From assembly GCA_019309115.1 (NCBI GenBank), contig JAFDGW010000016.1, forward strand, positions 1-51,668: a stretch of DNA of 51,668 bases, given 5' to 3'. The translations under genes and the position numbers were made by a program. Under the pieces are notes generated by a model. That model ran no database searches, was not told the origin of the DNA, and saw nothing but the letters and a program-made list of their open reading frames with translations. Of the stretch, positions 1-51,668 are shown in pieces. The first letter of the stretch is position 1, and the number at the start of each line of letters is the position of its first letter. Origin of the DNA: Deltaproteobacteria bacterium. GTDB lineage: Bacteria > Desulfobacterota > Syntrophobacteria > Syntrophobacterales > Thermodesulforhabdaceae.

Positions 1-125
1 AGGGCTTGTCAATAGAATATTTTGGATATCTAACACTACAGAGCACTTTTCGGTAACCAGATCTAAAATTTTCAATAGCTTACGGAACAATAGATGCTAA
101 AAATCAATGAAAAACGCTTTCTGGG
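1..125. other. Trailer flank of the CRISPR array, no gene seen
   Basis: This AT-rich stretch lies beyond the distal (oldest) end of the array. No open frame with a ribosome binding site, no tRNA-like fold and no further repeat copy was seen. Confidence 0.5.
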
Positions 126-155
126 TGACAAACTTGGGATAGGTAGGCTCGCAAT
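126..155 (-). repeat. Degenerate terminal CRISPR repeat
   Basis: The last 15 bases (AGGTAGGCTCGCAAT) match the consensus, while the first half has diverged. It is followed by a normal 36-bp spacer at 156-191. It marks the leader-distal end of the array. Confidence 0.9.
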
Positions 156-2470
156 ATTGTTTTGGAATATCCTGCCACCCTGGGGAAAGTAGTTTCAATT
201 CCTCATAGGTAGGCTCGCAATAGACTTGGGTTTCTCTGGAACCGGTAATCGATCCAGGTTTCAATTCCTCATAGGTAGGCTCGCAATGGGTGCAGCGTAG
301 CTTAGCTGTGCAGTGCTTTGCGAGTTTCAATTCCTCATAGGTAGGCTCGCAATGAGTTGCTTGATACATTTGCTTCGAATGCCAAATTAGGTTTCAATTC
401 CTCATAGGTAGGCTCGCAATGTGGTTCTGGTACAACGCTAATCGCTGCTGAAAAGAGTTTCAATTCCTCATAGGTAGGCTCGCAATTCCGCCATCTCCTG
501 CTCGTGAGATCGACTTCGTACGTTTCAATTCCTCATAGGTAGGCTCGCAATTTCTGTGGCGATTGTATTGGTGATTCAGCTCAAGATGTTTCAATTCCTC
601 ATAGGTAGGCTCGCAATACGCTTTCTGAAATCTGCGCACAAAAGGGCAAAGACGTTTCAATTCCTCATAGGTAGGCTCGCAATGCAATGCGATGCTTCGC
701 AATGGCGTAGCTTAACCAGGGTTTCAATTCCTCATAGGTAGGCTCGCAATTATTAATGCGATCATTGACCCCGTGGGGAAAGCAATGTTTCAATTCCTCA
801 TAGGTAGGCTCGCAATTGAAGAGCTCAGGGCGGCAATAGAGAAAGATGCTCAAAGTTTCAATTCCTCATAGGTAGGCTCGCAATCGAACTTGCAGGTTCT
901 ATACTGCGAGCCTCTACCCGTTTCAATTCCTCATAGGTAGGCTCGCAATACCATGCCACCAAGTGCGACGGTCAGCCGGCATGGGTTTCAATTCCTCATA
1001 GGTAGGCTCGCAATTGTTGGAGGCATCGCCTCAGGAAGAAACAAAAGAGCGTTTCAATTCCTCATAGGTAGGCTCGCAATATAAACCAATTAAATATGAT
1101 GTTGAGTCAGTAATAGAGTTTCAATTCCTCATAGGTAGGCTCGCAATGCCGTAGTCCCACTCACTAGGGCTACGTTGGTGCAAGTTTCAATTCCTCATAG
1201 GTAGGCTCGCAATAACACCCTTCATGAATTTGGCGGGATTCATGGCGATGTTTCAATTCCTCATAGGTAGGCTCGCAATTGCCTCTGCCAGCATTTCATC
1301 TTCTCCTTTTTCTTAGTTTCAATTCCTCATAGGTAGGCTCGCAATGCTTTCTTTTAAACATAGTACATCTCCTACTTCAGGGTTTCAATTCCTCATAGGT
1401 AGGCTCGCAATGCGAGTTATGGAGATCCGTGCTCTTTGTAAGACACAGTTTCAATTCCTCATAGGTAGGCTCGCAATGCTTTTAACACACAGATTGAAAA
1501 CGTTTTTCGCTCTGTTTCAATTCCTCATAGGTAGGCTCGCAATTGACAAGGAAACATGCGACAAATGCCCTAGTCGTAAGTTTCAATTCCTCATAGGTAG
1601 GCTCGCAATCTGCGTTGGCGGCTGCCAAAACAAAAGCACTAGCCGGTTTCAATTCCTCATAGGTAGGCTCGCAATTCAAGGATGTGGTCAAGGGAAAATT
1701 TTTGAAAATATGTTTCAATTCCTCATAGGTAGGCTCGCAATCTGAAAAGCCAGACATTGCAGCACCACCAAATATAGTGTTTCAATTCCTCATAGGTAGG
1801 CTCGCAATTCACATTCCGGCCCGGGGCGACCGGGGTGAGCCAATGTTTCAATTCCTCATAGGTAGGCTCGCAATGCAACCGCGCTGCAACCCGCAAACAG
1901 ACAATCAGCGGTTTCAATTCCTCATAGGTAGGCTCGCAATTTGAATACAACAGGCTTGCTCCAGAGGGCACTCCTTGTTTCAATTCCTCATAGGTAGGCT
2001 CGCAATGAAGCTGGTAAGCGATACGCCCTGCTCATAACAACTGGTTTCAATTCCTCATAGGTAGGCTCGCAATGCAAGGTTCGTGGGAAAATGTTTTATT
2101 GAATACCGTGTTTCAATTCCTCATAGGTAGGCTCGCAATCTGCAGTTTTTCATATTCTGTAAGGTCTATTTCTTTGTTTCAATTCCTCATAGGTAGGCTC
2201 GCAATCGGAACCGCGCTACTCACGGTTGCCAAGCAAAGAAAGTTTCAATTCCTCATAGGTAGGCTCGCAATGCGGACGTCAAAAAAGTTGTTGACTTTCC
2301 AACACCACGTTTCAATTCCTCATAGGTAGGCTCGCAATTGTTACGTCTGAAGATGGTCTCACTACGTACGATAAGTTTCAATTCCTCATAGGTAGGCTCG
2401 CAATCAAGTAGTGTCGAGGATTCATGTAGTAGAAAACTGCGTTTCAATTCCTCATAGGTAGGCTCGCAAT
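126..2470 (-). CRISPR. CRISPR array, 36 repeats and 35 spacers
   Basis: The 30-bp repeat reads GTTTCAATTC...GGCTCGCAAT on the + strand. I located 35 copies, which look identical, starting at 192, 258, 324, 391 and so on to 2441. A 36th degenerate copy lies at 126-155: its last 15 or so bases match, its first half does not. The 35 spacers are 35-38 bp, mostly 36. Read on the minus strand the repeat ends in ATTGAAAC, the usual 8-nt 5' handle of type I-B crRNAs. The decayed copy is at the left end, where the oldest repeat of a leftward-transcribed array should be. Orientation is therefore minus, with the leader at the right beside cas2. The 66-bp period is a multiple of three, so false open frames cross the array on both strands. 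Cas6 from 10968-11744 is the expected processing nuclease. Confidence 0.98.
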
Positions 2471-2648
2471 CCATTTTTATCTAAAAAGAAAGCATATTTT
2501 TGCATTTCAAAACTACTTCCTTGAGTTTGTGTCAAGCTGAATCGCATGGTTCATATAGCTTTATCTTTCAATACGTTAAAACACAACATACCTGTCGTCG
2601 ATCGCCAGGGCTTACGACATTATCTCTAATCGACGACAACTGTGGTTG
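2471..2648 (-). promoter_or_regulatory. CRISPR leader between cas2 and the first repeat
   Basis: This is an AT-rich 178-bp gap between the cas2 stop codon and the leader-proximal repeat, transcribed leftward. On the minus strand a TTGACA hexamer lies at 2535-2530, but the -10 candidate 17 bp downstream (TTTTGA) is poor. A perfect 10-bp inverted repeat, TGTCGTCGAT / ATCGACGACA, sits at 2593-2602 and 2629-2638, just past cas2. It could be a transcription end for the cas operon or a protein-binding site for spacer acquisition. Leader identity follows from array polarity and position. The promoter is only a guess. Confidence 0.7.
2593..2638. repeat. 10-bp perfect inverted repeat in the CRISPR leader
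   Basis: TGTCGTCGAT at 2593-2602 is exactly reverse-complementary to ATCGACGACA at 2629-2638, with a 26-bp loop. It starts about 10 bp past the cas2 stop. No T-run follows on the minus strand, so it is not a standard intrinsic terminator. Confidence 0.7.
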
Positions 2649-2912
2649 TCAAAGAAAGAAATCTTCTCCGCCTTTTTCTCGCCCCATGACTTCCCGACGA
2701 CTGTACCATGTATTTTCGAAACAGTAGATCACTACGGAATCTTCTTCTTCGTTAATAATCTGTTTTAATTCGGCCATCAACCGGGCAAGTTTTCCTTCTG
2801 TTGTTTTTCCCTCGAACACCGAATTCTGAACCCAGTGTAAGTATTTTCTACAAGTTTTTAGAACCTTTGCAACTCGCCTTACGTGAATGTCATAAACCAA
2901 GATTACAAACAT
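2649..2912 (-). CDS. cas2: CRISPR-associated endonuclease Cas2
   Basis: This 87-residue protein is typical in size for Cas2, the dimeric partner of Cas1 in the spacer-acquisition complex. The N-terminus MFVILVYDI forms the first ferredoxin-like strand and carries the conserved Asp (D8). The segment WVQNSVFEG is also typical of Cas2. The gene starts 3 bp after the cas1 stop and is the last gene of the leftward cas operon, directly before the leader. It is complete, with no sign of decay. Confidence 0.96.
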   Translation of the reverse strand: MFVILVYDIHVRRVAKVLKTCRKYLHWVQNSVFEGKTTEGKLARLMAELKQIINEEEDSVVIYCFENTWYSRREVMGREKGGEDFFL

Positions 2913-2915
2913 GAC

Positions 2916-3908
2916 CTACCACGACGCTACAAACGGTTCATATTCTCGTTCTCCCATTAAATGTTTCTGAATTTTGTAGAGCTCTAACCTGATCAACTCT
3001 CTGTAAGAAACATGCCTCCGGAGTCCCCTGTGGTAAAAAGTGGTTGTCATCCGATCTTCCATCTGTTGAACAAAAAGCTTTCGCCCTTCTTCAGTCAGGA
3101 CTGTTCCTCCAAGCTTGCTTTCAAAGTGCTTGGCTTTCATAATACCTTTATTCACGACTGAGAAAATTACTCGGTCCCCAATAATGGGCTTAAATATTTC
3201 AGCCACATCGAGATTTAGGGTGAGGCGACGAAAATTTGTGGCATGTAAGAAACCAATCCTCGGGTCTAAATGGGTATGATATATTTCGCTGAGGCAATAT
3301 ACGTATATTAGAGAGTTAGCAAAGCTTATCAAAGCGTTAAGCCGATTCTGAGGAGGTCTTCGACTTCTATTTTCAAATAAAAAGTCTTTAGAGCTCAGGA
3401 TAGTGTCAAATGCCCGGTAATAAAGATCCTTTATGTTACCTTCAATGGCCATGAGTTCAGACGGGCTGCTCATTGAGTTGACAGCGCCGGTCAAGTCTTC
3501 AATTTTTTCCCTTACATGGCCTACGTCTTTGCCTCGATTTTCATAGTACAATAGGATTCGCCTCATGTTTTCCGCTGCTCCTCGGACAAACTTCTTCGCT
3601 AACGTTAGTCGCGTGTCAGGGTTGAGGTAGTGTTCACATTGTTTCAGAGTCATATACCCGGAATTGAAATGCTCTCTCGGATAAAAACTGCCAACGTAAT
3701 AGCCATAGTAATTGAAAAAATGAAGAACTACGTGACGTTGACCCAGAAATTCGAGAAATCTCTTATTGAAGTTAACTTCGCCAAATACAAGCAATTCCCT
3801 GACATTCTCAATGGGCAGGTATCGTTTACCTTCCTTTCCCTGAAAATACAAAGTGTTGCCTTTTCTTTTCAGCTCTCCATCTGAGAAGATATAAACACTT
3901 TGCCTCAC
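2916..3908 (-). CDS. cas1: CRISPR-associated endonuclease Cas1
   Basis: This 330-residue protein is the integrase of spacer acquisition. The N-terminal beta domain (about residues 1-80) is followed by the helical catalytic domain. The metal-binding triad is visible: E156 in MAIEG, H222 in GFLHATNF and E237 in LDVAEIFKP. Length and sequence style fit type I-B Cas1. The start is GTG at 3908, with AGGAGG about 6 bp upstream. The gene lies 11 bp after the cas4 stop and 3 bp before cas2, so cas4, cas1 and cas2 form one adaptation block. Confidence 0.97.
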   Translation of the reverse strand: MRQSVYIFSDGELKRKGNTLYFQGKEGKRYLPIENVRELLVFGEVNFNKRFLEFLGQRHVVLHFFNYYGYYVGSFYPREHFNSGYMTLKQCEHYLNPDTRLTLAKKFVRGAAENMRRILLYYENRGKDVGHVREKIEDLTGAVNSMSSPSELMAIEGNIKDLYYRAFDTILSSKDFLFENRSRRPPQNRLNALISFANSLIYVYCLSEIYHTHLDPRIGFLHATNFRRLTLNLDVAEIFKPIIGDRVIFSVVNKGIMKAKHFESKLGGTVLTEEGRKLFVQQMEDRMTTTFYHRGLRRHVSYRELIRLELYKIQKHLMGEREYEPFVASW

Positions 3909-3919
3909 TCACATCCTCC

Positions 3920-4426
3920 TTAACCGGCAAAGCAAAACTCAAAAAAAGCACAATGCTTACATAATCCACGTCTAACGGGGGGAGGAGGAGTTTCCGCCTT
4001 ACAGATTGCTTCAACATCCTGCAAAATCTCATCCAGCTTTCGCTTCGCTTCTTCATTCCATTCCACGGCAATTTTCTTCCGCTCCTTCGGGATTCGAACT
4101 TCGCCGCTGAGTTTCAGTCCCTTGTGCCTGAGTCGGTCCATGTAAAATAAAAGCTGCATTTTGGCGGCTTCGAGTTCCTTTGACGATTTCTTGACCTCAC
4201 AAATTACCACCTGATCGCTGTCCTTGGTGACCAGGTCAATTTTCAGATTATCAAACTCTATTTCTTTCTTTTCTCTTTTGTAAGACTCCTCGTTTATGAG
4301 TCGTCCCAAGGCTAGTAAATCCATCTCTGGGTCGGGATTGAGCTGGTGAGCGTAAAGCCATAGCTTCCTATGGCACACCATATAAGCGTTTACAAGGTTC
4401 CCGGTGATCTTGAAATCGCTTACCAT
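3920..4426 (-). CDS. cas4: CRISPR-associated exonuclease Cas4
   Basis: This 168-residue protein is a RecB-like nuclease with an iron-sulfur cluster that trims prespacers and selects PAM-containing ends with Cas1-Cas2. It shows the expected four cysteines: C18 near the N-terminus and C156, C159 and C165 in CKHCAFFEFC near the C-terminus. The RecB active-site residues appear as D64 (KIDLV), E77 and K79 (CEVKKS). The start codon overlaps the 3' end of cas3 by 7 bp, indicating translational coupling. The protein is full length for the short type I Cas4 group. Confidence 0.95.
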   Translation of the reverse strand: MVSDFKITGNLVNAYMVCHRKLWLYAHQLNPDPEMDLLALGRLINEESYKREKKEIEFDNLKIDLVTKDSDQVVICEVKKSSKELEAAKMQLLFYMDRLRHKGLKLSGEVRIPKERKKIAVEWNEEAKRKLDEILQDVEAICKAETPPPPVRRGLCKHCAFFEFCFAG

Positions 4427-7200
4427 ATCTCGCCAGGTTCAATTGTTGTGGCGCCTGCTTCAGTATCTATAAGCCCTAACTTTTTGTCATATTTATAATC
4501 GGCAAAGTAAAGGTTTTTGCACCATCGTAATAGACGCTTACGATCCCCGTTTGACAACAAACGTTCATAATCCTCGCTTAAATTGTTATTACTGATTGAA
4601 TCCAGACATTCCAGGTCTCTTATCCACAATTCGACGGGTTCAAACCTGCGACTTTTCTCTTGATCCATGCTAAAGGGAATCTGGATCACGAACTTTGCAA
4701 ATATCTCTTTCTTAAAACTGGTGTAAAGCCTCTGAGAACTTTTGTACCTCCCGAAGAACGTGCATACCTCATTGATAAAATCGTGCTTCATTTCTCTTGG
4801 AATTACGGAAATTGTAAATATTTCTCTGAAAAGCTTATGGGCCTCTTCTTTGCGATCCGACATGTATCCAGCATCGAGAATGTCCTTTGTCTGCCGGAAC
4901 TTGAGGAGGTAACTACTATCCGCTGGTAGGGATTTGTAGAAATTTTCGACAAGTTCGTGCTTTTCAAACTCGCTTATTTCAAATTCGGCTCCTTTAAACC
5001 AAAGGTTGCTGTCAATAATTGTGGAAAGTACGTCCTGACTTTTCTTCTTTCCACGTTTCCTCTTCTTGGCCTGTCCCGTGTTCTCAGCGATGACTTCTAT
5101 AAATTCACGGTTAAAAAATTCCGAAAGTATTTCTTTTTCTTTGTTTGCGTATTCGTTGGGAACTTCTTTCAGGTTTCCAATCCCTTTTTTCAATAACCAG
5201 GCCAAAGAGAGGTTTAAAAGCTCTTTATTATAAACCAATCCTTTTCCTGATTCTGTCCCATTTTTAAAAAGCCACACAACCACATTCGCTTCTGTTGGCT
5301 CGGGTATGTCATCAAGGTTGACCGTCAGTCCATACCTTCTGAGCACCCTTCCCATGCGTTGAACAAGGGAGTCCATTGGGGCAATCTCGGTAAAAAGAAC
5401 ATCGGCATCAAGGTCAAGTGATGCCTCTACAACCTGGGTTGCTACGAGGATTTTTCCTTCAGATTCATCTTTGGGCTTGGGGTTGCTGAATTCAAATGCA
5501 ACGATTTCTTCAAGATCTTTACGATCATCCAGCGTAAAGCGTGAATGGAGAAGCCAGAGCTTGTCTTTTAAGCCATTGAAGTCTTTGTCAGATTCTGTTT
5601 TCTCCCTCAACCTGCAGAAAATATCCTGGGCCTGTTTGACAGTATTGGCAACGACAAGCACACGCTTGCCCCACTTCGCCTGGCCCAGAATCTTTGTCAA
5701 TTGTTCATCTGGAAGAGAAAAGCTAGTATTGCCTTCGCTAGAATCATTTTCAATCAACTCAATCTTGACTTTATGTTTCCTAATATCTTTAAGGCAATGT
5801 TCTTCTTTTTTGTATAAATTGATTTTTTCGTAACAGTCAGTTCCAATCGCATCGTCAATTTCGTTCAGGATAAATAAAGGCAAAGTGGCGGTCATTAGAA
5901 GGAATTTCCCGCCCATGCGCACAGTGTCCTCTATGAACTTGACCACAATGGCGACAGCGCGTGGATCGTATGCCTGAACTTCGTCAATAATGAGCCGCGA
6001 GTAAGAAAGCGTGGCATAAATCTTCTCATATCCAGGTGGACGCAGGGCATAGGGAAAGAATTGATCACCCGTTGAAACTATCACAGGAAGAGCTAACTGC
6101 CGAGCGAGATCATAGGCTTTCATGCTTGATTGTTCTTCTCCGCCGTCTCCCATAAGGAAAACATCTGCGTCGGAATGAAGTAAGCCAGTCTTATCCTGGC
6201 CAAAAATTCCGATGGCCCGTGCATAGATCTGGTTAACCGCTGCTCGAAGGGGAAGCGTGTAAAAAGACTTTTCGTCACTACCCCAGAGAAAAGCGAACTC
6301 GGTCTTTCCATAACCAGTGGGTGCGATCAAAATGACATTCCTGTCCTCATGACCTTCAATTTCTTGGATTTGCCATATATTTACCGATTTCCCTTTATCT
6401 TTCCCTTTTATTCTTGTTTCTACTATTTCTTTAACCTTCCGAAAACCAAGAGAATATTTCTCTACTTCTGCTGTTTGTAGATCTTCCCCCTCTTCCTCAC
6501 AAAATGAAGCAAAGTGATCTGCACGCTGCAAAAAACCGGCAATGAGTATCCATGTGCGCATATCCTGTTCATCCAGGCCCGCACGTTTCGGAAGAAAATA
6601 AAGCTGATATGGTGGACGGGCATACTCCGAGAAGGGAACTCCGTTTCGCAGGCCCCGAGCAATATTCTCATTAAAATCTATGAAATCCTGCCATTCGTGC
6701 TTTAATCTTTGAATTTCTGCCAGCAGGTTTTCCCGAAGCCGATCTTTTACCGGGTCTATTGTGTCCAGTAAATCTGCAATCTCTTGGCTGGGAGTGCTGA
6801 TGAGTTCAAAGAAATTATCCCGCCAGTGATGATAGGCGATGGCGGAAACCAGAAACTCCCGGTAAGCTTCAGCATGATCCCGATGATCCTTGGCTAACTT
6901 CTTCTGCAACTCTTCTTCATTTATCCAGAGTATAGAAAAAAAAGAATGAGGAATGTTGATAAGGGGAAAATTAGGGGTGTAATGCTTGTTTTTGAGTGTC
7001 CGAACCTGGAAAGCTGGAAGCACTTTGCCTAGATCGTGACACACAATGGCAAGACGAATGAGATCACTCAGGGAATCACTGAGATGGTGACTGATTCTAT
7101 CGAAAGATTCCAGAGCATCCCGTATGTGCTCATGCAGGCGAATGAATTTGCCTGCTTCTTTTACGCCGCCTTTCGCGTAAATTGGCGAGGGTGCTTTCAT
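4420..7200 (-). CDS. cas3: CRISPR-associated nuclease-helicase Cas3
   Basis: This 926-residue Cas3 is the nuclease-helicase recruited by Cascade to shred target DNA. The N-terminal HD nuclease domain carries LHEH (H23), CHDLGK (H55, D56), H85 and the paired histidines at 124-125. The superfamily 2 helicase follows: Walker A APTGYGKT at about 293-300, a DEVQAYD Walker B at about 406-412, TATLP at about 437-441, and motif VI QRMGRVLRR at about 614-622. HD and helicase are in one chain, as usual for I-B. ATG at 7200 has GGGAGG 6 bp upstream and lies 2 bp after the cas5 stop. No catalytic residue seems to be missing. Confidence 0.97.
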   Translation of the reverse strand: MKAPSPIYAKGGVKEAGKFIRLHEHIRDALESFDRISHHLSDSLSDLIRLAIVCHDLGKVLPAFQVRTLKNKHYTPNFPLINIPHSFFSILWINEEELQKKLAKDHRDHAEAYREFLVSAIAYHHWRDNFFELISTPSQEIADLLDTIDPVKDRLRENLLAEIQRLKHEWQDFIDFNENIARGLRNGVPFSEYARPPYQLYFLPKRAGLDEQDMRTWILIAGFLQRADHFASFCEEEGEDLQTAEVEKYSLGFRKVKEIVETRIKGKDKGKSVNIWQIQEIEGHEDRNVILIAPTGYGKTEFAFLWGSDEKSFYTLPLRAAVNQIYARAIGIFGQDKTGLLHSDADVFLMGDGGEEQSSMKAYDLARQLALPVIVSTGDQFFPYALRPPGYEKIYATLSYSRLIIDEVQAYDPRAVAIVVKFIEDTVRMGGKFLLMTATLPLFILNEIDDAIGTDCYEKINLYKKEEHCLKDIRKHKVKIELIENDSSEGNTSFSLPDEQLTKILGQAKWGKRVLVVANTVKQAQDIFCRLREKTESDKDFNGLKDKLWLLHSRFTLDDRKDLEEIVAFEFSNPKPKDESEGKILVATQVVEASLDLDADVLFTEIAPMDSLVQRMGRVLRRYGLTVNLDDIPEPTEANVVVWLFKNGTESGKGLVYNKELLNLSLAWLLKKGIGNLKEVPNEYANKEKEILSEFFNREFIEVIAENTGQAKKRKRGKKKSQDVLSTIIDSNLWFKGAEFEISEFEKHELVENFYKSLPADSSYLLKFRQTKDILDAGYMSDRKEEAHKLFREIFTISVIPREMKHDFINEVCTFFGRYKSSQRLYTSFKKEIFAKFVIQIPFSMDQEKSRRFEPVELWIRDLECLDSISNNNLSEDYERLLSNGDRKRLLRWCKNLYFADYKYDKKLGLIDTEAGATTIEPGEIW

Positions 7201-7202
7201 AG

Positions 7203-8006
7203 CTATCCTCCCAAGTCGGCGAGAAACATAGGGAGTTTACAATCTCTGTCAAAAAGAAAACGCTTTCCCGTGAATAAGCCTTCACTGAGTTTGGCTGTCA
7301 TGTGGTCAAAGATGCGCTTTCCGTGACGATTGCGCGTTTCCGCGTAGTTTTCGACAGTCCAGAAGGTGGGAAGTCTGTAAATGAGACCATTAAGCTGATC
7401 AAAATCCGTAGCATCGTTCTGTGATGCTGGCAGGAACATTTTTTCTGGAATCCAGAAAAAGTGTTCAAAGTTGGCATCCACTCGCATAAGTTGAAACATT
7501 GATAGTTTGGACATGTTTGATATTTCTTCCACGACAATCCAGTCCTCTGCGCGCCCGAGATGCAAAACATCAAGACGACGCATAGGATTTCTAAGAGCAT
7601 AGTTAACCTCTGCGAGAAATTTTTCTTCCTCGTGGGCCAGGTGAATAATCACCCTCACGTCGTTGAGGATGTCTATAAGGACAGGAGATTGACCTCCTAT
7701 ATGTTCAATATGGCCTCCAATAGAGCGATTCTCCGTAGTGCCAAAGCGCTTCTCATGCTCCGACTTCGATAGATTGCGAAACCATACATATTCTGTGGTT
7801 TTGCTTTCAAATCGGCCGGCAATCGAAATTTTCAACTTTTTCAGGTTTTCACACTCAGCCGGCATGCTGTCATAGCCCAGTATATTGCACAAGAAACCGA
7901 TTACCGTAGAGTAAGGCGGTATCGGATAAGTATGTCGCTGTCGATAGGTAAAAGGTACACGATAGTGTGCTTGAGGTTGATAAATCCTGACTCTGAACAC
8001 ATGCAT
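7203..8006 (-). CDS. cas5: Cascade subunit Cas5 (type I-B, Tneap-like)
   Basis: This 267-residue RAMP protein caps the 5' handle of the crRNA in Cascade. The N-terminal strand (MHVFRVRIYQPQAHYR) leads into PIPPYSTVIGFLCNILG, the conserved Cas5 helix that follows the first strand. The segment LHLGRAEDW is characteristic of Cas5 of the Tneap/Hmari I-B group. It lies immediately upstream of cas3 and downstream of cas7, the standard order. The 92-bp gap to cas7 is the longest in the operon and holds a promoter-like sequence. Confidence 0.93.
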   Translation of the reverse strand: MHVFRVRIYQPQAHYRVPFTYRQRHTYPIPPYSTVIGFLCNILGYDSMPAECENLKKLKISIAGRFESKTTEYVWFRNLSKSEHEKRFGTTENRSIGGHIEHIGGQSPVLIDILNDVRVIIHLAHEEEKFLAEVNYALRNPMRRLDVLHLGRAEDWIVVEEISNMSKLSMFQLMRVDANFEHFFWIPEKMFLPASQNDATDFDQLNGLIYRLPTFWTVENYAETRNRHGKRIFDHMTAKLSEGLFTGKRFLFDRDCKLPMFLADLGG

Positions 8007-8059
8007 ACTAATTACCCCACATTTTCATAATGCAACCGCCAGGAATTTAGAAACTGAGG

Positions 8060-8089
8060 GGAATACAAAAGTTTTTTCCCCTTTGTCAA
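8060..8089 (-). promoter_or_regulatory. Possible internal promoter before cas5, with embedded hairpin
   Basis: The minus strand has a perfect TTGACA at 8089-8084 and, after 18 bp, TATTCC at 8065-8060. Between and overlapping these lies an inverted repeat, GGGGAA / TTCCCC (8081-8076 and 8063-8058), with a 12-nt loop. It could drive cas5-cas3-cas4-cas1-cas2 separately from the upstream genes, or act as an operator. The -10 match is weak, so this is tentative. Confidence 0.35.
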
Positions 8090-8098
8090 CTTTTTACC

Positions 8099-9190
<1,092 letters not shown>

Positions 9191-9206
9191 TTATTTGGTT
9201 TGCCCG

Positions 9207-9749
9207 CTACTCGTCTTCTTCCTTACCCAGAACACCGCTCAAGAATGAGAATAAAAGAACCTTAAAGAGCTCATCAGAATAAATGGGCTTGAAAGCTTCT
9301 GCCAGCAGTGGAGGAAAATCTTTTTTCGCAGAGACGAAGATTCGGAGTATGGAATAAAATACTTCGTCCCGTTTGCCTGCTCGTACAAGCTCAAGAATGC
9401 GGTAACCCTGACGGTCGAAGGTTCCTTTCAGGTCGGGATCCCTTTTACAGGCATAACCGGTTTTTTTCAGGCCATCCATTAGCTGTGAAGCATTCCAACC
9501 AGCAACCTGACGATAAAGTCCCCAAAACCTTCTTTCCTCCTCCTTACCGCGCTGATCTTCCGCAGCCCACTGGAGCATACTCTGAAAGTCTCGTTGAAGC
9601 TTTTGCAAACCGCGATAGGTCTTTTGAAAATCCTCGAAGACCGGATTATCCTTGATTATCTGTTCCTTAAGTTTTCCCTCTAGTTGCCGCTGGAATGTTT
9701 CAAAAAACTGTTCCAGCTCAGCTTCTTGCAAAACGGTGCCTATGCCCAT
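9207..9749 (-). CDS. Cas11-like small subunit, separate C-terminal part of Cas8b1
   Basis: This is a 180-residue, largely helical and charged protein. Its second half (from about QGYRILELVRAG to FSFLSGVLG) resembles, from memory, the C-terminal domain of full-length Cst1/Cas8b1, the part that supplies the Cas11 small subunit. In type I-B that subunit is normally made by internal translation inside cas8b. Here it has its own ATG at 9749, a strong AAGGAGG about 7 bp upstream, and a different frame from cas8b1, whose last 32 bp it overlaps. The frame stays open upstream to 9881, but that extension does not look like Cas8b. Alternatives are a frameshifted cas8b1 or programmed frameshifting. The two products together (417 + 180) equal roughly one usual Cst1 length. 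Confidence 0.75.
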   Translation of the reverse strand: MGIGTVLQEAELEQFFETFQRQLEGKLKEQIIKDNPVFEDFQKTYRGLQKLQRDFQSMLQWAAEDQRGKEEERRFWGLYRQVAGWNASQLMDGLKKTGYACKRDPDLKGTFDRQGYRILELVRAGKRDEVFYSILRIFVSAKKDFPPLLAEAFKPIYSDELFKVLLFSFLSGVLGKEEDE

Positions 9750-10971
9750 ACGCTTCCCTCCTTTTTCGTTTTTCCTCAATGATGGTGCAGAGCTTGAAAA
9801 TGCGATCAGCCACTCGGGTAGGGTTTTTCTGGTTCTTGTCCAGCTTAAGCACATACTTGATATAGTTATTATTACGCTCATTGTGGGGCTTCAGCCCAAT
9901 CCTTAACAACCGGTACCCCATTTCCATGAGACGGGAAAAATCCCGATCAAGAACCAGATTGAGAATTGTAAACTCTCCGATCCTGCTCAGGATTTCCGCA
10001 ATCCTCCGATCGGAAAGAAGCTGAATTACGTCATAAGGCATGCTAGAGAACTCAACTTGGTCCCTGTGCCGACTGACTACCTCTATGTTCATCCCCGTCC
10101 AGGCGCCAAGGGTTGTCTGTACTTTAGTGGCGTATTCAATTACCGACATGGCAAGAATATTTCTCTTATTAAGTGTTTTCTTAGAACTCGAGGTGCCTAA
10201 AAGCCCGACGGCAAATTTATTGAGATGCCACATAACTTGAAAGGATGGTGCATTGATAAAAATTTCCGAACCGTCGGAGAGCTGGACAAACGCAAAGCGA
10301 TGGTGAATTATGAGAAAAGAACAGAGAAAACAAATTCTCATACTGTGATTCATGTTCCAAAATCCATTTGGAAATTTTTCAGGCGACGATCCTAACTCTT
10401 TTAGGTGGGTTGATTGCAATTGGGTCAGCCTTACCTGTAATTTGCTCTTGGGGTCCTTAATAATTACAGGGTAGCAAAAGCACAAATCGCATTTTTCCCC
10501 CTCTGATACCGCAATCAGCTTTGGTATGTTTGCAACTAGGCCAGGATATTCAAACGACTGCCACTCAGAAAATTGAACAAGATTTTGAAATGGTGTTTTA
10601 GAAGCGAATAACTTATTACCTGCTCTTACAAACTTATAGCCAAAATCGCTCCTACCGAATCGCTCATAAAAATCTCGGTATTTATCAGCATTTGTTTCCT
10701 TGCTACTCCCCTTACCAGTTGTTTCATTCTTCCAATCCTTTAATTCTTCTTCGGAAACTTCATAATCCACAAGATATTTTATTACTTTCGGAATTTCGAC
10801 TTTCCCGTATTTGATTTTGTCAAATATAGAGCTACTTAGTTCTAATACACCATTCTGGCTCAAAAAATCCGTAACGTTTTCACCACCTGTTTCCAGCACT
10901 CTCAGCAACCCAATAACTCCAGCATTATAAAGCCAGTTTGATGGATAAAGGGTAAATTTCTCTTCGCTCAT
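9718..10971 (-). CDS. cas8b1: Cascade large subunit Cas8b1/Cst1 (CXXC-CXXC type), short form
   Basis: This 417-residue large Cascade subunit is thought to recognise the PAM. The N-terminus LYPSNWLYNAGVIGLLRVLE is the recognisable Cst1 start. The two zinc-binding pairs that name the family are present: CDLC at about 161-164 and CFLC at about 214-217. The chain ends after a basic helix (EEKRKRREAYGHRH) without the usual C-terminal small-subunit domain, which is encoded next door in another frame. ATG at 10971 is preferred: it has GGAGG 8 bp upstream and overlaps the cas6 stop as ATGA, whereas the GTG at 10986 lacks a proper site. Confidence 0.92.
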   Translation of the reverse strand: MSEEKFTLYPSNWLYNAGVIGLLRVLETGGENVTDFLSQNGVLELSSSIFDKIKYGKVEIPKVIKYLVDYEVSEEELKDWKNETTGKGSSKETNADKYRDFYERFGRSDFGYKFVRAGNKLFASKTPFQNLVQFSEWQSFEYPGLVANIPKLIAVSEGEKCDLCFCYPVIIKDPKSKLQVRLTQLQSTHLKELGSSPEKFPNGFWNMNHSMRICFLCSFLIIHHRFAFVQLSDGSEIFINAPSFQVMWHLNKFAVGLLGTSSSKKTLNKRNILAMSVIEYATKVQTTLGAWTGMNIEVVSRHRDQVEFSSMPYDVIQLLSDRRIAEILSRIGEFTILNLVLDRDFSRLMEMGYRLLRIGLKPHNERNNNYIKYVLKLDKNQKNPTRVADRIFKLCTIIEEKRKRREAYGHRHRFARS

Positions 10972-11744
10972 AAATGACCCCTCCACATCCCAATGCAGCC
11001 AAAACCCTGAGAATTCCTACTTCCGAGACCTGCGGCAAAAGCAAGGGGATAGACCTCTGGGGGTAATGAAAGTTCAAATACCCCTGACCAGCCTTTGATT
11101 ATGGTACCTTTGTAGTAAACAATGTTTTCCCGCTTGTTGATCCGCAAGGGCTTGATACAGGCCTGTCCGTCCAGGCTCAAATCATCATCCCTTAAGGTTC
11201 TGTATTTTCTGGCAAGATTGGAAAGAACAAGCTCGCTGAATTCAGATTCATGGGGCGACAGGTAGCGAGTGAAGTTCTTACCGTTCACTTTCTCTGTTCT
11301 GTAAACTGTGATGGGTGAAAGAGTTTCCACCACGACAGGGGATTTATAGTGCGGTGGTACTTCAGGCAAAACGCTACTCACGTAAACATCCTGATCTGGA
11401 ATGCCGGGTCCCTTTATTTGCAGACATTGTTGACTGCGTAAGTTATTGCAAAGAGAAACTATGAACTCCTTGAGAGGAGAAGCAATGACCCAGGAGATCG
11501 GATAAGAAAATTTTATTGTCCGTCTTTCGAGGTCGATTCGGGGTTTTCTCGACCCAATAAGTCTGGAAAAAGTAAAAAGCTTCAGGCTACGAGTGCCATA
11601 AGGGTCCTTAATGCCATGTTCGTGTATACGTTCAGCAATCTGTGGATCCAAGTGGCGGTAAATAATCCCTTGTAATATTTCATTATGATGAATGGGCAGC
11701 AAAAGATATTCCTGGTCCCCTGTTAATTTTATCCTGAGCCGCAT
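10968..11744 (-). CDS. cas6: CRISPR pre-crRNA endonuclease Cas6
   Basis: This 258-residue RAMP endonuclease cuts the repeat RNA to leave the 8-nt handle. The N-terminal strand MRLRIKLTGDQEYLLLPI and the C-terminal glycine-rich loop (GLGSRNSQGFGCIGMW) are the Cas6 signatures. Histidines at about 19-20 and 41-43 are candidate catalytic residues; which one acts cannot be told by eye. It is the first gene of the operon, has a GGGGGGA ribosome binding site 5-6 bp upstream, and is coupled to cas8b1 by an ATGA overlap. Confidence 0.94.
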   Translation of the reverse strand: MRLRIKLTGDQEYLLLPIHHNEILQGIIYRHLDPQIAERIHEHGIKDPYGTRSLKLFTFSRLIGSRKPRIDLERRTIKFSYPISWVIASPLKEFIVSLCNNLRSQQCLQIKGPGIPDQDVYVSSVLPEVPPHYKSPVVVETLSPITVYRTEKVNGKNFTRYLSPHESEFSELVLSNLARKYRTLRDDDLSLDGQACIKPLRINKRENIVYYKGTIIKGWSGVFELSLPPEVYPLAFAAGLGSRNSQGFGCIGMWRGHL

Positions 11745-12014
11745 CTAATCCCCCCTTTCTAAAGCATTGCTTTCCCTGTAACGCTTAATTACCTACGGCC
11801 AACACAAAGCCTTGCTCCATTCTTCCTTCTTTAAAAATATATACGATTACCATTTGCATTTTTTCAGAACGGGCATTTCAAACCATACTGCCATGTGGAA
11901 ACCTTTTTGCTGGACAGGCGAGTAAAGGATCGCAAGCAGTTTTATGAATAGCACATGTTTTCACAGGGGCACAACCAGAACAGCCATGAAACCATCACTG
12001 TTCTCTCTCCCGCA
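11745..12014. other. Intergenic region upstream of cas6
   Basis: This 270-bp gap holds the presumed cas promoter (leftward) and the end of the efflux operon. An AT-rich stretch (TATATATTTTTAAAG on the minus strand, near 11830-11845) could supply a -10 element, but no convincing -35 was seen. A weak 6-bp stem, GAACAG / CTGTTC, past the permease stop has no T-run, so no terminator is called. No small gene was seen. Confidence 0.4.
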
Positions 12015-13226
12015 TCACTCATGCCGCAAGGCGTCAATGGGATTCAGATGAGCGGCACGGCGGGCAGGAAAGTACCCAAAGGCGATACCTATGGCCGCGG
12101 AAAACAGAAAAGATATGCATACAATAAACGGGTCAAGAGCAAATGGAACAAGCAGTATTTTCGACAACCATATCGAACAGCCTATGGCCAGGATAATTCC
12201 GAGAATTCCGCCCAGAGACGACAGCACGACGGATTCTACCAGGAATTGAAGCAGCACATCCCCGGGCAAGGCTCCAACGGCCATGCGAATGCCGATTTCC
12301 TTGGTCCTTTCGGTTACGGCCACAAGCATGATGTTCATAATGCCGATTCCTCCAACGAGAAGGCTCACAGCCGCTATGGCAGCCAAAAGAGATGTCATGG
12401 AGCGGGTTGTGCCGGACAAGATAGCAGCAATTTCCCGCAGGTCACGAACATGAAAGTCATCCAATTCGCCTGGCCTTATCCGGCGCCTTTGCCTCATCAA
12501 CGATTCCATGTCTATTTTGACCTGTTCCATCAGGCTTTCATCCATAACGGAAACCTCAATACGCCCAACGTCTGTATTACCTGATATGCGCCGGAAGAAC
12601 GTCTTTATGGGAATAACCACCAAGTCGTCGCGGTCTGTACCGAAAGAAGACATCCCCTTCTCCCCAAGAACACCAACCACCCGATACGCCTGTTTCTTAA
12701 GGCGAATGGTATTTCCAATGGGATCTTCATAAGGGAATAGGTCTTTTGCTACGGTTTGACCGATAATACAGACTGCTTTCCCCGCCCGTTCTTCCCCCAC
12801 CGTAAATGTCCGTCCGCGCGCCAGAGGCCAGTCCCTTACTTCAAAAAATTCGGAAGTCGTGCCAAATACGCTGGTGAGGCGGTTACGGTTTCCGTGAATT
12901 ACCTGCATGGGAGTTGCCGAAACGGGAGCTACCGCCTCAATTCCATAAATTTCCCTTGCAATAGCCCGAGCGTCTTCAAGCTTAAAAGGGGGAGCTTTGC
13001 CTCTCACGCCCCCGTGGCCTCTAGGTGCCTGCCCCACGTGAAGTATCAGTAAATTACTGCCGAGACTTGCAATCTGGCGACGAACCTGCTCGGTAGCTCC
13101 ATTTCCCAGCGTTACCATGGTTATTACTGATGCAACACCAATGATTATCCCGAGAGACGTCAAAACAGAACGGAGAAGATTCCTTCGTAGTTCTCGGACT
13201 GCTATGATGAATGCATCGAAAATCAT
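12015..13226 (-). CDS. MacB-type ABC transporter permease (FtsX family)
   Basis: This 403-residue inner-membrane permease has four predicted membrane helices: one near the N-terminus (about 12-35), then a large periplasmic domain of about 220 residues, and three near the C-terminus. The FtsX signature VAVTERTKEIGIRMAVGA is present, as is the terminal PARRAAHLNPIDALRHE. Such permeases use mechanotransmission to push substrates from the periplasm through a TolC duct. ATG at 13226 is preferred because it overlaps the ATPase stop as ATGA. It is the last gene of tolC-hlyD-ATPase-permease. Substrate is unknown. Confidence 0.93.
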   Translation of the reverse strand: MIFDAFIIAVRELRRNLLRSVLTSLGIIIGVASVITMVTLGNGATEQVRRQIASLGSNLLILHVGQAPRGHGGVRGKAPPFKLEDARAIAREIYGIEAVAPVSATPMQVIHGNRNRLTSVFGTTSEFFEVRDWPLARGRTFTVGEERAGKAVCIIGQTVAKDLFPYEDPIGNTIRLKKQAYRVVGVLGEKGMSSFGTDRDDLVVIPIKTFFRRISGNTDVGRIEVSVMDESLMEQVKIDMESLMRQRRRIRPGELDDFHVRDLREIAAILSGTTRSMTSLLAAIAAVSLLVGGIGIMNIMLVAVTERTKEIGIRMAVGALPGDVLLQFLVESVVLSSLGGILGIILAIGCSIWLSKILLVPFALDPFIVCISFLFSAAIGIAFGYFPARRAAHLNPIDALRHE

Positions 13227-13939
13227 TTCATCTGCCTCGCGTCCCAAAGCTCGTCCGATCCATTTACAATCATCCCGTCCATAAATCGAATTATGCGATG
13301 AGCGTACCGGGCCATTTCGTCTTCGTGGGTAACCATGACCACGGTCAGACCTAAATCACGGTTAAGACTCACAAGAAGCTTCATAATCTCATGACTCATC
13401 TCGCTGTCGAGGTTTCCCGTGGGCTCGTCCGCTAGGATCAATTCGGGGTTAGTAACAATTGCCCTGGCTATGGCAACTCTTTGCTGTTGCCCTCCTGATA
13501 ATTCTTGAGGCCTGTGATGAGCCCACTCGGAAAGCCCTACCAGTTCCAAAGCTTTTTCAGCCATAAGACGACGTTCCTTCCTGGGCATTCTGCGGTAAAC
13601 TAATGGAAGCTCTACATTTTCCACGGCAGTGGCTCGGCTCAAAAGATTATAGCTCTGGAACACAAAACCCAGAAAACGGCGTCGGAAAAGAGCCCTTTCA
13701 TTCAGAGAAAATCTGTGCACCTCCAGGCCTTTAAATTTGTAGCTCCCAGAAGTGGGACTATCCAAACAACCCAGGATGTTGAGAAATGTAGATTTGCCGG
13801 AGCCACTCGCACCCATAACCGCCACAAACTCTCCCTTTGCTATGTCCAGATCTATGCCTTTAAGGGCGGTAAAAGCCGCCGAACCACTCCCATATACTTT
13901 TGTAATCTTTCGAAGTGTTACGAATGACTCACCAGGCAT
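13223..13939 (-). CDS. MacB/LolD-type ABC transporter ATP-binding protein
   Basis: This 238-residue ATPase has Walker [10 protein letters not shown], a Q-loop (FVFQSYNLL), signature [14 protein letters not shown] and Walker [13 protein letters not shown], the hallmark of the LolD/MacB/FtsE group. It should power the adjacent FtsX-type permease. ATG at 13939 has AAGGAG about 8 bp upstream; an upstream in-frame TTG at 13963 would overlap the hlyD gene and lacks a clear site. ATPase and permease are separate genes here, unlike E. coli MacB where they are fused. Confidence 0.95.
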
Positions 13940-13952
13940 GAAGCCAATCTCC

Positions 13953-15266
13953 TTAACCACCAACGGCCGGCCTCAACCCTACTATGACTTTATCGCCCGG
14001 CCTGATGTCGCCCCGAATCACTTCTGTTCTGATTCCGTCAGAATCTCCAACAGTTATGATAATACGTTCAGGCCGGTCACCCTTCAAAACCCACACGGCA
14101 ACACGGGAACCTGAACTATGTTGCATGGTTAGGCGGGAATCATGAGAGCCCCCCCGCCGAGGAAACTTCGGAAGCATCATTCCCAAAAGGCCTCTCCTGG
14201 CAACCTCTTTGTTTTCACCCGAGGTCTTCTCAGGCATTCTGAATCTGAGAGCACCATTGGGAATTAGCACCACGTTCCGTTTTTCGCTCACTATAATTTC
14301 CGCCGTGGCCGTCATGCCCGGAAGGAGTAAACCGCCCGGATTGCGGACATAAAGAATCGTTTCGTAGCTCACAACGCCTTCACTACTTTTTGGCGAAAGG
14401 CGGATATCTTTAACCTCTGCATTGAACACCCGGTTGGGATAAGCATCCACGGTGAAGCAAGCCTTCTGACCTGGTTTAACTTTCCCAATGTCCGCCTCAT
14501 CAACATCAACATGAAGCTCCATTTCGGTAAGATCTCTGGCTATGACAAAGAGGGTGGGCGTTTGAAGCGAAGCTGCTACGGTTTGGCCGGGTTCCACATT
14601 GCGAGAAAGTACAATCCCATCCATGGGAGAACGTATTATGGCTTTCGAAAGGTTAATACGGTTGTATTCCAGTTCTGCCTGGGCGCTGGCAATTTCGGCT
14701 CTGGCGCTCTGTTCCGCAGCAATGGCTTTGGCAAGTTGCGCTTCTACCTCGTCCATTTCAATCTGCGAAGGGAGCTTGCCCCCTGTGAGCTTCCTGGCCC
14801 GTTTGTACTGCGCAAGCTTGCTGCGGGCAAGTTTTATGTTCGCTTGGGCATCCAGAAGTTTTGCACGGGCAAGATCCAGTTTTGCCTGCGACTGGAGAAC
14901 CTGGGCTTCGAACTTGGAAGTGTCGAGCCTTGCCAGAATTTGTCCTTTTTTCACTGGGTCGTTGAAATCAACTTCCACGGTGCGTATTGTCCCCGAAACT
15001 TCAACTCCTACTTCAACCTGATCAACAGGCTCAAGTGTACCCGTGGCGGTCACCGTTACAATCAGGTCACCTTTTGTGACGTCTTCCGTACGAAAAAGGT
15101 TTTTTTTATCAGAACGGGTACCGCTAAAAGGGGCACTTCCGAAAATCGTCATAACGATAAATCCGGCTGTAACGACAATCGCAAACCACACACCAATCCG
15201 TTTTTTACTCCTGCCGGGTGTCAGCCGTTCATCTGCCAGATTCTTGATCGTTTCCCTCTTATCCAT
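13953..15266 (-). CDS. MacA/HlyD-type periplasmic adaptor protein
   Basis: This 437-residue membrane fusion protein has an N-terminal membrane anchor at about 24-44, then a biotinyl-lipoyl half-motif (VEVGVEVSGTIRTVEVDFND), a long alpha-helical coiled-coil hairpin at about 115-205, the second lipoyl half (IIRSPMDGIVLSRNVEPGQTV), and beta-barrel and membrane-proximal domains. An unusual basic, glycine-rich insert at about 350-385 (RRGLLGMMLPKFPRRGG) interrupts the membrane-proximal domain. It should bridge the inner-membrane permease to the TolC protein encoded upstream in the same operon. The start is close to 15266. Confidence 0.94.
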   Translation of the reverse strand: MDKRETIKNLADERLTPGRSKKRIGVWFAIVVTAGFIVMTIFGSAPFSGTRSDKKNLFRTEDVTKGDLIVTVTATGTLEPVDQVEVGVEVSGTIRTVEVDFNDPVKKGQILARLDTSKFEAQVLQSQAKLDLARAKLLDAQANIKLARSKLAQYKRARKLTGGKLPSQIEMDEVEAQLAKAIAAEQSARAEIASAQAELEYNRINLSKAIIRSPMDGIVLSRNVEPGQTVAASLQTPTLFVIARDLTEMELHVDVDEADIGKVKPGQKACFTVDAYPNRVFNAEVKDIRLSPKSSEGVVSYETILYVRNPGGLLLPGMTATAEIIVSEKRNVVLIPNGALRFRMPEKTSGENKEVARRGLLGMMLPKFPRRGGSHDSRLTMQHSSGSRVAVWVLKGDRPERIIITVGDSDGIRTEVIRGDIRPGDKVIVGLRPAVGG

Positions 15267-15406
15267 GATCTTGCCTTTCCTATGAGGTATTTTCAGGAGG
15301 ACCTTTTCAAAAAACTGTCAGTTACGCGATATTCCATTTCCAAGAAAGAGATTCCCTCGTAATTTGTGAGCATAACCTGGGTTAACAATATCTTCCCGAA
15401 AAAACA

Positions 15407-16768
15407 TTATGGCGTATTCGTAACATCATCCGACAGTGACGACACGCCCACTGCGCGCTCTAGTTCAGCCTTTGCCATAAGGTAACCATACAGTGCGTTA
15501 TAATAATTGATTTCGGCTTCGCTCAAATAGGTCCTCGCGTCCAGCACTTCCGTGGACGTGGTTATGTTCTGTTTATACTGGAGATCGGTAATTCTGAAGT
15601 TTTCCTTCGCCTGGCGAACGCTTACTTTTGCAGTCTTAACATTTTCCCTGGCTGTCTCAAGTGCGGCAAGAGCCTGCCGTACCTGTAGCTTTATTTGTTC
15701 CTCCGTATTGGCAAGCTCCTGTTCTATGGCCTGTTTTTTATAAAGAGCGGCGAGAACCTTAGCACGAGTTTTTCCCCATTCAAAAAATGTCCATTCAGCT
15801 TGAAAACCAACACTTGCGTTGTGTGTATTACTGTAGTCGTTATCCTTTGCCAGAACATCTTCGCCCTGCTGGGTGTAACCCCCAATGGCGTAAATCTTTG
15901 GGAAATAATCGCTGCGGGCTAACTTTGCCTGAAGTTCCACCTGCTTTACGGCCATTCTTAAAGCCTGAAGCTCTGGCCGCATGGAAACCGCCTTTTTTAA
16001 AAGTTTTTTCAGCGGAAACGTGCAAATTCTATGCGGTGTTACATCTTCAACTTCCGTGTCCGACGTAATGGGTCGCGTCAGAAGAACGTTAAGGTGAGAC
16101 ACGGCCACACAGTAGTCGTTTGCGTAAGATACCAGTTTTTGTTTAGCGGCAGCGAGGGCTACCTTAGACTTGAGTAAATCGTTCAGCGGTATCATGCCCT
16201 GTCTGTAAAAGCTTTCAGCGTCCCTAAGGTGAGCAGATAGTTGTTCAACTTCTTCCCTTGCCACTGCAACATACCGCTTCAACAGCAAGATTCTGAAATA
16301 CGCTATTTTCACGTCGCGGGTTACGTCAAGAATTACCCTTTTCCTTTCCACTTCTTTGATATTGACACCCAGTGCCGCAAGACGTTTTCGGTTTAACAGG
16401 GCAAAACCAGTGAAAACCGGCTGCTTCACCTGAAGAGTCCACGAGAAGTTATTCCTATCTCCCACAGGCACTTTAGCTCCTCCGCCCGGCGCAAGGGGAT
16501 TCTGGAAAACCGCATAAGGCTCATCCTTCAGTCTCGTGAACGAATACGATAAGCTGAAACTCGGAAAAAAATCGGAAAGCGCCACCCGATCCTCTTCCTT
16601 CGCCGATTCAAGCTCCTTCCAGGCTTTCTTTATAAGAAAGTTATTAGATAGGGCTTCTCTTACAGCCCCATCTAGAGTAAGCTTATCAGTCTTCGCAACA
16701 GCTCTATGATGAAACATTGATAAGAGCAAAATTGGCAGGAAGATGAAAGAAAGGACATGTCTTCGCAT
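15407..16768 (-). CDS. TolC-family outer membrane efflux protein
   Basis: This 453-residue protein has a cleavable signal peptide (about 1-25, ending AVA-KTD). Two tandem repeats rich in long helices follow, as in TolC, with typical motifs such as LRDAESFYRQGMIPLNDLLKSK and FRITDLQYKQNITTSTEVLDARTYL. The second repeat ends in NYYNALYGYLMAKAELERAVG, the usual TolC C-terminal signature. It is the first gene of the efflux operon, with CGGAGG 5 bp before the ATG, and its promoter overlaps that of the divergent aro operon. A 140-bp gap separates it from the adaptor gene. Confidence 0.94.
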   Translation of the reverse strand: MRRHVLSFIFLPILLLSMFHHRAVAKTDKLTLDGAVREALSNNFLIKKAWKELESAKEEDRVALSDFFPSFSLSYSFTRLKDEPYAVFQNPLAPGGGAKVPVGDRNNFSWTLQVKQPVFTGFALLNRKRLAALGVNIKEVERKRVILDVTRDVKIAYFRILLLKRYVAVAREEVEQLSAHLRDAESFYRQGMIPLNDLLKSKVALAAAKQKLVSYANDYCVAVSHLNVLLTRPITSDTEVEDVTPHRICTFPLKKLLKKAVSMRPELQALRMAVKQVELQAKLARSDYFPKIYAIGGYTQQGEDVLAKDNDYSNTHNASVGFQAEWTFFEWGKTRAKVLAALYKKQAIEQELANTEEQIKLQVRQALAALETARENVKTAKVSVRQAKENFRITDLQYKQNITTSTEVLDARTYLSEAEINYYNALYGYLMAKAELERAVGVSSLSDDVTNTP

Positions 16769-16812
16769 AATTCCTCCGTTATCGGTTTAGCGTTCGTCCA
16801 CAGGCAGATGCC

Positions 16813-16841
16813 ATTATAAAGGGTTATCGATGGTCTGTTGA
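16813..16841 (-). promoter_or_regulatory. Predicted sigma-70 promoter of the tolC efflux operon
   Basis: The minus strand carries a perfect TATAAT at 16818-16813 and, 17 bp upstream, TCAACA at 16841-16836 (four of six -35 bases). It lies about 45 bp before the tolC ATG. Its -35 overlaps the -35 of the divergent promoter, so the two probably compete or share regulation. Confidence 0.5.
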
Positions 16842-16866
16842 CACATTTTCAATGCTTTTCTAAGTT
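16838..16866 (+). promoter_or_regulatory. Predicted promoter of the aro operon
   Basis: A perfect TTGACA at 16838-16843 is followed after exactly 17 bp by TAAGTT at 16861-16866, a weak -10. A start near 16873 would give a short leader before the TTG start at 16907. No attenuator or T-box-like structure was recognised. Confidence 0.45.
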
Positions 16867-16906
16867 TATCAGTCTAGGAAAAAATCAGCACAAGGGGAGT
16901 AGATCT

Positions 16907-17902
16907 TTGAAAGAAGTTTGGCTTAGAGTAGATAAATGGAACAGAGATCTGGTTACGGCTGGCCTTGAAAGCGGTATAGAAACTTTCGTGTGCCCTTCAG
17001 AGGTAGGATCAAAAATACGGGAACTTGGGAAGGTACGCTTGGTTTCGGACCAAGGTGAGTTAATCCCCGGGCGGGACGTGCTCTTTGTCAGCTTCGAAGG
17101 CCCTGAAAGCATTGAAGATGTGAAGGAAAAGCTGCGGCAAGGCATCGTTTGCTTACACGTAAAAAAGTGGGACATAGTGGGATTGGAAAACCTCGTGGCG
17201 TTGGGTGGAAGCATTGTAGTAGAAGTCGAAACCGAAGACGAGCTGGAACTCGCTTCCACGATTCTTGAGCGGGGATTTTACGGGGTGTTGATTGGCGCAT
17301 CTGATCCGGCCTTAGTAAAAAAAATGGCTAGGGGGGTGGTCGGCCTTTCTGAACGGATAACACCTGTTGTTGCCCGCGTGATCCAGGTTGCACCCGTAGG
17401 TCTGGGCGATCGCGTTTGCGTGGACATGGTTACCATGCTCACCCACGGGGAAGGGCTTCTCGTCGGCAATTCCAGCTCTTTTCTTTTCCTTGTTCATGGT
17501 GAAACACTGGAAAACCCTTACGTTGCTCCACGACCGTTTCGCGTCAATGCTGGCGGTGTTCATGCTTACGTGAAGCTTCCCGAGGATAAAACCAAGTACC
17601 TATGTGAACTCAAAGCTGGAGATCAGGTGCTGGTAGTGTCAGCCGATGGGCAATGCCGTGAGGCTGTGGTGGGACGTGCGAAAATAGAGAGGCGTCCTCT
17701 TCTACTCGTTACTGCCGAAACAGACAAAGAAAGCGGCTCTATCATTTTACAAAATGCTGAAACTATACGACTGGTTAAACCAGATGGAGAAGCACTCTCC
17801 GTTGCTCAACTCTCACCGGGAGACGAGGTTCTCGTAGTTTGCTCTGATATCAAGGGACGTCATTTCGGAACGGCCGTTGAGGAAACGATATGGGAGCACT
17901 GA
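16907..17902 (+). CDS. 3-dehydroquinate synthase II (archaeal type, AroB')
   Basis: This 331-residue enzyme matches the MJ1249 family, which makes 3-dehydroquinate from 2-amino-3,7-dideoxy-D-threo-hept-6-ulosonate by NAD-dependent oxidative deamination and cyclisation. It is the alternative entry to the shikimate pathway in archaea and some Desulfobacterota. Characteristic segments are VWLRVDKWNRDLVTAGLESG, GDRVCVDMVTMLTHGEGLLVG and PYVAPRPFRVNAGGVHAYV. The TTG at 16907 is preferred: AAGGGGA lies 8 bp upstream and it aligns with family N-termini; the frame remains open upstream to 16838. It heads an operon with the next four shikimate/phenylalanine genes. The partner ADH synthase is not in the window. 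Confidence 0.93.
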   Translation: MKEVWLRVDKWNRDLVTAGLESGIETFVCPSEVGSKIRELGKVRLVSDQGELIPGRDVLFVSFEGPESIEDVKEKLRQGIVCLHVKKWDIVGLENLVALGGSIVVEVETEDELELASTILERGFYGVLIGASDPALVKKMARGVVGLSERITPVVARVIQVAPVGLGDRVCVDMVTMLTHGEGLLVGNSSSFLFLVHGETLENPYVAPRPFRVNAGGVHAYVKLPEDKTKYLCELKAGDQVLVVSADGQCREAVVGRAKIERRPLLLVTAETDKESGSIILQNAETIRLVKPDGEALSVAQLSPGDEVLVVCSDIKGRHFGTAVEETIWEH

Positions 17903-19077
17903 GCGTTGATAAAGCCCGGGACATGCTCGAGGAGCTGAGGGGGAAGATAGACGAGGTTGACAGAAACCTCGTACACTGGCTGGCCGAAAGGATGCGCCTA
18001 TCGAAACAGATAGGACAGGTAAAGCGCTCGGCAGGTTTTTCTCTCTTTGATCCAGAACGTGAGGAAGCCCTTTTAAAAAAACTCGTCTCCATTAACGACG
18101 AACCGTTGCTGTCTTCGGCTGTGCTTAGGGCAGTCTACCGCGAAATCCTGGCCGCTTCTCGTTCCCTTCAGTATCCCGTCAAGGTAGCATACCTAGGACC
18201 GCCATGGACATACTCACACCTGGCAGCCATTTACCTGTTCGGTCATGAAGTCGAATACCACCCCTTCACTTCCCTCGACGATGTGCTCAACTCGGTCCGG
18301 TGCAAACAGAGCGACATTGCTGTTGTTCCTGTGGAAAATACGCTAGAAGGAAGCATCGGTATGATAATGGAACTCCTGATGGAACATGATCTCTACATTG
18401 TGCGGGAATGTTATATCGCGATGGAGTATACTCTGGCGGGGACGGTGGAGAAACTTGGCGACGTTAAGGAAGTGTATGCTCATCCGAGAGCCCTAAACCA
18501 GTGCAGGATATGGCTTGCGAGAAATTTGGGTAAGGTGTCTTATTTCGAGTGTTCGTCCACTTCTGATGCGGCGAAATTATGTCGAGAAAAAGCAGGCCGG
18601 GCAGCCCTGTGTAACCTCTACGCGGCTCATTTCTACGGTTTGAACGTCCTTGCTGAACGAATAGCAGATCATCCTGAAGCGGTAACTCGATTCTTTGCAA
18701 TGGGGCGAGAAAAGACCGATCCATCCGGAGATGATAAGACATCGGTCATCTTTGCAGTTTCACATGCACCGGGAGCACTGTACAGAGCATTGGAACCCTG
18801 CGCCCGACATGAAGTAAACCTCTGCCGCATAGAATCCAGACCGACCAAACGGTTCAAGAAGGACTTTCTTTTTTTTGTGGATCTGGAAGGACATGAAACG
18901 GAAGATCACGTAAAACTGGCACTAGAGGAGATGCGAAAGGATTTGCTTTACCTGAAGGTTTTAGGTTCTTATCCAAAAGCGCTACCAGAACAACCCTTTA
19001 GCATTAACCGGGAGTCGGTAAGGTCGGAAATGGTTGGAACCGATCACCTGGAAGGGCGGAATGATGGCACGATATAA
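17890..19077 (+). CDS. pheA: Bifunctional chorismate mutase / prephenate dehydratase
   Basis: This 395-residue P-protein converts chorismate to prephenate and then to phenylpyruvate. An AroQ-type chorismate mutase domain occupies about 5-95 (LRGKIDEVDRNLVHWLAERM). Prephenate dehydratase follows at about 97-280 (VAYLGPPWTYSHLAA, VVPVENTLEGSIG, VTRFFAMGR). The C-terminal ACT domain carries CRIESRPTK, the phenylalanine-binding signature, so feedback inhibition is likely. It overlaps the preceding gene by 13 bp and is itself overlapped by the next, indicating tight coupling. The C-terminus runs about 30 residues beyond the usual ACT domain end. Confidence 0.95.
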   Translation: MGALSVDKARDMLEELRGKIDEVDRNLVHWLAERMRLSKQIGQVKRSAGFSLFDPEREEALLKKLVSINDEPLLSSAVLRAVYREILAASRSLQYPVKVAYLGPPWTYSHLAAIYLFGHEVEYHPFTSLDDVLNSVRCKQSDIAVVPVENTLEGSIGMIMELLMEHDLYIVRECYIAMEYTLAGTVEKLGDVKEVYAHPRALNQCRIWLARNLGKVSYFECSSTSDAAKLCREKAGRAALCNLYAAHFYGLNVLAERIADHPEAVTRFFAMGREKTDPSGDDKTSVIFAVSHAPGALYRALEPCARHEVNLCRIESRPTKRFKKDFLFFVDLEGHETEDHVKLALEEMRKDLLYLKVLGSYPKALPEQPFSINRESVRSEMVGTDHLEGRNDGTI

Positions 19078-19825
19078 GTTGTGTGGTACCCTTGATCAAT
19101 TCACTCCGGGTATATTCCCAGCGTATATGAAGCATCCAGACGTGGACATGATAGAATGCCGCCTCGATCTGTGGGAAGGTGTTACGGGACGTGCGGGTTT
19201 GTACACTTTTTTCGACGGTCTGATGGCAGCTCAGCGCTGGCCGGTCATCATTGTGTGTAGGCCCAAGAGGCATGGTGGGAGATTTGAAGGAAGTGAGAGT
19301 GAACGAATAGCTCTGCTGAAGCGAGCCGTGAGGAATGGAGCAGAGTGGGTCGAACTGGAACACGACAGCCCGGACGAATTTTTTGATGCAATCCGTGACG
19401 GAAATGCCAGAATTGTGTGCTTCTACAGGTTCGGACAGGAGGTTTCACCATCAGAGTCACTTCTTTTCGACAAGTGCATGGAACTTTCCGAAAAAAATCC
19501 TGACGTAATCCGCATTACCGGTTGGGTTCACAGGCCGGAAGAATGCTGTTATTATCTCAAGCTAATAACGGAAGCAAAAGCTAGATTGCAAAAAGACGTA
19601 ATAGCCTATGGATTAGGGCCAGCCGGCAGATGGAGCCGTATAGTGTGTCTCTTTGTAGGAAGTCCATGGACTTATGTTAAATTTGTGACGACGGGACAAG
19701 AACAAACTCATCAATTTGACGCCCGAGTAGCACGTTTGGTTTTGCAATACATCAGTGGTGGAGATTCGACCAATGATTCGCCCTGCACAGACCCAACTGT
19801 ATGCGGTTATAGGTACTCCTATTAG
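19061..19825 (+). CDS. Type I 3-dehydroquinate dehydratase-like protein with altered active site
   Basis: This 254-residue protein has the fold landmarks of type I dehydroquinase: IECRLDL (family E-x-R-x-D), VIIVCRPKRHGGRF, and GPAGRWSRIVCLFVGSPWTYVKF, which matches the C-terminal Ser-Arg...Gly-Ser motif. By my alignment the catalytic histidine segment (NHDF in E. coli) reads FYRF, and the Schiff-base lysine segment (PKIAL) reads IRITG, so His becomes Tyr and Lys becomes Arg. Either the enzyme works differently or it is not a dehydroquinase, and a type II enzyme elsewhere does the step. It overlaps pheA by 17 bp and aroE by 53 bp. ATG at 19061 or 19064 could be the start; GGAAGGG at 19050-19056 fits both. 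Confidence 0.75.
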   Translation: MMARYKLCGTLDQFTPGIFPAYMKHPDVDMIECRLDLWEGVTGRAGLYTFFDGLMAAQRWPVIIVCRPKRHGGRFEGSESERIALLKRAVRNGAEWVELEHDSPDEFFDAIRDGNARIVCFYRFGQEVSPSESLLFDKCMELSEKNPDVIRITGWVHRPEECCYYLKLITEAKARLQKDVIAYGLGPAGRWSRIVCLFVGSPWTYVKFVTTGQEQTHQFDARVARLVLQYISGGDSTNDSPCTDPTVCGYRYSY

Positions 19826-20636
19826 CCACAGCCTCAGCCCCGTGATGATGAATGAAGCTTTTAATGTGCTTAACATGAACGTTGTTTACGTAGCACTAGA
19901 AGTGACCAATCTGGAGCAAGATCTGGAAACACTATGGCGGGTCGGTTTTGGAGGCCTGAGTGTTACAATTCCTCACAAGGAACGAGCGCTGAAAATTGCA
20001 TCTGATCTGGACAGTTCGGCAAAGGCTATAGGCGCCGTTAACACACTTAAGCGGTCGAAAAATGGCTGGCAGGGTCGAAATACCGATTGGATTGGAATAG
20101 TGAGATCATTTCAGGAACGAGGCATTCAGATGCATGGAAAACGGGTGCTCGTTATCGGAGCGGGCGGTGCGTCGAGAGCAGTTATTTATGCGGCAAAGCA
20201 AATGGGGGCCGGGGAAATTGTAATAGCCAACAGAACCTACGAAAAGGGTGTTGAGGTTGCCGAAGAGTTTGAATGCGAAGCGATTCCGCTTGATGATGTA
20301 ACGGCAGGAGGGGAATTTGAAGTCATATTTCAAACGACGCCTGTCGGCATGAGCGGTTACGGTGATGATAAGCTCCCAGTAAGTTCGGTTATTTTAAAAC
20401 CGGGTTCAGTGGTTATGGATCTGGTATACAATCCCGTATGGACGGCTTTTTTGAGAAAAGCCCGGAAGCTGGGTTGCATCGTGATAAGTGGGCTGGATAT
20501 GCTAATTTATCAAGGCGCAGCTCAGTTTGAGTGGTGGTTTGGAATGCCTGCACCGGTTGCGGCAATGAGAAGGGTCCTTCAGAAAGTCACGAAAGCAGAG
20601 CAAAATGATGACAAAGGAAATTTCACCATCAGGTAA
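19773..20636 (+). CDS. aroE: Shikimate dehydrogenase
   Basis: This 287-residue NADP-dependent enzyme reduces 3-dehydroshikimate to shikimate. The substrate-binding motif ISHSLSPVMMN, the catalytic lysine in LSVTIPHKE, GAVNT and NTDW are all present in the N-terminal domain. The nucleotide fold has VIGAGGASRAV and an NRT motif typical of NADP preference. The C-terminus carries GLDMLIYQGAAQFEWW, the family signature. ATG at 19773 is preferred, with GGTGGAG about 8 bp upstream; the GTG at 19755 lies further inside the preceding gene. It overlaps aroA by 32 bp. Confidence 0.95.
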   Translation: MIRPAQTQLYAVIGTPISHSLSPVMMNEAFNVLNMNVVYVALEVTNLEQDLETLWRVGFGGLSVTIPHKERALKIASDLDSSAKAIGAVNTLKRSKNGWQGRNTDWIGIVRSFQERGIQMHGKRVLVIGAGGASRAVIYAAKQMGAGEIVIANRTYEKGVEVAEEFECEAIPLDDVTAGGEFEVIFQTTPVGMSGYGDDKLPVSSVILKPGSVVMDLVYNPVWTAFLRKARKLGCIVISGLDMLIYQGAAQFEWWFGMPAPVAAMRRVLQKVTKAEQNDDKGNFTIR

Positions 20637-21882
20637 GGTATCCGGAAAGGTGATTTTGCCGGGTTCTAAATCCATGACCCACAGGGCACTCCTTATGGCA
20701 GCCCTGGCATCCGAACCATCGATCGTGGACGGAGCACTTGTAGCCGAAGATACGATGCTGACAGCCCAGGCCCTTGAAAGGCTGGGCGTAAACCTTCGTC
20801 GAGAAAAAACAACATGGTTTGTTTCTCCCCCAAAATGGCGCTGGAAGAGGTGTGACAGCCCAATATTTCTCAAAAACAGCGGCACATCAATGCGTCTTCT
20901 TTTGGGAATCGCCGCCGCTGGTAAAGGCCGCTTTATATTTGATGGAACCGAGCGAATGAGGCAGCGGCCTGTTGGGCCGGTAGTTGAAGCCCTGAGTGTT
21001 CTGGGAGTTAAGTGCAATTTTCTGATCCGTCATGGTTATCCTCCGGTAGAAATAATTTCAAACGGGCTAGGAAATGGCGGAACGGTCGAAATAAGGGTTG
21101 ACGCCAGAAAGAGTAGTCAGTTTCTTTCTTCGCTGTTGATTGCATCACCTTGCGCAAAAGGGACAGTCAGGCTGAGCTGGCTGGAACCGATTGCTTCTTA
21201 CCCCTATGTGGAAATGACACTGAGAATGATGAGAGAAAGAGAGATACACTTTCGATGGCTTGGTGATAGTGAAATAGAGATTCCGGGAGGTCAAGATTAC
21301 CGTGGCGGAAGATGGACAGTGGAGGGAGACTGTTCAACGGCGTCGTACTTTTGGGCAGCAGCAGCGATAACTGGAGGCACAATCGAAACGGAGCCAGTCT
21401 TTGAGGAAAGCTATCAAGGAGATGCAGGACTGTTGGAAATACTGGAACGTATGGGCTGCAGGGTTGAACGCAGAGGAAACATCGTGGCTGTTTCCGGAAG
21501 CAGGCGCCTCAGGGGAGTTGATGTGGACATGAATTCCATGCCGGACATGGTACCTACTCTTGCGGTTGTAGCAGCATTTGCCGAGGGTGACACGATAATA
21601 CGCAATGTAGGACACCTTCGGATAAAAGAATCGGATCGCCTTAAAGCGGTATCAACAGAACTTAAGAAAATGGGTGCCCATGTGGAAATCAGGGGTGACG
21701 ACCTCGTAATCAGGGGCGGCGAAAAACTTCACGGTGCTGAAATAGATACTTACGACGACCACCGCATAGCGATGGCCTTTGCCGTTGCGGGCCTGCGTGT
21801 TCCCGGAGTGGTTATCAGAAATCCCGGTGTTGTCTCAAAATCTTTTCCTGAATTCTGGGAAGTCTTTGGATCTCTCACTTAA
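20605..21882 (+). CDS. aroA: 3-phosphoshikimate 1-carboxyvinyltransferase (EPSP synthase)
   Basis: This 425-residue enzyme transfers the enolpyruvyl group of PEP to shikimate-3-phosphate. Motifs include GSKSMTHRALLMAALA (shikimate-3-phosphate site), LKNSGTSMRLLLG, RQRPVGPVVEAL, KESDRLKAV and DDHRIAMAFAVAGL. The position usually occupied by Asn in SxTNR is His here (SMTHR). The early AADT-like segment is replaced by VAEDTMLTAQAL, as in many EPSP synthases. The gene overlaps aroE and ends 10 bp before the carboxypeptidase gene. Shikimate kinase and chorismate synthase are not in the window. Confidence 0.95.
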   Translation: MMTKEISPSGKVSGKVILPGSKSMTHRALLMAALASEPSIVDGALVAEDTMLTAQALERLGVNLRREKTTWFVSPPKWRWKRCDSPIFLKNSGTSMRLLLGIAAAGKGRFIFDGTERMRQRPVGPVVEALSVLGVKCNFLIRHGYPPVEIISNGLGNGGTVEIRVDARKSSQFLSSLLIASPCAKGTVRLSWLEPIASYPYVEMTLRMMREREIHFRWLGDSEIEIPGGQDYRGGRWTVEGDCSTASYFWAAAAITGGTIETEPVFEESYQGDAGLLEILERMGCRVERRGNIVAVSGSRRLRGVDVDMNSMPDMVPTLAVVAAFAEGDTIIRNVGHLRIKESDRLKAVSTELKKMGAHVEIRGDDLVIRGGEKLHGAEIDTYDDHRIAMAFAVAGLRVPGVVIRNPGVVSKSFPEFWEVFGSLT

Positions 21883-21892
21883 GGTCCCAACG

Positions 21893-23407
21893 GTGACACG
21901 ACTAACCTCGTTACTTCTTTCCATTGTTTTGATAACGTTATTTTGCTCTTCTTTTTCCTACGCCGCTCGGCCGGTAGAAACCGAAGTAAAAAAAATCCAA
22001 TCCCTCATTAAAGGATATGTCCCTGTTTTTAACAGGCTTTCGAAAAGCTGGGGGCTGGAAATCAGAAGATTTCCCGATGGCACAGTTATATTTTCAAAAA
22101 ATGCACATTGCCTTTTTATCACGGCGTCGCTCACAAAACTCTTTACATCTTTTGCTGCCTTGGAGCTACTTGGGCCAAATCACTTCTTTGACGTAGGGTT
22201 ACGAAGTTCGATTCCCATCAAGGGCATACTCTCTGGTACTCTTACGGTGACTTCAAACGGCTATCCTCTCTGGCTGTCATCGGAATTGCAGGAATGTGTA
22301 AGACGTTTCGTTTCGGATTTTAGAATAGAAAAATTTCAAGGGAGCATAACAACTTATCAGGGTCTTTTTTTTCCTCATGTGGAACACATTTGTCTGGACG
22401 GTAAGTGTTCCCGGGCCTACAATCCGGTCATCAGCCCTACGGCCGTAGATTTTAATTCAATCGAATTTCAACTGCTTCCAGGGGGAAAAATCGGCAAGCC
22501 GGGCATCGTGAGATACAGCCCTGCTCACGTGCGGTTTCGCATCGTCAACAAAACCATAACCGTAAAAAGAGCCAGGAAAAACTGGCTGTCGGTTCAGTGG
22601 AAAAAGCAGAATGGGACTTACCATGCGATCGTAACCGGAAAAATCGGATTGAAACGCAAAAAAGCCATCAGTCTTAGGGTTTCCTGCCCGTTCCCCGACA
22701 CGCTCCTAACTTCTAACGTTGAAACGGCCATGAAAGAAGCAGGTGTTAAGATTATAATTAAAAAGCCGACGAACAAGAAAGAACCTTTGTATTTCCCCTG
22801 TGCAACCAGAAGCCTTGCAGAGATATTGCCCGGCCTTAATCGCTACAGCAACAACTTCATGGCTGAAATGTTGTTTCGGCACTTGGGAGGCGTCCGCTTT
22901 GGATTTCCGGGATCTAAAAAGAAAGGAGCACTGGCCATTCAGGAAGTTCTGAGAAGGAATGGCATAGCACCAGGGGAAGTACATATTACCTGCGGTTCCG
23001 GTCTGGACAGGTCTAACAAAGCAACACCTGCTGCATTGGGAAAACTATTATTTCGGGTTTATTCGGATCCTACAATCAGCCCACTTCTTCTGGGCTCTAT
23101 GGCCAGAAATGGAGATGAAGGAACCCTGCGACGATTTCTTAAAGGAGCTAATTTTATCGTAATGGCCAAAACGGGTACACTGTCGGACGTTCTGGGAATG
23201 GCAGGCTATATCTTCGTGCCTAACCGTGGATGTGTTGCCAGTTTTACTGTAATGTGCAACGATGTACACAATAAATGGAAGTTGAAGGCTCTTTTGGAAA
23301 AATTGCTCCGGGATTTGGCACATCTGCTTGCAACCTCAAGAAAACCGGAAAAGGCGCCAAAGAAACTTCGCTACAAAGCCCATGATTGGTGGAAAAAGCA
23401 AGCTTGA
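21893..23407 (+). CDS. dacB: D-alanyl-D-alanine carboxypeptidase (PBP4, DacB family)
   Basis: This 504-residue periplasmic penicillin-binding protein of the S13 family trims or cuts peptidoglycan cross-links. A signal peptide of about 22 residues ends near SYA-ARP. The active-site motifs are visible: SLTK (SxxK serine), SNN in RYSNNFMAEML (SxN) and KTG in VMAKTGTLSD. The large insert between SxxK and SxN that typifies S13 enzymes is present. GTG at 21893 is preferred, with AAGG 8 bp upstream; the frame is open further up inside aroA. The last 72 bp overlap the convergent permease gene at 23336-23839, which is unusual. Confidence 0.9.
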   Translation: MTRLTSLLLSIVLITLFCSSFSYAARPVETEVKKIQSLIKGYVPVFNRLSKSWGLEIRRFPDGTVIFSKNAHCLFITASLTKLFTSFAALELLGPNHFFDVGLRSSIPIKGILSGTLTVTSNGYPLWLSSELQECVRRFVSDFRIEKFQGSITTYQGLFFPHVEHICLDGKCSRAYNPVISPTAVDFNSIEFQLLPGGKIGKPGIVRYSPAHVRFRIVNKTITVKRARKNWLSVQWKKQNGTYHAIVTGKIGLKRKKAISLRVSCPFPDTLLTSNVETAMKEAGVKIIIKKPTNKKEPLYFPCATRSLAEILPGLNRYSNNFMAEMLFRHLGGVRFGFPGSKKKGALAIQEVLRRNGIAPGEVHITCGSGLDRSNKATPAALGKLLFRVYSDPTISPLLLGSMARNGDEGTLRRFLKGANFIVMAKTGTLSDVLGMAGYIFVPNRGCVASFTVMCNDVHNKWKLKALLEKLLRDLAHLLATSRKPEKAPKKLRYKAHDWWKKQA

Positions 23408-23839
23408 CAGGAATCGAACTGTTACAATAGGGAGGCCCAGAAGAGGAACTTCTATCATGAGAACTCTACTCATGCCGAGAAGCGCCCAGGCAGAAAGATA
23501 CGCAACCAGCGGGCCTATGTCCGCCCCGGCTTTGAAAAGAGACATCACTATTGGAAATTGAACGAATGGACCGCCGGGAGTGATTATGCCAAGCAGCGAA
23601 CCAATAAAAAGACCTTTCCAGCCGCTTCCACTGCCGACGTATTTGATGATGAGGTTTCTGGGCATGATTCTTTCTACCAGAGCGGCCAGAAATAGCGCAA
23701 CTACGATAAGAGGAATTACTTTAACAGCAAGGATTGCACTGGACCGTGCCGATTCGGGAATTATGAAGGGATCTTTTTTGTACGCAATAAAAGCCGCCGC
23801 AACCGCTAATAAAGACATAATCAGGAAAGCCTGTAGCAT
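23336..23839 (-). CDS. Small integral membrane permease (DUF318/ArsP-like half)
   Basis: This 167-residue protein has about five predicted membrane helices. The segment VGSGSGWKGLFIGSLLGIITPGGP and a second Gly/Pro-rich SAWALLGMSRVLMIEVPLLG resemble half-size permeases related to DUF318/ArsP_1, which move organoarsenicals or unknown solutes. Only the family resemblance is supported; the substrate is unknown. ATG at 23839 has AAAGGGG just upstream, while the first in-frame start at 23905 has no site and adds a non-hydrophobic leader. It is convergent with, and overlaps, the carboxypeptidase gene. Confidence 0.75.
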   Translation of the reverse strand: MLQAFLIMSLLAVAAAFIAYKKDPFIIPESARSSAILAVKVIPLIVVALFLAALVERIMPRNLIIKYVGSGSGWKGLFIGSLLGIITPGGPFVQFPIVMSLFKAGADIGPLVAYLSAWALLGMSRVLMIEVPLLGLPIVTVRFLSSLLFPPIMGFVAKFLWRLFRFS

Positions 23840-23951
23840 AACCCCTTTCTCCCGATGAAAAATATGAAAATTTAATGTATGGATAATGCTGGGTATTTGT
23901 AGCAAAATTAAAAACTTTCTGGAAACAGAAATCTAGCGGAGGATTTCGGAA

Positions 23952-24944
23952 ATGCCAGTGACCATGTCATGGAGGAAAAGGGTTGTTGTAACCGGTGGTG
24001 CCGGTTTTTTGGGCTCCCATCTGTGTGAACGACTATTAAGGGAATACTGTGACGTAATCTGCGTGGACAATTTCTACACGGGCTCAAAAATTAACATCGA
24101 ACACCTCATCGGAAATCCCTATTTCGAACTCATTCGCCATGACATAACCTTCCCTCTTTACCTGGAGGTTGACGAAATATACAACTTGGCCTGTCCAGCG
24201 TCTCCGATTCATTACCAGTTTGATCCGGTACAAACCGTGAAGGTGAACGTGCACGGGTCAATCAACATGTTGGGCCTTGCGAAACGCACCAAGGCAAAAA
24301 TTCTGCAGGCATCCACATCCGAAGTTTACGGCGATCCGGATGTTCATCCTCAGCCGGAATCATATCGGGGAAATGTTAATCCTCTGGGGCCAAGGGCGTG
24401 TTACGACGAAGGTAAAAGATGCGCCGAAACTTTATTTTTTAGTTACCACAGACAGCATGCTGTGAGGATTAAGGTAGCCAGAATTTTCAACACTTACGGT
24501 CCCAGAATGCATCCTAATGACGGACGGGTTGTATCCAATTTTGTAATTCAAGCACTTACTGGAAAGCCCATCACGATATACGGAAATGGTAAGCAAACCC
24601 GGTCATTTTGTTATGTGGACGATCTTATTGAGGGGCTAGTCAAGTTAATGAATAATACAGACGACAATTTTACGGGGCCTGTAAACTTGGGGAATCCCGA
24701 AGAGATTACAATCCTCGAGCTTGCGGAAACAGTGCTAGAATTAACTGGTTCAAAGTCTGAGATAGTATTCAAACCTCTTCCGACCGATGACCCCATGCAG
24801 AGATGTCCGGACATAAGCCTGGCACAGAAGGCGCTTGATTGGAAACCGAAGGTTCCTCTCAGGGAAGGTCTGAAAAAAACCATCGATTACTTTGATGACT
24901 GTTTGAGGGCTGATTGGTGCCGAATTAATTTCAAGAAAGGATGA
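23952..24944 (+). CDS. UDP-glucuronate decarboxylase-like extended SDR (UDP-xylose synthase type)
   Basis: This 330-residue NAD-binding nucleotide-sugar enzyme has the Rossmann motif [18 protein letters not shown] at its N-terminus, the catalytic YDEGK (YxxxK), and the family-specific stretches [19 protein letters not shown] and [22 protein letters not shown]. These are typical of UDP-glucuronate decarboxylase, which makes UDP-xylose. A GGAGG lies 9 bp upstream of the ATG. It probably supplies an activated pentose for surface glycans, perhaps for the glycosyltransferases at 40414-46346. A dTDP-glucose dehydratase is less likely because the YNLACPASP motif is specific. Confidence 0.92.
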
Positions 24945-24990
24945 TCTTTACTTGCATGGAAAACCAAGGCACGTCTCGTTAGGGATAAAT

Positions 24991-25782
24991 ATGAAAAGAT
25001 CACTCGTTTTGCTGTTCTTACTGGTATCATTCCTTTTCTCCTGTAGCTCCCCATCGCACTACAATGGCTATATTCCCTCTTCTGTACCTTCACACTTCAA
25101 TCACCAAAATGAATACTCAACAAAAGTGGTACAGAAAACCCTTTGGATTCCATCGTCACCTCGTACCGTAGTTCACGAAGTGGCGCCCCTGGAAACGCTA
25201 TGGCGCATATCGAAGATGTACGGCGTGCCTGTGTGGAAAATACGCAGAGCCAATCACCTGAAAGACGATATAATACGGATCGGACAGAAGCTTATAATTC
25301 CAGGCGCAAAGTATTTCAAAAACGTTATACCCCTTTACCCAAGCACAAAATGGCGTTATATTATATTGCACCATACGGGAACGGAAATTGGTAAGGCTAC
25401 AGTAATTCACCGCTACCACGAAGACAGAGGCTTTATATATGGACTTGGTTATCACTTTTTGATAGATAATGGCACCTTAGGAAAGGGAGACGGTCAAATT
25501 GAGGTTTCTCCACGATGGATCAAACAGCACGACGGAGCTCACTGCAAAGCAGGAGGTATGAACCACAAGGGAATAGGCATAGCTTTAGTGGGCAATTTCA
25601 ATAAGGAGAGGCCAACCCCCGCACAGATTGATTCGCTGATACTTCTTGTGAAAGTCCTGACCGAGTTTTACAATATTCCTCCAGATCACGTCCTCGGACA
25701 TCGTGATGTTCCAGGTGCTAGGACTGATTGTCCAGGTCGTTTTTTCCCTTGGCGACGGGTAAGATTGGCTCTGATGAAATAA
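24991..25782 (+). CDS. LysM domain N-acetylmuramoyl-L-alanine amidase, lipoprotein
   Basis: This 263-residue protein starts with a lipoprotein signal peptide; the lipobox LFSC places the lipidated Cys at about residue 18. A LysM domain lies at about 60-100 (VHEVAPLETLWRISKMYGV, IRIGQKLIIPG). An amidase_2/PGRP-type zinc amidase domain follows at about 112-255: the first zinc histidine in IILHHTG, then GLGYHFLID, and HRDVPGARTDCPG with the second histidine and the Cys ligand. ATG at 24991 has AGGG upstream. It cleaves the stem peptide from muramic acid and is likely outer- or inner-membrane anchored. An intrinsic terminator follows. Confidence 0.92.
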   Translation: MKRSLVLLFLLVSFLFSCSSPSHYNGYIPSSVPSHFNHQNEYSTKVVQKTLWIPSSPRTVVHEVAPLETLWRISKMYGVPVWKIRRANHLKDDIIRIGQKLIIPGAKYFKNVIPLYPSTKWRYIILHHTGTEIGKATVIHRYHEDRGFIYGLGYHFLIDNGTLGKGDGQIEVSPRWIKQHDGAHCKAGGMNHKGIGIALVGNFNKERPTPAQIDSLILLVKVLTEFYNIPPDHVLGHRDVPGARTDCPGRFFPWRRVRLALMK

Positions 25783-25790
25783 CCATAGAA

Positions 25791-25815
25791 ATGCTTATTA
25801 AAGCATATATTTTTT
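25791..25815 (+). terminator. Intrinsic terminator after the amidase gene
   Basis: A 6-bp stem, ATGCTT / AAGCAT, with a 4-nt loop is followed by ATA and six T residues. The stem is AT-rich, so its strength is uncertain. Confidence 0.5.
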
Positions 25816-25853
25816 GAGGTTTTAAGTCTCCTTCAGGCAGGAGGTAAAGAAAC

Positions 25854-26888
25854 ATGAATGAGCTGCTTGCACCTGGTGGAAATCTGGCAATGGTTGAGGC
25901 TGTGTTCCGCTGTGGAGCCGATGCCGTTTATATAGGCTCCAAGGGATTCAGCCGTCGTAAATGCGCATGGGAAATGGAAGATTCCCAGATCCGTGAAGCC
26001 GTAGATATTGCAAAACAAATGGGCAATAAAAAAGTGAGGATTGCTATCAATGCCGAAATCCCCGAAGAAAAGTTTATGCTACTCATGAAAAAGGTGGCTC
26101 GTTATGCCGCTTGGGGCGTAGAAGGGGTAATTGTAAAAACGCCGGCAGTTATGCGAATGATACATCAGAATTTTCCAGAACTGGTAATTCACGCCAGTGT
26201 GGGATGTAACATACAAACCAAGCGGCAAATGGAGGAGTATAAAAACTACGGAGCCACTCAGATAGTAGCTAGCACCGAGATTGATACAGTAGAAAAACTT
26301 CGCCGTTTCAAGAAGATGGCCGACGAAGTAGGCGTCGCCACAGAAGTGTTAATTCATGGAAATAGGTGCGTTGGCGGTGTCGGAAATTGTGTTTTTCACG
26401 AACTTATAAGCGATTCTTACATTAAGAAAATCTACTACGACGAAGACGGTAATCGAATAGTGGAATATGAAGGCTGGCCGGACCGTAGTGGAAGTTGTTT
26501 CAGGCTGTGTTTGCTTACTGAAGAACAACGCAGAAAGGTGCTACGGAAACGTGGCCGTTCTGATGATGAAATCGAGTCGATAAACGAAAGAATCCGAAGG
26601 CATCCCAATGTGGCTTTTGCCGTAAACGGCAAGGAACTCTGGGATTACATGGATCTGGGACTTGCAACACTTAAGGTTCAAGGACGAGAATACCCGGTTT
26701 CCCTTATTTCAAGGATGATATCCATTTACCGGATCATGATAGACGCCCACGCTGCGGGGCGAGAGCACGATGACCCCGAACTTATTCCGCTTCAGCAAGA
26801 GTTGGACGAAATAGCCAGAGACAGAGACAGGGTGCGGATGGAAAAAACCAGAGAACTTCACCAGAACATAAAAGGGCTTTTTGCGTAG
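25854..26888 (+). CDS. U32 family peptidase-like protein
   Basis: This 344-residue protein belongs to the U32 group, whose characterised members (UbiU/UbiV, RlhA, TrhP) are mostly RNA- or quinone-hydroxylation factors rather than proteases. The N-terminus [26 protein letters not shown] is the family signature. A cysteine set, [12 protein letters not shown] and GSCFRLC, matches the usual iron-sulfur ligands. The ribosome binding site GGAGG lies 8 bp before the ATG. The C-terminal tail (about 300-344) is a charged helix. It stands alone between a terminator and a convergent hydrolase gene. The precise role is unknown. Confidence 0.85.
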
Positions 26889-26943
26889 TCATGTTCGGTT
26901 GCGCCGTGTCTATATACGGTGCAACCTTCTTCGAGCAGTCAAC

Positions 26944-27507
26944 TCATAAAGTTTTCAAAAGGGGGAGTGCTTTCCTGAATTCTTCCGTTCCTGCCCTGTT
27001 TAAAAGCTCAAAAATGATCATTTCTGTTGAACTCATGACTGCGCCTGCTTGCTCCAGACGTTTTATCCCTACGAGCCGATTGGATTCACTCCTGGAAGTG
27101 ACTGCATCGGTCGCCAGATCAACCCTGTAACCAAGCCTCAAAGCGTGTGCCCCGGTGTGAAATATGCACACATGGCTCTCCATGCCGGCAAGAAGTATCG
27201 TTTTTTTACCCTTGGCTTCAACGGCCTTCTTGATGTTTTCGTTCTGGAAACAGCTGAATTCTAGTTTGTTTAGAACTTCCGGATTATCAACTTTGGCCAG
27301 CAATTCGGGCAGGAAACCGCCTAGTTTCTCTCCGTTGTGAGTTGTAAAAATAATGGGAATTTCAAAGATTTTACAAATTTCAATCAGTGCCGACGCATTC
27401 TTTACAAGTTCCTCTTTCCTCACACATGGATCCAACAGCACCTTTTGAATATCCACGAGCAAAAGCAAGCAGTCATCAGGATTTAAAAATTCCCTTGCAT
27501 GCTCCAT
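26944..27507 (-). CDS. Isochorismatase family cysteine hydrolase
   Basis: This 187-residue hydrolase has the triad seen in the family: Asp in LLLLVDIQ, a Lys in the VLNKLEFSCF region and Cys in GMESHVCIFHTG. It resembles nicotinamidase/isochorismatase-like proteins of the YcaC type. Substrate cannot be told. ATG at 27507 has GGGAGG 7 bp upstream; a GTG one codon earlier is less likely. It is convergent with the U32 gene, with 55 bp between their ends. Confidence 0.9.
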   Translation of the reverse strand: MEHAREFLNPDDCLLLLVDIQKVLLDPCVRKEELVKNASALIEICKIFEIPIIFTTHNGEKLGGFLPELLAKVDNPEVLNKLEFSCFQNENIKKAVEAKGKKTILLAGMESHVCIFHTGAHALRLGYRVDLATDAVTSRSESNRLVGIKRLEQAGAVMSSTEMIIFELLNRAGTEEFRKALPLLKTL

Positions 27508-27861
27508 CACGGTACCTCCCTAACTACTCTCTTCCAAGAAATTACACTCACAATCAGAATAGCAAAATAGTGTAAAAAACAACCTGGGTCGAGCTAAAAC
27601 ACTTTGCCAAGGTAGATTCACCCACCATTGGAGCCGGCGGTACTTTGTCATAATGGCTTCTAACGAGCGACCACGTCGTTTTCCCACAACCGTGAAGGAA
27701 TAATCTTGGAATCATTTTCCGAACAGCTTCAACCACTGGTTGCAAACCTAATTATTATGAGTATATTTAAGAACAGCTTATGATATGATGCAGTACAGTG
27801 TGATATGTAATTTGCAAAGCTGTGATGCTTGAGATTACAGTCTTAAAAGGAGAAACAATCT
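27508..27861. other. Intergenic region, no supported gene
   Basis: This 350-bp gap separates divergent genes. A 63-codon frame on the minus strand (27554-27745) has no ribosome binding site and no recognisable family. AT-rich TATGATATGATG near 27780-27790 could be part of a promoter for the small membrane protein gene, but no matching -35 was clear. Confidence 0.4.
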
Positions 27862-28047
27862 ATGAGTGAATGGGCGTGGCGATTCGGAATGATTATTCTG
27901 TTCGGTGTGCCTGCTATTATAGGCGGAGGGCTAGCATGGCATTTTGTCGAGCGATGGACAGGTGTTATTATTTGGGAAGTAATTCTTCTGTTCATTTTGA
28001 GCTGGGTTTTGGCAAAGGGTGATAAGCTAAAGGAAGAGCATCATTAG
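27862..28047 (+). CDS. Small two-helix membrane protein
   Basis: This 61-residue protein has two predicted membrane helices (about 8-26 and 34-51), a short charged tail (KGDKLKEEHH) and a good ribosome binding site (AAGGAGA). It is not recognised as a named family. It lies 14 bp before the DUF6485 gene, so the two are probably co-transcribed. Size, codon use and Shine-Dalgarno spacing support a real gene. Confidence 0.7.
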   Translation: MSEWAWRFGMIILFGVPAIIGGGLAWHFVERWTGVIIWEVILLFILSWVLAKGDKLKEEHH

Positions 28048-28061
28048 AAGAGAGGAGAACC

Positions 28062-28265
28062 ATGGAATGTAAGAAGGAGAAAAACCTGGAAAACTGTCCA
28101 TGCACCTATGAGCCGTGTGAAAAAAAGGGTATCTGTTGTGAATGTATTGCATATCATTTGAAAAGCAGACAGCTGCCTGGTTGCTGTTTCCCTCCTGATG
28201 CAGAAAGAACCTACGACCGGTCTTTTGAACATTTCGCACGTCTTGTCCAAGAAGGCAGAATTTGA
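28062..28265 (+). CDS. DUF6485 family cysteine-rich protein
   Basis: This 67-residue protein has seven cysteines. The opening CKKEKNLENCPCTYEPC and the following KKGICCECIAYHL match the DUF6485 family known from anaerobic bacteria, which has no known function. The Cys pattern suggests binding of a metal or iron-sulfur cluster. AGAGGAG lies 5-6 bp before the ATG. It follows the small membrane protein gene closely, and a GC-rich hairpin follows. Confidence 0.85.
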   Translation: MECKKEKNLENCPCTYEPCEKKGICCECIAYHLKSRQLPGCCFPPDAERTYDRSFEHFARLVQEGRI

Positions 28266-28280
28266 GCTTATTCTGTTCTA

Positions 28281-28312
28281 GCGATCGCTCCCATTTTCAG
28301 AGGGGCGATCGC
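28281..28312. terminator. Hairpin of paired GCGATCGC palindromes after DUF6485
   Basis: GCGATCGC at 28281-28288 pairs with GCGATCGC at 28305-28312. After a one-base bulge, CCC pairs with GGG, leaving a 9-nt loop. There is no T-run, so it may be a rho-dependent end, an attenuator or an RNA-stability element rather than a standard intrinsic terminator. Confidence 0.4.
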
Positions 28313-28353
28313 CCAGAGATACGAACATGGATTAGCCATAAAAGGAGAAAACT

Positions 28354-29388
28354 ATGATCGGGCGAACGTATTTTATGGTGATTTTTTTGTCTCTGTGTAT
28401 GCTGGCATCGTCGGCAGCATGGTCAATGCGGGTCATATCAATGTTTACAACGGCTTGTGTTAGTCAAGAAAACCCGCGATTTGTAAGTGGCTTTATTTTA
28501 CCCTACCAGAGACACAAGGTTCTCATAAGGGCTATGGGACCTTCAGCAGCTTCCACAGTCAAAAATGCCATCCAAAATCCGGCAGTTTTCCTGCACGACG
28601 AGCAATGGAACATCGTAGATTCAAACTCCGACTGGATATCGTCCCCCCAAAAGGATGATATAATCGAGACAGGACTAGCTCCGTCGAATGATAAGGAATC
28701 GGTTATACTGCGCGATTTGGATCCTGGCATGTATAGCGTCGAGGTAATCTCCGAGAACGGTGAAACTGGTTGTGTGGGCCTCGAGATTTACGACCTGGGA
28801 GAAGTCGAGGTTGTTTACGATGATTTTTCTGGCAATTTGCTCTCTTCCGACATGTGGACCGTTGAAAGTGGTACACCGACCGTGGACGGTAATTACTTAG
28901 AATGCTTAGCAAATGACTATCGCACCGACCTAAGAGCATTCCTTTGCAAAGTCACGTCAACAGCAAAAAGTGTTAGCTGGGGAGTGGCCATTCAACCTAA
29001 CCCAGGAACAGCCAATAAACCCCTTTACATTCAATATTGCCCTGGAAAGCGCCACGGCACACCTGTATGCGGCGAATTCGTTATCGAAGCTGACCATGAT
29101 GTGACGGCGCGCATCGTAGAATTAAACTCTTTGGGTTTGCCAAACAAAGTGCTCTCAACTGAAGTTGTAGGACGACTGGAGACAGGAGCTTTTCTAAACA
29201 TTCAATACGCAAGATATGAAAATACCATAAACTTTTGGTCCCTTTTTCAGGATTCCGACGTCATCACCATCGTTAACCGACTCCTCCCTGAGTTAGACGA
29301 ACTGTACAATGAAGTCCCAATAGTCATTTATTCCTACTCCAGTACGCCCGTGAATTCTACATACTTGATCGATTTCGTTGAGAAGTAA
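28354..29388 (+). CDS. Secreted protein of unknown function
   Basis: This 344-residue protein has a signal peptide of about 24 residues. The first half (about 45-150) resembles a domain common in exported proteins of Verrucomicrobia and others, with VLIRAMGPSAAS, the asparagine-tryptophan segment SNSDWISSP, GLAPSNDKESVILRDLDPGMYSVEV and GLEIYDLG. In other proteins it often occurs in repeats; here there is one. The second half (about 155-344) looks beta-rich and starts with YDDFSGNLLSSDMWTVESG, like concanavalin-type or glycan-binding modules. It has AAAGGAG before the ATG. No catalytic motif was found. Confidence 0.75.
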   Translation: MIGRTYFMVIFLSLCMLASSAAWSMRVISMFTTACVSQENPRFVSGFILPYQRHKVLIRAMGPSAASTVKNAIQNPAVFLHDEQWNIVDSNSDWISSPQKDDIIETGLAPSNDKESVILRDLDPGMYSVEVISENGETGCVGLEIYDLGEVEVVYDDFSGNLLSSDMWTVESGTPTVDGNYLECLANDYRTDLRAFLCKVTSTAKSVSWGVAIQPNPGTANKPLYIQYCPGKRHGTPVCGEFVIEADHDVTARIVELNSLGLPNKVLSTEVVGRLETGAFLNIQYARYENTINFWSLFQDSDVITIVNRLLPELDELYNEVPIVIYSYSSTPVNSTYLIDFVEK

Positions 29389-29968
29389 TACGATTGCCGG
29401 GCCCCTGATACCGGAGGAACTCGGTTTTACTCGCTCTCAGAACCGTTACCTTTTGCCTACTCGCAGCTTCCTATTTCTGCTCAGATGAGTATCCATTTCA
29501 ATGAGCTGTGGAGTCAGACGTAACGGCTCATGTTGTCTGACACCGTCAGAGCTCTGCCCCTCCGGTTTCCCACAATTCACAAATCTTATCTCCTCAAACT
29601 CTGGACAAATACACCCCTAATATCCGTGCTGCATCTCCTATGCGGTATAGCCTGCTCATGTGCACATGAATAAGCAAATAAAATCAAAAATCAAGCAACT
29701 GTTAACAACCCTGTTCGGCCGGAGGGGGATAGCCGAACAGGGCCAGGAGGGGTTAGGAGAAGGCGACCTAACGCCATCTACAATAACATATACACAACTG
29801 CTCTCAGAATTGCAATTCTTTTGTTAATCTCTGTTACAAAGTGGAAACCCCAGTACAAAGCTAGGGCAAAAAACTATCAGGACATTCACTGAGTTGACGA
29901 CGTTCTGAGAGAAACAAACGCATGCCAATTAACCTTCGCAGCCGATGTTTTAAACTGAATCGGCAGCT
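29389..29968. other. Intergenic region between convergent genes
   Basis: No coding frame with start signals and no tRNA was seen in this 580 bp. It contains a strong 11-bp hairpin at 29709-29742, annotated separately, and a weaker 7-bp inverted repeat (GTCAGAC / GTCTGAC, 29513-29541). It may be the termination zone for the long leftward operon and the rightward secreted-protein gene. Confidence 0.45.
29709..29742. terminator. 11-bp perfect hairpin, possible bidirectional terminator
   Basis: CCCTGTTCGGC at 29709-29719 is exactly complementary to GCCGAACAGGG at 29732-29742, with a 12-nt loop. It lies 227 bp past the stop of the ~20-kb leftward operon, and there is no T-run on either side. It could be a processed 3' end, a rho-dependent terminator or a structured RNA element. 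Confidence 0.45.
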
Positions 29969-31957
29969 TTAGTAACTCAATCTGCCCAGAGAGCGCATTA
30001 TCAGCGTAAAGCCCATACCCAGCATACCCATTATGCCCATCCCGCAGGAAAATCCAGCCAGCAAAACCGGAGCGTACAGCCTCCATTTCACCCCGTACTT
30101 TCTAACAAAGTAATACTTGGCCAGTAAAGCACCGACCACCTCGAGAAATACTCCGTGAGGTGTGGTCTGACCTAAGCCCCGGGTCACTCCGTAAATTAGC
30201 ATTATTGGTAAGTTCATTGTAGCAAGGGTCCAGTAAGTCACAAGCCCTAGTCCAAGCCCCCAAAGAACATAGGAAATTTTAAAGGCTTGAAAGAAAGGAG
30301 AATTACCCTCCAAAGTAGCACTCTGAAGTAACAGAGTATTTAAAGCATGAAGATGCCACAGCTCCTGCGCGTAGGGATACTGATTCGACGGAATTGGGGC
30401 AAGCTGCCATAGATATTGGGAAAAAAGCAAGCTCGATATCATAACCACAGGAAAAACAAATATTTCCGCCTTGATTATGCTTTTGAAACTTGTTCCTGTC
30501 AGTTCGATTTCTCTGAATTTGACCGTGGCCTTGCCGTAATTGTGGATCGGAATCGGAGCATACCATATCCCTATGCCGTGATAACCGAAATACCTCGATG
30601 CCAGGATAAAACTGGCCTCACGCACCATGGGAAGGCTCACAAACTGGCCCGCCACGCCTTCCATCCGAGCCGAGATATAAGATATTATCGGCGTGTAGAT
30701 AAAACCGTAAGCTACCAAGAAAATAACCGGAAAGCCTGGTACCAGATAGTTGCACAAAATAATGTAGGCGGTTGTTGAAGCCACGTATATCCCGATGGCG
30801 ATCCATATATTAAAATCACCACGACCGGGTGGAGGTGTGAAAAGTTTCTTTATCCGCTTTCTAAATGGCTTCGCATCTCTGCTTCTCAGCATGGCCATAA
30901 CATGTATAATCCCCGCAACGGCTATGGCCAAACCCAGACCAATTCCAAAACTCATGTAAAAGTCGAAGTTATTGGCAAAAACCGTATCAACCGTTTCCAT
31001 GCCCTTGTGCCAGTGATAAAGAATACCCTTTCGGTACAGGATAGGATTTATGATGAGCGTAATGAGAAAACCCACAAACCCGCCCATGACAGCCCAGAAG
31101 GGGAGCACCATCCCGAGGAATAATAACCCCAGATCCAGCTGTATACCCGTTGCTACCGCGGGCAGCATGTCTTCCGTATAATGGGTCAATTCGATCCATG
31201 GAATTGGTAAAATCCGAATCGGCTCAGACAGCACTACACCCGAAACAGAAGGAATCAAAACGTACAATGCCCCAAAAACAATCCCAATGACACCCCCAAT
31301 TGAAAAAACCCTCCAACGCCATCCGCTTTCTTGACGGTTCGCCGATTCGGCGAGAGCCATTGTACCAAGCGCTCCAACAGGAGCCATCGGAAATGGCAGC
31401 TTTTCAACATCGGAAGTAAGACGATAGAGAGCGTATCCAAGGCCGAAGTGATCCACAGCCTGAATGAGTTCAAAACCCACCATCAACAGAATCGGAACCA
31501 GCCAGTCTCTGTGAAAAAAAGTGCGTTCTAGGTAAGACTCTGACGAAAGTGGAGGAGCTACCCATGAAGGTATAAGATGCGTCAATCCTAGAATGCGAGC
31601 GGCTTCCGACTGGACCAGGTATTGATTCCACAGGAGGCCGGAAAATGGAGATGCGAGAGCGGCACCGGCCATGTAATAAAGAACGAAGACTTCCTGTTGG
31701 CTGAGGCGAGTGTAGGCACGTTTTGCAACCTCTGCAAAAAGAATTACTGTTACCCAGCGCGCCGCGGGACCAACACCTGTACCTATAACCAGATTCAGGT
31801 ACATGGAACCCGGCATCATAATAAAACCCACAAAAAAGGCACCGACCACGGACTTCCAGCCGAAACCTTCTTCAAAGTGATCCGGAGGTGGAAGTAGTTC
31901 CCGGTATTCTTTTAGTTCCCTGTCTTCCTTCACCGTCTGCCCCCGCAACCTCCTCAA
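29969..31957 (-). CDS. Polytopic membrane protein, OPT-like transporter
   Basis: This 662-residue protein has 12 or more predicted membrane helices. Segments such as VGFIMMPGSMYLNLVIGTGVGPAA and the WVTVILFAEVAKR helix recall the OPT / DUF6784-6785 group of oligopeptide-transporter-like proteins; recognition is moderate only. The ATG overlaps the stop of the preceding membrane-protein gene as ATGA, so the two are made together and probably form one complex. It is the last gene of the long leftward operon. Substrate unknown. Confidence 0.7.
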   Translation of the reverse strand: MRRLRGQTVKEDRELKEYRELLPPPDHFEEGFGWKSVVGAFFVGFIMMPGSMYLNLVIGTGVGPAARWVTVILFAEVAKRAYTRLSQQEVFVLYYMAGAALASPFSGLLWNQYLVQSEAARILGLTHLIPSWVAPPLSSESYLERTFFHRDWLVPILLMVGFELIQAVDHFGLGYALYRLTSDVEKLPFPMAPVGALGTMALAESANRQESGWRWRVFSIGGVIGIVFGALYVLIPSVSGVVLSEPIRILPIPWIELTHYTEDMLPAVATGIQLDLGLLFLGMVLPFWAVMGGFVGFLITLIINPILYRKGILYHWHKGMETVDTVFANNFDFYMSFGIGLGLAIAVAGIIHVMAMLRSRDAKPFRKRIKKLFTPPPGRGDFNIWIAIGIYVASTTAYIILCNYLVPGFPVIFLVAYGFIYTPIISYISARMEGVAGQFVSLPMVREASFILASRYFGYHGIGIWYAPIPIHNYGKATVKFREIELTGTSFKSIIKAEIFVFPVVMISSLLFSQYLWQLAPIPSNQYPYAQELWHLHALNTLLLQSATLEGNSPFFQAFKISYVLWGLGLGLVTYWTLATMNLPIMLIYGVTRGLGQTTPHGVFLEVVGALLAKYYFVRKYGVKWRLYAPVLLAGFSCGMGIMGMLGMGFTLIMRSLGRLSY

Positions 31958-33996
31958 AGCGGGAAAACATGATAGGATACAGGAGAAAAAAGCCCACCTA
32001 TCAACCAGAACACGGCCATCACCGTATCACCAACAATAAGTCCGATGAAAAACCACCTTACTGTTCGATACATTCTAACCCCACCGTACCTCAACACCAC
32101 CGTATTACACAACCAACCGACGAAAAAAGAAAACCACAGAATCTTCATAGCCGAACTGTAAGCAAGCAGGTAACCTACAGGGTGCAAGGGCCACCACAAA
32201 AAGCGACGATACCCCAAAATAATCAATGTCATTACCACTGCCCCTGCGGTGGCAAATAGGATACTCCACTTTTTAGGTGCTTCTGGATGCTGTATAAGCT
32301 GAAGCGCCTGTTCATGCACTCTTGTTACCGTTTCTAAAGCCCAGGTATCCGGCAGAGATAACATTCCATACTTGTAATAAAGCACCAACATGGACATCGT
32401 AGAGAAGAGGAGAGTCACCGCCAGAGCAATCACAATGCCAATTAAAAACCTCTTTCTTGCTCCGGAGTTTTCCCCCAATGCATATGCATGAAAAAGCGTG
32501 GGTATCAGGGATTCGCGATAGTCAACAAAGGCAAGCTTCTGCAAAACTGCCCCAAGATAAACCATAAGCGGGGATAACAAGTTAGATGGCAAAAAGGTCA
32601 AAAAACCGTCAGAAGGTGCTACCGTTAGGGTGTAGTATGGAAGTCCTGCCTGACATACCAGCCTGGCCGAAACGAGCTGAATAATGAAACAGAGCAGAAA
32701 AAATGGTACGGTAGAATACAGGGGCATTTTGAAATAAACGCACCACGCAACAGCCCCGATAAAACCGACCAAGAGCAGAAACAGTGACACCGACGGGGAT
32801 GTCAGGCCCGAAAAATCTTTAAACCGATCCTGCCGCTGGAAGAAGATGCCAACACTTTTCAAGGCAATAACCAAGTGCTCCCTGGCAAGCCACACTAAAA
32901 ACAGAAAAAATATCCCGTAAGCTCCCACAGCCTGCATTTCCTCAACCCTGGATAAAACAGGTCCGAAGGTCGTCCCAAGTGCAACCTCAGGAATTCTCAA
33001 ACCGGCAACACTCAAAACCCCGGGCAATAATCCACCAAGAACAAAGAAGAACCACAAACTGAACGAAACCTGCCTAACCGTCAGATAGGCAAAACCTATG
33101 AAGGCTGGATACAAATAAATTTTTGCTTTGTAAAAACCCTTCAGTATACCCCCCTTGGGCACGTAAGGCTGAGCCAGTAACAGTGTGGGAATGTCTGGCA
33201 CATGAGGATAGTAGGTACTGAGGCCGTTCAGGGTGTGGAGCAAAACCGGGATAAGAAGGCCAATGATGAAATATGGGCTTCTCAGATGGGTGCCCAGCGT
33301 GCCTTTAATTGATTGTTCCGCAAAAAGAATTGGAACTTGGAGAAGAGGAAAATTCATCCGTTCATTCTCAATCCACTGATGGGAAAACAATCCTACTATT
33401 CCAAAGATTGCAAGGCACACGCAACCAAAGAAAAGCAACCAAAGAGCTATGGGCACAATCCACTTGTTCCAGGGAATAATCCCAAGAACCTCAAATACGG
33501 TTCTGCCGATACAGCCTTCGTTGCCGTACAGGACAGATTTTATAAGAACGGGATCGCGAGGAAACAAGGCGACCGGCAAAGTAAAAAGCCATTCCTTTGC
33601 CGATAGCGTTCCCTCTGCAAGCATACGGCCAGGAGTGGTTATATTGGCCAGAAAGGTTCGAGCGAAACCTGTGTAAGATAGTGTGGATGCTATGGCCGAA
33701 ACGGTCCACAATAACAGGATTTCACCGGGCAGAAGCCGAAAAGATCTGAAAAGCCTGCCCATCAGGGGGTTCCATAACACAGTAGCCAGGACAAGCAGTA
33801 AAAAGGACACGAGCGGGAAATGTCCGCCACCAAGCGGGGAATTCTGCCAGAGGATGTTATTCCACGGCGTAGCCCACGCAATCATAGCGGTAATAACCGC
33901 TCCCAAAAAGATAATGCTTGCTCTTATGGCTTTCACCGTCAGGAAGAAATTCCCTCTCTTATAGCCTGTTTTAACGCCGGACCAAGAGTATGCCAC
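31954..33996 (-). CDS. Polytopic membrane protein, DUF6785-like
   Basis: This 680-residue protein has about 14 predicted membrane helices and the segments TVLWNPLMGRLFRSFRLLPGEILLLWTVSAIAS and WIENERMNFPLLQVP, which resemble DUF6785-type membrane proteins found beside related transporters. The start is uncertain. GTG at 33996 lies 58 bp inside the preceding gene without a good site, and GTG at 33936, 3 bp past that gene's stop, is an alternative. Together with the next gene it forms a tandem pair of related large membrane proteins with unknown substrate. Confidence 0.7.
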   Translation of the reverse strand: MAYSWSGVKTGYKRGNFFLTVKAIRASIIFLGAVITAMIAWATPWNNILWQNSPLGGGHFPLVSFLLLVLATVLWNPLMGRLFRSFRLLPGEILLLWTVSAIASTLSYTGFARTFLANITTPGRMLAEGTLSAKEWLFTLPVALFPRDPVLIKSVLYGNEGCIGRTVFEVLGIIPWNKWIVPIALWLLFFGCVCLAIFGIVGLFSHQWIENERMNFPLLQVPILFAEQSIKGTLGTHLRSPYFIIGLLIPVLLHTLNGLSTYYPHVPDIPTLLLAQPYVPKGGILKGFYKAKIYLYPAFIGFAYLTVRQVSFSLWFFFVLGGLLPGVLSVAGLRIPEVALGTTFGPVLSRVEEMQAVGAYGIFFLFLVWLAREHLVIALKSVGIFFQRQDRFKDFSGLTSPSVSLFLLLVGFIGAVAWCVYFKMPLYSTVPFFLLCFIIQLVSARLVCQAGLPYYTLTVAPSDGFLTFLPSNLLSPLMVYLGAVLQKLAFVDYRESLIPTLFHAYALGENSGARKRFLIGIVIALAVTLLFSTMSMLVLYYKYGMLSLPDTWALETVTRVHEQALQLIQHPEAPKKWSILFATAGAVVMTLIILGYRRFLWWPLHPVGYLLAYSSAMKILWFSFFVGWLCNTVVLRYGGVRMYRTVRWFFIGLIVGDTVMAVFWLIGGLFSPVSYHVFPL

Positions 33997-36900
33997 CTCA
34001 ACAACTGCTTGCGAATTTCTCTTATGAAATTCTCATTTGCCTTGTGCCACGATCCAGCTTCACCGGATAATCGGATAATCCTAATCGTTATGTTTACATA
34101 TTCAGGTTCTTCCAGACTGGAACAACAGTACATTTGAACACGCTGTTTAATCCCAAAGTCAAATGGAGCAAGCCACACGCTAGTCTGCAGCAGAAAACAC
34201 TGGGGAAATCGGCTTATCCGGTACGGTTCCACCTGGACTTCCGCCCAATCAGCCCACCCCGTCGAAACACCGTCTGACATAAAAACCCCATGAGCAACAT
34301 CTTGATGCATATTTATGTAGTCTGCAAGGAACATGAGAACTGCTGCTCTATCCTCTATTGGGAAGAGGAAGGGTAATTCCACAATCAAAAGATCTCCGTT
34401 CGGCCTAGGCAAAGTCCACGTTCTTTCCACGTCAGGCATAGAGATGTCGGTGGCAACCCGCGCCGGATAAATGGATGCCACCAGCACAACGCCAAAAACC
34501 AGGATCATACTCATTACGCTGGACAGAGAAGAATAGTTAAAGGTAAGGGTCTTGAAGAAAGAAAAGGTGGTCAGGTATTTGGCAGTGAACTGGGCAAGCA
34601 GATAGCCAGTGACGCAGGATAAAACGGCAAATGATAGCGCCTCCATTATAAAAAGCATTCCTACGTGATGAGGAGCAAGGCCAACACTGGTGTAAATGGC
34701 TATTTCCCTTTTTCTTTCATGTACTTGTCCAATGAGCGTGTTAAGGCATATGAGGACAACTATGAGCAACGGGACTATCAGGTTGGTCATACCTTGGTAT
34801 TTCACAGCCGTAATGGCACTATGAAAAAAGATTTCCCCACCTTTTCCGATGAAAAAAGGATAGGCAAACCACGTTCCAAAATCCTTTTTGACTTCACCCA
34901 GAAGGTGTATCGCTTTTATGTGTCCTCCCAGGGCCATGCAGGTCTCAACCGGTATTATTACCGTTTTTTCGGCTGAAGCGTGGTAAAATCTTTCAGAGAT
35001 GGGCAAGACTTCTTCGCCCGATTCTATTGCTTCCACTTCCACTTCCGTGAGTTCTTCTTCGGGATGCATTTCCAGATAAGCCGGTGTTAGAGCCTGACCA
35101 TCCAGGTCCCTTAATGCCCCAAATTTTTCAGCATCAAAGACCCCAACTACCACGAACGGCATTCCAAACAAGGAAACCACCGGCGGCGCATTAAAAAGTG
35201 AATGGTGAGTAGTGAGCAGATCATTCAGGTTTACGTTTAGAGCTCGAGCAACTTCAGAGGAAATTACAATCTCATTATAACAACCATCCTTCAACCATCG
35301 ACCCCACAGAAGGGTTTGTTTTATCCTTTCCGGAGCGTTTGAGCTCATGCCCATAATGCCCTCAAGGCCAACAATAGCACCGTTTTCGCCTGCAAGTACG
35401 GCAAGTTCTTTTTTGTATGGATCAACCCTATCCATCCATGCCCTTACGAAAACATGTTTTCCACAAGCTTTCTGAATAGCCTGCATCTGCCTTAAAGCAA
35501 AATCCGTCAGCGAAAACCACAGGGGATGATGAATGAGAAGCCCTTGGTAGAGCGGATTTTTTCCGGTTTGAACCTCTAATACCCTTTGAAAACTTTTGAC
35601 ACTAGTAAAGGACATAATGGTAAAGGTCAGTATCATCAGGGTAAGACACGTCAGTGCTGTGCGAAGTATCCTACGGTGAAGATTTGATACTCCAATGGCA
35701 AGGGCAGCCCCCAAAGCCTGAGACGTTTTCACATGCCCCACTATGCTAACCAATGCTTTGTTATCGGCAGCTGGTAAAACCTTTAGGCCGTAAATGGATG
35801 CCCTCTGTAAGGTTTCCATTTCCTGTTCAAAACGCCCCAAAATTATCCAGCCCACCAAGATGGACAATCCAACGATGAAAAAAGCAATAATCACCATGGT
35901 TGGGCTGTAGGTAAGCCGGAACGCAGGATGAACGACACGAATGATCGCTATTGTTATAAACAGTATGGCAAAAAAGGCTACGATTTGCTTGTAAATACTT
36001 GTGAAACAAAAGATATAACGTTCAAGGCAATAAGCAAAAGGAACAAAAAGCACTATGAAGAAAACAACGCCCAAAAGGACATCTTTCTGAGTTGACTCTA
36101 TGTCGTGATATACTTGGTTCAAAATAGCCCAGGTCTGAATGGTATTCGTCCAGAAAGCAGCAAATCTTCTTTCAGCCAACGCTCGCTTTGCTTCATCAAT
36201 GCCTTTTTGAGCACTGTTGTAAAGTGATTCGATAAAGCTGTTCCTTATGTCGGTTCTTTTGAAAGCGGTTATTCTGGTTCTTACAAGGTACAGGGTATCC
36301 TCGGCGGCCTGCAGCGGCCCCAAGCGCAACATGGCTGGATGACCTATCAGAAACCCCTTGCCCTCGGGATTGCCAGTGGAACTGTTCAACAAGAGAACAT
36401 CGCGGGTAAGGAGAGAATCTGCCAAGATAAGCTTGAAATGAGTACCGGGTTCCAGAAACACAGATATAATAACAGTGTCCCTTCCATCCACACGGCTGTA
36501 CCAGTACTTTGTGGGAATCGAACCGGTTCTGGCATCTATCAGCTTAACCTTTGTTACAAAAGACAGCTTTCTCGGATGAAAAACGCCAATGACGTCCGTT
36601 TGTTCACAAGGGAACATTATGAGGGTCGTATGAGCGGTCGTACCTTTGATCTTTATCCTGTAGGCCGGTTTACCGGTTTCTCTCTTGTCCGTTGCCCAAC
36701 GTATCCTGCCAGTAGTCGGATCAATCCCGTAAGGTTCAAGAATTAGCTTTTGATAGGAAACTTTCTTATTTGCCACGCCATGTAGAAAAAAACGCCCGTC
36801 CATAAACGAAAGAGCACGGAAAAACATCCTTCCTTGTTGTGCTGTAACTAGAGTACCCGGAGCGGGCCTGTCAGGAAATAACTCCCCCTGGCGTATGAAC

Positions 36901-38855
36901 ATGGCCTTACCCTCAACATTAGCAAGACCTGCTATTCCCGGTCTACATGACGTGGTCAAGGTTGAGTGGTTTGCAAGAAGCAGGAAAAACGGTGCAAGAA
37001 ATTTATTGATTCTAACAAAGTTCAAAATGTTCCATCGTTCCCATACATCGTCCGGCGTTCCCCATAACGGTGGAACAGAAATCCAAGAATTCAGATGCAC
37101 GGCGGGCATGCCGCCAATCGATGCTACATCGCAACAGGGACATTCCATTACCGGGGATGCACTCGGAGTTGTACTTCTCGCCACACCGACATTCCTCGAC
37201 CTCGACGAAAGAAACAGATTTTCCATACCGTATAATCTGGAAACTTTTGCCGCTGTCTGCAATGCAAGCCGCACAAAACGGCCCACGCGATTAAATTGTG
37301 TGACTGCTGCACGAAAAGGAAACGTTGCACCCCAGCCTTGAAGCCGTAAATAAGGCGAATAGGTGGAAATATTCAAAGGAACAACTAGAACAATATCGTA
37401 CATCCTGACATCAGACCTTGTTTTAATTGCCGATCTGAGCACCTGCTCTCGGAGGCAAAGTTCTCTGAGATACTTTCTTTTTTCCACAACAAGCTCTTTG
37501 AAAAACGGTGTAATTAGATTCCATTCCTCAGCGTTCAGTTCGGAAAAACCGTGTTTCCACGTTATGATTCGGTACTTCCGAATCAGATCCGCATCTTTCT
37601 GGGTAGCCCGACCGTGAAATTGCCTCAAAATCAGATCATCAGCCATATTCTTAGCTTTTGTCACAATTTCTGGCCAGAGTACGGTGTTACACTGATTGTC
37701 CGGTAAAAAGCCGTCGCAGATTTCCAGCCCTAAATGCATATTGGCAACAGCGCCTTGCCGTTTTTCTTCTATCGCTTTTAGCAACCGCATTACCCTTTTG
37801 GTACGTTGTATCTGGTGTCGCAGGTATCGTCTTTCCCTCCGAAGGTTCTTTGAAGACGACGTTACCGCCCAGACGAACTCCCTCATGCCCGCTGCCCCAT
37901 AACCGCTACCAGACGTAGCAAGAAACATCACAGACCTCTTGGGCCTATTATGTGACAGATATCTGGCAATATTGAGCATCGTCAAAACAGCCGTAGCTTC
38001 GTCAACACCGGGCGCTATTCCAGGAACAAGTGACCTAGCATCATATCGAGCTTCGATAATAATTAGTTCTTCTCTTAGCTTGGGATCGGAACCGGACAGA
38101 ATACCGTAAACGTTCCGCAACACGGCATTCTTCCACGTCGCCCGTGATTTAATGTTCCCCATCAGGATTTTTCCCTTGGTTATCAACTGTCTAACCTGTG
38201 CTGAATAGGCAGGAGGCAACCAATAACGGGGGAAAGCCAGAGGAGCCGATGAGTATTTGCGCCTGTACTCGCCTGCAGGTGCTCCAGAAAAACCAAAATA
38301 TACCACCGCTCTGGCTCCAAACATCGCTGCATAAAGCCAAGCATCTCCAGAATCGAGATCCAAAAACACAATGCTTCCGTCTATCTTGCCGGCCCGTTCA
38401 AAGTCTTCCCAGGTTCCTCTTTTCAAATAAAGACAGCGTCCGGACAACCCTTCGGCAGGCGTGTTTGAAAGATAGGCTAGGTTCGGCATCCAGATGTGCA
38501 AAGGAAAACAATGATTATCTATTTCAAGAACGGCTCTATCAACATCAGGAAGAGGCAGAAAGAAATTCTGAACGCCGGTAGCATCAAGCCCAATCCTTCT
38601 AAATTCTTTCAGAATATAATCCGCAAATCTTTCCGCTCCTACAGACCCTGCCGATCTATTGGAAAGTCCTACAATTTGCTGAAGATCTCCAGGATTCAAA
38701 ACCTCAATCGGCTTCCCGACAGCCAGGCTCGGCCGTGCAGAAAGACAATACGATGTAGATAGAAAAAAAAGATACAGGACTCCGTAGAGAACCTCTGCAA
38801 GAATTGTCTTGCATCGAAATGGAAAAAAAACGAATAACTGCTGTAACTTAAACAA
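33939..38855 (-). CDS. Giant pseudo-M28 peptidase / FtsX permease fusion
   Basis: This 1638-residue membrane protein has an N-terminal membrane segment at about 15-38, then a PA-like and M28-peptidase-like extracytoplasmic region. The expected zinc motif appears as IIIEARYDARSLVPGIAPGVDEA, where the usual AHYD...GADD reads ARYD...GVDE. The EE motif reads SGSGYGAAG, so the zinc ligands seem lost. A membrane block at about 960-1050 follows, then an FtsX-type permease half with TCLTLMILTFTIMSFTS and later HERKREIAIYTSVGL, four helices, and a C-terminal soluble domain of about 200 residues. It is probably the permease for the ATPase encoded just upstream (8-bp overlap). The start is a TTG at 38855 with GGCGGAG directly before it, so the exact N-terminus is uncertain. 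Confidence 0.8.
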   Translation of the reverse strand: MFKLQQLFVFFPFRCKTILAEVLYGVLYLFFLSTSYCLSARPSLAVGKPIEVLNPGDLQQIVGLSNRSAGSVGAERFADYILKEFRRIGLDATGVQNFFLPLPDVDRAVLEIDNHCFPLHIWMPNLAYLSNTPAEGLSGRCLYLKRGTWEDFERAGKIDGSIVFLDLDSGDAWLYAAMFGARAVVYFGFSGAPAGEYRRKYSSAPLAFPRYWLPPAYSAQVRQLITKGKILMGNIKSRATWKNAVLRNVYGILSGSDPKLREELIIIEARYDARSLVPGIAPGVDEATAVLTMLNIARYLSHNRPKRSVMFLATSGSGYGAAGMREFVWAVTSSSKNLRRERRYLRHQIQRTKRVMRLLKAIEEKRQGAVANMHLGLEICDGFLPDNQCNTVLWPEIVTKAKNMADDLILRQFHGRATQKDADLIRKYRIITWKHGFSELNAEEWNLITPFFKELVVEKRKYLRELCLREQVLRSAIKTRSDVRMYDIVLVVPLNISTYSPYLRLQGWGATFPFRAAVTQFNRVGRFVRLALQTAAKVSRLYGMENLFLSSRSRNVGVARSTTPSASPVMECPCCDVASIGGMPAVHLNSWISVPPLWGTPDDVWERWNILNFVRINKFLAPFFLLLANHSTLTTSCRPGIAGLANVEGKAMFIRQGELFPDRPAPGTLVTAQQGRMFFRALSFMDGRFFLHGVANKKVSYQKLILEPYGIDPTTGRIRWATDKRETGKPAYRIKIKGTTAHTTLIMFPCEQTDVIGVFHPRKLSFVTKVKLIDARTGSIPTKYWYSRVDGRDTVIISVFLEPGTHFKLILADSLLTRDVLLLNSSTGNPEGKGFLIGHPAMLRLGPLQAAEDTLYLVRTRITAFKRTDIRNSFIESLYNSAQKGIDEAKRALAERRFAAFWTNTIQTWAILNQVYHDIESTQKDVLLGVVFFIVLFVPFAYCLERYIFCFTSIYKQIVAFFAILFITIAIIRVVHPAFRLTYSPTMVIIAFFIVGLSILVGWIILGRFEQEMETLQRASIYGLKVLPAADNKALVSIVGHVKTSQALGAALAIGVSNLHRRILRTALTCLTLMILTFTIMSFTSVKSFQRVLEVQTGKNPLYQGLLIHHPLWFSLTDFALRQMQAIQKACGKHVFVRAWMDRVDPYKKELAVLAGENGAIVGLEGIMGMSSNAPERIKQTLLWGRWLKDGCYNEIVISSEVARALNVNLNDLLTTHHSLFNAPPVVSLFGMPFVVVGVFDAEKFGALRDLDGQALTPAYLEMHPEEELTEVEVEAIESGEEVLPISERFYHASAEKTVIIPVETCMALGGHIKAIHLLGEVKKDFGTWFAYPFFIGKGGEIFFHSAITAVKYQGMTNLIVPLLIVVLICLNTLIGQVHERKREIAIYTSVGLAPHHVGMLFIMEALSFAVLSCVTGYLLAQFTAKYLTTFSFFKTLTFNYSSLSSVMSMILVFGVVLVASIYPARVATDISMPDVERTWTLPRPNGDLLIVELPFLFPIEDRAAVLMFLADYINMHQDVAHGVFMSDGVSTGWADWAEVQVEPYRISRFPQCFLLQTSVWLAPFDFGIKQRVQMYCCSSLEEPEYVNITIRIIRLSGEAGSWHKANENFIREIRKQLLRWHTLGPALKQAIREGISS

Positions 38856-39579
38856 CTCCGCCCACCGACACTTTTAGCTTTTCTCTTGACTCAAGGCGTT
38901 CAATCAGCCCGTCCCGTATCCACACCACACGGTCGGAAACGTTTATCATTTTTATATCGTGTGTTGCCGAAATAACCGTTACCCCTCGTTCCTTCGATAG
39001 CATCTTCAGCAGCGAAATTATTTCTTCACCGGTTTTTAAATCGAGGTTCCCTGTTGGCTCGTCGGCAAGGATTATTGCAGGGTCATTTGCCAGTGCCCTT
39101 GCTATCGCAACCCTTTGCTGTTGCCCCCCAGAGAGCTCTGCCGGTCTGTGAAAAGCACGATCCTTTAAACCGACCAACTCCAGCAAGGCCATCCCTCTTT
39201 CCATGTACTCATCTCGATACATGCCCGCAAATATCATGGGCAAAGTCACATTTTCTATGGCAGTCATAGCCTGAATTAAATTAAAGGTCTGGAAAATGTA
39301 GCCGATCTTGTGGCATCTCAGCCAGGCAAGTTCGTATGCATCGAGCTGCATGACATCAACCTCGTCAATAAAGACTCTTCCTTCTGTGGGTCTATCGAGA
39401 GCTCCGATCATATTGAAAAGGGTAGTTTTACCAGATCCAGAAGGCCCCATTATGGAAATGTATTCCCCAGCAGCAATTTCGAGGGAAATTCCTTTCAGTG
39501 CTTCAACGCGAGTCTTTCCCGTTACGAAAGTCTTTTTTACATCCCTGAGTCTGACCACGTAGTGTACGGATTTCGTCAT
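38848..39579 (-). CDS. LolD/MacB-type ABC transporter ATP-binding protein
   Basis: This 243-residue ATPase has Walker A GPSGSGKTT, Q-loop FQTFNL, signature [16 protein letters not shown] and Walker [12 protein letters not shown], placing it in the group that serves FtsX-type permeases. It lies between a short FtsX permease with a zinc-ribbon gene on one side and the giant M28-FtsX fusion on the other. The two permeases could form an unequal pair driven by this ATPase. It overlaps the giant gene by 8 bp. It is a different gene from the efflux ATPase at 13223-13939. Confidence 0.95.
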   Translation of the reverse strand: MTKSVHYVVRLRDVKKTFVTGKTRVEALKGISLEIAAGEYISIMGPSGSGKTTLFNMIGALDRPTEGRVFIDEVDVMQLDAYELAWLRCHKIGYIFQTFNLIQAMTAIENVTLPMIFAGMYRDEYMERGMALLELVGLKDRAFHRPAELSGGQQQRVAIARALANDPAIILADEPTGNLDLKTGEEIISLLKMLSKERGVTVISATHDIKMINVSDRVVWIRDGLIERLESREKLKVSVGGVV

Positions 39580-39591
39580 GGCACTTTCGTC

Positions 39592-39753
39592 TCAATGAGT
39601 ATCCCTGGACGATTCCACTATTTCAAAACAATCTCTGCACAAAACCACCGCACCGCAAGGTATTGCTTCCTCACCAGTAAGCAAAGCTCCACAAGAAGCA
39701 CATTTCTTGTCTGGTGCCTCATCTCTGATATCCTTTCTCTCTTCTTCCTTCAT
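39592..39753 (-). CDS. Small zinc-ribbon protein in the ABC operon
   Basis: This 53-residue protein starts MKEEERKDIRDEAPDKK. It has two Cys pairs, CASC at about 18-21 and CRDC at about 39-42, plus a single Cys at about 33 (IPCGAVV), a typical zinc ribbon. The ATG overlaps the stop of the short FtsX permease gene as ATGA, with GAGGT upstream, and the TGA lies 12 bp before the ATPase start. Conserved spacing with both neighbours argues for a real gene, though it is very short. Role unknown; a regulatory or assembly partner of the ABC complex is a guess. Confidence 0.75.
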   Translation of the reverse strand: MKEEERKDIRDEAPDKKCASCGALLTGEEAIPCGAVVLCRDCFEIVESSRDTH

Positions 39754-40433
39754 AGTTCATACCTCAGCGCTTCTGCGGCTTCCATTCTGGAAGCAACTTG
39801 ACATGGGTACGCCACACCGACAAACGACAACAAAAGAGCTAACGACAGCGAAATTCCAAGATTTTTAAAAACTGCCATAATCGGAAAGGCCTGAATTATG
39901 ACGAAGCCAAACTTAAACACAAGGGACAGGAAGGCAAGTAAAATGCCAAGCAACCCGCCTACAATACTTCCCACAACACCCTGATAAAGGGTTTCAAAGA
40001 AGAAAATCCTCACGATGAAGTTATCCAAGGCACCAAGGCACTTCATGGTGCCTATTTCCCTGAACCTTTCTGTTACTGCCATAAGTTGAGCATTGGTTAT
40101 ACCAACGAGACATACCAGTAGCGCAAGGGAAAGAAGCCATATATCTTTCGGCGCTACACCAAAGACAACCCTTCCGTCTCCGCGCTCCATTGCTTCGTAG
40201 CCGGCCATCAAGATGGCACGCCTCAATTTTTCGTCCGCCATGGGCCATAGGCTGTTCAGGATGTCAAAGGTCATTTGAGTATAGGAAAAAAAAGCAATGG
40301 CTAGCACTAACGACAAAGTGGTTATCAAGCAACGAGACCATCTGGCTTTTACGAAAATCCATGAAATGACAAAAACCTGCTTCCACGGAAGAACTATCTG
40401 CTTTCGGACTTCATCATTCTCTACTTGCCTCAT
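39750..40433 (-). CDS. Short FtsX-family ABC permease
   Basis: This 227-residue permease has four predicted membrane helices, with VTERFREIGTMKCLGALDNFIV as the FtsX signature and PCQVASRMEAAEALRYEL at the C-terminus, the usual end of this family. The periplasmic domain between helices 1 and 2 is only about 50 residues, much smaller than in MacB. It overlaps the preceding glycosyltransferase by 20 bp and the zinc-ribbon gene by 4 bp. It likely pairs with the giant fusion protein as the second permease subunit. Confidence 0.88.
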   Translation of the reverse strand: MRQVENDEVRKQIVLPWKQVFVISWIFVKARWSRCLITTLSLVLAIAFFSYTQMTFDILNSLWPMADEKLRRAILMAGYEAMERGDGRVVFGVAPKDIWLLSLALLVCLVGITNAQLMAVTERFREIGTMKCLGALDNFIVRIFFFETLYQGVVGSIVGGLLGILLAFLSLVFKFGFVIIQAFPIMAVFKNLGISLSLALLLSFVGVAYPCQVASRMEAAEALRYEL

Positions 40434-41589
40434 GCCTTTTTACCGCCTGCACGTACTTTTCGAGAATTTGCTTTGTCTTCTCTGCTCCGTTCATTTTAAA
40501 ATCGGCACCCTTATCCCGCACGGGTGGATTGTTAACCATATTTTGAATTTCTGTTGCAATCGTGTCAGGATCCAAACTCTTTAAAATCCTGACAACTCCC
40601 CTTTCGGCAAACTTCTGCGCTCTCAACATCTGCTCACGGTTCTGGCCAAATGGAAGCACCAGCCCTGGTGTTCCAGACGCAACAAGATCCATCATTGTAT
40701 TGTAACCGGCCATGCTTATTGAAATGTCCGCATTCCTGAGCTCATCCACGAAATTTTTGGAAAATTTGCGAATACTGACCGCTGGTCTGTTTTTGGCAAG
40801 CTCCAGCAGCTCCTTTTTTTCTTCCCTTTCCATAAAAGGCCCAGGGAAAAGATCCAGATGATAGCCCTTACCCAGCCTATCCATAGCACGAACTACCATC
40901 TCCAGAACTTCGCCACCTACTCTCCCACCACCGTTGCTGGCAACAATTCTGACAAGATTCCTTCCCACGGCACGCCTGGTTTTTCGTCTCCCCTTCACCC
41001 CACCCGGCTTTCTCACCACAAACCCAGTGTACTCAAGGGGAACAGCGATGTCCTTAACCCTCGAGAAGGTATCATCAAGCTTTATGAGTCTGGGATCGGA
41101 ATGAACGAGTAAGAGATCGAAATATTTATTTAAAACTTCTAAAACCCTGGCCTCATATTTTTGCTGGTTTTCTTTCTCCACAAGTATATCCCGCATGCTA
41201 CAAACGATGAGAGTATCAGGGCTGGTGGCGCGGAAAAATTCGATGGCTGGTATCAGTTCAAAACGAAATTTCTTTCTTCCGAAAGGAAACAACTCAATCA
41301 GAAAAACATCAGGCCGAAAACTACGGCAAATATCAAGTAGGGCCTTCTTTCTGTGTTCTTGAATAGCCGGTAATTCATCGTCCCGCACCGTGAAGCCCCG
41401 AAATTCTGTATCCATTTCAAGAGGCGGTAATCTAATAATTTCCACATTGTCGGGATAGCTAACACCCTGAACGGGGTTTCCACCTTCTACAAATACCACC
41501 ATGTGGGGATGAAGTGCCCTCGCTATCTCTAAGCTCCTGACAAAATGGCCAATACCTAGCACATGTTGGCAGTACTGAAGCACTCTCAT
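40414..41589 (-). CDS. GT28-like glycosyltransferase (COG4671 type)
   Basis: This 391-residue GT-B glycosyltransferase has the N-terminal YCQHVLGIGHFVRSLEIARAL motif and a C-terminal nucleotide-sugar domain with ADISISMAGYNTMMDLVASGTPGLVLPF, typical of the MurG/GT28-related group. The donor and acceptor are unknown. The ATG overlaps the methyltransferase stop as ATGA. A second homologous gene lies at 45120-46346 in the same operon; the two share the overall plan but differ in sequence. Confidence 0.9.
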   Translation of the reverse strand: MRVLQYCQHVLGIGHFVRSLEIARALHPHMVVFVEGGNPVQGVSYPDNVEIIRLPPLEMDTEFRGFTVRDDELPAIQEHRKKALLDICRSFRPDVFLIELFPFGRKKFRFELIPAIEFFRATSPDTLIVCSMRDILVEKENQQKYEARVLEVLNKYFDLLLVHSDPRLIKLDDTFSRVKDIAVPLEYTGFVVRKPGGVKGRRKTRRAVGRNLVRIVASNGGGRVGGEVLEMVVRAMDRLGKGYHLDLFPGPFMEREEKKELLELAKNRPAVSIRKFSKNFVDELRNADISISMAGYNTMMDLVASGTPGLVLPFGQNREQMLRAQKFAERGVVRILKSLDPDTIATEIQNMVNNPPVRDKGADFKMNGAEKTKQILEKYVQAVKRHEASRE

Positions 41590-42224
41590 AGTTTGACCTT
41601 GCTGTTGAGTCGGTACAACGCAACAAGCCTGTGGCCACCCACATCAGGATTTAGGAGAGTAAAACCATCGTATCTCGGAAGAATTGCACTGAAACCATAA
41701 ACCATATAAAAACTCCCAGGATTTGCTTTTTTTTGAAGCATGTCGGCATAGACGTCATGCAGGGTTATGTAAGTGTAAAAAATGTCAACATCCCGAAGGG
41801 ATATTCCTGTTATGCTCTCGACCTGGCGGTGCGTATCATCGTTAAGGGCGTCTCCGTTTAAAATGCATAAATTATTTCCCAAGGGAAGAAGCCCTTGCGA
41901 GAGAAGCAAATCAACTTCTCGCCTTCTCTGGAAATATTCCTCATAAATAAAGTCTTCCAGCTCAACCCCTATAGACCATTTGCAAAAATATGACATTAGC
42001 ATACACACCCTGCCGTCACCACTGCCCAGGTCCAGAAACACCGTTTTGTCAGGGTCAATAACACCGCAATTCAAAAGATCACGAACCACATCAAGTAACA
42101 CCCTCATGTCACTGGTTTTTCTATAGCCATCGCTGCCAACGTGGCCGCACTTCATTCCGTCAAAATACCGAGCTAGCACTGAAACCGTTTCCCACAAATC
42201 CTCGGACAACCTAGATTTCTGCAC
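41586..42224 (-). CDS. Class I SAM-dependent methyltransferase
   Basis: This 212-residue enzyme has the SAM-binding motif VFLDLGSGDGRVCML at about 63-77 and an acidic second strand (SIGVELEDF). The DIFYTYITLHDV segment is at the expected position after strand 4. The substrate is unknown; a sugar or lipid of the neighbouring pathway is likely. The start is GTG at 42224 with GGAGG about 5 bp upstream. It overlaps the cysteine-cluster gene by 14 bp. Confidence 0.85.
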   Translation of the reverse strand: MQKSRLSEDLWETVSVLARYFDGMKCGHVGSDGYRKTSDMRVLLDVVRDLLNCGVIDPDKTVFLDLGSGDGRVCMLMSYFCKWSIGVELEDFIYEEYFQRRREVDLLLSQGLLPLGNNLCILNGDALNDDTHRQVESITGISLRDVDIFYTYITLHDVYADMLQKKANPGSFYMVYGFSAILPRYDGFTLLNPDVGGHRLVALYRLNSKVKL

Positions 42225-42729
42225 CGTTGCCTCCAGTGTGCTGCAAAAATTCGCGAATCCTTTCGCAAATCAGGAAGGTAAGGTGCATTTCCTCACCGCA
42301 TGTTTTTTGAACTCTGACAACATTCTCATGACCAATCTTCTCGTAAATGGCTCTGCACAGGTAATTGACACATATAGTGTGCCGAAAGGTAAGAACACAA
42401 CCATCCGGCCCCAGAAAGAAGCATCCATTTTCAGCGTAGCGCTTTACCGGAAGCTTGACCCCAACGATAAGGTTTGCAAGAAGAAGGACCGAGTCATAAT
42501 AATTCTCAAGTCCTTTAGCACAACAACTTCCGCCTTCTTCAATGTCGCAACGCTTGCATATTTCATCTATGCCAAGACTGTGCATGGTGCTTCTGCTAAC
42601 TTTCGTGGCCTCGTAACCCCTAACCAGAAGGTCGCCCAGAAATGAAAGCAATTCGGTACTGTAACGTTTGTGTAGTTTCATTGCTTCTTCGATTGTTTCA
42701 ATAACACATGAGTTAGATAAAGCTACCAT
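42211..42729 (-). CDS. Cysteine-cluster protein, possibly YkgJ-like
   Basis: This 172-residue soluble protein has ten or so cysteines, including CKRCDIEEGGSCC and a later GCFFLGPDGC...TICVNYLC array. That resembles the zinc or iron-sulfur cluster motif of the YkgJ/DUF family, but the family is not certain. ATG at 42729 is preferred, with AAGGTGG about 9 bp upstream and a 5-bp gap after the preceding gene; a TTG at 42756 is a weaker alternative. It sits between a glycosyltransferase and a methyltransferase gene. Function unknown. Confidence 0.75.
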   Translation of the reverse strand: MVALSNSCVIETIEEAMKLHKRYSTELLSFLGDLLVRGYEATKVSRSTMHSLGIDEICKRCDIEEGGSCCAKGLENYYDSVLLLANLIVGVKLPVKRYAENGCFFLGPDGCVLTFRHTICVNYLCRAIYEKIGHENVVRVQKTCGEEMHLTFLICERIREFLQHTGGNGAEI

Positions 42730-42734
42730 ATCAT

Positions 42735-43859
42735 CTACCACCTTCCGCTTGCACAAACCAACCGTTCCATCTCTCTTACCACATTGTCGTATACAACCCG
42801 AGCGTTCCGTTCTGTTTCGATGAATTTTCTACCCTTGGCTCCCATTTCCGATCGAAGATTTGCATCATCCAACAAAGACGAAACAGCATCTGCATAAGCC
42901 ATCCTGTCGTGATTCTCTACCAGGATCCCCCCGTGCCCATGTTTCACTACCTGTCTTACTCCAGGTCCATCGAGAGCGACCACGGGTAGCTCACATGCCT
43001 GCGCCTCCAGATACACCATGCCCAAGGATTCACCAATCCCGGGAAATACGAACACATCCGCTGCTGAATAGTAGCGGTAAAGCTCACCACGAGGAACCTC
43101 GCCCACAAACACCGCCTTTTCTCCTAGAAACCTGTATGCCAATTCCTTTGCCTGATCTTTCATTGGACCAGATCCCACAATTATTAGCACCCATGACCTG
43201 CCGACCAGCAAAGACAACGCTTTAAACAGAAATTTCAGGCTCAACCACTTTACGCCCATCCGGAACCTGCAAACGGTGAGCAGAACGGGAATTCTCCGCC
43301 CTATACCGTATCGTTTCCTGATAGCCACTCTGCTGCTGTCATCTCGAATAAACTCTTCCGGGAATATGCCCGGTGGGGTATAGATAAGCCGTTCTTCGGG
43401 AACTATGCGCTTGAGATCTTCCAGATCCATAAGATTGTTCGAAAATACCAAGTCGGCAGAACGTAGCGCCATAAAATTTAAATAATACCCCGGCCTGGTT
43501 CTCAAATCCCTTCGCCTTTTCGTACTGTACATAGACTGGAACAGCACATAGGGTTTGCGTAGCACGTATTTGCAGATCAACCAACCGAAAGGATCTGGAG
43601 ATTTGTAATAGCTGTGGTAAGTTAGCCACAGATCAGGCTGGAAAACAAGCGACCTCGAAAGTGCCAAAAAAGCACACGGTATCAACATAGCCGATTGTTT
43701 GATGTTCAACCAGAACCAGCGGGATCTGAACAAAGACATTTCTTCCCAGCGGTGTCCCCGCTTTTCGATAGCAGCCACAAGGTATTGAGATATGGTTCTA
43801 TCCCCCGATGGAGTCACAAAAATCGTAGGCTTGTTGGGAAAATAGCAGGCAACCTTCAT
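42735..43859 (-). CDS. GT4 family glycosyltransferase
   Basis: This 374-residue retaining GT-B enzyme has the C-terminal donor-site motif GIGESLGMVYLEAQACELPVVALDGPG, with the E-x7-E pattern of GT4. The N-terminal half contains a hydrophobic stretch (WLNIKQSAMLIPCAFLALS) that may bind membrane. It overlaps the preceding GT4 gene by ATGA. It probably adds a sugar to a lipid-linked or surface glycan. Confidence 0.9.
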   Translation of the reverse strand: MKVACYFPNKPTIFVTPSGDRTISQYLVAAIEKRGHRWEEMSLFRSRWFWLNIKQSAMLIPCAFLALSRSLVFQPDLWLTYHSYYKSPDPFGWLICKYVLRKPYVLFQSMYSTKRRRDLRTRPGYYLNFMALRSADLVFSNNLMDLEDLKRIVPEERLIYTPPGIFPEEFIRDDSSRVAIRKRYGIGRRIPVLLTVCRFRMGVKWLSLKFLFKALSLLVGRSWVLIIVGSGPMKDQAKELAYRFLGEKAVFVGEVPRGELYRYYSAADVFVFPGIGESLGMVYLEAQACELPVVALDGPGVRQVVKHGHGGILVENHDRMAYADAVSSLLDDANLRSEMGAKGRKFIETERNARVVYDNVVREMERLVCASGRW

Positions 43860-45127
43860 GCCCTGCCATCGAACTTTATGTACGTATTGAAAAGGTGGAA
43901 CAATTTTTCGTGCCAGAATTTCTGATCGAACTTTCTTTCCACAAGCAAACGAGCGTTCTTTGCGCGAATTGCAGCCTCCTCCGGATTTTTCAGGGTTCTT
44001 TCAATAGCATCTGCCATTGCTCCAGGTGATCCCGGCGGCACGAGTAACCCGGTAACGCCATCTTCTACTGCTTCCGGTATGGCTGACACATTGGTTGACA
44101 CAACAGGAATGCCCACGGCCATGGCTTCGAGTATCACGTTCGGCAGGCCGTCTCTATCGCCATTTCGGGCAATCTTACAGGCCAATGCAAAACAATGGCA
44201 ATTTCTATAATAATTCAAGACTTCTTCCTGAGTCAGTGTGCCAAGAAACCTTACATTGTCGCCAAGTCCGAGGCTGCCTGCACAGTCAAGAACTTTACTC
44301 CTTTGTTCTCCATCACCAATGTGAATGAACGTGAACGGTATCTTTCTAGCTTTTAAAATTTTGAGAGCCCTTAGCAAATCGTCATAACCCTTCTTCTCTA
44401 CCAATCGGCCCACGGACAGAATCCTGTAACCTTCAGGACCATTTGCGTCAGGTTGAGAATGACCGAAAGTAAAGAAGTCAAGATCAATGCCGTGATAGTT
44501 TACATGAATAGGAGTATTTATTCCCCTAGCGACCTCCGACAAATATTTCTTGTTATAAGCCGTGCAAGTCACTACAAAGCGGGCTCTCCGCATTTTTCGA
44601 CGCAATTGGGCTGGCTCGGACGTGTAAATATCCTTAGCATGAGCGGTAAAGCTAAAGGGTAGTCCGGCCAGATAAGCTGCAAAAAGCGCCACTGACGTAG
44701 GCGTGTGGCAGAAATGAGCATGAACATGAACAACTTCCCTTTCCAGTAGCTTATGGTAAGCGATATGGCCGCCTTGAAGGAAATGTCTGAGGGTTGCTGT
44801 CGTTTTCCTGTCCACCGAACGAATAAGCGCCTCCGTTAGCAATCGCAAGTATCTCAGCGGTCGGCGCAAGAAAAAGCGGCCGTTTGAGGCAAAAAGGTCA
44901 CGCCAGCCGGTTTTAACGTATTCCGGAACATACATTACCGGAGCACGAATTTCACGGATGAAGCGATGAGTAAAATCCTCACGGGGACGACGCAATGAGT
45001 ATATTTCAATAGGAATTCCTTTCTGTTCCAAAGCCAGTATTTCGCGACTTATGAAGGTTTCAGATATTCGCGGATACCCTTTGAGAAGCATTCCCAGAAC
45101 GTAACCGGATCTCTCCTGGCTATTCAA
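43856..45127 (-). CDS. GT4 family glycosyltransferase (colanic-acid-type)
   Basis: This 423-residue enzyme opens with LLKGYPRISETFISREILALEQKG, the N-terminal signature of WcaL/colanic-acid-type glycosyltransferases. The C-terminus has NGDRDGLPNVILEAMAVGIPVVSTNVSAIPEAVEDGVTG, the GT4 donor-site motif. It starts with a TTG at 45127 that overlaps the previous gene by 8 bp. It is the second of a pair of adjacent GT4 genes flanked by two GT28-like genes. Confidence 0.92.
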   Translation of the reverse strand: MNSQERSGYVLGMLLKGYPRISETFISREILALEQKGIPIEIYSLRRPREDFTHRFIREIRAPVMYVPEYVKTGWRDLFASNGRFFLRRPLRYLRLLTEALIRSVDRKTTATLRHFLQGGHIAYHKLLEREVVHVHAHFCHTPTSVALFAAYLAGLPFSFTAHAKDIYTSEPAQLRRKMRRARFVVTCTAYNKKYLSEVARGINTPIHVNYHGIDLDFFTFGHSQPDANGPEGYRILSVGRLVEKKGYDDLLRALKILKARKIPFTFIHIGDGEQRSKVLDCAGSLGLGDNVRFLGTLTQEEVLNYYRNCHCFALACKIARNGDRDGLPNVILEAMAVGIPVVSTNVSAIPEAVEDGVTGLLVPPGSPGAMADAIERTLKNPEEAAIRAKNARLLVERKFDQKFWHEKLFHLFNTYIKFDGRA

Positions 45128-46346
45128 AGTGAGCCTCCAGATAAGCTTGCATTCTGGATTTTATGACCTGAAAAGCCGTAAAAGGAAAGCTTTCCAGGAT
45201 TTTTTTCTTTGCATCCCTGTGTTCCAGCAGAGACAAAACCGATGACCGCAGTCGTTCAGGCGTCAGCTCGTCGGGGTGGATGTAGTCGCAAAAGCCTTGT
45301 TCAGCCAGTATCTGCGCCCTGATAAGCTGTTCCTTCCGGGGAATCGTTCTCGGCACAATAAGGCATGGCTTTCTCTGGGACAGAATTTCGCAAACAGTAT
45401 TATACCCTCCCATGCTTACCACCACGTCTGACACACCTATAAGGGCTTCCATAAGCCTGTGGAATCGTATGGTTTTCCAGCCAAGACGAGCAGTTCTTCT
45501 TTCGATTTCGGTAAACTTGGACAGCGTGAGAAAAGGACCGGTTGCGAGCACGGCAACAAAGTTGGCCGCATCACCGCCTTTCTCAAAAGCTTTCAAAAAG
45601 GTATCGAGTACTGGATAGCCATCTCCTCCTCCGCCGGTCGTCACAAGAACCACTGGTTTGCTCCCATCGATGCCCACTTCTTTGCGGGCACTTTCCATGT
45701 CATCTGCTGTTGGAACATAACGAGGAATGTAACCGGTAAAATAAATTTTCTCTGCTACAGAATTTGGAATATCGTATTCGACAATGGGATCATAATAATC
45801 TCGCACTCCGTAAATCCACACCTCATCGTACAGATTCTCCATCGCTTCATAGACGTTTTTCTCACGCCATTCCCTTACGGTTTCTTCCGCACTATCCATA
45901 ACATCTCTAAGTCCCAGGACTGTCCTGCATGAAGGAAGCTCTTTCCTAAGCCATTCGAGGGTGCCTACAATTTCCTTTTTCAGACCGAGAGGTGCCTTAT
46001 CAACGATGAAAAAATCTGGGGTAAAGGATTTCGTTGTTGCCAGTATGATGGCCTCTCTTATGGAAAGAACCTGAAACGCTTCCAGCTTCATGGAAAGGGG
46101 AAGATATTCTTCATTGGTAATCTTTATCATGCCGGGAATTCGAACGAAATCCACGTTCTTGGGAATAAGAAATCGGCCTACCATGGGTGAACCGGTTACG
46201 ATGATGATGTTGGCCGGGAGGGAGCGAACGTTTTTGGCAATAGCAAGTGTTCTACGAATATGCCCCAACCCGTAGGTATCATGCGAATACATCAAAACTC
46301 TGAGAGCTTGCCTGACCTCCAAAGCCTGCCATCTCCAGGGTATCAA
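45120..46346 (-). CDS. GT28-like glycosyltransferase (COG4671 type)
   Basis: This 408-residue GT-B protein has the N-terminal MYSHDTYGLGHIRRTLAIAKNV motif and a C-terminal VVVSMGGYNTVCEILSQRKPCLIVPR segment, the nucleotide-sugar binding core of the MurG/GT28-related group. It is a paralogue of the protein at 40414-41589. The start is uncertain: the TTG at 46346 overlaps the BKACE stop, but homologues usually begin near LRVLMYSHD, about 16 residues later. No start has a convincing ribosome binding site. Confidence 0.88.
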   Translation of the reverse strand: MIPWRWQALEVRQALRVLMYSHDTYGLGHIRRTLAIAKNVRSLPANIIIVTGSPMVGRFLIPKNVDFVRIPGMIKITNEEYLPLSMKLEAFQVLSIREAIILATTKSFTPDFFIVDKAPLGLKKEIVGTLEWLRKELPSCRTVLGLRDVMDSAEETVREWREKNVYEAMENLYDEVWIYGVRDYYDPIVEYDIPNSVAEKIYFTGYIPRYVPTADDMESARKEVGIDGSKPVVLVTTGGGGDGYPVLDTFLKAFEKGGDAANFVAVLATGPFLTLSKFTEIERRTARLGWKTIRFHRLMEALIGVSDVVVSMGGYNTVCEILSQRKPCLIVPRTIPRKEQLIRAQILAEQGFCDYIHPDELTPERLRSSVLSLLEHRDAKKKILESFPFTAFQVIKSRMQAYLEAHFE

Positions 46347-47200
46347 AAAACTTTATCAAGCATATTCAAAATGCGATCCTTATTCTCCTTTGGCAAAGAC
46401 AGAATTTCCCTGGCTTCATCGGGCGAGGCAATTTCTCTTCCAATTTCCCTTGTGATTCTGACAATCTTTTCCACCAAAGCCGGATTAGAAGCAAGGCTTC
46501 CATCCGGCATGTATAGGTTGTCTTCCAGACCAATCCTGACATGCCCCCCCATGACTATTGCAGCAACCGCCAGAGGAATTTCCATTTTCCCTATACCCGC
46601 AACAGACCAGGTCGAACCAGGCGGAATGCTGTCAACAAGGAACTGAAGATTTTTCACTGAGCCCGCCATTGCCCCTGGTGCACCAAGAACAAAGTCAAAA
46701 TGGAAAGGCGGGTGAATCCATCCTTTTTTGTGAAGGTAAAGCGCATTGTTTATCATACCAGCTTCGAAAACCTCAATTTCCGGCTTTACCCCCGTTTCGT
46801 TAAAAATCTTTGCCATGTATTCCAGGAGCTGAGGGGGATTTTCATACACCATACCCGGCAGATTATTGGATCCTGTCGTAAATGAAGCCATCTCCGGACA
46901 AAGACGAATGGGCTTTGAACGAGCTTCCCAATCTTTGCCCGCTCGCCCGCCGGTAGAAAGCTGGATTATCACTTCAGGAGCAACTTCTTTTATTTTGCGC
47001 ACAATTTCCTTGAATACTTCAATGTCCAGAGTGGGTTTCAATTGGGCATCACGGGCGTGAACATGGAAAAGCACAGCTCCCGCATCGGCACAACGTCTGA
47101 CATCATAAGCTATTTCATCGGGTGTTACCGGAAGATTTGGATTCATCTCCTTAGTGGGAACGTTGCCCGTTAGCGCAACAGTGATTATGAGTTTTTCCAT
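46343..47200 (-). CDS. BKACE family beta-keto acid cleavage enzyme
   Basis: This 285-residue zinc enzyme of the DUF849 family condenses a beta-keto acid with acetyl-CoA, as Kce does for 3-keto-5-aminohexanoate in lysine fermentation. The zinc-binding HVH lies in VLFHVHARDA and the expected glutamate in VRIGLEDNLY. The N-terminal IITVALTGNVPTKEMNPNLP is the family signature. ATG at 47200 is preferred over the TTG at 47215; GAAGGGAAG precedes it. It lies 11 bp after the TRAP permease gene, so an imported acid is a possible substrate. Which keto acid is used cannot be told. Confidence 0.92.
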   Translation of the reverse strand: MEKLIITVALTGNVPTKEMNPNLPVTPDEIAYDVRRCADAGAVLFHVHARDAQLKPTLDIEVFKEIVRKIKEVAPEVIIQLSTGGRAGKDWEARSKPIRLCPEMASFTTGSNNLPGMVYENPPQLLEYMAKIFNETGVKPEIEVFEAGMINNALYLHKKGWIHPPFHFDFVLGAPGAMAGSVKNLQFLVDSIPPGSTWSVAGIGKMEIPLAVAAIVMGGHVRIGLEDNLYMPDGSLASNPALVEKIVRITREIGREIASPDEAREILSLPKENKDRILNMLDKVF

Positions 47201-47211
47201 AAGGCTTCCCT

Positions 47212-49299
47212 TCAAATTGTGTTGGCCTGATGTTGTCCAAAGTGCCGAGCCCTAAACTTTTGCCACAGGTATATAGCAACAAACAACATAACACCGAGGA
47301 TGTACATAAAATACCTTTTATTGTAAGGCAAGCCAATCCACTTGCTCGCAAGTTCCGGTCTCATGAGAATAAGGGTAACACACAGCAAAAACGGCACTTC
47401 GTACCACTTGTTCCAAGTGGCAAACCAGCCTTGAGTTGCTGAAGCAAAGGCGAAGTTTCCAATACAGGCCATTGCAAATATGAGGAGAGCCTGAGGCCAG
47501 CTGTTTATGTTGTGGAGGATGAGGTCGTGATTGAATATGAACATGAACGGCAAGATAGCTGTTCGTATGTCGTAGGTAAATCCCTGGAGGCCTGTTGGAA
47601 TTGGTTCAGAATTTGCGATTGCTGATGCTGCATAGGCTGCAAGTCCCACCGGTGGAGTATCATCCGCAAGGATACCGAAGTAAAAACAAAAAAGATGGGC
47701 GGCCATGAGAGGCACTTCGAGTCCGTTCATAGCCCCGACGTGTACCAAGGCCGGTGCAGTGAGTGAAGCCATAACGATGTAAGTTGCCGTCGTCGGGAGG
47801 CCCATTCCCAGGAGCAGGGATGCGACGGCCGTTATAATCAGCATGAGGTAAATATTACCCCTCGACAGAACGGCCACAATTTCCGTTATCAAACCACCAA
47901 GTCCCATGGTCACCACACCAACGATGATACCCGATGCTGCCGTCGCTACTGCAACGGTTACCATGTTACGTCCCCCCGAAACCATACTATCAACAAGCAA
48001 TTTCCCTGTTTTCTTCAAATGTTCACTCACTGACTCTTTGTTGCTTATCGCCTCAACAATAGCCCTGATTATCATGACCGAAATCAAAACGATAATGGCC
48101 CGGAAAGCAGCTAGCTCAGGGGTGTGTCTCGGAATTATAAGTTCATATACAAGAACAGCAACGGGAATGAGAAAATGAAGACCACTCTTCAACGTTGCCC
48201 AAAACCTCGGCAATTGATCTCTCGAAAGCCCTTTCAATCCGAGTTTCGATGCTTCAACGTGCACAATCCAGAAAAGTGCCGCATAGGATGCAAAAGCCGG
48301 AATCGCTGCCGCTTTTACTACGTCTATGTACGCAACGCTAAGGTATTCCGCGATTATGAAGGCTGCTGCTCCCATGATGGGCGGTGCAAGCTGCCCGTCG
48401 GTACTCGCCGCCACTTCAATGGCAGCCGCCTTCTTTGGCGGATAGCCAACACTCTTCATCAGAGGTATGGTAAAGGTGCCGGTAGTGACAATATTAGCCA
48501 CGCTGGACCCCGACACCATGCCGGTCAGAGCACTTCCTACTATCGCTGCTTTGGCCGGTCCACCTTTGAAGCCCCCCAGCAGGCTTATGGCAAGTTGAAT
48601 GAAATAACGCCCTGCTCCTGCTCGGTCGAGCATAGCACCGAAAAAAACAAAATAAAAAACAATGCTTGCGGAAACGTCGAGAGGAATGCCGTAAATACCT
48701 TCCGTCGAAAGACTTATCTGAGTAACGTAACGGTTAAGCGATGTTCCCTTGAAAGCCAGAAAACTGGGCATGTAAGGCCCAAAGAAACAGTAGAGCGTAA
48801 AAAGCAGAGCAATGGTCGGTAATGCAGGTCCAATGGCTCTTCTGGCAGCCTCCAACAGGGTTATAACCAGGGCTGCTCCGAATATTATGTCCCTTGTGTT
48901 GGGAATTCCCATTCTCATGGAAATGCCTTCGTAATCTATAGCTATATAAAGGGCCGCAAGAACCGCTACTATTCCAAAAATCCAGTCCAGAAGCGGAATT
49001 TTGTTGGTAGGAGCAATAAACTTGCGAAAGCCTTTGTCAGAAGTTTTCCTTAATGCAGGATACCCCCAGAATGTAATGGCCATTGCACAGGCAAGATGAA
49101 TGGCTCGGATATAAGTGCTTTCCAGGATCAACCAGCTGGCTATAGACATTTGAAACAAGCACCATACAATAGCAACAAAGGGAACGATGAATTTAGTAGG
49201 ACCTTCAAGCTGGCGAAATCTCCCGCTTTCTTCCTCGGCTATCCTCCGAGCACGCTCGATCCCTTTTCTGTCTTTTTCTACGAAGTCCGTGGGTAACAT
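47212..49299 (-). CDS. TRAP transporter fused permease (DctQM type, TAXI system)
   Basis: This 695-residue polytopic protein combines the small (4-helix) and large (12-helix) TRAP permease domains in one chain. The large-domain signatures LLLGMGLPTTATYIVMA and the segment GSALTGMVSGSSVANIVTTGTFTIPLMK are clear. Fused permeases of this kind work with TAXI-type receptors, and a TAXI gene lies just upstream. A secondary transporter driven by an ion gradient is expected. Substrate is unknown; the adjacent BKACE gene suggests a carboxylate or amino-keto acid. Confidence 0.94.
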   Translation of the reverse strand: MLPTDFVEKDRKGIERARRIAEEESGRFRQLEGPTKFIVPFVAIVWCLFQMSIASWLILESTYIRAIHLACAMAITFWGYPALRKTSDKGFRKFIAPTNKIPLLDWIFGIVAVLAALYIAIDYEGISMRMGIPNTRDIIFGAALVITLLEAARRAIGPALPTIALLFTLYCFFGPYMPSFLAFKGTSLNRYVTQISLSTEGIYGIPLDVSASIVFYFVFFGAMLDRAGAGRYFIQLAISLLGGFKGGPAKAAIVGSALTGMVSGSSVANIVTTGTFTIPLMKSVGYPPKKAAAIEVAASTDGQLAPPIMGAAAFIIAEYLSVAYIDVVKAAAIPAFASYAALFWIVHVEASKLGLKGLSRDQLPRFWATLKSGLHFLIPVAVLVYELIIPRHTPELAAFRAIIVLISVMIIRAIVEAISNKESVSEHLKKTGKLLVDSMVSGGRNMVTVAVATAASGIIVGVVTMGLGGLITEIVAVLSRGNIYLMLIITAVASLLLGMGLPTTATYIVMASLTAPALVHVGAMNGLEVPLMAAHLFCFYFGILADDTPPVGLAAYAASAIANSEPIPTGLQGFTYDIRTAILPFMFIFNHDLILHNINSWPQALLIFAMACIGNFAFASATQGWFATWNKWYEVPFLLCVTLILMRPELASKWIGLPYNKRYFMYILGVMLFVAIYLWQKFRARHFGQHQANTI

Positions 49300-49388
49300 T
49301 CCCCCCTCCGGATAAAATCAAGCTCAGAAAATCACAATTTACCTGATGTGGGATGTGCAAATAGAGCACACCCCACTTGCTGGATTTG

Positions 49389-50366
49389 TTACTTAATCAA
49401 GCCGGCCTCTTTGTAGTACTTCAAAGCACCTGGATGAATAGGAGCGCTCAAACCTTCGAGCATGTTCTGTTTTGTGAGCACTTCAAAGGCGGGATGGAGT
49501 TTTTTAAATTGGTCTAGGTTCTCGAAAATTTCCTTTGTGATGGCATACACCACTTCATCAGGCATGTCGGCCCGAGTTACAAAGGTTGCCTTTACACCAA
49601 AGGTTGGAACGTCCTCTTTGTTCAATGCCTGAGGGTAAAACTTAATTGGAACGTAGGCGGGTGCATAATAAGGAAACTTCTGACACAGCTTGTCAATATT
49701 TGGAATTGCAACAAAAAGAACTTTTCGGCTTCCTGCCGTGGCCTCTTTAATGGCACCAGATGGATGGCCAACGGTGTAGAAAAATGCATCAATGCGGCCA
49801 TCCTGCAGCATGCCAGGAGCTTCAGCTGCTTTCAATCCCTCGGCTACTATGTCTTTTTTCCAGTCAATGCCGTTTATGGTAAGCGCATCTATAGAGTTCT
49901 GCCTCTGGCCGGAACCAGGATTACCAATGTTCACTCTTTTGCCCTTCAAATCGGCAAAGGTTTTTATGCCGGCATCTGCCGCTGCCACAAGTGTTACAGC
50001 TTCGGGATGCAACGCGAATACTGCTCTTAAATTCTTCTGCGGCTTGCCTTTCCATTCTGCCAAACCATTATACGCCTGATACTGCCTGTCGGACTGCACA
50101 ATGCCGAATTCAAGATCCCCCGCCATAACTGCATTGACATTGAAAACAGATCCTGCAGTGGATTCAACAGTCGCCCTGATGTGATAAATGTCTTTTTTCG
50201 CATTTATCATGCGGCTGATCGCACCACCAGCAGGATAGTAAACTCCGGTAACACCACCAGTTCCAATGGTAATAAAAGTTATCTTAGCACTGACACCTTG
50301 AGGCACGAAACTGAAAGCAAATACCAAAGCGGCCAAGAACGTCAAAATACCGGCAATCCTTCTCAT
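49389..50366 (-). CDS. TAXI family TRAP transporter solute-binding protein
   Basis: This 325-residue periplasmic receptor has a signal peptide of about 26 residues, cleaved near VSA-KIT. The start of the mature protein, TIGTGGVTGVYYPAGGAISR, is the TAXI signature. ATG at 50366 has AGGGAGG 7 bp upstream, while an earlier in-frame start at 50402 would put a charged stretch before the signal peptide. It is the first gene of the leftward series, followed after 89 bp by the permease. It binds an unknown carboxylate-like solute. Confidence 0.94.
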   Translation of the reverse strand: MRRIAGILTFLAALVFAFSFVPQGVSAKITFITIGTGGVTGVYYPAGGAISRMINAKKDIYHIRATVESTAGSVFNVNAVMAGDLEFGIVQSDRQYQAYNGLAEWKGKPQKNLRAVFALHPEAVTLVAAADAGIKTFADLKGKRVNIGNPGSGQRQNSIDALTINGIDWKKDIVAEGLKAAEAPGMLQDGRIDAFFYTVGHPSGAIKEATAGSRKVLFVAIPNIDKLCQKFPYYAPAYVPIKFYPQALNKEDVPTFGVKATFVTRADMPDEVVYAITKEIFENLDQFKKLHPAFEVLTKQNMLEGLSAPIHPGALKYYKEAGLIK

Positions 50367-50469
50367 AGCGTCCCTCCCTTTTGTTTTACGGCTCACCACC
50401 ATGCCTAAAACTACGCTTTCTTTTTAATGACCCATACACGCGAAATTTCGAAACTAACTTCTGTCCCCC

Positions 50470-50497
50470 ACTATCAGGAAGCACGCTAAAAAGTCAA
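50470..50497 (-). promoter_or_regulatory. Possible promoter of the TAXI-TRAP and downstream genes
   Basis: On the minus strand TTGACT at 50497-50492 is followed after 16 bp by GATAGT at 50475-50470. It would give a leader of about 100 nt before the TAXI ATG. A perfect 10-bp palindrome, CGAAATTTCG at 50441-50450, lies just downstream and could be an operator. The evidence is sequence resemblance only. Confidence 0.35.
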
Positions 50498-50528
50498 TCC
50501 CCTTGGAAATTTTGTTTTAGCATACGGA

Positions 50529-51065
50529 TCATCCGGACACTATTCCAACAAAGCCGTTAACCATAAACTGAACCGCCAGTACGGCTAGAAGAAGCCCCAT
50601 AATCCTTGAAAGCACCTTGATCCCACTCAGTCCCAAGGTTTTTCGAATGTAGGTTCCAAAAGAAAAAGTGAGAAAGATGGTACAGCACACCAAAACTGTA
50701 GCCAGAATAATGAGCCATGAATACGATCCTCCGGTATAGGAATGACGCCACACCAACACCGCCGTTATTGCGCCGGGTCCTGCAAGCAGGGGCGTAGCAA
50801 TGGGCACAAGGGCCACATTTTCACGGCTTAGGCTTTCCTCCTCCTCTTGAGCACTGGTTTTCATACCCGTAGGCAGCAACTGAAGCATTTGCAGAGCGTA
50901 AAGGAAAAAAATGAATCCTCCCGCGATCTGGAAAGCGGGAATGGAAATATCAAAAAAATTGAGGATTGCATCTCCACCCCACACGAACAGAATTAGTACA
51001 ACGGCCGAAGCAAAAGCCGCCTCAGCGGCTATCCGAATTTGTTCTCTTCGGGTACAGTGATTTGT
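50529..51065 (-). pseudogene. marC-family membrane protein gene, 5' end disrupted
   Basis: The recognisable MarC part begins about TNHCTRREQIRIAAEAA and continues through FFDISIPAFQIAGGFIFFLYALQMLQ, ATPLLAGPGAITAVLV and GLSGIKVLSRIMGLLLAVLAVQFMVNGF, to a normal C-terminus. The expected first membrane helix with the family NPxG motif is missing. Instead the frame runs back through sequence that is antisense to an IS607-type tnpA. The gene therefore seems to have lost its start by insertion of that element. An in-frame ATG at 51113 has no ribosome binding site. It could still make a chimeric protein, but a pseudogene is more likely. Confidence 0.7.
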
Positions 51066-51086
51066 AAAAAGGAGGTTGACAACAGT

Positions 51087-51108
51087 TGCTAAATAGTGCG
51101 CATTAGCA
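51087..51108. repeat. Short inverted repeat near the left end of the IS607 remnant
   Basis: TGCTAA at 51087-51092 and TTAGCA at 51103-51108 form a perfect 6-bp inverted repeat at about the junction between marC and the element. IS607 elements lack long terminal inverted repeats, so its meaning is unclear. Confidence 0.3.
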
Positions 51109-51118
51109 TACATTAATA

Positions 51119-51427
51119 TGGTCGTTAAGTGCACAGCAAATAAAAGAGCTTTTTGGTATTCACAGGAACACTCTGCTGAAATGGGAGAAGGAGGGTCTTC
51201 TACAACCTGTAAGGACGCCGGGTGGTAGGAGAAGGTATAGGAAAAAAGATGTAGAGAAGCTACTTGGGATTTGTGAAGAAGAGATAGAGAAAGCTGATGT
51301 AATTTTGTATGCACGTGTACCAACAAAAAAGCAGGAAGAGTATTTAAGGAATCAGATTGAAAGACTTGAATGCTTTGCAAGGGAGAAAGGTTGGAATTAC
51401 GAAGTAATCTCAGAAATAGCAAAGTGA
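51119..51427 (+). pseudogene. tnpA: IS607 serine recombinase tnpA, remnant
   Basis: Translation in this frame gives a MerR-like helix-turn-helix (QIKELFGIHRNTLLKWEKEG, then RTPGGRRRYRKKDVEKLLG) followed by the start of the serine-recombinase domain (VILYARVPTKKQEEYLRNQ) and a stop after VISEIAK. The catalytic serine expected in YARVS reads proline. About 100-120 C-terminal residues are missing, and the frame has no proper start codon: a TAG lies at 51104-51106 and the ATG at 51118 is in another frame. The gene is inactive. The N-terminal region matches IS607 TnpA best; a MerR regulator alone is unlikely because of the recombinase segment. Confidence 0.85.
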
Positions 51428-51448
51428 CTTCCTTTGCAGCAAGAGTTT

Positions 51449-51668
51449 ATGGTTCTCGTGAAGGGAAAAAGAGAAATGATAACTCTTTCATGCAGACTGG
51501 AGTTTAAAACAGCAAAAGAAGTATTGGAACTTCTACGAAACTTTTCGTCGTGCATACGGTATGCATACAACAGACTCCTTGAAGGGATGGACAGAAAGGA
51601 ACTAAAGAAACATTTGCAAAAGATATTTCCTCTCAATTCAAGATACTGTGATGACGCTATTATGAAAG
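51449..51668 (+). CDS. tnpB: TnpB (IS607/IS605 family), N-terminal part, truncated by window end
   Basis: The partial frame reads MVLVKGKREMITLSCRLEF, then a segment with CIRYAYNRLLEG and FPLNSRYCDDAIMK, which matches the start of TnpB, the RNA-guided nuclease ancestor of Cas12. The open frame runs to the window edge with 73 codons. A TTG about eight codons earlier (TTG CAG CAA GAG TTT ATG) is an alternative start. The RuvC residues and the downstream guide-RNA region would lie outside the window, so activity cannot be judged. Confidence 0.85.
   Translation, partial: MVLVKGKREMITLSCRLEFKTAKEVLELLRNFSSCIRYAYNRLLEGMDRKELKKHLQKIFPLNSRYCDDAIMK

Follow-up and report, generated by a model that had tools for sequence, protein, structure and literature searches.

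A predicted stand-alone gene for the Cascade small subunit in a type I-B CRISPR-Cas operon

The stretch of DNA analyzed here (51,668 nucleotides, hereafter the window) carries a complete CRISPR-Cas operon of type I-B (Cst1/Cas8b1 branch). The small subunit of its Cascade is very probably encoded by an independent gene, cas11b, that would be translated separately and act in the belly of the complex (probability of roughly 0.93). The first-pass annotation had proposed a small subunit encoded as a separate gene downstream of cas8b1, and PADLOC profiles identify this downstream product as Cas11b. On the minus strand, the genes are arranged in the order cas6, cas8b1, cas11b, cas7, cas5b, cas3, cas4, cas1, and cas2, followed by the CRISPR array (Table 1). 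The features that mark the Cst1/TNEAP branch of type I-B occur together, namely, cas3, cas5b, cas6, cas7 (Cst2), a CXXC_CXXC Cas8b, and the array, which may reach further toward the contig end at position 1. The cas7 gene contains an in-frame 15-nt direct repeat in three imperfect copies (positions 8926-8980). In the searched genomes of the same order and of the nearest relatives of the window, neither the Cas11b model nor the window Cas8 found a match, and the operon may therefore have arrived horizontally.

Table 1. Features of the type I-B CRISPR-Cas operon in the window
Feature	Position	Strand	Profile match or detail
cas6	10968..11744	-	TIGR01877, E 4.1e-35
cas8b1, large subunit, 417 aa	9718..10971	-	PDLC01204, E 1.6e-123; ATG start, TGA stop
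cas11b, predicted stand-alone small subunit, 180 aa	9207..9749	-	PDLC01193, E 1.1e-59; PDLC01190, E 1.4e-37
Overlap of cas8b1 end and cas11b start, 32 nt, +1 frame	9718..9749	-	
cas11b Shine-Dalgarno sequence AAGGAGG, within the cas8b1 frame (AAA AGG AGG)	9757..9763	-	
cas7 (Cst2/DevR)	8099..9172	-	TIGR02585, E 4.8e-41
cas5b	7203..8006	-	TIGR01895, E 4.9e-35
cas3 helicase-nuclease	4420..7200	-	TIGR01587, E 2.6e-68; TIGR01596, E 1.1e-18
cas4	3920..4426	-	TIGR00372, E 7.6e-25
cas1 (type I-B)	2916..3908	-	TIGR03641, E 9.8e-138
cas2	2649..2912	-	TIGR01573, E 2.3e-14
CRISPR array	192..2470		35 exact copies of a 30-nt repeat; strand unassigned

The Cas11b product (P0001) gives a full-length profile match, in which positions 11-162 of the 164 in PDLC01193 align with residues 24-179. 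It is also matched by PDLC01190, labelled "Small subunit of some of I-B systems." Every one of the 26 aligned cas11 products is matched by both of these main Cas11b models, and the control genome of Methanocaldococcus jannaschii likewise contains a Cas11b model match. In the longer Cas8b profile PDLC02050, positions 196-396 align with the Cas8b1 product (P0002) and positions 431-492 with the Cas11b product. Since the two matches follow in order, the pair is collinear with fused Cas8b. Pfam and NCBIfam profiles did not recognize the small protein, a phmmer search against solved structures returned no relative for either the Cas11b or the Cas8 product, and Cas11b showed no sequence match to Csa5 or Cse2. 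The frame at 9749-9207 could also encode some unrelated accessory protein rather than a small subunit, a reading compatible with the N-terminal 85 residues, which are missing from short relatives and have no Pfam family match of their own. Nevertheless, the specific Cas11b profile matches, the location of the gene, which lies between cas8 and cas7 in 26 loci, and the homology that its product shares with the C-terminal part of fused Cas8b (E 6e-5 for PDLC02050; E 2.5e-16 for L032, a fused relative) make this exceedingly improbable.

The large subunit was found to be whole in the terms of its own family. The match to the PADLOC Cas8b profile PDLC01204 runs to the very end of the profile (position 337 of 337), which aligns with residue 405 of the 417-aa product, so the protein is not truncated for that family, and a zinc-finger-like CXXC...CXXC motif is present. 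NCBIfam and Pfam call Cas8b1/Cst1 only at the edge of the cutoff (TIGR01908, 19.3 bits against a cutoff of 19.4). Judged by sequence comparison, the window Cas8b1 is complete for its own family and lacks the C-terminal small-subunit domain. The earlier suggestion that Cas8b1 ends early thus holds relative to fused relatives but not within its own family. The window does not have the single uninterrupted frame of a fused Cas8b with an internal Cas11b start: cas8b1 stops at 9718, and cas11b lies in a different frame.

Structure models are in line with this division. The Cas8 model (pLDDT, 86) is most similar to two solved type I-B Cas8b chains, matching the first ~370 residues of 8ip0_J (Z, 8.9) and 8h67_L (Z, 8.8), and to the type I-A Cas8a chain 7tr6_C (Z, 7.2), with which the model aligns over nearly its whole length (residues 3-403). 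This fits a Cas8b without a C-terminal small-subunit domain. The AlphaFold model of Cas11b is all-helical, with a mean pLDDT of 90. The best match of its C-terminal half (residues 86-177) is the small subunit of type III-A, Csm2 (6ifk_C; Z of 6.0 and 3.0 A over 89 residues, scores that helical bundles reach by chance), a likeness that is suggestive only. Foldseek retrieved nothing significant from the PDB with either the Cas11b or the Cas8 model.

At the junction of the two genes, the cas8b1 stop codon lies 32 nt inside the cas11b frame, the frames differ by +1, and AAGGAGG is located seven bases upstream of the cas11b ATG (9749), exactly as the first-pass annotation had described the overlap, the continuation in another frame, and the start signals. 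By count alone, Shine-Dalgarno-ATG sites of such strength are at chance level (one per 51 kb, against 0.9 expected). The site nonetheless stands above chance, because AAGGAGG, its spacing, and the same ATG are kept in the six nearest relatives (L012 to L016 and L018) and the cas11 frame is conserved as a protein. Protein identity between the window cas11 and these relatives is 58-65%, with synonymous sites near saturation (pN, 0.21-0.25; pS, 0.71-0.94). Both cas8b1 and cas11b evolve as proteins.

The Shine-Dalgarno sequence also supplies an in-frame AGG AGG, at which a programmed +1 frameshift could, in principle, yield a Cas8-Cas11 fusion, either as the sole product or in addition to free Cas11b. 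Tandem AGG codons favor +1 shifts in Escherichia coli. The cas8 frame reads AAA AGG AGG at this site in the window, L012, L013, L014, L015, and L018 (AGA AGG AGG in L016), and in the window the open cas11 frame extends upstream beyond its ATG. However, the shift that would be needed varies among relatives, being +1 in some, -1 in others, and none in L038, where a stop codon separates two genes in the same frame, and in L017, L021, L033, and L039 the cas11 frame opens just one codon before the ATG. Moreover, AGG AGG is a simple consequence of a Shine-Dalgarno sequence in a conserved overlap. A programmed frameshift is therefore very unlikely, and a family-wide one was rejected on the differing shifts. 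There is a similarly slim chance that, on the branch of the window, AAA AGG AGG doubles as the Cas11b ribosome-binding site and a +1 slip site that produces a minor fusion. If so, this slip-derived fusion would restore the single C-terminally anchored Cas11 copy of fused I-B Cascades.

A search with Cas8 across 84,980 genomes, one per species, yielded 35 loci, which span Aminicenantes, Acidobacteriota, Planctomycetota, Bipolaricaulota, Thermodesulfobacteriota, Bacteroidota, Spirochaetota, Dictyoglomota, and others. In 24 of the 35 loci, cas11 is a frame of its own immediately before cas7, six are fused (L032, L040, L041, L042, L043, and L044), and five are cut by contig ends; because the queries were Cas8 sequences of the split type, split loci are overrepresented, and these counts do not represent the natural split:fused frequency. 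Plasmids and viral contigs were also searched, and no relatives were found there. Together with genome G136 (L003) and the window, the split set comprises 26 loci. In nine of them, including the window, the genes overlap by 14-32 nt in the +1 frame, and each ATG is preceded by AGGAGG or a better motif. Ten have overlaps of 1-4 nt, and seven have gaps of 2-13 nt, including L038, in which the two genes share a frame.

This distribution bears on whether a sequencing or assembly indel has broken a normal fused cas8b1. Each of the two products is indeed homologous to one end of a single fused protein in L032 and in L040. Against an indel, the same break, accompanied by a start codon and Shine-Dalgarno sequence, recurs in 26 loci, at junctions ranging from 32-nt overlaps to 13-nt gaps, and the end of the Cas8 profile coincides with the end of the window Cas8. 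The probability of such an artifact is close to nil, and sequencing error as the source of the split was rejected on its conservation among relatives. The first-pass annotation had called for a search for the same split in relatives; with 26 split loci (the window included) from many phyla and six fused ones, that search supports its view of a natural separation of the small subunit.

In L032 and L040, one protein joins the same two families, Cas8 and Cas11. Internal start sites are found in most fused relatives: AAGGAG-ATG in L032 (103-aa product), AAGGAGG-ATG in L041, L042, and L044 (112-122 aa), and GGAGG-ATG in L040 (134 aa). Because a ribosome site and ATG mark the Cas11 boundary in most fused relatives, the same kind of element appears to start the small subunit in the split and fused states, the difference being a nearby large-subunit stop codon. 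In a maximum-likelihood tree of Cas8 cores, which is unrooted and has fused L041-L044 on long branches, fused L032 sits inside a well-supported split clade (branches 99/100 and 97/95). This implies a secondary fusion there or several splitting events, and on this tree the split and fused states appear to interconvert.

Several relatives showed further variation. Short Cas11b forms (~100-122 aa; L022, L031, L035, L037, L039, and L003), without the N-terminal three helices of the window form, group with fused L032 in the tree. The 663-aa Cas8 frame of an Omnitrophota locus (L043:53-2041) ends in two tandem Cas11-like C-terminal segments, with residues 98-178 of P0001 matching 489-569 and residues 106-175 matching 590-659; both Cas11b profiles match two stretches, and AGGAG-ATG lies ahead of the second segment. 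Cas7 carries an insert of ~80-200 residues, after window Cas7 residue ~190-230, in L016, L017, L021, L022, L026, L033, and L039; the window Cas7 does not have it, and no Pfam match to the insert was found in the six loci scanned (all but L021). In G136, cas7 is present as two consecutive frames of 118 and 241 aa (L003:1842-2933), matching the N- and C-terminal Cas7 parts, which reflects either a stop codon or a real split.

For the independent cas11b gene, the following scheme is proposed. Cas11b would be translated from its own strong ribosome-binding site within the last cas8b1 codons, probably coupled to cas8b1 translation. The solved complex of a fused I-B system has the composition Cas8b1-Cas7b7-Cas5b1-Cas6b1-Cas11b3, and its belly, which grips the non-target strand, is built from the Cas8b C-terminal domain and three Cas11b copies (PMC11096372). 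In the window Cascade, the inner belly would be lined by several copies of Cas11b that hold the non-target strand during R-loop formation, a position and copy number that we infer, while Cas8b1 would recognize the PAM. Since the window Cas8b1 lacks a C-terminal Cas11-like domain, one more free Cas11b is expected, most likely filling the belly position of the missing domain, as in types I-A and I-E. Free Cas11b probably also retains Cas8b1, because in Thermotoga maritima Cas8b1 was not retained in the complex without Cas11 (PMC13199841).

Stand-alone Cas11b is not new in itself: annotation libraries already hold profiles of such I-B small subunits, and the split arrangement is in that sense known. 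The window protein is a member of the family described by PDLC01193 and PDLC01190, with a full-length match, relatives that share the gene position, and no substantive difference. The open literature that was searched, a part of the whole, does not discuss a stand-alone I-B Cas11, and papers on I-B Cascade, one from 2026 among them (PMC13199841), state that type I-B has no stand-alone Cas11 gene. The split form is nevertheless widespread across phyla. Split systems would permit deletion, tagging, or titration of the small subunit without touching Cas8, and the mix of split and fused relatives offers a way to ask what the Cas8-tethered Cas11 copy contributes.

Among characterized systems, the closest counterpart is the internally translated Cas11b of fused Cas8b, described for Haloferax volcanii (PMC11899642) and SynCascade (PMC11096372) and predicted from an internal start in T. 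maritima (PMC13199841). Like it, the window Cas11b is a predicted small helical subunit that corresponds to the Cas8b C-terminal region and starts near the end of the large-subunit gene. However, the internally translated form is an in-frame product and Cas8b keeps a C-terminal copy, whereas the window has a separate gene and a Cas8 without the domain; the window Cas11b is also longer (180 aa, compared to about 15 kDa). Separate genes for the large and small subunits are shared with types I-A and I-E (Csa5 and Cse2), but unlike in those types, the other genes in the window are of type I-B (Cas5t, Cst2, and Cas1b).

What the first reader, a model, noticed from the sequence alone, without database searches (positions are those of the whole stretch)
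51070..51668. IS607 remnant: dead tnpA (Ser to Pro, internal deletion) beside an apparently preserved tnpB
tnpA has no start codon, lost the catalytic serine and its C-terminal half, while the tnpB frame starts cleanly right after it. Preservation of TnpB without a working recombinase can mean domestication or simply recent decay; the element also replaced the start of marC.
Basis: partly seen in the sequence, partly recalled or inferred. Interest (0 to 1): 0.5.

Follow-up and report, generated by a model that had tools for sequence, protein, structure and literature searches.

The report
Decayed IS607 copy inside marC
A common bacterial jumping gene landed in a membrane-protein gene and has since lost its cut-and-join enzyme and a piece of its probable guide RNA; near-identical copies with an unbroken enzyme gene sit elsewhere in the same genome, so this is ordinary recent decay.

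Summary
The window is a whole contig (C1) of a 72-contig genome and the element runs off its end. tnpA here has no ATG/GTG/TTG start, Ser to Pro at 51320, and a frameshifting 223-bp deletion. Two other left halves in the genome (C10, C38; 94-98% identical) keep full-length tnpA frames with the serine. The missing right half was found: contig C51 ends in a tnpB C-terminus, followed by the right end and the missing start of marC. Joining the flanks at the shared GG gives a gapless marC frame, so marC is interrupted, not replaced. C51 also lacks 105 bp of a conserved structured RNA, probably the guide-RNA scaffold, which C20 (as far as it reaches) and relatives keep. tnpB is open in both visible parts and keeps the RuvC-III aspartate, but about 257 codons with the other two catalytic residues are not in the assembly. 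C1-specific substitutions are not rarer in tnpB than in dead tnpA (tiny counts). A survey reports 30% of TnpAs in such IS607 loci as pseudo (PMC11061315, passages). Verdict: ordinary decaying insertion.

The parts
50529..51075 (-). marC, 3' part (from ...LLFTNHCTRREQIRIA to the stop), cut by the element; the 5' part is on contig C51 (L044)
   Evidence: PF01914 161.5 bits; gapless alignment across the junction to MarC of 4 relatives once the flanks are joined
51070..51075 (+). target sequence AGGAGG, left flank: GG core of insertion, with AGGAG as TAM-like motif
   Evidence: AGGAGG before the left end in C1, C10 and C38; GGAGG in 9 of 9 and AGGAGG in 7 of 9 comparable left ends, L060 having none to compare (read by eye); published IS607 TnpB TAM 5'-AGGAG (PMC11061315, passages)
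51076..51121 (+). left end of the element (TTGACAACAGTTGC...)
   Evidence: shared boundary of three copies
51122..51427 (+). tnpA remnant, 101 codons then TGA; no ATG/GTG/TTG start
51320..51322 (+). codon of the (recalled) catalytic serine, now Pro
   Evidence: alignment with C10 and C38; position
51422..51423 (+). junction of the 223-bp deletion in tnpA relative to C10 and C38
51423..51504 (+). surviving 3' end of tnpA (about 27 codons), out of frame with the remnant, overlapping the tnpB start
   Evidence: matches within residues 178-206 of C38 TnpA
51476..51668 (+). tnpB, first 64 codons, open, cut by the contig end; C-terminal 173 codons are on C51 (L044, minus strand)
   Evidence: 70% identity to residues 1-67 of the TnpB of L076, a same-family genome; Pfam PF12323 E 0.0011, below its cut-off

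Best explanation
The feature is the left half of an IS607-family insertion sequence that jumped into marC at a GG inside AGGAGG and then decayed where it sat. Shown: three left ends and three right ends of one element type in this genome; two copies with full-length tnpA frames; this one with a dead tnpA and, on the partner contig C51, a 105-bp loss in the 3' part of tnpB that overlaps a conserved structured region. Inferred: that region is the guide RNA (omega/reRNA) scaffold; the loss spoils this locus's own guide RNA; tnpA died after insertion; tnpB is not under selection here. The parent element would have worked as IS607 elements are known to: TnpA moves it at GG sites, and TnpB with its RNA cuts empty sites to keep it in place.
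For: Window = contig C1. Two other left halves at 94-98% identity with open tnpA frames and serine. Right halves on C51, C49 and C20 with the same terminus TTAACCAGG. Joining C51 and C1 flanks at GG gives ...MDPIGNLPFFL-LFTNHCTRREQ..., gapless with MarC of four relatives; C38 and C49 flanks carry two successive parts of one ThiF-family protein (profile 3-160 and 181-212). 105-bp loss on C51 against L060 and L076, and against C20 for the part that C20 covers. The region folds far better than shuffles in C20 (z -5.45) but not in C51 (z -1.09). C1-specific substitutions in tnpB 3 of 84 columns (2 of the 3 change an amino acid, read by hand) against 3 of 350 in tnpA.
Against: The middle of tnpB (about 257 codons by comparison with L076) is missing from the assembly, so tnpB could be whole or broken. 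The C1-C51 pairing rests on marC having one strong match in the genome and on the frame fit, not on reads spanning the element. Substitution counts are very small. The guide-RNA assignment has no Rfam match and no expression data; the folded C51 stretch is longer than the C20 one and includes coding sequence, so the two z-scores are not a strict pair. C51, C49 and C20 all lack an RNA arm that L060 and the Firmicutes copies have, so the copies with open tnpA may not be fully active either.
Confidence: 0.92

Rival explanations
1. Domesticated TnpB: tnpA was lost but tnpB is kept for a cellular role, using a guide RNA made in trans from the other copies (C10 and C38 with their right halves).
For: Both visible tnpB parts are open, and the C51 part keeps the RuvC-III aspartate (DKDVTGAFVIGRRG) at 70% identity to the TnpB of L076.
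Against: 105 bp lost in the tnpB 3'/guide-RNA region of this copy; C1-specific substitutions not rarer in tnpB than in dead tnpA (tiny counts); marC uninterrupted in the 4 relatives aligned and open at 200-265 aa without stops in all 12 relatives that matched; near-identical copies with open tnpA point to recent arrival.
Confidence: 0.03
2. Assembly artefact: the C1 left half is a chimera of element copies made by a repeat-collapsing assembler.
For: All three left halves stop at contig ends in tnpB, and the shared middle was not found in the genome.
Against: C1 carries private substitutions and a private 223-bp deletion, and continues 109 bases past the end of the others; a chimera of C10 and C38 would not give these.
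Confidence: 0.04

Closest known systems
IS607-family insertion sequence (serine recombinase TnpA + TnpB)
   Same: TnpA with N-terminal MerR-type HTH and Resolvase domain, NF033518 match in the C38 copy; insertion at GG with no longer target duplication; tnpB overlapping the tnpA end; AGGAG before the left end
   Different: this copy is decayed: no start, Ser to Pro, 223-bp and 105-bp deletions
IS607 copies in thermophiles and relatives (L055 Aquificaceae; L057 and L058 Caldanaerobacter, L059 Thermoanaerobacter; L060 Desulfobacterales MAG; L076 in a genome of the same family)
   Same: TnpA 71-81% identical (74% for L076); TnpB of one kind, frames of 494-544 aa in L055-L057; similar termini
   Different: L055, L056 and L057 have both frames open; L060 holds an even shorter internal-deletion copy; L076 has a broken tnpA N-terminus beside an open tnpB
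IS607 TnpBs with RAGATH-18-derived reRNA (PMC11061315, passages)
   Same: IS607 TnpA partner, AGGAG motif, structured RNA at the right end, many pseudo TnpAs
   Different: TnpB here is longer than their average of 390 aa, its RNA region overlaps the tnpB 3' end whereas theirs is said to be independent of the coding sequence, and no Rfam guide-RNA family matched in 7 loci
TldR-type domesticated TnpB (recalled; named in the abstract of PMC13418256, search listing only)
   Same: TnpB-derived protein away from a working transposase
   Different: no loss of RuvC residues is visible, no conserved host-gene association seen, guide-RNA region partly deleted

Membership tests
IS607 family | serine-recombinase TnpA with N-terminal HTH | tested here: met
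   C38 TnpA: NF033518 222.5 bits (cut-off 110), E 3.1e-66; Resolvase and MerR above cut-off; the C1 remnant still hits both Pfam families above cut-off
IS607 family | insertion at a GG dinucleotide without longer target duplication | tested here: met
   empty site from C51 and C1 flanks restores the marC frame; C38 and C49 flanks fit one ThiF-family protein
IS607 family | tnpB downstream, overlapping the tnpA end | tested here: met
IS607 family | working recombinase (catalytic Ser, full frame) | tested here: not met
   not met by this copy; frames and serine present in C10 and C38; activity not testable here
TnpB RNA-guided nuclease | RuvC D-E-D residues | tested here: inconclusive
   third D present on C51; the D and E of RuvC-I and II fall in the missing middle; candidates for all three visible in L055 and L076 (residues assigned by eye)
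TnpB RNA-guided nuclease | complete guide-RNA scaffold at the right end | tested here: not met
   conserved structured region in 9 right ends; 105 bp of it missing on C51; that the region is the guide RNA is inferred
domesticated TnpB | conserved position and purifying selection without TnpA | tested here: not met
   marC uninterrupted in the 4 relatives aligned; no deficit of substitutions in tnpB, though counts are tiny

The most novel reading that the evidence does not exclude
The tnpA-less copy still makes an active TnpB that borrows guide RNAs from the two sister elements and so helps them persist: an unselected or newly recruited trans-acting TnpB.
Probability: 0.04. Interest if true: 0.4.

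Novelty: new member of a known kind. Interest (0 to 1): 0.12.

Why it matters
Little beyond annotation. It resolves an apparent 'preserved TnpB, dead TnpA' case as ordinary decay, maps a disrupted marC across two contigs, and gives empty-site reconstructions consistent with GG insertion at AGGAGG for a thermophile-type IS607 with a long TnpB.

Tried and rejected
Rfam search of 7 loci at E up to 0.1 gave no guide-RNA family; the single hit, a plant microRNA model on the opposite strand of L055 (24.6 bits, cut-off 50), was rejected as chance. A PDB sequence search with L055 TnpB found nothing at E up to 0.01. No structure prediction was run, since the TnpB of the window is not whole. A search for the last part of the window elsewhere in the genome gave no more than noise beyond 51559 at DNA level and one 42%-identical protein match on C55, a different TnpB-like frame, so the missing middle could not be supplied. 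The DUF2192 hit of the C51 fragment (29 bits, cut-off 21, residues 29-104) was set aside as probably spurious. In one search I took 8 relative loci of the 12 non-own genomes that matched; a motif filter kept 4 (L063-L066), and 4 (L067, L068, L070, L073) were dropped before alignment. For the sister copies I first took the restored frame as proof that C38 pairs with C49; on checking, C10 joined to C49 also leaves an open frame, so the pairing now rests on Pfam: C38's flank matches ThiF 3-160, C49's flank ThiF 181-212 (E 0.00082, 19 bits, below the cut-off of 28.1), C10's flank DUF4911. Domestication and chimera readings were considered and rejected as above.

Full report
What the window is. The window equals contig C1 (51668 bases) of a 72-contig, 2.51-Mb genome held as G000. 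The element therefore runs off the contig end, and the 'end' of tnpB at 51668 is an assembly limit.

The observation. Translation of 51092-51668 gives a tnpA frame beginning ...IWSLSAQQIKELFG..., with YARVPTKKQ in place of YARVSTKKQ, then a TGA, then a tnpB frame MITLSCRLEF.... There is no in-frame ATG, GTG or TTG at the start of the protein; C10 has TTG where C1 has TCG. Relative to C10 and C38, C1 lacks 223 bp of tnpA, and the frame breaks. About 27 codons of the tnpA C-terminus are still readable out of frame.

Sister copies. A DNA search of the own genome found two further left halves: C10 (98% and 96% in two pieces) and C38 (94% and 95%). Their tnpA frames are open over their full length and have the serine (207 and 212 residues open, no stop inside). 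C38 has an ATG start; C10 would start at TTG. C10 and C38 end at contig ends at the same base of tnpB, so the repeat probably broke the assembly.

The other half. A Pfam MarC search of the own genome found the C1 gene, one weak hit to profile positions 2-25 on C51 (18.4 bits, below the cut-off) and one chance-level hit on C9. C51 ends (base 6290) inside a tnpB-like frame, followed inward by an element end and then the start of marC. Two more right ends with the identical terminus TTAACCAGG lie at the end of C49 and the start of C20. Joining the C51 and C1 flanks at the shared GG gives an uninterrupted MarC that aligns without gaps across the junction with MarC of four relatives (L063-L066). 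In all 12 relatives with a MarC match the frame is open (200-265 aa, no stops inside). So marC was interrupted by a clean insertion; its start was not replaced. For the sister copies, C38's flank matches the ThiF profile at 3-160 and C49's at 181-212 (the latter weak, E 0.00082), whereas C10's flank matches DUF4911. C38 and C49 are thus probably one insertion, and C10 and C20 partners by elimination. Frame openness alone does not decide it, since C10 joined to C49 is open too.

Target. The left end is preceded by AGGAGG in C1, C10 and C38. Of six other loci with a comparable left end (L054-L059), all have GGAGG and four AGGAGG; L060 has no comparable left end (read by eye). The TAM of 23 IS607 TnpBs was 5'-AGGAG in 18 of 22 strains and 5'-GAGGG in 4 (PMC11061315, passages read).

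tnpB. The C1 part (64 codons) and the C51 part (173 codons; 138 aligned) match residues 1-67 and 325-462 of one TnpB in a same-family genome (L076) at 70% each. They also align in order to single frames in L055 and L057. About 257 codons lie between them and are absent from the assembly, including the RuvC-I aspartate and RuvC-II glutamate (residues assigned by me from the alignment and from knowledge of the family). The RuvC-III aspartate is present on C51. The C51 frame lacks 35 residues (105 bp, counted by hand on L060) that L060 and L076 keep; C20 keeps the last 70 or so bases of that stretch, where its contig begins.

Guide-RNA region. The last 184-263 bases before the right end align among nine copies from C20 to Thermoanaerobacter. 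A consensus structure has 52 pairs, of which 19 show at least one two-sided change; a number of pairs are broken in some copies, related sequences are counted separately, and no control for relatedness was run. C20's 184 bases fold at -84 kcal/mol, z -5.45, 0 of 200 shuffles as good. The last 236 bases of C51 give z -1.09, with 25 of 200 shuffles as good. The missing piece includes the 5' side of the main stem predicted in C20. I infer that this is the omega/reRNA scaffold and that this copy's own scaffold is broken. Rfam has no match to a guide RNA. Against a simple picture: C51, C49 and C20 all lack an arm of the RNA that L060 and the Firmicutes copies have.

Decay or domestication. C1-specific substitutions, counted where C10 and C38 agree, are 3 of 84 columns in tnpB, 3 of 350 in tnpA and its tail, and 1 of 46 in 51080-51125 (this one is in the start codon). 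Two of the three tnpB changes alter an amino acid (read by hand). The counts are too small for a rate, but give no sign that tnpB is protected. Relatives show the same kind of decay. L060 carries a tnpA that runs by deletion into sequence near the right end (read by hand), and that right end is 98.9% identical over 94 bp to a second one nearby. L076 has a broken tnpA N-terminus beside an open tnpB. A published survey says that 80% of the IS607 loci it found encode both TnpA and TnpB, and that 30% of those TnpAs are pseudo proteins (PMC11061315, passages). A dead tnpA beside an open tnpB is therefore ordinary.

Verdict. A probably recent, decaying IS607-family insertion in marC. Two paper searches were made (19 and 5 papers listed), and passages of two papers were seen (PMC10711439, PMC11061315).

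Noticed in passing
window 50529-51422 (-): A 297-aa open frame runs from inside the element (antisense to tnpA) into the rest of marC; it looks like a mechanical fusion across the insertion point, not a new start for marC.
   Followed up: partly
L060:4001-4625 and L060:3129-3568: A Desulfobacterales MAG carries an internal-deletion derivative in which tnpA runs into the right-end region, beside a right end of another copy facing the other way; the two right ends are 98.9% identical over 94 bp.
   Followed up: partly
L076:1417-3449: A genome of the same family has a copy with a broken tnpA N-terminus but catalytic serine kept, beside an open TnpB of at least 500 aa with candidates for all three RuvC residues.
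   Followed up: partly
L035 and L036 (starts of C71 and C48): Two contigs begin in near-identical 3' ends of a different TnpB element (...NADVNGARNI...), so more than one element family seems to break this assembly.
   Followed up: no
C51, C49, C20 right ends (L044, L052, L053): All three right ends found in this genome lack an RNA arm (roughly 60 bases) present in L060 and the Firmicutes copies; whether the shorter RNA works is unexplained.
   Followed up: partly
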